Below are positions 1 through 25,709 of a stretch of 25,709 nucleotides of DNA, one piece after another; the stretch's first letter is position 1; each line of letters begins with the position of its first letter. The notes under the pieces are model-generated. The model saw only the letters and a list, made by a program, of their open reading frames with translations, was not told the origin of the DNA and searched no databases. The stretch is from a virus. The stretch is taken from positions 1 through 25,709 of the IMG/VR virus record IMGVR_UViG_3300030117_006648, one strand, 5' to 3'. A program made the translations under genes and the position numbers.

Positions 1-1
1 T

Positions 2-1318
2 TTCCAGTTTAACGATTACATTACAATCGTTGCTCACGGTACCGCTAGTGTTCCCCGTGCCGACGCCGCCACGTATGGCGCCGATGGTACTTCCAACACT
101 GCTTTGGGCACCGTCGCAGCTGGCGAGTACGAGAACAGAACTCTAGAGAGTCTTGTTCAGTTTGACCCCGATCTCAGTGGTACCACTGTTGCGGTTGGTG
201 TCATGTCCTCCGCCGGTGTTACCGCTCTCACCAGTGGTTCCAACCTTGCCGATCTAAACGATCTTGTTGCCTTTGCTGCTGATCGAACAGGCGATGCCGA
301 CGTCAGAGGCGGACGCCTCGTGCGCCGTCTCACCAGAATTGACCCCGCTGACTCCAGCCGTCTACTCTTCGTGATGGCCGCGACTGGTACCGAGGGTGTC
401 GGTGGTGGCTCTGCTGCCATCTCTGCGTCACTCTCTTTGGTCGCCAACATTCAGGCGCCCCTAGAGGACAACTTCACCGGTGCTAGCGCAACTGGTGGTG
501 TCGTTGGACAGGCTGACTGGGCGCTAGAAAACGTCACTGCTATCCCCGAGATTGAGATCAAGGTGGACAGTGTCGCTGTCACAGCGCAGACCAAGAAGCT
601 CAAGGCTAAGTGGACCCCGGAGTTGGGACAAGATCTCAACGCCTACCACAACCTTGATGCCGAGGTTGAGCTTACAAGCATTCTCTCCGAGCAGATTGCT
701 CTAGAGATTGATCAGGAGATCCTAACCGATCTTATCAATGGCGCCTCAGCCGGTACACTTTACTGGTCCCGCTCCCCCGGTCTCTTTGTGAGCCGTGAGA
801 CCGGACTTGAGATCGGAGCTAGCTCTGCTGCCCCCGACTTCACCGGTACTGTTTCCGAGTGGTATGAGACGCTCCTAGAGACCGTTAACGACGTGTCCGC
901 GCGTATCCATCGCAAGACGCTACGTGGTGGCGCTAACTTCATCGTGACCTCACCTGAAGTTGCTTCCATCCTAGAGTTTACCGCTGGCTTCCGCGCTGCT
1001 GTCACAGTCGGTGACGATCGCGGCACCGCTGGTGCTGTTAAGGTCGGTCAGCTTTCTAAGAAGCTCGATGTCTATGTCGATCCCTACTTCGTGCGTAACC
1101 TTATGCTCGTGGGTCGTCGAGGCGCAAGCTTCCTTGAGAGCGGATATGTTTACGCTCCTTACGTCCCGCTACAGGTCACTCCCACCATCTTCGGTGTCGA
1201 GGACTTCGTACCCCGTAAGGGCGTGATGACACGCTATGCGAAGAAGATGGTCCGTCCAGATATGTACGGTCTAGTCGTCGTCCGTGGTCTACTCGGTGAG
1301 GCTGGCGCAACCAGCTAA
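2..1318 (+). CDS. 23: Major capsid protein, T4 gp23-like (5' end outside window)
   Basis: This is the main hexamer-forming shell protein of the phage head. The reading frame is open from base 2, so the N-terminus, including any prohead-protease cleavage site, lies upstream; an internal TTG at 104 is not the real start. The stretch around bases 590-740 (KKLKAKWTPELGQDL, then AEVELTSILSEQIALEI) matches the gp23 block KLKAKYTIELAQDL...AELSGILATEIMLEI. Further on, GANFIVTSPEVASIL, DVYVDPYF and GYVYAPYVPL match gp23 FIIASRNVVNVL, RVYIDQYA and GIYYAPYVAL, and the C-terminus keeps the TRY motif. This identifies the HK97-fold core. The gene ends in a strong terminator, so it forms the end of its own transcript. 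CTAG and GATC tetramers are frequent in it. Function is secure; only the exact start is unknown. Confidence 0.93.
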   Translation, partial: FQFNDYITIVAHGTASVPRADAATYGADGTSNTALGTVAAGEYENRTLESLVQFDPDLSGTTVAVGVMSSAGVTALTSGSNLADLNDLVAFAADRTGDADVRGGRLVRRLTRIDPADSSRLLFVMAATGTEGVGGGSAAISASLSLVANIQAPLEDNFTGASATGGVVGQADWALENVTAIPEIEIKVDSVAVTAQTKKLKAKWTPELGQDLNAYHNLDAEVELTSILSEQIALEIDQEILTDLINGASAGTLYWSRSPGLFVSRETGLEIGASSAAPDFTGTVSEWYETLLETVNDVSARIHRKTLRGGANFIVTSPEVASILEFTAGFRAAVTVGDDRGTAGAVKVGQLSKKLDVYVDPYFVRNLMLVGRRGASFLESGYVYAPYVPLQVTPTIFGVEDFVPRKGVMTRYAKKMVRPDMYGLVVVRGLLGEAGATS

Positions 1319-1342
1319 TAACTGATTAGTTAAAAAACAGTC

Positions 1343-1380
1343 AAACCCTCGGTTCTTTTCGGAGAGCCGGGGGTTTTGTC
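1343..1380 (+). terminator. Rho-independent terminator after the capsid gene
   Basis: A 14-bp stem (1343-1356 with 1363-1376, including T-G wobbles) closes a 6-nt loop and runs into TTTTGTCTTTCT. It lies 25 nt past the capsid stop codon and separates capsid transcription from the decoration-type genes. Confidence 0.85.
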
Positions 1381-1389
1381 TTTCTGGTA

Positions 1390-1397
1390 GCTAATTA
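1390..1397 (+). promoter_or_regulatory. Candidate late promoter element (GCTAATTA)
   Basis: This is a one-base variant of the ACTA[A/T]TTA octamer seen in most intergenic gaps of the virion region. It lies 110 nt before the ATG at 1500, the same distance as the matching element at 2179 before the paralogous gene. It would start the transcript just before the structured leader. Promoter activity is inferred from position and recurrence. Confidence 0.4.
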
Positions 1398-1398
1398 G

Positions 1399-1499
1399 GA
1401 ATACCTAGTTATTGGGCAGGCTGTGACCTGCTCCCACTTTACTTAGTAAGGTGCGGACATGATTAAAAATGGCTAAGAGCCAAGGGAGGGTTTCTAACT
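1399..1499 (+). ncRNA. Structured 5' leader RNA, copy 1 (three hairpins)
   Basis: The leader starts with GAATACCTAGTTATTGG, shared exactly with copy 2. Hairpin A pairs 1414-1420 with 1427-1433. Hairpin B pairs 1435-1442 with 1446-1453 around loop TTA. Hairpin C pairs 1470-1474 with 1478-1482. The Shine-Dalgarno GGGAGGG follows at 1484-1490, then the ATG at 1500. Every stem has its counterpart at the same distance from the start codon in copy 2 (2188-2288), with paired base changes that preserve pairing. The RNA structure is well supported by this covariation. Its role (stability, translation enhancement or regulation of an abundant virion protein) is inferred. Confidence 0.75.
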
Positions 1500-2120
1500 A
1501 TGGGCAAAAGAGGACCGGGTCTTGCTAGAGCGCAAGCCCTAATTGAAAATTTGAAGAGAGAATTGAACCTCTCCACATCAACAACTTTACAAAACGCAAA
1601 GCTTACAGTCGCCGCTGAGGCGGCAACATATGGCGCGGGCGCCGTTAGCACCGAAATAGCTCCACAGACGTTTATCCAAGACGTTGGCGGTGAAATTATT
1701 ACAACTATTTTAGTGGACCTAACCGGTCTTAAGACAAAGTCAACCGCACAGAGAGTTATTGGTCTTGCTTCCGGCGGAGCAGCTTACCTATTGGAATATA
1801 AGGCATCAACAAGTGGGATTTTATACAAGGCGGAAATGGAATGTCTTGAGCTTCCCACAGGCGGCGGCGATGTAAATCTTGATATTGATATCAGGGCGGT
1901 TGACGCTGATGACAAAGAGTACAATTCGAACTCCTCTAGTTATCGTGTCATTCTGAACTCTGGTGGAGATATGGCAAAGGGTCAAACCTTTGAATCATTG
2001 TCCTGCGTTCCGAATGATTCAGATTACGTGTATATGAGCACAGGCGCGGCCGAATCGGGCGACGACACATACACCGCAGGTAAAATTGTAATTAGACTTT
2101 TCGGACGCAAGACCTTCTAG
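1500..2120 (+). CDS. Putative virion decoration/structural protein, paralogue 1
   Basis: A 206-aa protein with no named family that I can assign. The N-terminus (ARAQALIENLKRELNL, then a Thr-rich stretch and TYGAG.VSTEIAPQTFIQ.VGGEI) is nearly the same as in the next gene. The C-terminal half is diverged but keeps GGAAYLL, AKGQTF and a closing YTAGKIVIRLFGR motif. The composition is beta-rich and glycine/threonine-rich, with no signal peptide, membrane segment or cysteine pair. Its position directly behind the capsid gene, its own terminator and an elaborate leader with a strong ribosome site suggest an abundant head or virion surface protein. The decoration role is inference; a fibre-associated protein is also possible. 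The start ATG is fixed by GGGAGGG 9 nt upstream. Confidence 0.6.
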   Translation: MGKRGPGLARAQALIENLKRELNLSTSTTLQNAKLTVAAEAATYGAGAVSTEIAPQTFIQDVGGEIITTILVDLTGLKTKSTAQRVIGLASGGAAYLLEYKASTSGILYKAEMECLELPTGGGDVNLDIDIRAVDADDKEYNSNSSSYRVILNSGGDMAKGQTFESLSCVPNDSDYVYMSTGAAESGDDTYTAGKIVIRLFGRKTF

Positions 2121-2143
2121 AATAATATTTCTTTTACGCTTAG

Positions 2144-2166
2144 ACCCCTCCACTAGGAGGGGTTTT
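2144..2166 (+). terminator. Rho-independent terminator after paralogue 1
   Basis: ACCCCTCC (2144-2151) pairs with GGAGGGGT (2156-2163) around a 4-nt loop and is followed by TTT. It lies 24 nt past the stop codon. Confidence 0.85.
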
Positions 2167-2178
2167 AAGTTTGTGGTT

Positions 2179-2186
2179 ACTATTTA
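2179..2186 (+). promoter_or_regulatory. Candidate late promoter element (ACTATTTA)
   Basis: An exact match to the ACTA[A/T]TTA motif, 110 nt before the ATG at 2289 and directly before the conserved leader. It lies between a terminator and the next gene, where a promoter is needed. Activity is inferred. Confidence 0.5.
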
Positions 2187-2187
2187 C

Positions 2188-2288
2188 GAATACCTAGTTA
2201 TTGGATGGGCGATGACCCATCCCCTCGCTGCATAGCAGAGAGTGGACATGATTATAAAAGGCACAAAGCCTAGGGAGGGTTTCTAACT
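2188..2288 (+). ncRNA. Structured 5' leader RNA, copy 2 (three hairpins)
   Basis: This leader aligns without gaps to copy 1 at 1399-1499. Hairpin A pairs GGATGGG (2203-2209) with CCCATCC (2216-2222). Hairpin B pairs 2224-2231 with 2235-2242 around loop ATA, with one G-A mismatch. Hairpin C pairs 2259-2262 with 2268-2271. Relative to copy 1, three pairs in A, three in B and one in C changed on both sides while still pairing. The AGGGAGGGTTTCTAACTATGGG block around the ribosome site and start is identical in both copies. Confidence 0.75.
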
Positions 2289-2921
2289 ATGGGAAGTAAA
2301 AGAGTCGGTCTTGCTAGAACGCAAGCCCTAATTGAGAATCTAAAAAGAGAGTTGAACCTTACAACCTCAACAACTCTAAAAAATGCAAAGCTTACAGTCG
2401 GAGCCGAGTCAGCAACATATGGCGCCGGCATGGTCAGCACAGAGATTGCCCCTCAGACATTTATTCAGAACGTTGGCGGTGAGATTGTTACGACGATGCT
2501 TGTAGATCTAACCGGACTAAAGAAGAAGAGTGATGTGGGCGATGTTATTGGCTTGGATGGCGGCGGCGCTGCTTATCTTCTTCAGTGGAACACGACAACA
2601 CACGGAATTCCCTATAAGATTGAAATGAGCTGCATCGAGGCGCCCACCGCCGCCTCTAACAACTTGCTTGATTTTGATATTATCGCCATCGACGAGGGCA
2701 ACTTGGCGTATGACGGCGATGCTGCCGGGGGTACCAACGGTGTTCTAATGTTTGAGGCAGGAGGAAATACAGCAAAGGGTACAACCATTCGAGACCTCAC
2801 CACGGGAGCTGTCGCTAGTGATCAGTATCTTTACCTATGTGATGGCGCAACGTCCTCAGCCGCTGACACGTTCACAGCTGGCAAGCTAGTAATTCGCTTT
2901 TACGGAAGAGTTAGCTTCTAG
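2289..2921 (+). CDS. Putative virion decoration/structural protein, paralogue 2
   Basis: A 210-aa tandem paralogue of the preceding gene. The first ~75 residues are almost interchangeable between the two (LARTQALIENLKRELNL; TYGAGMVSTEIAPQTFIQ; GGEIVTTMLVDLTGLK). The remainder shares only scattered blocks: GGAAYLLQW, AKGTTIRDL, and the closing TFTAGKLVIRFYGR. A conserved N-terminus with a diverging C-terminus fits a shared assembly or docking region with a variable exposed region. It has its own leader RNA and terminator, so the two copies can be expressed separately. No enzymatic motif is visible. The structural role is inferred from position and expression signals. Confidence 0.6.
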   Translation: MGSKRVGLARTQALIENLKRELNLTTSTTLKNAKLTVGAESATYGAGMVSTEIAPQTFIQNVGGEIVTTMLVDLTGLKKKSDVGDVIGLDGGGAAYLLQWNTTTHGIPYKIEMSCIEAPTAASNNLLDFDIIAIDEGNLAYDGDAAGGTNGVLMFEAGGNTAKGTTIRDLTTGAVASDQYLYLCDGATSSAADTFTAGKLVIRFYGRVSF

Positions 2922-2944
2922 TAATATAGCTTAGTTACCCATAG

Positions 2945-2980
2945 AAAACCCCCTCCCACCGGAGGGGGTTTTTCTTTTAT
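2945..2980 (+). terminator. Rho-independent terminator after paralogue 2
   Basis: AAAACCCCCTCC (2945-2956) pairs with GGAGGGGGTTTT (2961-2972) around CACC. It is followed by a T-rich tail, 23 nt past the stop codon. Confidence 0.9.
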
Positions 2981-2985
2981 AAACA

Positions 2986-2993
2986 ACTATTTA
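2986..2993 (+). promoter_or_regulatory. Candidate late promoter element (ACTATTTA)
   Basis: The octamer lies 27 nt before the ATG at 3013, directly after a strong terminator. The same spacing class (27-29 nt) recurs at 3382 and 9151. Confidence 0.5.
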
Positions 2994-3012
2994 TTATATT
3001 ACGGAGGACCCT

Positions 3013-3360
3013 ATGGGTAAAAAAAGAAGATATAGAAAGTTTCCACAGAAGTTTGGCAGAAAGTACGCCCTAAAGTATGGCGCAACAATTAATCAGCCCG
3101 GCAAAGAAGAGGTTGTTATCGAGGCAACTTTGCCGCCCGACCCTGTTATTTTGGCGCCGCCCTCCCCGGCTATTGACCCAGACCCGGTAATTGCGATTCC
3201 AGAGACAAAACTAGACTCTACTTCCGTGGCTGACACAGTTGTAGAGGCTATTGAGTCTACCGCACCACCTAAAAAGAAAAAGGCAACGCGCAAAAAAACT
3301 ACCACTACAACCCGCAAGGCAACAAGAAAAAGAACAACGCGATCAAAAACTACTAGCTAG
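3013..3360 (+). CDS. Small basic protein with K/R/T-rich tail, unknown function
   Basis: A 115-aa protein with three visible parts. Residues 1-25 are strongly basic and aromatic (KKRRYRKFPQKFGRKYALKY). Residues 30-80 are proline- and acid-rich (PPDPVILAPPSPAIDPDPV). Residues 85-115 are a lysine/arginine/threonine repeat resembling histone-H1 or nucleoid-protein tails (PPKKKKATRKKTTTT). There is no globular fold signature. The basic ends suggest nucleic-acid binding or an internal head component. That role is inference, supported only by the position between capsid-region and neck genes. The start is set by GGAGGA 6 nt before the ATG. I do not recognise a named family. Confidence 0.6.
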   Translation: MGKKRRYRKFPQKFGRKYALKYGATINQPGKEEVVIEATLPPDPVILAPPSPAIDPDPVIAIPETKLDSTSVADTVVEAIESTAPPKKKKATRKKTTTTTRKATRKRTTRSKTTS

Positions 3361-3381
3361 GCGTGCTTTCTAATTCTCTCA

Positions 3382-3389
3382 ACTAATTA
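3382..3389 (+). promoter_or_regulatory. Candidate late promoter element (ACTAATTA)
   Basis: The octamer lies 28 nt before the neck gene start at 3410. It falls inside the loop of a possible AATTCTC/GAGAATT pairing (3372-3378 with 3397-3403) that also covers the Shine-Dalgarno sequence. Confidence 0.5.
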
Positions 3390-3409
3390 TCTAGAGGAGA
3401 ATTCTAAGC

Positions 3410-4678
3410 ATGGCTGTTCCAACTTTAACGCCCAAGAGTCAAACCAGCGCGGTGGCGTTACCATCCACGGGGTCCGCCGATCAGGTGTCAACCGCCCTTC
3501 CGCTAGGGCTGTACACCGGCTCAGTTGATTTTCTATCGGGTGCGTCCGCGCAAGTGGCGTATACATATAAAAAACTTGGTGGGGATGTCCTCGATATTGA
3601 ATTGAGTTCTTCTAATGTTTACGCCAATTACGAAGAAGCTGTCTTGGAATATTCTTATTTGGTGAATACACATCAGGCTAAAAATATCCTTTCTAGCATT
3701 TTGGGTAACGCGACGGGCTCATTTGACTATAGGGGCGAGATTAAATCAGGATCTCTGTCTTCTAGTTTGAACGGTCGTGGGGTTGAGCTTAAATATCCAC
3801 AAATAAGATTTGAGTATGCTCGTAGAGTTGGAAACGCCATGGCATATGATGCGGGGCTTGGTGGGACAATCCGTGAATATTCTGCTTCCTTTGACATAGT
3901 CCAAGGTCAGCAAGACTACAACCTACAATCTATCGTATCCTCGTCAGCAGAGGCAGGCGGTGTTGATTATGCCTCGATAGACCGTAATCAGAGAATTGTT
4001 GTTAGCCGGGTTTTCTATAAGACTCCCAGGTCAATGTGGAGGTTCTATGGATATTACGGCGGTTTAAACGTGGTAGGTAACTTGGCAACCTATGGTCAGT
4101 ATGCGGATGATTCTACTTTTGAAGTTATCCCTGTCTGGCAGAACAAGCTTCAAGCCATGGCTTTTGAGGACATGATCTATACCAGAACATCTCAGTTTTC
4201 ATACGAGCTGCGAGATAATAGGTTACGGATCTTCCCGCAGCCTGTTACTAGCGAAGTGGACAAGATGTGGTTCACTTTCTCAGTAATTGATGATGCCTGG
4301 ACTGTCGACGATAATATGAAGGATGGCATCGATGGCATCAACAACCTGAATACCATACCCTTCGCGAATATTCCATATGAAAATATTAACTCTATTGGCA
4401 AACAATGGATACGAAGGTTTGCCCTGGCTCTTTCGAAAGAAACTTTGGGGCAAATACGTGGTAAGTTCGCGACTATTCCTATTCCTGGTGAGAATCTAAC
4501 CTTAAATGCTAGTGATCTTTTATCCCAAGCTAAGGAGGAACAGAACGCCTTACGAGATGAACTTAAGGGAGTCTTGGATGAAATGGTGTATTCGGCTTTG
4601 GCAGAAAAGGATGCAGCTGTTGCTGGAAGCATTAATACTCTGAAGCAACAAGCGCCGTTACCAATTTTTCAAGGATAG
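3410..4678 (+). CDS. Putative neck (head-completion) protein, gp13-like by position
   Basis: A 422-aa protein. The N-terminal ~45 residues are low complexity (P/S/T/G). A region with AYTYKKLGGDVLDIEL and YANYEEAVLEYSYLVNTHQAKN follows. The middle has WRFYGYYGGLNVVGN and EVIPVWQNKLQAMAFED, and a charged helical segment lies near residues 370-400. I associate this pattern with large neck/connector proteins in marine T4-like phages, but cannot show alignment to T4 gp13 (309 aa). The two downstream genes resemble gp14 and gp15, and the T4 order 13-14-15 makes gp13 the natural assignment. It would cap the portal and provide the tail-docking surface. Ribosome site GAGGAG lies 10 nt before the ATG. 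Another virion structural role cannot be excluded. Confidence 0.5.
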   Translation: MAVPTLTPKSQTSAVALPSTGSADQVSTALPLGLYTGSVDFLSGASAQVAYTYKKLGGDVLDIELSSSNVYANYEEAVLEYSYLVNTHQAKNILSSILGNATGSFDYRGEIKSGSLSSSLNGRGVELKYPQIRFEYARRVGNAMAYDAGLGGTIREYSASFDIVQGQQDYNLQSIVSSSAEAGGVDYASIDRNQRIVVSRVFYKTPRSMWRFYGYYGGLNVVGNLATYGQYADDSTFEVIPVWQNKLQAMAFEDMIYTRTSQFSYELRDNRLRIFPQPVTSEVDKMWFTFSVIDDAWTVDDNMKDGIDGINNLNTIPFANIPYENINSIGKQWIRRFALALSKETLGQIRGKFATIPIPGENLTLNASDLLSQAKEEQNALRDELKGVLDEMVYSALAEKDAAVAGSINTLKQQAPLPIFQG

Positions 4679-4688
4679 GGGGTAAAGC

Positions 4689-5183
4689 ATGTCTAGTAAT
4701 AACAAGTGGAATCAGCCTGATCAGCCCCCGCCGCCGCTCTTTATTGGAAAAAAAGAGCGAGACCTGATTAAGCAGGTTAATGATGAATTAATCGAGCGCG
4801 TCGTCGGCCAGCAGGTTTTATATTACCCTGTTGATGTTGCCACCACAGATTTTCATGACCTTTATGGTGAGGCGATCGAAAAGACATTCCTGCCTCCTGT
4901 TAGGGTATACGCACTGGTTGAGTGGGAAGCATATGGGACCGAATATTCGGAAAATATAGGCGTTGATCAGCGGCTGGAGATAACTGTACACTTTCACAAG
5001 AGGCGTCTCTCTGAGGATCAGGATCTTTATGTAAGGGCTGGTGACTTTGTATCATATGGCGGAATTTACTATGAGATCGTAAATTGGGCTGAGCCTAGAA
5101 AAATTTACGGACAAGTAAACCACAGTGTAGAGGTATCAGCAAAATGCGTAAGAGCGCGCCCGGGAGTATTCGATGGTAATTAA
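4689..5183 (+). CDS. Putative neck protein, gp14-like
   Basis: A 164-aa protein beginning with a proline-rich arm (residues 8-18) and a helix (KKERDLIKQVNDELIERVVGQ). A beta-rich domain follows: VLYYPVDVATTDFHDLYGEA, PPVRVYALVEWEAYG, RLEITVHFHKRR, YVRAGDFVSYGGIYYEIVNW. This layout is that of the short neck/head-tail connector proteins that ring the exit of the head in T4-like phages. The next gene resembles gp15 and overlaps it by 11 nt, which suggests translational coupling. T4 gp14 is longer (256 aa), so this would be a compact form. Assignment rests on pattern and order, with moderate certainty. Confidence 0.5.
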   Translation: MSSNNKWNQPDQPPPPLFIGKKERDLIKQVNDELIERVVGQQVLYYPVDVATTDFHDLYGEAIEKTFLPPVRVYALVEWEAYGTEYSENIGVDQRLEITVHFHKRRLSEDQDLYVRAGDFVSYGGIYYEIVNWAEPRKIYGQVNHSVEVSAKCVRARPGVFDGN

Positions 5184-6030
5184 AGAAACAAAGGAAATAA
5201 TGCCCTCCACCTTGGAGACAATCGATAGGGCATTCTATGATTGGGTTAACAAGACATTGGATATCTCTGCGACCACGAACAGAGGCTGGAACAAGGTGCC
5301 CCTAATTTGGGTCTCGGCGGAAAGATCTTTTCAGATAAAAGAGGATAAAGACTTGCGAGATGAGTTCGGCGTACTAAAGCTCCCCCTTATAACAATTGCC
5401 CGTAGTTCGATCGTGAAGGATCCTTCCAGAAAAGGCTCCGTCCAGGCTAATGTTTTTCGGTACAACGATCCAAAGGGAGGGACAATTTCGTTTTCTCGTC
5501 GTATAAACCAGTCCAAAACCGCTGATTTTGCTAATGCGGATGCAAACAAGACAATACCCAACTTTGGAGTCCAGGGTCCGTTAGCAGGTCAGGTAAACTT
5601 TCCTTTCAATAATAAAAAGGTGGTTTATGAAACCCTAACAATACCGCTTCCCACTTATGTGAACGTGACCTATAGTGTAACTTTGCGAGGAGAGTATTTC
5701 CAGCAAATAAATGAAATGCTGACGCCCTTTATTGTTAAAACGGGACAGATTAACGGGTTCACCCTCACAGCTGATGGTCATAAGTTTGAGGGCTTTTTAC
5801 CACAAGATTTTGCGCAAAATAATAATGTTGCCAACCTAGGGGATGATGAGAGGGTTTTCGAGACCAAAATAGATATAAGAATCCTAGGATATCTAATGGG
5901 TGCTTTGAAAAATGATGAGCAGCCAAAGATGACTGTTAGGGAAAGTGCGGTCGAGGTTCGCATCCCTCGCGAGCACGTTATCTTTGGAGATATTCCCACA
6001 ACAATATCAGGAGCCTTTTATCGAGAGTAA
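5173..6030 (+). CDS. 15: Tail completion / sheath stabiliser protein, gp15-like
   Basis: A 285-aa protein that forms the ring ending the tail tube and sheath and joins the neck. T4 gp15 features are visible in order: a short N-terminal helix, VPLIWVSAERSFQIKED (T4 VPITYASKEHFMMKL), LKLPLITIARSS (T4 ETILPRINLHLV), the YETLTIPLPTYVNVTYSV strand block (T4 IYELSIFTRYEDD) with FQQINEMLTPFI (T4 FQIVEQILPYF), and ETKIDIRILGYLMG (T4 SLTFEVNGWMYPP). Length is close to T4's 272 aa. The ATG at 5173 overlaps the upstream gene. A second in-frame ATG at 5200 has a better ribosome site (AAAGGA) and matches the T4 N-terminus better, so 5200 may be the true start. Confidence 0.72.
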   Translation: MVIKETKEIMPSTLETIDRAFYDWVNKTLDISATTNRGWNKVPLIWVSAERSFQIKEDKDLRDEFGVLKLPLITIARSSIVKDPSRKGSVQANVFRYNDPKGGTISFSRRINQSKTADFANADANKTIPNFGVQGPLAGQVNFPFNNKKVVYETLTIPLPTYVNVTYSVTLRGEYFQQINEMLTPFIVKTGQINGFTLTADGHKFEGFLPQDFAQNNNVANLGDDERVFETKIDIRILGYLMGALKNDEQPKMTVRESAVEVRIPREHVIFGDIPTTISGAFYRE

Positions 6031-6054
6031 TTTAGGACTTTGCTCATGTGCGCG

Positions 6055-6062
6055 ACTATTTA
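6055..6062 (+). promoter_or_regulatory. Candidate late promoter element (ACTATTTA)
   Basis: The octamer lies in the 93-nt gap before the sheath gene, 69 nt before its ATG. A weaker relative, AGTATTTA, lies at 6081-6088. The rest of this gap shows only the ribosome site AAGGAG at 6108-6113. Confidence 0.45.
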
Positions 6063-6123
6063 TTACGAGAAGCCCTCAGTAGTATTTACTTAAGCGAGAG
6101 TTTGAATAAGGAGAAATTAAATA

Positions 6124-9100
6124 ATGGCAAGTGGAGCTAGCAAGTTTAAATTCATTTCCCCAGGAATTTTCATCAATGAAATTGATGAATCTAAGTTGCC
6201 TTCCGATCCCGGCACGGACCCCGGTCCCACGATCATTGGTCGAGCAAGAAAAGGTCCTGGATTGGTCCCGACGACTATCAAATCATATGATGAATTTGTA
6301 CAAGTTTTTGGCACGCCCGACCCGGGAGCCGAAGGCGGTGATAATTGGAGAAGCAATGATTTTGATGGACCAACATATGGCGCTTATGCCGCCCAGGCTT
6401 GGCTAAGAAGCGAGCAGTCTCCTATTAACTATGTTCGCCTTTTGGGCGCCGAGGATCCCCTTAACAATGGCACAGCAGCCGCAAAGGCTGGCTGGATCAC
6501 TGATTCTGTAACACCAGCCTATGGTACAACCACCAATGGCGGCGCTTACGGACTTTTCATCGTTGACTCCGGGTCTGTCTCCTCTTCTGCTGGCAAGACC
6601 TACTTGACAGGCACCCTGGCTGCCGTTTGGTATCTCCAGGACGGAACAATTACTTTGAGTGGAACACTCCTCCAGGGACTTGACGCTGCGGCAGCCACGT
6701 CTTCTGCTGGAGCTGTCATGGCTGCTGATGGAGCTTCTAGCCAGTTCAAGGCTGTTGTCCAAAAGAGCGATGGTTCAACAAAGTCAATTACCTGCTTTAA
6801 CTTCGATCGTGACAGTGATAAGTATATCCGAAAAGTTTTCAATACAAATCCAGCCCAAACCAATTCTGACCTTGTGTCAACTAGCTCACCAAGTCATTAC
6901 AACTATTGGCTCGGCGAGACCTACGACCAGTTCTTCAACAACATAGTCACCGGTTCAGGCGCCGGCGCCACTCAAGCATATATTGTTGCCCTAGAGTCTG
7001 GCTCAACAAACAAGGCAGAAATGCAAAACAACCTCGTTAACGCTGAGACCCCATACTTCTTTGGGCAAGACCTTAACGAGAGCGCAAATTACCAAGAAAC
7101 CAGCATGCAGTCACTCTTCAAGCTTGTTGCCTTGGAGACTGGTGAGGCTGCCCACAGGCACAAGGTCTCAATCGCCAATCTACAAGCGGCACCCTACCCG
7201 GAATTAGACCCCTACGGTTCTTTCTCTGTTCTAATCCGTCGCTCAGAGGATAACGACAAGGCTCCAATCATCGTGGAGAGGTATGACGAGTGTAACCTTA
7301 ACCCGCTTTCCGACAGATATGTCGCCAAGATGATTGGTGACATGCATGTCTCTTGGGACGACGACGAAGGTCGCTTCCGCTACTACGGAAACTACGCCAA
7401 CCAGTCAGCTTATGTCAGGGTGGTCGTCGACTCCGAGGTGGACGCTGGAGCATCCAATATCGCTCAGATGCTTCCCGTTGGTTATCTAGGACCTTTCCGA
7501 TACAAGGGATTCTATGTCGCTTCTGGGTCGATAGACCCGGGCCGATTCGATGATTTGGACCCCGTGTTCGGCGGCACCCCAGCGACTCCCGTTGCCTCAA
7601 TCTACACGATGGTCTCTGGAGGCAAGGACATTCCTTCGTCCTCTTTGGGTCAAAATGCAAGTCATTTAATGCTTACAACGAACTCTCCCACCCGCATGGC
7701 GACCTCACTCGACGGCGGCATGGAGGCTTTTGCCGCTAAGTACCTATTCCCCACCTTCCTGACACGTACCAGTGCTTCTGCTGCTGGAACAAGTGTAGGT
7801 AACGCATACTTCGGAATTCAGACTGGAAGGACAGGTGAGTCCACCGTATTCGACCCCAGCTATTATGACATAGTTCGCCCCCTCTTGTTCGGAAGCTCGA
7901 AGCTTAGCTCCTTTAGCAACTCAGGGCAGCCTGCCCTAGAGAGAGGCTTCGTGTTCTCGCTTGACAACATTGTCTCTGGTAGCGTTGCCGGCGATACGCG
8001 AACCGCAGCAGGCGAGGGATTCTACTATGTCTCTGGCTCTAGAAAGGCTGGTCTATCATTCACTGCCCAGACGGGCAATAGTCTTCGCGACCTCATCGAG
8101 GCTGGCGTTGATAAGTTTACAGCCCCCCTACACGGCGGCTTCGACGGACTTGATATCTCAGAGCGCGAGCCTTTCCGTAACTCGCAGTGGACCGATAGCA
8201 GCACTTCACGCAATAGCTACTCTCTTAACACCCTTAAGCGAGCAGTCGCGACCACTGCCGATCCCGAGCGCGTTCTAACAAACCTAATTACCGCACCCGG
8301 TATCTGGCGCAAGCAAGTGACTGACGATATTATTGATGTCTGCGAGAATCGTGGAGATGCCTTGGCACTCATCGATATCGAGGATGCCGGTACGCCCCCC
8401 AACACGGAGGGCACCGCTTTCAGCACAGCGACATCACGTCGCCCGAGCGTCACGGGCTCAGTAACTAAGCTTCGTAGCCGCTTGATTAACTCTAGCTACG
8501 CATGTACTTACTTCCCGTGGGTTAAGATTCGAGACCCCAACACTGCGGCTGTAATCGATATGCCTCCCTCAGTGGCTGCCTTGGGAACGTTTGCTTCCTC
8601 AGAAGCTCGCACAGAGCTTTGGTTCGCCCCAGCAGGCTTCGTAAGAGGCGGGCTCTCCAATGGCGCGGCTGGACTCCCAGTTGTTGGTCTAAATTACCGA
8701 CCCACCTCTAAGGAGCGAGACGAGCTATACGCAGCAAACATTAATCCTATTGCTCAGTTCCCCAACGAGGGTATTGTGATCTTCGGTCAAAAGACCCTTC
8801 AGGTCACGCGCTCAGCGCTTGATAGAATTAATGTGCGTCGACTAATGATCTTTGTCAAGAAGGAAATTTCCAAGATGGCAACAGACATTCTGTTTGATCC
8901 CAACATCGACGTCACATGGTCACGCTTTACCTCTAGGGCAAACCCCTTCTTGGGTAATGTGAAATCTCGTTTCGGACTTTCGGACTTCCTGGTTGTCCTT
9001 GATAAGACTACCACAACCGATGACCTTGTTGACCGAAACATCATGTATGCGAAGATCTTCTTGAAGCCCACCAAGGCAATTGAGTTTATCGCACTTGACT

Positions 9101-9138
9101 TTATTATTACACGACAGGGCGCCTCTTTTAATGATTAA
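6124..9138 (+). CDS. 18: Contractile tail sheath protein, gp18-like
   Basis: A 1004-aa sheath subunit that polymerises around the tail tube and contracts to drive it through the host envelope. The N-terminus (FKFISPGIFINEID, PTIIGRARKGPG, SYDEFVQVFGTPDP, YGAYAAQAWL) and C-terminus (FAPAGFVRG, EGIVIFGQKTLQ, INVRRLMIFVKKEI, ILFDPNIDVTWSRF, plus the closing IEFIALDFIITRQG strand) are hallmark sheath blocks. These form the conserved inner domain that carries the inter-subunit handshake strands. T4 gp18 is 659 aa, so the protein is about 350 aa larger. The extra length falls in the middle, roughly residues 100-700, which should form protruding outer domains and is rich in Ser/Gly/Ala. It is followed after a short gap by the tube gene, as in T4. 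Confidence 0.93.
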   Translation: MASGASKFKFISPGIFINEIDESKLPSDPGTDPGPTIIGRARKGPGLVPTTIKSYDEFVQVFGTPDPGAEGGDNWRSNDFDGPTYGAYAAQAWLRSEQSPINYVRLLGAEDPLNNGTAAAKAGWITDSVTPAYGTTTNGGAYGLFIVDSGSVSSSAGKTYLTGTLAAVWYLQDGTITLSGTLLQGLDAAAATSSAGAVMAADGASSQFKAVVQKSDGSTKSITCFNFDRDSDKYIRKVFNTNPAQTNSDLVSTSSPSHYNYWLGETYDQFFNNIVTGSGAGATQAYIVALESGSTNKAEMQNNLVNAETPYFFGQDLNESANYQETSMQSLFKLVALETGEAAHRHKVSIANLQAAPYPELDPYGSFSVLIRRSEDNDKAPIIVERYDECNLNPLSDRYVAKMIGDMHVSWDDDEGRFRYYGNYANQSAYVRVVVDSEVDAGASNIAQMLPVGYLGPFRYKGFYVASGSIDPGRFDDLDPVFGGTPATPVASIYTMVSGGKDIPSSSLGQNASHLMLTTNSPTRMATSLDGGMEAFAAKYLFPTFLTRTSASAAGTSVGNAYFGIQTGRTGESTVFDPSYYDIVRPLLFGSSKLSSFSNSGQPALERGFVFSLDNIVSGSVAGDTRTAAGEGFYYVSGSRKAGLSFTAQTGNSLRDLIEAGVDKFTAPLHGGFDGLDISEREPFRNSQWTDSSTSRNSYSLNTLKRAVATTADPERVLTNLITAPGIWRKQVTDDIIDVCENRGDALALIDIEDAGTPPNTEGTAFSTATSRRPSVTGSVTKLRSRLINSSYACTYFPWVKIRDPNTAAVIDMPPSVAALGTFASSEARTELWFAPAGFVRGGLSNGAAGLPVVGLNYRPTSKERDELYAANINPIAQFPNEGIVIFGQKTLQVTRSALDRINVRRLMIFVKKEISKMATDILFDPNIDVTWSRFTSRANPFLGNVKSRFGLSDFLVVLDKTTTTDDLVDRNIMYAKIFLKPTKAIEFIALDFIITRQGASFND

Positions 9139-9150
9139 AAATTTAAAGAG

Positions 9151-9158
9151 ACTAATTA
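9151..9158 (+). promoter_or_regulatory. Candidate late promoter element (ACTAATTA)
   Basis: The octamer lies 29 nt before the tail tube ATG at 9180, in the 41-nt gap after the sheath gene. Ribosome site AAGGAG follows. Confidence 0.5.
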
Positions 9159-9179
9159 AGACAAAGGAGAAAAAGTAAA

Positions 9180-9785
9180 ATGCCAGGACCATTTTGGACA
9201 GCACAAGGGGCAAACACCCCAGAGCCAAAAAGACAGTTTAGATTTAGGGTTATCATCCCTAAGCTTTCTGCTGGCGGCTTGTGGTATGCGACAAAGGCAA
9301 CAAAGCCTTCATTTTCAGTGACTGAATCAACACATAAGTTTCTAAATCACACATTTTACTATCCCGGTAAAGTCGAGTGGTCCAAGGTGACAATTGGATT
9401 TGTCGATCCTACCAACCCTGACGCCACTGGCGATATTCTTCAAGCCTTGCGTGCTAGTGGGTACAACATCCCAGCCAGCATTGAAAGCTCGGCGGACCTA
9501 ACGACTATTGGAAAAGCCAAGTCTGTGAGCGCTCTAGAGACCGTGACCATTGAGGCTCTTAATGATGAAGGTGAGCCGGTTGAGCAGTGGCAACTAAACA
9601 ATGCTTGGATCTCTGGCATCACTTTTAACGATTATGATTACGCTGCCGACGAGCTAGCTACTATTGACCTTGAATTGCGTTACGACTGGGCTGCCTTTAT
9701 TAACGCTGGTCTCGCTGGCGCTCAGGCTTCCGCCGAGGATGGTGGAGAAAAGAGGCTCTTTACCTTGGGGTCTCCGTCAGCCTAG
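9180..9785 (+). CDS. 19: Tail tube protein, gp19-like
   Basis: A 201-aa protein that stacks as hexameric rings to form the inner tube through which DNA passes. The start FWTAQGANTPEPKRQFRFRV is the typical opening of T4-like tube proteins, leading into the first beta-strand. KATKPSFSVTESTHKFLNH and FYYPGKVEWSKVTIGFVDP follow, the gp19 core with the long loop. The C-terminal strands are VEQWQLNNAWISGITFNDYD and ATIDLELRYDWAAF. Length is close to T4 gp19 (163 aa) with a short tail. The position directly after the sheath gene supports the call. It has no terminator before the next gene. Confidence 0.92.
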   Translation: MPGPFWTAQGANTPEPKRQFRFRVIIPKLSAGGLWYATKATKPSFSVTESTHKFLNHTFYYPGKVEWSKVTIGFVDPTNPDATGDILQALRASGYNIPASIESSADLTTIGKAKSVSALETVTIEALNDEGEPVEQWQLNNAWISGITFNDYDYAADELATIDLELRYDWAAFINAGLAGAQASAEDGGEKRLFTLGSPSA

Positions 9786-9794
9786 AATGATCGC

Positions 9795-9823
9795 TTAACA
9801 ACTAGCGTAAATTAAACTATAAT
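9795..9823 (+). promoter_or_regulatory. Sigma-70-type promoter before the chaperone-like gene
   Basis: TTAACA (9795-9800) and TATAAT (9818-9823) are separated by exactly 17 nt. The predicted transcript start near 9830 falls just before the ribosome site at 9834-9840. This is the only gap in the tail region with a clear host-type promoter and no ACTAWTTA octamer. Confidence 0.55.
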
Positions 9824-9845
9824 ACTCTTAACAGAGAGGTGTAAA

Positions 9846-10703
9846 TTGCCAAGAAATAATTCCCGGCGCACGGGGAGCACGTCGAAAAAGGAGACCGAAG
9901 CCGTCTCCTCTGCTCCCGTGGCGTCCGTTTTGGACTTCGTAACCCCCACAGATGTGGTGGATCTACCTAGTGGCGGACGCTTTTATGATGAAGATCATCC
10001 CCTACATAATAAAGAAACCATCGAAATTCGCTATATGACAGCGAGGGACGAAGATACTCTTACCAACCAGTCTTATCTCAAAAAGGGTGTCGCGCTTGAA
10101 AAGCTGATGCAGAACCTTATTATTGATAAAAGGATTCACCCTGGCACCCTCCTTGTGGGCGATCGCGGCGCAATACTGATGGCTGCTCGAATTTCCGCTT
10201 ATGGTTCGAACTATAAGACTAGTATTTCGTGCCCCTCGTGTGGAGAGACAAGCGAATTCGCTTTCGACCTCAGCGAGCTACAGACCGGAGTAAGTCCCGA
10301 AGACGACGATAATGAAGTTGACGTTACGCACACTGATGATAACACCTATACGGTAAAGCTACCCTTAACGGGAGTATCAGCTGAGTTTCGACTCCTCACA
10401 GGAAATGATGAGTTGGCTATTACCCAAGCAATCCAAAAGGCGCGAAACAGAAACAAGGTTGACGGAACCCTGAGTACGCAGTTCTCTAGGGCTATTGTGT
10501 CCCTCAACTCCGAGACTGATAGGGAGGTTATTCGCAAGTTTGCTCTACTGATGCCTGCCTCTGATGCTCGCGTGCTAAGAAGAGCCATCCAGTCTGTGAC
10601 TCCTGCGCTTGATATGAATCAAAATTTTGAGTGCCCTGAGTGCGGTCATGAGCAAGAAATGGAGGTGCCGTTAACGGCGGACTTTTTTTGGCCTGACCGC
10701 TAA
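9846..10703 (+). CDS. gp26/gp51-family baseplate or tail-assembly protein with zinc ribbon
   Basis: A 285-aa protein starting at TTG, preceded by AGAGAGGTG (9833-9841). After a disordered ~25-residue arm comes VDLPSGGRFYDEDHPL and EIRYMTARDEDTLTN. This is the signature of the T4 baseplate protein family that includes gp26 and gp51; related short proteins act as tail-assembly chaperones. Two CxxC pairs, C129/C132 (CPSCG) and C263/C266 (CPECG), form a likely zinc ribbon that brackets a beta-rich domain. The protein ends in VPLTADFFWPDR. Its position between tube and tape-measure genes is the classic chaperone position. A T7 run at 10683-10689 near its end could let ribosomes shift into the next small gene. 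Family call is fairly sure; chaperone versus baseplate-hub role is inferred. Confidence 0.75.
   Translation: MPRNNSRRTGSTSKKETEAVSSAPVASVLDFVTPTDVVDLPSGGRFYDEDHPLHNKETIEIRYMTARDEDTLTNQSYLKKGVALEKLMQNLIIDKRIHPGTLLVGDRGAILMAARISAYGSNYKTSISCPSCGETSEFAFDLSELQTGVSPEDDDNEVDVTHTDDNTYTVKLPLTGVSAEFRLLTGNDELAITQAIQKARNRNKVDGTLSTQFSRAIVSLNSETDREVIRKFALLMPASDARVLRRAIQSVTPALDMNQNFECPECGHEQEMEVPLTADFFWPDR
10683..10689 (+). other. Possible programmed frameshift site (TTTTTTT)
   Basis: Seven T residues lie 12 nt before the stop codon of the zinc-ribbon gene. A +1 or -2 shift here enters the frame of the next gene, which is open straight through (ACT TTT TTT GGC CTG ACC GCT AAA TAC ATG). Phe-tRNA could re-pair perfectly on poly-U. 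No frameshifting is proven; T7 and T8 runs also occur inside other genes. Confidence 0.4.
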
Positions 10704-10707
10704 ATAC

Positions 10708-10887
10708 ATGGAGGGCGTATATGAGCAATTCTTCTCCATGATGTATTATGGAAAATGGGATTTTCAGCAATTATATTCGCTCCCCGTGGGATTGAGAGAC
10801 TGGTTTGTACGAAGACTAATTAAAGAAAAAGAGAAAGAAAGAGAAGAAGCCGAGAAAGCATACGAAAAGGCTAACCAGCGGCGATAA
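10708..10887 (+). CDS. Small tail-assembly chaperone partner (59 aa, possible frameshift extension)
   Basis: A 59-aa protein starting 4 nt after the upstream stop codon. It has YEQFFSMMYYGKWDFQQLYS, LPVGLRDWFVRRLI and a charged helical tail (KEKEKEREEAEKAYEKANQR). The pattern 'short helix, small residues, bulky aromatic, LP-x-x-x-R-x-W-F' recalls the C-terminal extension made by frameshifting in tail-assembly chaperones (lambda gpG-T style). The second product there carries a helix that contacts the tape measure. No Shine-Dalgarno is visible before the ATG, so it is made either by coupling to the upstream stop or as a fusion after a shift at 10683-10689. The location directly before the tape measure supports this. 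The coding assignment is firm; the mechanism is inferred. Confidence 0.7.
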   Translation: MEGVYEQFFSMMYYGKWDFQQLYSLPVGLRDWFVRRLIKEKEKEREEAEKAYEKANQRR

Positions 10888-10904
10888 AACTATATGTTCA
10901 CATC

Positions 10905-10930
10905 AAAGCTGGAGGAATCCGGCTTTTTTG
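10905..10930 (+). terminator. Rho-independent terminator before the tape measure gene
   Basis: AAAGCTGGA (10905-10913) pairs with TCCGGCTTT (10918-10926) around a GGAA loop, followed by TTTG. It closes the chaperone transcript. Confidence 0.8.
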
Positions 10931-10938
10931 TTTTAAAA

Positions 10939-10946
10939 ACTAATTA
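10939..10946 (+). promoter_or_regulatory. Candidate late promoter element (ACTAATTA)
   Basis: The octamer lies between the terminator and the tape measure gene, 43 nt before the ATG at 10982. An identical octamer at 10815 lies inside the preceding small gene and is probably incidental. Confidence 0.45.
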
Positions 10947-10981
10947 TTTTGAACATCTTTATGTTAAGGGAACCATGATAA

Positions 10982-13519
10982 ATGGCTGATGAGAAAACCC
11001 CAGAAGAGATAAAAGCGGAACAAGAGGCTGCTGAGGCAAGAGCTGAGACTGAGTCAGAGATCGCTTCTATTATGTCTGAGCAGGGCAATGCCGCACAAAG
11101 AAAGCTGGCATATGATCTCGAATCTCTCCAGCAAAAGCTTCGCGAATTAGAGCTATTAAAGCAAGAGGCGAAAGACGAGGGCGAAATTCTTGAAATTGCA
11201 AGAATTACAGCCGAGATGAAAGCCAGGGAAAATCAATTCCTTATCCAAAATAATAAGCAGCTCGCCGAAGGTGTGTCCATCGGCGAGGCTAAGCTAGCTC
11301 AGCTGGAAGAACTTAAAAAGAAAAATAGAGACTTGTTCCGCCAAGAGCAACGAGGCATGGAGGCTCGACAGAGGCTCCTTCAGAAGAGCACCACGGCTGC
11401 CCACAAGCTTAGGCAAACACTTCAAATACCTGATATAACCGCTTATAAGAATCTAGCGCAAGATATCGCAGAGTCTGGTCCGGGAGTTTTGGGAAACTTA
11501 CGGGAGATGGGGGTGAAACTGAGCAACATCAATAAGATGGGCGCTCTCGGCGCAGGGATGTTTACCGTTGGTCTCCTCTCCTTAAAACAAACTATAGCAC
11601 AAGCCGTTGCCCTCGATAAGGTAAACGCAGCCTTTACCGCGCAGACTGGTATTGTCGGACCTTTGCGAGATCAAATTGGAACCCTATATCAACAAAATCT
11701 TGCCCTGGGAATGAGCATGGAAGACGTAAGCAAGTCCACTAGCGCTCTAGCGGGGGGCTTTACTGAGTTTGTGGCGCTTAACCCTAGTGTACAGAGGGCG
11801 GTGACAGAACAAACCGTCCTGCTCGAAAAGATTGGTGTCTCCTCCGCCACCTCGGCTAAAATGATGAACGAGCTTACAAAGTCAATGGGCATGACCACAG
11901 GCGAAGCCATGGCAACAACACGCTCGATTACAAGCCTGGGAATTCAACTGGGTATACCTGGTGATGTTATAAATCAAAAGTTTGTAGCAGCCCTGCCGAA
12001 ACTAAGAGTATATGGCGACCGCGCCGTTGAGGTCTTCCGTGACCTAACAATAGCAGCCAGAGAGACAGGCACGTCGGTCGAATCTCTAATTGGCACCTTT
12101 GGCGATTCAATGAATACCTTTGAGGGATCTGCGCAGGTGGCAGGAAAGCTTAACGCTGTTTTGGGCACAGACATGTTTAGTTCCACAGAACTCCTAATGG
12201 CTACGGAAGCAGAGCGCGTACAAATAATGAAAGAGCGCATAGCGATGTCCGGAGTTGACTTTGCTAATCTGAGCAAGTACCAGCAGATCGCGCTAGCAAA
12301 CGCGGCTGGTTTTAGCGACGTAAATGAGGCAGCGAAAGTGTTTGGCAATACTCAAAGCCAGGTTGGAATGCAAGTAGGCAGTTTGACCATGACAACCGCC
12401 GAGTTGGAGGAACGCACCCAGAAGGCGCGCTCTGTTCAGGACAAATTTAAATTCGCCCTTCAGTCTTTTGCTGTTGCCCTGGAGCCCCTTGTGGATTTGT
12501 TTGCTATGGCTGGCGATGGGCTCGTCTCCTTTACGCAGAAAATGGGCAGAGGGGGGCTTTTCAAGACACTGATCATGGCTGGACTACTTTTCGTCGGCTT
12601 TAAGCTCATGATAAAAAAGTTTAAAAAGGGAACTGACGACGCGACAGAGTCCACAGAGGCTCAGGCTGAGGCAACGGGAAGCCTAACGGAAAAACTCAAG
12701 GATAACTTGAAAGTTAAAGCTTTGTCAATCTTGGCAAACGTGGCGGAAGCCAAGAGTATTGATAGAGTGACCGCCGCCCTTCGAAGGAGGGGCGCAGCAG
12801 GTCTAGGCGCTGGCGTCCGTGGGGGAGCTGCCAGAACCGCTGCCAGAACCGCTGCTACGACTGCTGCCGCCGCCGGGACAGGAGCTGCCACGACTGCTGC
12901 TACGACTGCCGCACGAACTGCCACCACCGTAGCCGGTGCTGCTGCCCCAACAGTTGCCCGAGAGGGTGCGGAAGCCGCCGCCCAGCGCGGCGCTCGCACC
13001 GCAGCCACTAGAGGCGGCGGGATGCTTGCCAAGATTGGGCTTGGGGGACTTAAAGGAATGGGCTCGAGTTTGCTAAAGAAGATGCCTGTCATTGGCGCAA
13101 TTGCGGGCATTGGATTCGGACTGCAACGCTTGATGCGAGGAGATTTCTTGGGAGCCGCTGGCGAAGTAGCTTCGGGCTTTCTTTCAATAGTTCCCGGCGC
13201 CGGCACAGCAGCCTCGTTGGCTGTTGATGCAGCGCTAGTAGGTCGCGACATACAGCAGGCCACTAGTGCGGCGCCGGAAGTCGCTAGTGCCCAAGAGGGT
13301 GGTATCACGACCCGAGAGGGTCTAGTGAACGTTCACCCACAAGAGGCGATAGTTCCGCTGGATCAGCTAATGTCAAAGTTTGACCAGCTCATATCAGCTG
13401 TTGGAAGCCCCGGCGGCGGTGGCGGTGGCGAGATGGTGGTCAAGGTAATGCTAAATGAGCGAGAATTGGGCGAAGCAGTCGTTCCCCTCATCGACCGTCG
13501 CGTTTTGGGCGAAGTGTAA
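10982..13519 (+). CDS. Tail tape measure protein
   Basis: An 845-aa protein that sets tail length and is threaded through the tube lumen. Residues 1-150 are a charged coiled coil (EIKAEQEAAEARAETESEIA, LQQKLRELELLKQEAKDEG). A long helical region with small-residue-rich segments follows. Hydrophobic segments lie near residues 523-545 (TLIMAGLLFVGFKLMI) and 730-755 (FLSIVPGAGTAASLAVDAAL). Residues ~603-670 are an Ala/Thr/Arg low-complexity stretch encoded by short imperfect repeats (AGAACCGCTGCC-like units near 12830-12930). The C-terminus has the common tape-measure ending QEGGITTREGLVNVHPQEAI followed by VPLDQL. Longer than T4 gp29 (590 aa). Position after the chaperone pair agrees. The start has only a weak ribosome site (AAGGGA). 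Confidence 0.85.
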   Translation: MADEKTPEEIKAEQEAAEARAETESEIASIMSEQGNAAQRKLAYDLESLQQKLRELELLKQEAKDEGEILEIARITAEMKARENQFLIQNNKQLAEGVSIGEAKLAQLEELKKKNRDLFRQEQRGMEARQRLLQKSTTAAHKLRQTLQIPDITAYKNLAQDIAESGPGVLGNLREMGVKLSNINKMGALGAGMFTVGLLSLKQTIAQAVALDKVNAAFTAQTGIVGPLRDQIGTLYQQNLALGMSMEDVSKSTSALAGGFTEFVALNPSVQRAVTEQTVLLEKIGVSSATSAKMMNELTKSMGMTTGEAMATTRSITSLGIQLGIPGDVINQKFVAALPKLRVYGDRAVEVFRDLTIAARETGTSVESLIGTFGDSMNTFEGSAQVAGKLNAVLGTDMFSSTELLMATEAERVQIMKERIAMSGVDFANLSKYQQIALANAAGFSDVNEAAKVFGNTQSQVGMQVGSLTMTTAELEERTQKARSVQDKFKFALQSFAVALEPLVDLFAMAGDGLVSFTQKMGRGGLFKTLIMAGLLFVGFKLMIKKFKKGTDDATESTEAQAEATGSLTEKLKDNLKVKALSILANVAEAKSIDRVTAALRRRGAAGLGAGVRGGAARTAARTAATTAAAAGTGAATTAATTAARTATTVAGAAAPTVAREGAEAAAQRGARTAATRGGGMLAKIGLGGLKGMGSSLLKKMPVIGAIAGIGFGLQRLMRGDFLGAAGEVASGFLSIVPGAGTAASLAVDAALVGRDIQQATSAAPEVASAQEGGITTREGLVNVHPQEAIVPLDQLMSKFDQLISAVGSPGGGGGGEMVVKVMLNERELGEAVVPLIDRRVLGEV

Positions 13520-13546
13520 AAACTTAAGTTAGGAGTAGTTACAGGT

Positions 13547-14485
13547 ATGACCATAATAGCAAATTATTTCTCTAGTGATGTTAACCAGGATGATGCCTCT
13601 AATGCTTATGCTAATGTAAAAGAGCTTTTCTTGAGTATATATCATTTACCCAGCGAGATCCAGGTTAACTTCAAAGCTTTTGTTACCACCTATAATGAGA
13701 CCTTTAGCGCGGACTGGACTCAGGAGAAGGTCTTTGGGCGCAACGATCCGATTGCCACCTTTAAGGGAACCGGGCGATCCATTTCGGTTGCTTTCGATAT
13801 TCCGGCATATTCCCTCGGAGAAGCTAGAGACAATCTAGCTAAGTGTAACAGAATAGCCCAGTTTATGTACCCAGCGTATGAAGTGGGAAACCGTGCTAAT
13901 ACGATAGCGAAGCCTCCTTTGCTGCGCCTGTGCTTCGCTAACCTTATTCGCCGCGCCGGCGCAGGCGATTCGCCAAACGCCGATCTTAGCGGCTTGCTAG
14001 GATTCATGCGAACTGTAACTGTTACCCCTTCGTTCGACGATTCAGCTGGCTTCTATGATCCGGATACCGCAACCCTGTATCCCAAGGTAATCGCAATTAG
14101 TTTTGATTATGTCCCGCTACATGAACATGATCTTGGCTGGGGCGAGGGAATTGGCTTTAACGATCCCAATTATGTAAACTTCCCATTTGGCAAGACCCCT
14201 GCGGAGGTGACTGAATACTCAACAGGAGAGCCCCCTACGCCCGATAACTTTGTCGATCCCCAGGCAGTGGCAGATATTCAGGCTGGACCCTGGGCGCCGG
14301 GCTTAGCTCCAGGTGAAGGTGTGTTGGATGACAACAACGATGGTGGGATTGATAACGCTGAAGCCCTGGCACAGCGAGGACTAGGGGTTCTAGACCCCGA
14401 GAGGGAAATGACGGACTTTGGAGTTGTAGAGGTGGAAGGCGCTAGCTCTGTTTTGATTGGGGACAGCCTTCCCTATAGGAATTAA
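13547..14485 (+). CDS. Putative baseplate / tail-tube cap protein
   Basis: A 312-aa protein. The ordered part (residues ~25-215) contains FKAFVTTYNETFSADW, VFGRNDPIATFKGTGRSISV, FDIPAYSLGEARDNLAK, AQFMYPAYE and PLLRLCFANLIRR, then TVTVTPSFDD and PKVIAISFDYVPLHEHDLGW. 'Strands plus FGR-DPI plus NL-x(n)-YP-Y' resembles tube-fold proteins at the baseplate end of contractile tails, such as T4 gp48/gp54 in role, but I cannot align it to either with confidence. The last ~95 residues are a disordered acidic, proline-rich tail. It lies between tape measure and gp53-like wedge gene, where tube-initiator genes sit. A baseplate role is likely, the precise equivalent uncertain. Confidence 0.55.
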   Translation: MTIIANYFSSDVNQDDASNAYANVKELFLSIYHLPSEIQVNFKAFVTTYNETFSADWTQEKVFGRNDPIATFKGTGRSISVAFDIPAYSLGEARDNLAKCNRIAQFMYPAYEVGNRANTIAKPPLLRLCFANLIRRAGAGDSPNADLSGLLGFMRTVTVTPSFDDSAGFYDPDTATLYPKVIAISFDYVPLHEHDLGWGEGIGFNDPNYVNFPFGKTPAEVTEYSTGEPPTPDNFVDPQAVADIQAGPWAPGLAPGEGVLDDNNDGGIDNAEALAQRGLGVLDPEREMTDFGVVEVEGASSVLIGDSLPYRN

Positions 14486-14487
14486 TT

Positions 14488-14829
14488 ATGGCAAGTAGAT
14501 ATAACAACGCACGCCCGTTCATCAACAACAATGAGCTTTACGAGGAATTTTTCGAAGATAGGGATGTAAACTACATCGAACAGTATCGAACAGGAATGCT
14601 AACTAATCCCACCGTAAGCCAAAGAGCCCGCCTGGAAACAGTAAAACATGTATGGAAAATGGGCGATCGGCTATTCAAGCTAGCTGCCAAACATTATGGT
14701 GATCCCACAATGTGGTGGATTATTGCGTGGTATAATCTAAAGCCAACTGAGTCACACTTTAAAATTGGAGATTTGGTTTACATTCCATTGCCTCTTGACA
14801 GAGTCCTTAGCGTTCTAAAGAGGGAGTAA
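14488..14829 (+). CDS. 53: Baseplate wedge protein, gp53-like with LysM domain
   Basis: A 113-aa protein. Residues 54-102 form a LysM-like unit (VWKMGDRLFKLAAKHYGD, WWIIAWYN, FKIGDLVYIPLP). It has the usual LysM order: G-D entry, helix with aromatic, W-rich centre, G-x-x-x-x-I-P close. The N-terminal arm (ELYEEFFEDRDVNYIEQYRT) is typical of T4 gp53 and of the small LysM baseplate proteins of other contractile tails (P2 gpX group). Here the domain binds neighbouring baseplate proteins rather than cell-wall glycan. Two bases separate it from the gene before and one base from the gene after, with AGGA 7 nt before the ATG, so it is part of one translated block. Confidence 0.75.
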   Translation: MASRYNNARPFINNNELYEEFFEDRDVNYIEQYRTGMLTNPTVSQRARLETVKHVWKMGDRLFKLAAKHYGDPTMWWIIAWYNLKPTESHFKIGDLVYIPLPLDRVLSVLKRE

Positions 14830-14830
14830 C

Positions 14831-17800
14831 GTGGCTAATTCAAATCAAGAACAAGAAGCGCGCCTTGCTGCGGCGTTTGGTAGAAAATATGGTCAACGGC
14901 ATATTGATTCTGAGGCGGCACGTCTTTTTGGAGACCTAAGAACAGCTCGAAGCACTTTTTTGAGTACGCTGACAGTCCCATATTTTAGATCATCGGTGGT
15001 GAGCAACGCACTCCCTGTTTCAGTTTCTCCCTCTTCGGAGGGGGACTTGTCTAGCGATAGTGCTATAAGGGACGGAGACTCATTTTACAATCGCGCTCGA
15101 AATGGATACATTTACCATAAATATATCGCCACCGGCGCAACTTCGGCTCGCGATACGGTACCTGGTTTAAAAACGGACAGTGACCTTGTAGCGAATCTGC
15201 TAAAAGTTGGCTCAAGCGGCGGTTTGAAGAACTTAGTCCACGAAAAGACACAAGAGCTGGTCCGCGCAGCGGATACAGGTGATGTACGAGCATCAGATTT
15301 TGATGTGGATTTGAGTTGGCAGTCTGCCTGGAACTGGGTCTCCGGCGGCCGCTCTAGTGAGACCTCAGAACAGGGAGTCTTACAGAGAATCGAAGAGAAC
15401 TTTATTTGGTTTTATTACAACACTTATATTAGCCAGCAAGCCACGTCAGCGTCGGCAATTGATCTGGACGACATTTACACCACTATCAATTTAGAAGAGT
15501 TAGTTGGGTTGTACCTGGAAATTAAAATAAGAAAAATTCTGTTAGCAGCTGATGATGCCCTAATTGAAGACGAGGCTCAAGCACGAGCAGATGGCATCCT
15601 CGATCAGAATGGTGAATATACTGAGCGCGGACGTGAACTTTTGCGCCAAGAAACTACTCGAAGGGCTCTACAATCTCTGGTGCCGGAGTCCGAGAGGGGC
15701 TCACCAGAAGAGCAAGCTCGTCTCAAGAGGTTGGCAGAGCAGGCGTTTTTAATTGACTTCCTACCAGAATTCGCGCAACTAAATCAAACAGTTAAGATTC
15801 CCAACTATGACAACTTGTTTTGGATGGTTCAAGGGCATACTGATACTATTGTCAACAGACTGTTACATAATCCAGCACTAGAAAACATGGACCTCCTACG
15901 TCCATCGGAAATCGCCAGCTTGGTGCCCAAAATACGCCTCTTTAAGGTCTCGTATGACACGGAAGAGGACTTTAATGCCGATTCAGCATCCAATTCAAGA
16001 CAGACTTATGTTGAGCAGGAGGTACCATTCGCTAATTACGTTGATCCCAGCGAAATTAAAGGTATTTTGAAAAGCTCTTTTGACAGGGGTCGAGGTGTTG
16101 GACTCAAGAGTTTTGACTGGAAGCTCCAGGGAGAAAATCCGTTCACCGCTCGCCGCGATATATTTGCGGAATTAAAGCTTTACTTTCAGAGTTTTGACGA
16201 ACTGCTAAGGGAAAGACAGCTGTTGACTACGTCGCTTCAACAAACGAGCCGTACCTTTAGGTATGTAGACTTAGTAAATATAGGGGTGTCCCAACGCCGG
16301 CGTAACGCTTGGAATCCTGATTATTACAAACTAAGAGTCGAGGTCGGCTGGGTAGATCCCGGCACGAAAAACAGCTTCTTAGGAAATGCAGAAATGCGGG
16401 AGGCTAAAAGAGAGGCGATCAAGAACTCCAGAATGGTGATGTACCTTACAGCCATCGATCACGATATTGATATCAACGATGAGGGAAATGTTACATTAGG
16501 CATAAAATACGTGGCTTGGCAGGAAGCTTCTTACTTGGCTCAGGATTCAGATGTGCTCGCTACGGAGGAGATTAGTGCCGCCCGCCAAGAGCGGCGAGCA
16601 AAGATCGATGAAGCGCGCCGCAATTGCGAACCTGAAAAGGTAGATGAAATTATTCAGAGATACAACCGAGTAATTCGACAGGAGAGATATGAGGGCTTTC
16701 AGCGCATTATTCGTAAGTTATACGATGATCAGAAAATATATGCTGTTTCAGTACCAGTTGCTAGCCTAGACTCGTATATTAACTTTGGGGAGCAAGGGGT
16801 CAATGTTCGAGGAGTCAACGCTATCTTCAATACTCCCCGCACCAGGCAAAATCAAGCTAATGCGATCAACTTGAACAGCCCAGGGCGTCAAACAAGCTTG
16901 TTATCTCAGGCTTTAAATATAAATGTTGGGAACTTGGATGAAGATGGGGTCTTGACGCGCATACAAGATCTTAGGTATGATGGGGCGAACACAACACATG
17001 TTAACGTACAGTTTTTTTATTTTGGAGATTTGATAAAAGTTGCTTTAGAGAACATTTCTAGATCTTCAAGCACTAATGGACACCGTGTGGTTGGAATGCT
17101 TGAAAAAGATCTAAGAATAGTTTTGGGACCATTTAGCTATTCTAGAACCGTCGCTTCTAATAACGGGGCAACACCCAAGCCAGAGTTGATATATAATATT
17201 AATTTAGCAGACATTCCCATATCCATGAATTATTATGTGGAATGGTTCCTAAAAACCGCAGTGTCCCAACAGAGGCTGACCTACCCCATTTTGGTATTTA
17301 TTAGAGAGTTAGCCGGTAAGCTGTTGACCGGAATCATGAGAGATCAAGCCCACGGGCAGCAGGGCGTCACTCGTCAAAGCTTACAACTACGAACTAATTT
17401 CTTTACCGGCGCCGCTGACGAAAATGGTGCTGATGTATTGGAGACAAGTCGCAATATTCTGCGCAATCCTTCGACTGGTTTTACAAGAATTAATCTTGAT
17501 TCTCCGAATATTAAATTAAAAACAGGACCCCGGGGCACATCCGCTCCTTTAATGCGCCCCCCCAATGATGGCGAGCGCGCATATCATTATATGCTTCTTT
17601 ACGCCATTAACACGGGCACTACGCAGAGCCTGATAGGCGACCCTTTCTTGGATCGAGACAGGGGTATCTATCATATGGGCATCGGTAAAGACCGTGGTAT
17701 TTTTAAAAGGGTCACGTTCTCTAAAACCGACCTACCAGGTTTGCGGGAGAGCCGCTTCGATCTAGACGCAGAATCGGCGGCTACTGGGCTTGTTGTTCTA

Positions 17801-18229
17801 AAAAATGTTTACAACATTGATGTAAAAATGGTGGGTAACACTTTATTTGTTCCAGGAATGAAAGTTTTCTTAGACCCATCCGGGATTAGTCCCGGCTTAG
17901 GTCGACCAAATCAACCAGGTTCCGCTGCGAAGAAGCTTGGAATCGGCGGTTACCATGTGGTCACGGGAGTACAGAACTATATTGAAGATGGAAAGTTTGA
18001 AACTTCGCTTAGGGCAATTTTTGAGGGCTCGGGAGTCCAGGGAGCCCTAGGGTTCCCCAGTGGGGAGCAGGGCGGTGACTCAGCAGAGTGTCCAGAGCAG
18101 AATGAGTCTCGGAATATAATTTCTTCAGACACGCCGCAATCTAGCGCTCCGGACCAAGGGCCAGTGTCAGATAGAGCTGCCCCAGCTACGGGCGCCACCG
18201 GAGGGTCTACCCCGGTAGGACCCACTTAG
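14831..18229 (+). CDS. Very large putative baseplate protein (1132 aa)
   Basis: The GTG start lies one base after the previous stop codon, with AGGGAG 5 nt upstream. I do not recognise a named family. Visible features: a charged helical N-terminal 60 residues; YDNLFWMVQGHTDTIVNRL then EIASLVPKIRLFKVSYD near residues 330-375; a highly charged helical segment (ARQERRAKIDEARRNCEP) near residues 585-605; a C-terminal globular region with NIDVKMVGNTLFVPGMKVFL and GGYHVVTGVQNYIEDGKFET, which recalls the last strands of baseplate hub proteins; and a disordered Ser/Gly/Pro tail from about residue 1080. Its place after the gp53-like gene and its size suggest a major baseplate or hub component. No lysozyme or metalloprotease motif was seen. 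The structural role is inference. Confidence 0.6.
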   Translation: MANSNQEQEARLAAAFGRKYGQRHIDSEAARLFGDLRTARSTFLSTLTVPYFRSSVVSNALPVSVSPSSEGDLSSDSAIRDGDSFYNRARNGYIYHKYIATGATSARDTVPGLKTDSDLVANLLKVGSSGGLKNLVHEKTQELVRAADTGDVRASDFDVDLSWQSAWNWVSGGRSSETSEQGVLQRIEENFIWFYYNTYISQQATSASAIDLDDIYTTINLEELVGLYLEIKIRKILLAADDALIEDEAQARADGILDQNGEYTERGRELLRQETTRRALQSLVPESERGSPEEQARLKRLAEQAFLIDFLPEFAQLNQTVKIPNYDNLFWMVQGHTDTIVNRLLHNPALENMDLLRPSEIASLVPKIRLFKVSYDTEEDFNADSASNSRQTYVEQEVPFANYVDPSEIKGILKSSFDRGRGVGLKSFDWKLQGENPFTARRDIFAELKLYFQSFDELLRERQLLTTSLQQTSRTFRYVDLVNIGVSQRRRNAWNPDYYKLRVEVGWVDPGTKNSFLGNAEMREAKREAIKNSRMVMYLTAIDHDIDINDEGNVTLGIKYVAWQEASYLAQDSDVLATEEISAARQERRAKIDEARRNCEPEKVDEIIQRYNRVIRQERYEGFQRIIRKLYDDQKIYAVSVPVASLDSYINFGEQGVNVRGVNAIFNTPRTRQNQANAINLNSPGRQTSLLSQALNINVGNLDEDGVLTRIQDLRYDGANTTHVNVQFFYFGDLIKVALENISRSSSTNGHRVVGMLEKDLRIVLGPFSYSRTVASNNGATPKPELIYNINLADIPISMNYYVEWFLKTAVSQQRLTYPILVFIRELAGKLLTGIMRDQAHGQQGVTRQSLQLRTNFFTGAADENGADVLETSRNILRNPSTGFTRINLDSPNIKLKTGPRGTSAPLMRPPNDGERAYHYMLLYAINTGTTQSLIGDPFLDRDRGIYHMGIGKDRGIFKRVTFSKTDLPGLRESRFDLDAESAATGLVVLKNVYNIDVKMVGNTLFVPGMKVFLDPSGISPGLGRPNQPGSAAKKLGIGGYHVVTGVQNYIEDGKFETSLRAIFEGSGVQGALGFPSGEQGGDSAECPEQNESRNIISSDTPQSSAPDQGPVSDRAAPATGATGGSTPVGPT

Positions 18230-18242
18230 GGAGGGGGAATAG

Positions 18243-19463
18243 ATGACAAATTTTGAGGGTGACAACACGCTGAGCACGGCTGAAAAGTTTTATCAGCGAC
18301 TTAATTATTACATTAATGCTTTTCCGGAAGGGGCGGGAAGCTTATATTTAAAGCCAGTTCGAGACTTTCAGTATGCGGAGAACGCGCTTTATGGTCGTGT
18401 AAACGATAATCATAATTCTATAATCTTAAACATAAGCAATAATAAACAAATTCAATCCACAAATGATAATAAGAAAGACTTATTTGCGGTTAATTTTGTG
18501 GTGGACGCTTTCGAGGCGCTCGCCCAGGACTTTCAATCCGCCGCAGTGCGTGGGAAGCTCTATCCACAGGACCCCTATTTGTATGAAATTAAGGCATACT
18601 CAGCATATGATTCTCCAGACGCCATGTATGCCAATTATATTACCTCGTTAGAAGAGATATTCTTAAATGATTTTTTAACTGAATCTGATAATAGAAGAAT
18701 TTTAGATTTTAAAACCTTTTTACCGGTTTTCTTTGAGTTTATCGCGCGGATCAATACCTCGGGACCTTATACGAAGACCGGTTTTATACCTAGTAATTTT
18801 TGCGGACCCACCATTTCAGGCTTGACTATCTCCATTAGTGATTTGGATCCCTCTGATGACAGACAAAAGAGTGAGTTTCTAGAAAGTCGTAATTTTTATT
18901 ATTATATAGAATTTTTAAAAAAGCATGGCTTTTATATTACAAAGCAACGACCGTGGGAGATCGTCGCAGATATCGCAAGTCCTTTTATGCTCCAATACGC
19001 GAATAATTATGGAATGTTATCCAAAGAGCAGATATTATCCTCTTTTTATCAACGAGCCGGCGGTAGTGATATCGAGAATTTAAAGAGATTTGCCCTTTCA
19101 ACTTATAATTCCTTGACACTTAGTAGAAAGTTTGTTACAATAACTAAGAATGGCTCTCATAAAAGAGTATGTAGAAAGCCTGCTACCCGAAGTTTTTTGG
19201 AGGATAAATATTCAATGTATTATTGGGTTGACAAATACATTGATATACGATATGCTGAACAGAGAGAGCCAAAAAGTGTTGGAGAAGTTTCCTCTCTTCG
19301 AAAAGAGGTTCAGACACTACTTCCCACCAAGGGACTCCAATATGTTTTGTCTATAATAAACAACAGTTTCAACGGTTTTGCGAATTATGAAGGTTCATTC
19401 GCCAAAAAAACCTTGAAAAGAAGATCCGCAGTAGAGAACAAACCACTCAAGCCCACATATTAA
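18243..19463 (+). CDS. Conserved-looking hypothetical virion protein (406 aa)
   Basis: No enzyme motif or named family recognised. The protein is rich in aromatic residues and helices. Residues ~155-260 form the best-defined block: DFKTFLPVFFEFIARI, GPYTKTGFIPSNFCGPTISG, FYYYIEFLKKHGFYITKQRP, WEIVADIASPFMLQYANNYG. This block reads like a conserved helical structural domain of T4-like marine phages, by recollection only. The C-terminus is basic (KKTLKRRSAVENKPLKP). It follows the large baseplate gene by 13 nt with ribosome site GGAGGGGG, and its stop overlaps the polymerase start (TAATG). This makes it the last gene of the tail block. A baseplate or virion role is likely from position only. 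Confidence 0.55.
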   Translation: MTNFEGDNTLSTAEKFYQRLNYYINAFPEGAGSLYLKPVRDFQYAENALYGRVNDNHNSIILNISNNKQIQSTNDNKKDLFAVNFVVDAFEALAQDFQSAAVRGKLYPQDPYLYEIKAYSAYDSPDAMYANYITSLEEIFLNDFLTESDNRRILDFKTFLPVFFEFIARINTSGPYTKTGFIPSNFCGPTISGLTISISDLDPSDDRQKSEFLESRNFYYYIEFLKKHGFYITKQRPWEIVADIASPFMLQYANNYGMLSKEQILSSFYQRAGGSDIENLKRFALSTYNSLTLSRKFVTITKNGSHKRVCRKPATRSFLEDKYSMYYWVDKYIDIRYAEQREPKSVGEVSSLRKEVQTLLPTKGLQYVLSIINNSFNGFANYEGSFAKKTLKRRSAVENKPLKPTY

Positions 19464-20650
19464 TGCTATTTCAGACACTTGACAACAAAGAAGAGTGTGT
19501 CGGGGTCTACTGTAACGATGAGTTGCATTTCGACACTATTCCCGACGACCTAACTCATACTTGGAACTACTCTGCCTTCCTCCGAGAGAGCAAGGATATG
19601 GAGTACGCTTTCCTATATGCCCAGAAGCCTCTAGAAGGCGCCTGTCCACCCCATCTCGCTCAAGAGTGGGAAACCATTAACGGAAGAATGAAGGCGTTCC
19701 TACGTGCCTTTACGGCGGCTAAAATAGACCTTACTGAAAACTGCTTCTTTAATCTCGTAAATGAGCGCTTTCTGCGAGAGTATTGCGAGATAAAAAACAA
19801 GATTACTGAGTATGTGTTTGAGAGTCACATAAAGCCAGAAAACTATGACTTTTTGGTCGACCTAACCAGAGTGTTACACGATATTAGACATCGTAAAATC
19901 CAAGTTGACCCATGGGCTCTTCGGGATATCATACATCAGAAACGCGCGCGCCAGTTTACACAAAAGCTAAGCCAGATTCCACTTTCGTGCGACTATAACA
20001 TTTTTGGAACAAAGACCGGTCGCCTCACCACAAAGAAGAACAGCTTTCCAATCCTCACGATGGACAGGAAGTTTCGCAAGGTAATCAGCCCGACAAACGA
20101 TTGGTTTGTTTCACTTGACTTCAATGGCGCCGAGCTTCGTACATTTCTCGCTCTATCGGGCATGGAGCAACCCGACTTTGATGTACACGAGTGGAACCGC
20201 AAGCACGTTTATAAGAGCACTCTTGTTCGCGAGGAGGCAAAAGAGAGGTTCTTCGCTTGGCTTTACAACCCTCAATCTCGGGACATGATGAGCGACAGGG
20301 CTTATGATAAGCAGAAAGTCATCGATGAATACTGGGTAAACGGAGCAATTAGCAACCCTTTCGACAGAACCATTCCAGCTGACGGGCACCACGCAATGAG
20401 CTATCTGATTCAGAGCACTTGTTCTGATATTGTGCTGCGCCAGATGATTAAGTTAGATAAATATCTTCAAAATAGGGCATCTCATGTCGCGTTTTGTGTT
20501 CATGATGAGGTGGTTCTTGACATTACGGATGGAGAGTGTCTATTAATCAACTCTTTGGTTGAACATTTCTCAAATACTGCTTTAGGAAAGTTCGGAGTTA
20601 ATGTAAAATATGGTAAAAGCTACGGGGATATGAGAGAATGGAAACAATAA
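19463..20650 (+). CDS. Compact family A DNA polymerase (no exonuclease domain)
   Basis: A 395-aa DNA polymerase I-type catalytic domain. Conserved motifs in order: TKTGRLTT (183-190, equivalent of TGRLSS); motif A DFNGAELR (219-226, catalytic D219); motif B R256-x3-K260-x3-F264-x3-Y268, exactly the O-helix spacing of Taq R659/K663/F667/Y671, but with the two motif glycines replaced by Ala and Asn; SYLIQSTCSDIV (313-324); and motif C VHDEV (346-350, catalytic D348). Both metal-binding aspartates are present, so activity is expected. The spacings A-B and B-C are shorter than in Taq. The first ~170 residues hold no 3'-5' or 5'-3' exonuclease motif. T4 itself uses a family B enzyme. ATG overlaps the upstream stop codon (TAATG) and no Shine-Dalgarno is visible, so translation is probably coupled. 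Confidence 0.85.
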   Translation: MLFQTLDNKEECVGVYCNDELHFDTIPDDLTHTWNYSAFLRESKDMEYAFLYAQKPLEGACPPHLAQEWETINGRMKAFLRAFTAAKIDLTENCFFNLVNERFLREYCEIKNKITEYVFESHIKPENYDFLVDLTRVLHDIRHRKIQVDPWALRDIIHQKRARQFTQKLSQIPLSCDYNIFGTKTGRLTTKKNSFPILTMDRKFRKVISPTNDWFVSLDFNGAELRTFLALSGMEQPDFDVHEWNRKHVYKSTLVREEAKERFFAWLYNPQSRDMMSDRAYDKQKVIDEYWVNGAISNPFDRTIPADGHHAMSYLIQSTCSDIVLRQMIKLDKYLQNRASHVAFCVHDEVVLDITDGECLLINSLVEHFSNTALGKFGVNVKYGKSYGDMREWKQ

Positions 20651-21468
20651 TTGGTCTTGGCAAAGCCGGCTGCGCAATCGCGGAGAGGTTTGCTCAATAT
20701 CCTCAGTATGAAATCTACAAGATGGACGTGGGTCTTAAGCGCACGTCCCGGTCCTACGGTCTGAAGAGTGCTAGCACGCCCGAGGAGCAAGAAGCATCTT
20801 TAGGTAGCCTGAAGCGTTTCTTTAAAGATGTTGGCGGCGATGTTTTATTTGTAGTGGGCGGCTGCGGGACCGTATCTGGTGCTTCATTAAGAATTTTAGA
20901 ACAAATCAAAAAATGTAAACTGCACATACTTTATATTCTCTCAGACGCCGAATTGTTGGGCGAAAAAGCACAAATGCAACAGCGCGTAACTTCTAATGTT
21001 TTTCAAGAATATGCTCGTTCGGGAGTATTTGAGAAAGTTATCTTAATTGACAATATGCGGCTGGAGAGCATCCTGGGGGACCTACCCATTATTGGTTTCT
21101 ATGATAGCCTAAATGAATTGATAGTCCCTACTATGCATATGATCAACGTTTTGTCTCACAGTGATAGTATTATGGACAATATTTCTCCCCCTCACGAGAT
21201 AAGCCGCATTATATCATACGGTCTCGTGAATTTTGAAACTGGTAAGGAAAATCTTTTTTTTGAACTTGACAACGTCCGAGAAAAAGTGTATTATTATGCT
21301 ATCAATGAAGAAAAATTGAAAACCCAAGGGGATATTCACAAACGGGTCATAGCACAGGTAAAAGAAAACGCCAAAAACACTAAGACCACTTATGGGATAT
21401 ACCCCACTCAATATGATGAAGACTACGTTTATTGCGTAGCCTACAGCTCAATCATTCAAGAAAAATAG
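20638..21468 (+). CDS. Putative tubulin/FtsZ-superfamily GTPase
   Basis: A 276-aa protein. It opens with a strand and glycine loop, IIGLGKAGCAIAERF (residues 4-18), matching the first nucleotide-binding loop of FtsZ/tubulin. VLFVVGGCGTVSGASLRIL (69-87) is a variant of the GGGTG[S/T]G tubulin signature followed by its helix. LHILYILSDAELLGEKAQMQ (95-114) corresponds to the FtsZ strand ending in a P/E-G-rich loop and helix, and VILIDN (134-139) supplies the base-contacting Asn position. A long helix (YDSLNELIVPTMHMINVL) fits H7. The NxDxxD catalytic loop is not clear. It is shorter than FtsZ (~383 aa) or PhuZ (~315 aa). The start overlaps the polymerase end by 13 nt. It may form filaments or position DNA; a non-polymerising Rossmann-like protein is the main alternative. 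Confidence 0.6.
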   Translation: METIIGLGKAGCAIAERFAQYPQYEIYKMDVGLKRTSRSYGLKSASTPEEQEASLGSLKRFFKDVGGDVLFVVGGCGTVSGASLRILEQIKKCKLHILYILSDAELLGEKAQMQQRVTSNVFQEYARSGVFEKVILIDNMRLESILGDLPIIGFYDSLNELIVPTMHMINVLSHSDSIMDNISPPHEISRIISYGLVNFETGKENLFFELDNVREKVYYYAINEEKLKTQGDIHKRVIAQVKENAKNTKTTYGIYPTQYDEDYVYCVAYSSIIQEK

Positions 21469-21471
21469 TTC

Positions 21472-21500
21472 TTGACATTCACTCCCCATTTTGATATAAT
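21472..21500 (+). promoter_or_regulatory. Consensus sigma-70-type promoter for the gp32-like gene
   Basis: TTGACA (21472-21477) and TATAAT (21495-21500) are both perfect consensus with a 17-nt spacer, starting 3 nt after the stop of the tubulin-like gene. This is the strongest host promoter in the window. It fits early, high-level synthesis of ssDNA-binding protein. Confidence 0.9.
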
Positions 21501-21509
21501 CAATGGTAG

Positions 21510-21533
21510 AAGTCGGGAAGATTTGCTCGGCTT
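21510..21533 (+). promoter_or_regulatory. Hairpin in the gp32-like gene leader
   Basis: AAGTCGGG (21510-21517) pairs with CTCGGCTT (21526-21533), 8 bp with two G-U pairs and an 8-nt loop, in the 5' untranslated region 28 nt before the ATG. T4 gene 32 is autoregulated through a structured leader; an analogous operator here is inference. Confidence 0.4.
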
Positions 21534-21561
21534 ACTATAACCAATAAAGGAAAAAAATAAT

Positions 21562-22314
21562 ATGGGAATCAATCTAGACAAGATGCGAGCAAAGCTCGCC
21601 GCAGTGCAGAACAATGGAGATAGCTCCAAGAGTGCTTTCTGGCGCCCGAACGACGGCAACCAGACAATTCGTGTGGTGCCTACCGAAGACGGTGACCCCT
21701 TCAAGGAGGTCTATTTTCATTATAACGTAACTAAGGGCGGTATTCTATGCCCTAAGCGTAACTTCGGGGACAGTTGTCCTGTCTGTGATTTCGCGTCCAA
21801 TCTATGGCGTGAAGGAGCGGATAAGAATGACGAGTCCTCCAAGAAGATGGCAAAGAGCCTCTTTGTGCGACAGCGCTTCTTTAGCCCGGTTCTCGTCCGT
21901 GGCGAGGAGACTGACGGTGTTCGCTGGTGGGGCTATGGCAAGACTGCTTACGAAAGTCTGCTCAATCTAGTGCTAAACCCAGATTACGGTGATATCACCG
22001 ATACTGATGAGGGAACTGATCTCGTGCTAAACTACGGGAAGCCGCCAGGCGCCCAGTTCCCGCAGACGAAGCTCCAGCCGCGTCGTCGCCCGTCTCCCCT
22101 TTCTGAGGATGCGGATACGACCACGATGTACCTGAATTCTATTCAAGACATCATGGAGCTTTTTGAGCGTAAGACCCCTGATGAGGTCGAGAAGCTTCTA
22201 GAGGAATTCATTTCCGGTGGCGTTGACGCTGAGGGTAACTCTGCGGAGACCGTACAGTACGCTAACAAGACCGACTCGGTGGACAATGCGTTCAACGAGC
22301 TAATGAATGCCTAA
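21562..22314 (+). CDS. 32: Single-stranded DNA-binding protein, gp32-like
   Basis: A 250-aa protein that coats ssDNA during replication and recombination and recruits replisome proteins. The zinc-binding motif H53-x9-C63-x8-C72-x2-C75 has the same H-C-C-C arrangement as T4 gp32 (H64, C77, C87, C90). The N-terminal DKMRAKLAAVQ segment precedes the core, followed by FWRPNDGNQTIRVVPTEDGD and FKEVYFHYNV, the gp32 OB-fold opening. A second core block is SLFVRQRFFSPVLVRG with WWGYGKTAYESLLNL. The end is acidic and flexible, as in gp32, for protein contacts. It is somewhat shorter than T4 gp32 (301 aa). Ribosome site AAAGGA lies 10 nt before the ATG, behind a perfect host-type promoter. Confidence 0.9.
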   Translation: MGINLDKMRAKLAAVQNNGDSSKSAFWRPNDGNQTIRVVPTEDGDPFKEVYFHYNVTKGGILCPKRNFGDSCPVCDFASNLWREGADKNDESSKKMAKSLFVRQRFFSPVLVRGEETDGVRWWGYGKTAYESLLNLVLNPDYGDITDTDEGTDLVLNYGKPPGAQFPQTKLQPRRRPSPLSEDADTTTMYLNSIQDIMELFERKTPDEVEKLLEEFISGGVDAEGNSAETVQYANKTDSVDNAFNELMNA

Positions 22315-22320
22315 AAATAC

Positions 22321-22349
22321 TTAACAAGTCATTACTGACCTGTTAATAT
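22321..22349 (+). promoter_or_regulatory. Sigma-70-type promoter for the ParB-like/methylase operon
   Basis: TTAACA (22321-22326), a 17-nt spacer and TGT-TAATAT (22341-22349), giving an extended -10 TGN with a 4/6 -10 hexamer. It starts 6 nt after the gp32 stop codon and opens a ~100-nt structured leader. Confidence 0.5.
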
Positions 22350-22358
22350 AAAGAAAAT

Positions 22359-22440
22359 CCGCTGGCACATCTTACGGTGTGTCAGCGGTGGCACCACCTG
22401 GCTTTCAGCCAAAAAGGTGTCTTTTACAGGCTTTCAGCCA
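22359..22440 (+). promoter_or_regulatory. Structured leader with two copies of a short palindrome
   Basis: An 11-bp hairpin (22359-22369 with 22378-22388) is followed by GGCACC/GGTGTC pairing (22390-22395 with 22416-22421). The latter encloses the small hairpin GGCTTTCAGCC (22400-22410). The same sequence GGCTTTCAGCCA recurs at 22429-22440, 29 nt on, just before the ribosome site AGAAGGG. In the first copy the palindrome is TGGCT-ttc-AGCCA. There is no T-tract, so it is not an obvious terminator. A protein-binding RNA or DNA operator is inferred. Confidence 0.55.
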
Positions 22441-22454
22441 GAAGGGTTCATATA

Positions 22455-23504
22455 ATGAACAATAATAATTCAATCCGGCCCGGATTTAATGGGCAAAGCA
22501 TTATTAATTTGGAGGCATATAAGAAGCTACAAATTAAGCAATTTGACGATGCTACGTGGCTAAAATATGACTTTTTAGACCTAAGCACCGTTGACCTGGA
22601 ATCAGAAGATTTCGTACAGCTAGGAATTCGTGATGAAGTTTCCCCTACCGGCAAGAACGACCGGGTCGAGGCTTTCATGAATGCCTTCAAAAATAAGGGT
22701 TTTGACACTAGTTATTTTCCTCCATGCATGGACACTAATGGGAAGTGGCTTGACGGGCGTGGGCGAGTCCGCGCTGCTATCGCAAACCAGGAACGCTGGA
22801 TTCCTGTGGCAATATATAGTCGCACGAATGCTTCACTTCTAAATACGGTGACAAATGGTATTAAGGCGAATCTCCACCCCCCTCAAAGCCCTGCAACTCA
22901 CCAAGACTTTGTTAACGCCGCCGTTCACTTAATTAGCGAAGGCGCGTTAGCGAATAACAGGGCGAATATCGAAGACTGGCTTTATAACAAGGCTAATGTT
23001 GATCAGGCTTTTGACAATTCCGTCAATGGTCAAGTAACCAGAATGGTTGACGCTATCTTGAAGAGGGCTTCCTCCAACGCCTCCTTGATTAGAAAGCTTG
23101 ACGTTAAGTCCGCGCATGCGTGGATTAAGAAGAATTTGAAGATGGAAAAGGAGGAATACGTGTTGATTAACACCAACCCGACCTCTGTGGACACCTACAC
23201 TGAGCGTGCTTGGTGTCGGCATATTGCGCCCAATCTTGCTTCTGGAGACACTCCAGTTAAGATTATCTACTACACAGGTGCAACATCTCCATCGGAGGCA
23301 CGAGAGGGGTTGAAGAACTCAATTGATATTATTGAAAAGCAATACCAAAGCGTCTTCGATATTGTTAACCAGCTCCACAGTGGTGTTTTCGCTGTAGCAC
23401 AGCCGCCACATAAGCCATATAATGTCATGGGCGCTATTCCACAAATAGTCAAAGCCCATAATGTTCTAAAGGCTACTAAGCTGGTACCGGTTAATAAGTA
23501 TTAA
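22455..23504 (+). CDS. ParB/sulfiredoxin-fold-like protein
   Basis: A 349-aa protein starting at the ATG at 22455 with ribosome site AGAAGGG. The frame is open upstream to a TTG at 22377, but that start would translate through the hairpin leader and is unlikely. The recognisable part is residues ~58-123: DRVEAFMNAFKNKGFDTSYF, then GKWLDGRGRVRAAIANQERW and IPVAIYS. This is the ParB N-terminal-like pattern 'choose loci, DG-hxR-xxAA, vpV', with GRGR replacing the usual GHHR. That domain occurs in ParB CTPases, DNase-type proteins and phage DNA-handling proteins next to methyltransferases. The C-terminal 220 residues are helical and unassigned. Two bases separate it from the methylase gene. A partition role is not supported by a ParA neighbour. 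Confidence 0.6.
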   Translation: MNNNNSIRPGFNGQSIINLEAYKKLQIKQFDDATWLKYDFLDLSTVDLESEDFVQLGIRDEVSPTGKNDRVEAFMNAFKNKGFDTSYFPPCMDTNGKWLDGRGRVRAAIANQERWIPVAIYSRTNASLLNTVTNGIKANLHPPQSPATHQDFVNAAVHLISEGALANNRANIEDWLYNKANVDQAFDNSVNGQVTRMVDAILKRASSNASLIRKLDVKSAHAWIKKNLKMEKEEYVLINTNPTSVDTYTERAWCRHIAPNLASGDTPVKIIYYTGATSPSEAREGLKNSIDIIEKQYQSVFDIVNQLHSGVFAVAQPPHKPYNVMGAIPQIVKAHNVLKATKLVPVNKY

Positions 23505-23506
23505 CT

Positions 23507-24475
23507 ATGAAGTCACGCACCCCACTCCGATATCCGGGTGGTAAGTCTCGTGCCATAAAGCATATTCTACCTCTCATTCCCGAGGACATAACGGAGCTTT
23601 GCTCTCCGTTCCTTGGGGGTGGGTCGGTGGAGCTTGCTGTAGCAGAACGAGGCACCACTGTTTATGGTTACGACATCTTTGAGCCCCTTGTGTGGTTCTG
23701 GGATGCCCTGCTCCGCGAGCCCGAGCTGCTGGCTATTTGTGCCGATTCCTACAGGGTCTGGCATCCGGACTTCTTTGCCAAGAAGGACAAAAAGCCCATC
23801 CGGGGACTGCTTAAAGAGGATTTCTTGCGATTTCGTGAGGAGCTACGTCGCGCTGATAGGTTTTCGTTTGAGAACGCTGCCAAGGTTTATGCAATTAATC
23901 GCAGTAGCTTTTCGGGCGCGACATTCTCTGGAGGCTGGTCAAACCTGGCAGCGTGTAGGCGCTTCACCGACAGTTCCATTGAACGTATTCGAAACTTTCG
24001 AGAGCCCAACATAACAGTAAAGCGTGAAGATTTTAAGACTTCAATTAACAAACACCCTGACGCATTCCTATATTGCGATCCGCCATATTTGCTTGGAGCC
24101 GACAAGGACAAGCTATACGGAGACAAGGGCAACACGCACGCCGGTTTTGACCACAGAGCGCTTTATGACATCCTCAGCCAGCGCTCTGGCTGGGTGCTAT
24201 CATACAACAATTGTCAAGAAATACGAGACCTCTATGATGATTACGAAATTCGTGAAGCCGAATGGTCAATGGGTATGAGTAATGTAGACGGCGCCGCATT
24301 GCGACCAGTCAGGGCTGCTTTAGAGAGAATTGATAATGATTTTAAAGCTCTTATAAAAAACGAAAACCTGCTCGCCAAAGAGACAGCTCAGCAATCGCGC
24401 AAATTACTGAATGAATGCTGGGATGCGAATAAAAAAAAGATGGCTAAGTCATCAGAGATACTAATTATAGGTTGA
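23507..24475 (+). CDS. DNA adenine-N6 methyltransferase, D12 class (Dam-like)
   Basis: A 322-aa enzyme transferring a methyl group from S-adenosylmethionine to adenine N6 in DNA. The alpha-class motif order is clear: motif X RYPGGKSR (8-15), motif I SPFLGGGSVEL (33-43) for AdoMet binding, the NRSSFSGATFSGGW block (131-144), and catalytic motif IV DPPY (191-194). The typical terminal strand SSEILIIG closes the protein. Residues ~265-310 form an extra helical segment that is lysine- and glutamate-rich. Target specificity is not readable, though GATC is the commonest target of this class. It is translationally coupled to its neighbours (2-nt gap before; TGATG overlap after). It probably protects phage DNA from host restriction or modifies it together with the neighbouring unknown gene. 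Confidence 0.88.
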   Translation: MKSRTPLRYPGGKSRAIKHILPLIPEDITELCSPFLGGGSVELAVAERGTTVYGYDIFEPLVWFWDALLREPELLAICADSYRVWHPDFFAKKDKKPIRGLLKEDFLRFREELRRADRFSFENAAKVYAINRSSFSGATFSGGWSNLAACRRFTDSSIERIRNFREPNITVKREDFKTSINKHPDAFLYCDPPYLLGADKDKLYGDKGNTHAGFDHRALYDILSQRSGWVLSYNNCQEIRDLYDDYEIREAEWSMGMSNVDGAALRPVRAALERIDNDFKALIKNENLLAKETAQQSRKLLNECWDANKKKMAKSSEILIIG

Positions 24476-25614
24476 TGAGCAACATGAAGACTATTTTAGA
24501 AAATTGGCGCCACACAGCATTACAAGAGGCTGTTGATTGTAACAAGCTTGTAAAAAAGACTTCGATGCGCTTTGAATGGGTTGTTGTTTATCGCGCACGA
24601 CAACTTAGTCAAGCCGCCCCGCTTGAGGATGCTGAGTATCGCTGCGCCTCAGAGTGGCAAAATGAGCCTTATGGTAAATCAAAATTAGGCGACCTAGCAG
24701 ACAAGGGCATACAATTGGCGTTAGATTCCGGCGCTATTTCTATGGCTGACCTGAAAAAAGCCGATATGCAAAGGCTCGGTAGGCAAGTGCCTACGGGGGG
24801 CAAGAGAAAAATTGAAATAAAGACAGACATAGTCTTTGGAGATAAGACCATTTCTGTCAAATTATCCGGTGATGTACAGGGGCAATCTGCCGAAGCGTTC
24901 TCAACCGCATTACAACTTCACAGTATTTACGAAGAAGTGTTCGAAGAGTGGGAGAAGGCTTCGGATGCCGCAGTCGACGACACACTAGAAAAATATTTAC
25001 CAGATCTAAATTCAAAAATAGATGGGATTCGGAGTCAATTAAAGGGCGTCACAGATAAAATGATAGCTCAGGGAAAACAACCGCGACTAACCAGCACCCG
25101 CGTCCCGAACCTAATAAAAATAATGAGTGATCCGACGCACCCTGACAAAGCTAAGGCGGAACAACGCTTTACTAAGCTATTCCAGAACGAGATAATTGAT
25201 CAAGCTGGTAAAATTCTAAAGGATGAAGTTGACCACCAGATGTGGAACGAAACATACGGCAAGGAGCTAGCTGAAGAATTGAGTGATGTTCTGGATAAGG
25301 ACCCTGCGTTCAGAAGGAATTTGACCGATGAGATATTAACCGGTCGCCGACAATTTATAGACAACCCAGGAGCGATCGCTCAATATATGCTATCTCCCGA
25401 ACACTTTTATGTTTTGAACCCTTCCGAGGAAAAGCTTTATGAAGAAGCAATAGACGTTTTTGAGAAGGCTATGACGCTTCGCCTCGCGGCAAAAAGCGGC
25501 AGACCCTTGGGTGGCACAACTTTGGGCAGTAAGCCGGCTTATCGCTTTGATATAAAAGCCGCAGTTTTAAAGCGTATTGAAGCAGCCGTAGCGAAAGCAA
25601 AGCAAAATATCTAA
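24475..25614 (+). CDS. Unknown protein with possible PD-(D/E)xK-like core
   Basis: A 379-aa protein; its ATG overlaps the methylase stop (TGATG), and another ATG at 24484 is also possible. No family firmly recognised. RKIEIKTDIVFGDKTISVKL (residues 111-130) followed by QGQSAEAFSTAL has the shape of a PD-(D/E)xK nuclease core: 'T-D-I, short turn, strand ending S-x-K' (D118, S127, K129). A serine replaces the usual acidic residue, so the assignment is tentative. The rest is helical and charged. The extreme N-terminus, MKTILENWRHTALQEAV from residue 4, resembles T4 internal-head-protein targeting sequences ending in an L/I-x-E cleavage site. Position after a methyltransferase suggests a restriction-like or DNA-handling partner, or a head-packaged protein. 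Both are inference. Confidence 0.5.
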   Translation: MSNMKTILENWRHTALQEAVDCNKLVKKTSMRFEWVVVYRARQLSQAAPLEDAEYRCASEWQNEPYGKSKLGDLADKGIQLALDSGAISMADLKKADMQRLGRQVPTGGKRKIEIKTDIVFGDKTISVKLSGDVQGQSAEAFSTALQLHSIYEEVFEEWEKASDAAVDDTLEKYLPDLNSKIDGIRSQLKGVTDKMIAQGKQPRLTSTRVPNLIKIMSDPTHPDKAKAEQRFTKLFQNEIIDQAGKILKDEVDHQMWNETYGKELAEELSDVLDKDPAFRRNLTDEILTGRRQFIDNPGAIAQYMLSPEHFYVLNPSEEKLYEEAIDVFEKAMTLRLAAKSGRPLGGTTLGSKPAYRFDIKAAVLKRIEAAVAKAKQNI

Positions 25615-25621
25615 AAATCTC

Positions 25622-25650
25622 TTGATTTCGCTAGCACCCTGTGCTATAAT
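25622..25650 (+). promoter_or_regulatory. Sigma-70-type promoter with extended -10
   Basis: TTGATT (25622-25627), a 17-nt spacer and TGC-TATAAT (25642-25650), just after the operon's last stop codon and 25 nt before the next ATG. Confidence 0.8.
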
Positions 25651-25674
25651 AAAACAAACTAAAACGAGGTGAAA

Positions 25675-25709
25675 ATGGCTAGAGTTTCAAAAGCCAAGAC
25701 AGGAAAGCT
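25675..25709 (+). CDS. Start of a gene cut by the window end
   Basis: The ATG at 25675 is preceded by the ribosome site GAGGTG (25666-25671) and a strong promoter. Only MARVSKAKTGK is visible, a basic N-terminus with too few residues to assign a family. The signals before it make it a real gene start. Confidence 0.65.
   Translation, partial: MARVSKAKTGK

Follow-up and report, generated by a model that had tools for sequence, protein, structure and literature searches.

Comparison of homologous sequences identifies the leader that precedes each of two tandem genes in an uncultured T4-like phage as a new, real RNA element, the structure of which is kept while its letters change. The observation originally made from the sequence of the two copies alone is thereby confirmed and strengthened, and on these comparisons its reading as a selected RNA structure is right. 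To our knowledge, few structured leaders of phage late genes have been described with strong support from covariation; our searches of Rfam and of the literature recovered no structured leader at the gp23 locus of these T4-like phages. Comparison establishes the structure, and we infer the function: with moderate confidence, and from sequence-derived evidence, we favor a structured 5' UTR of a single-gene late unit that would protect the 5' end of the message and keep the Shine-Dalgarno sequence open in the linker ACAUGAUUANAAA. The leader marks one exact spot in many uncultured genomes, where it can serve as a landmark for a capsid-surface protein whose body is interchangeable, and it provides a testable RNA for how phages make much capsid protein late in infection.

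The duplicated unit downstream of gp23

The stretch of DNA analyzed here in its entirety (hereafter the window) is a 25.7-kb uncultured viral contig with the structural region of a T4-like phage: gp23 lies at its left end (Pfam Gp23), followed by two similar genes and then by head, tail and baseplate genes. The closest matches to its gp23 come from an uncultured phage, Flavobacterium phages, a Microcystis phage and Rhodothermus phage RM378, and these nearest matches place the phage near the Far-T4 group, for the marine members of which Bacteroidetes hosts have been suggested (PMC7198788). Downstream of the baseplate-like genes, a frame of only 395 residues (19463-20650) matches the C-terminal part of family A DNA polymerase (PF00476), and the right end of the window contains genes for a gp32-like single-strand binding protein (21562-22314) and a D12-class adenine methyltransferase (23507-24475).

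The two genes that follow gp23 are each preceded by a 110-nt leader (1390-1499 and 2179-2288); we reproduced the gapless alignment of the two leaders claimed in the sequence-only reading, and find them to be 75% identical. The features of the locus are as follows:

1343..1376, + strand: terminator-like hairpin after gp23 and before leader 1 (hairpin and T-run, 15 pairs)
1391..1397, + strand: late-promoter box CTAATTA of copy 1, putative promoter (box conservation and strand bias)
1404..1411, + strand: 5' segment CCUAGUUA of copy 1, complementary to the start region 1495-1503; possible long-range pairing
1415..1432, + strand: hairpin A of copy 1, 6 pairs; covariation in 56 and in 13 leaders
1433..1456, + strand: hairpin B of copy 1, 10 pairs and one bulged base
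1457..1469, + strand: conserved linker ACAUGAUUAAAAA of copy 1, predicted unpaired
1470..1482, + strand: hairpin C of copy 1, an optional element absent in the relatives L003, L076 and L201
1484..1490, + strand: Shine-Dalgarno sequence GGGAGGG of copy 1
1500..2120, + strand: gene 1, candidate tagged capsid-surface protein (tag boundary, predicted structure, place after gp23)
1500-1565, + strand: tag of gene 1, codons 1-22
2145..2166, + strand: terminator-like hairpin CCCCTCC-ACTA-GGAGGGG with TTTT between the two genes, read from the sequence
2180..2186, + strand: late-promoter box CTATTTA of copy 2, putative promoter (box conservation and strand bias)
2193..2200, + strand: 5' segment CCUAGUUA of copy 2, complementary to the start region 2284-2292
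2204..2221, + strand: hairpin A of copy 2 (folding and covariation)
2222..2245, + strand: hairpin B of copy 2, one pair lost
2246..2258, + strand: conserved linker ACAUGAUUAUAAA of copy 2, predicted unpaired
2259..2271, + strand: hairpin C of copy 2, optional element
2273..2279, + strand: Shine-Dalgarno sequence GGGAGGG of copy 2
2289..2921, + strand: gene 2, paralogue of gene 1 (proteins 58% identical)
2289-2354, + strand: tag codons of gene 2
2944..2973, + strand: terminator-like hairpin after gene 2

As had been proposed, the three hairpins lie at identical offsets from the start codon in both copies, and A, B and C form in each copy when it is folded alone. The pair changes originally read between the two copies were also recovered, namely three double changes and a G-U replaced by G-C in hairpin A, three double changes and one lost pair in hairpin B, and one double change and one lost pair in hairpin C. 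Hairpins A and B directly abut in the window copies (1415..1432 and 1433..1456 in copy 1), and a possible seventh pair of hairpin A in copy 1 (1414-1433) competes with hairpin B. The folding energies of the two copies are only modestly unusual on their own (z = -1.5 and -2.2).

Examination of the sequence upstream of the folds revealed the box CTANTTA before all 50 of the 50 leaders found by protein search, as against 9% of random pieces, and the extended form CTANTTAY shows a strand bias of 216 to 18 over 640 kb. The box also precedes other genes of the window (2987, 3383, 6056, 9152 and 10940), and a CTAGTTA inside the window-type leaders matches the promoter pattern too. Like the T4 late box TATAAATA, CTANTTA is short, AT-rich, on the coding strand and upstream of late genes, although the letters differ; by this analogy CTANTTA(Y) is probably the late promoter of this phage group. 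The T4 late box lies about one helical turn before the transcription start (PMC2988020). Judging only from the upstream CTANTTA box, the transcripts would contain the fold. Given the terminator-like hairpins together with the promoter boxes, each of the two genes probably forms a late unit by itself, and the leader was probably copied along with the rest of that unit when it was duplicated in tandem.

Homologous leaders and conservation of pairing

A DNA pattern derived from the leader (GAATACCTAGTTATTG) recovered 29 loci, of which only three close relatives (L003, L009 and L029) were useful; nearly all of the loci were unrelated, most of them encoding glycine-rich proteins. When both window copies were used as protein queries, in a search that also drew on the tag peptides described below, 80 loci were recovered, the upstream regions of which have a common architecture. 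Three further patterns brought the collection to 171 distinct leaders in all, 140 of them non-redundant, with most loci coming from DNA patterns. In all of the 171 sequences combining the linker motif, a Shine-Dalgarno sequence and an open frame, the encoded protein starts with one and the same tag (171/171); the tag was not a selection criterion in the step yielding this count, and some of the loci had come via the tag-peptide protein search. As the linker was a criterion for most of the set, we rechecked its conservation on protein-found loci, and it is present in 47 of the 50 leaders found by protein alone.

Common to nearly all of these leaders are the late-promoter box, the linker, a strong Shine-Dalgarno sequence and the tag codons. 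Around them we distinguish long leaders containing hairpins A and B, with or without hairpin C and with or without an extra 5' hairpin (56 distinct homologous leaders of this type were found in uncultured viral contigs), and short leaders without A and B, most of which have a 5' hairpin and which retain the linker, the Shine-Dalgarno sequence and the start. In the three relatives listed above as devoid of hairpin C, a stretch of ~14 nt containing it is missing, and it is also missing in most short-class leaders. Thus, the three-hairpin layout put forward initially is real in both window copies, but it is not the defining architecture of the element, given the relatives with A and B and without C, those with an extra 5' hairpin and the short form. 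Since many relatives do without both A and B, these hairpins are not essential to the gene as such. One locus, L174 (3040-4480, minus strand), has a second tandem gene directly after the stop codon of the first. This internal cistron retains the linker, hairpin C, the Shine-Dalgarno sequence and the start, and is without the promoter, A and B, which indicates that the ribosome-site module is separable from the 5' part with the promoter and these two hairpins.

The stems played no part in the selection of sequences, so that testing them for covariation is not circular. Across the 56 long leaders all but one of the 280 cells of helix A are paired, with double changes at every pair. RNAalifold run on the full 56-sequence alignment recovered helix A only, because hairpin B varies in length and is misaligned there; hence subgroup alignments were used for B. 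In 13 window-like leaders a four-helix description has 98.6% of its pair cells standard and 12 pairs with double changes; neither value was matched by any of 500 column shuffles, which leave the relatedness of the leaders in place, and sliding the 3' partners along lowered the pairing to 28-47%. Within these 13 leaders hairpin A is 100% and hairpin B 97.7% paired, B showing double changes in 7 of its 10 pairs, whereas hairpin C is 97.5% paired and yet mostly invariant. In a second subgroup, made up of 24 other leaders, pairing reaches 98.6% in A and 99.5% in B, and 7 pairs show double changes (0/500 shuffles). These compensatory changes in 56, 13 and 24 leaders bear out the earlier claim of selection on RNA structure; stem changes without pairing, the outcome named beforehand as speaking against it, were sought in the homologues and none were found.

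A covariance model built from the 13 leaders recovers the long leaders, and the short ones more weakly, at the expected place. In ten records of 46-194 kb it gives one match per record (E up to 0.012), with all other matches in these records at E >= 0.4. A mobile element scattered through the genome was considered and rejected, as motif and model match once per large record. The surmise that no described RNA family has this layout also held: the window has no match to Rfam 15 at the gathering threshold, and a permissive Rfam scan of it gave only a chance match, at the gp23 terminator (E 0.78). Likewise, tblastn searches of 50,697 phage records with the window protein and a sister protein recovered no match, a leader DNA search among cultured phages recovered five chance-level matches only (E 1), and one linker pattern searched against GTDB contigs (cellular genomes) recovered none.

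The tagged proteins encoded behind the leader

A tag of 22 residues at the N-terminus, MG[TS]KR[VI]GLARxQALIENLKRE[LI], is common to the window copies and 166 related proteins, the gene for which always follows gp23. The tag precedes at least 16 unrelated bodies, which form 16 groups unrelated by BLASTP, and beyond residue 22 the ~3-4 bits of information per residue give way to 1-2 bits and soon to less than 1. The sharp end of the tag at residue 22 and the 16 BLASTP-unrelated body groups are what one might expect of a recombination platform, in which a fixed promoter, leader and tag would let the phage swap gene bodies and the RNA fold would have no role. Such a platform needs conserved sequence, whereas stems A and B diverge and yet keep their pairs; in view of these compensatory changes we regard it, as the sole role of the leader, as highly improbable.

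That the tandem genes adjoin gp23 and probably encode capsid-surface proteins is supported by their genomic place and by a sister family. gp23 lies upstream in all 124 of the 124 loci with at least 1 kb of upstream sequence, and the start codon is mostly found 127-287 nt after it; in 12 loci the start lies at 474-1028 nt, the distance that second tandem copies would have. The window protein is predicted to have a helix at its N-terminus (6-26) and, past a stretch of low confidence (22-39), a beta body predicted with confidence. Its matches in the PDB are weak (E about 0.01), two capsid entries among them. The largest sister body family matches the Pa223 capsid spike (PDB 9ny6) both in fold (E 7e-6) and in sequence profile (E 5e-5). 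The T5 decoration protein pb10 has a helical capsid-binding N-terminus and an exposed variable body (PMC5292684), and by analogy with this plan, together with the spike matches of the sister family, the tagged proteins are likely to sit on the capsid.

The ribosome site, its possible control and related systems

In all 140 leaders the spacing from GGAGG to AUG is 7-11 nt. The Shine-Dalgarno sequence is predicted to be unpaired at 0.69 in long leaders (0.39 when shuffled) and at 0.73 in short leaders (0.50 when shuffled), while its opening in the window copies is modest (0.57 and 0.52; rank 0.75 among shuffles). The 5' hairpin of the relatives usually starts 0-5 nt after the promoter box and has a mean energy of -7.6, as against -2.0 in shuffled sequence; the window copies are without this 5'-most hairpin. 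It is because of the Shine-Dalgarno sequence being more open than in shuffles and the 5' hairpin lying near the promoter box that we favor a protecting leader with an open ribosome site. The unit would then run from the gp23 terminator through the CTANTTA late promoter, the leader and the capsid-surface gene to a terminator, the whole being duplicated in tandem in the window. Transcription would start just after the CTANTTA box, so that the message would carry the folded RNA at its 5' end or close to it; there A and B, stacked end to end, would guard that end against decay and keep the ribosome site insulated. Ribosomes would load on the open linker and Shine-Dalgarno sequence, and a capsid spike or decoration protein would thus be highly expressed late in infection. 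The internal cistron of L174, without promoter, A and B, fits a role of A and B at the 5' end of the message. Counting against this explanation are the missing 5'-most hairpin and the modest Shine-Dalgarno opening of the window copies, the many relatives without A and B, and the near-invariance of the linker, which points to a specific partner that stability by itself would not require.

Such a partner is central to a reading of the leader as a protein- or ligand-controlled regulator, wherein the linker ACAUGAUUANAAA with A and B would bind a phage or host protein, for instance the capsid-surface protein itself, and tune translation to head assembly. Besides the near-invariance of the linker in the protein-found leaders (47/50), its occurrence once per large record is as expected of a gene-specific site, and control of this kind is known for T4 gene 32 (PMC3014915). 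However, the linker could equally be an A/U-rich loading site for the ribosome or S1, and the sequences of A and B are free to vary, with neither hairpin present in the short leaders, so we consider such a regulator improbable. We hold a similarly low opinion of its most far-reaching form, a dedicated regulatory RNA of uncultured T4-like phages that would couple production of the capsid-surface protein to head assembly, its linker and stacked hairpins binding a specific protein (perhaps the capsid-surface protein via its tag) and a pairing of 5' end and start acting as the switch.

That pairing might also act by itself as a translational gate: the 5' segment CCUAGUUA would pair with the start-codon region UAACUAUGG, and the message would thereby fold back on itself, exposing the Shine-Dalgarno sequence in a loop and concealing the AUG until a ribosome or factor opens it. 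Pairing at the same place is possible in all long leaders (own partners -6.9, permuted partners -6.1 with z -3.9, shuffled segment -2.1), and sequence variants agree (UGUUA with UAACA or UGACA in 7; GUUU with AAAC, AGAC or GAAC in 3). In L033 (~480-536) the spacer and the 5' segment are both replaced, and 7-base complementarity is retained with both strands changed (CUAUGAC with GUCAUAG). In short leaders the AUG is predicted to be closed (0.14 unpaired against 0.43 when shuffled), mostly through the 5' segment, yet the own partner is not preferred in this class. The tree-based association of the two strands (p 0.03 and 0.02) is at background level, as 18% of unpaired column pairs reach 0.05, and within subgroups the pairs hardly vary and are hence uninformative. 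In the window the pairing probability is only 0.11 in copy 1 and 0.02 in copy 2, with the forced fold 0.9 and 0.2 kcal/mol above the best fold in the respective copies. We thus consider it unlikely that start-codon pairing, for which all long leaders have the potential but which is weakly predicted in the window, is the main mechanism.

A further reading concerns AUGAUUAUAAAUGGAGGG... in the linker, which could be the beginning of a short upstream reading frame controlling the gene. This frame closes at or before the gene start in 79 of the 140 leaders, often as MIINGGF, but in 34 it continues into the gene, and 25 have it overlapping the start in a different frame. The window copies would give different peptides of 5 and 12 residues, and L033 and L091 have ACACG in place of ACAUG. 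With frame and stop varying between phages, we rejected a leader peptide as scarcely credible.

Among known systems, the T4 internal proteins with a capsid targeting sequence (PMC3012670) resemble the tagged proteins in having a short N-terminal tag before many unrelated bodies and a destination in the head, whereas the bodies here are rich in beta structure, with one family matching an outer capsid spike. T5 pb10 (PMC5292684) and the Pa223 spike (PDB 9ny6) differ in that our tag has no detectable match to either and the window body family matches neither significantly, but they share the plan of a conserved helical capsid-binding N-terminus with a variable beta body, and the sister family matches in fold.

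At the RNA level, mRNA structures at start sites have been described in T4 for genes e, soc, 49 and I-TevI, along with the gene 32 operator and the split sites of genes 25 and 38 (PMC3014915). The likeness lies in the T4-type phage, the late or structural genes and the folds beside the ribosome site, soc being a capsid decoration gene. They differ from the leader in fold, sequence and gene, and hairpin C precedes the Shine-Dalgarno sequence rather than following it. Late transcripts of T4 gene e no longer carry the hiding strand, whereas in our leaders the promoter box is upstream of the entire fold including the 5' segment; accordingly, the window copies do not have the gene e/soc-type arrangement in which an internal late promoter removes the hiding strand. 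The 5' stem-loop stabilizers of E. coli ompA and papA, cited in PMC3997798, offer another parallel. According to references given there, a 5'-terminal stem of the ompA type blocks 5'-end-dependent decay, and the 5' hairpin of the relatives lies where such a stem would be expected. Hairpin A of the window lies about a dozen nt from the presumed transcription start rather than at the very end, but the two would share a fold at or near the 5' end with an unpaired ribosome site downstream of it.
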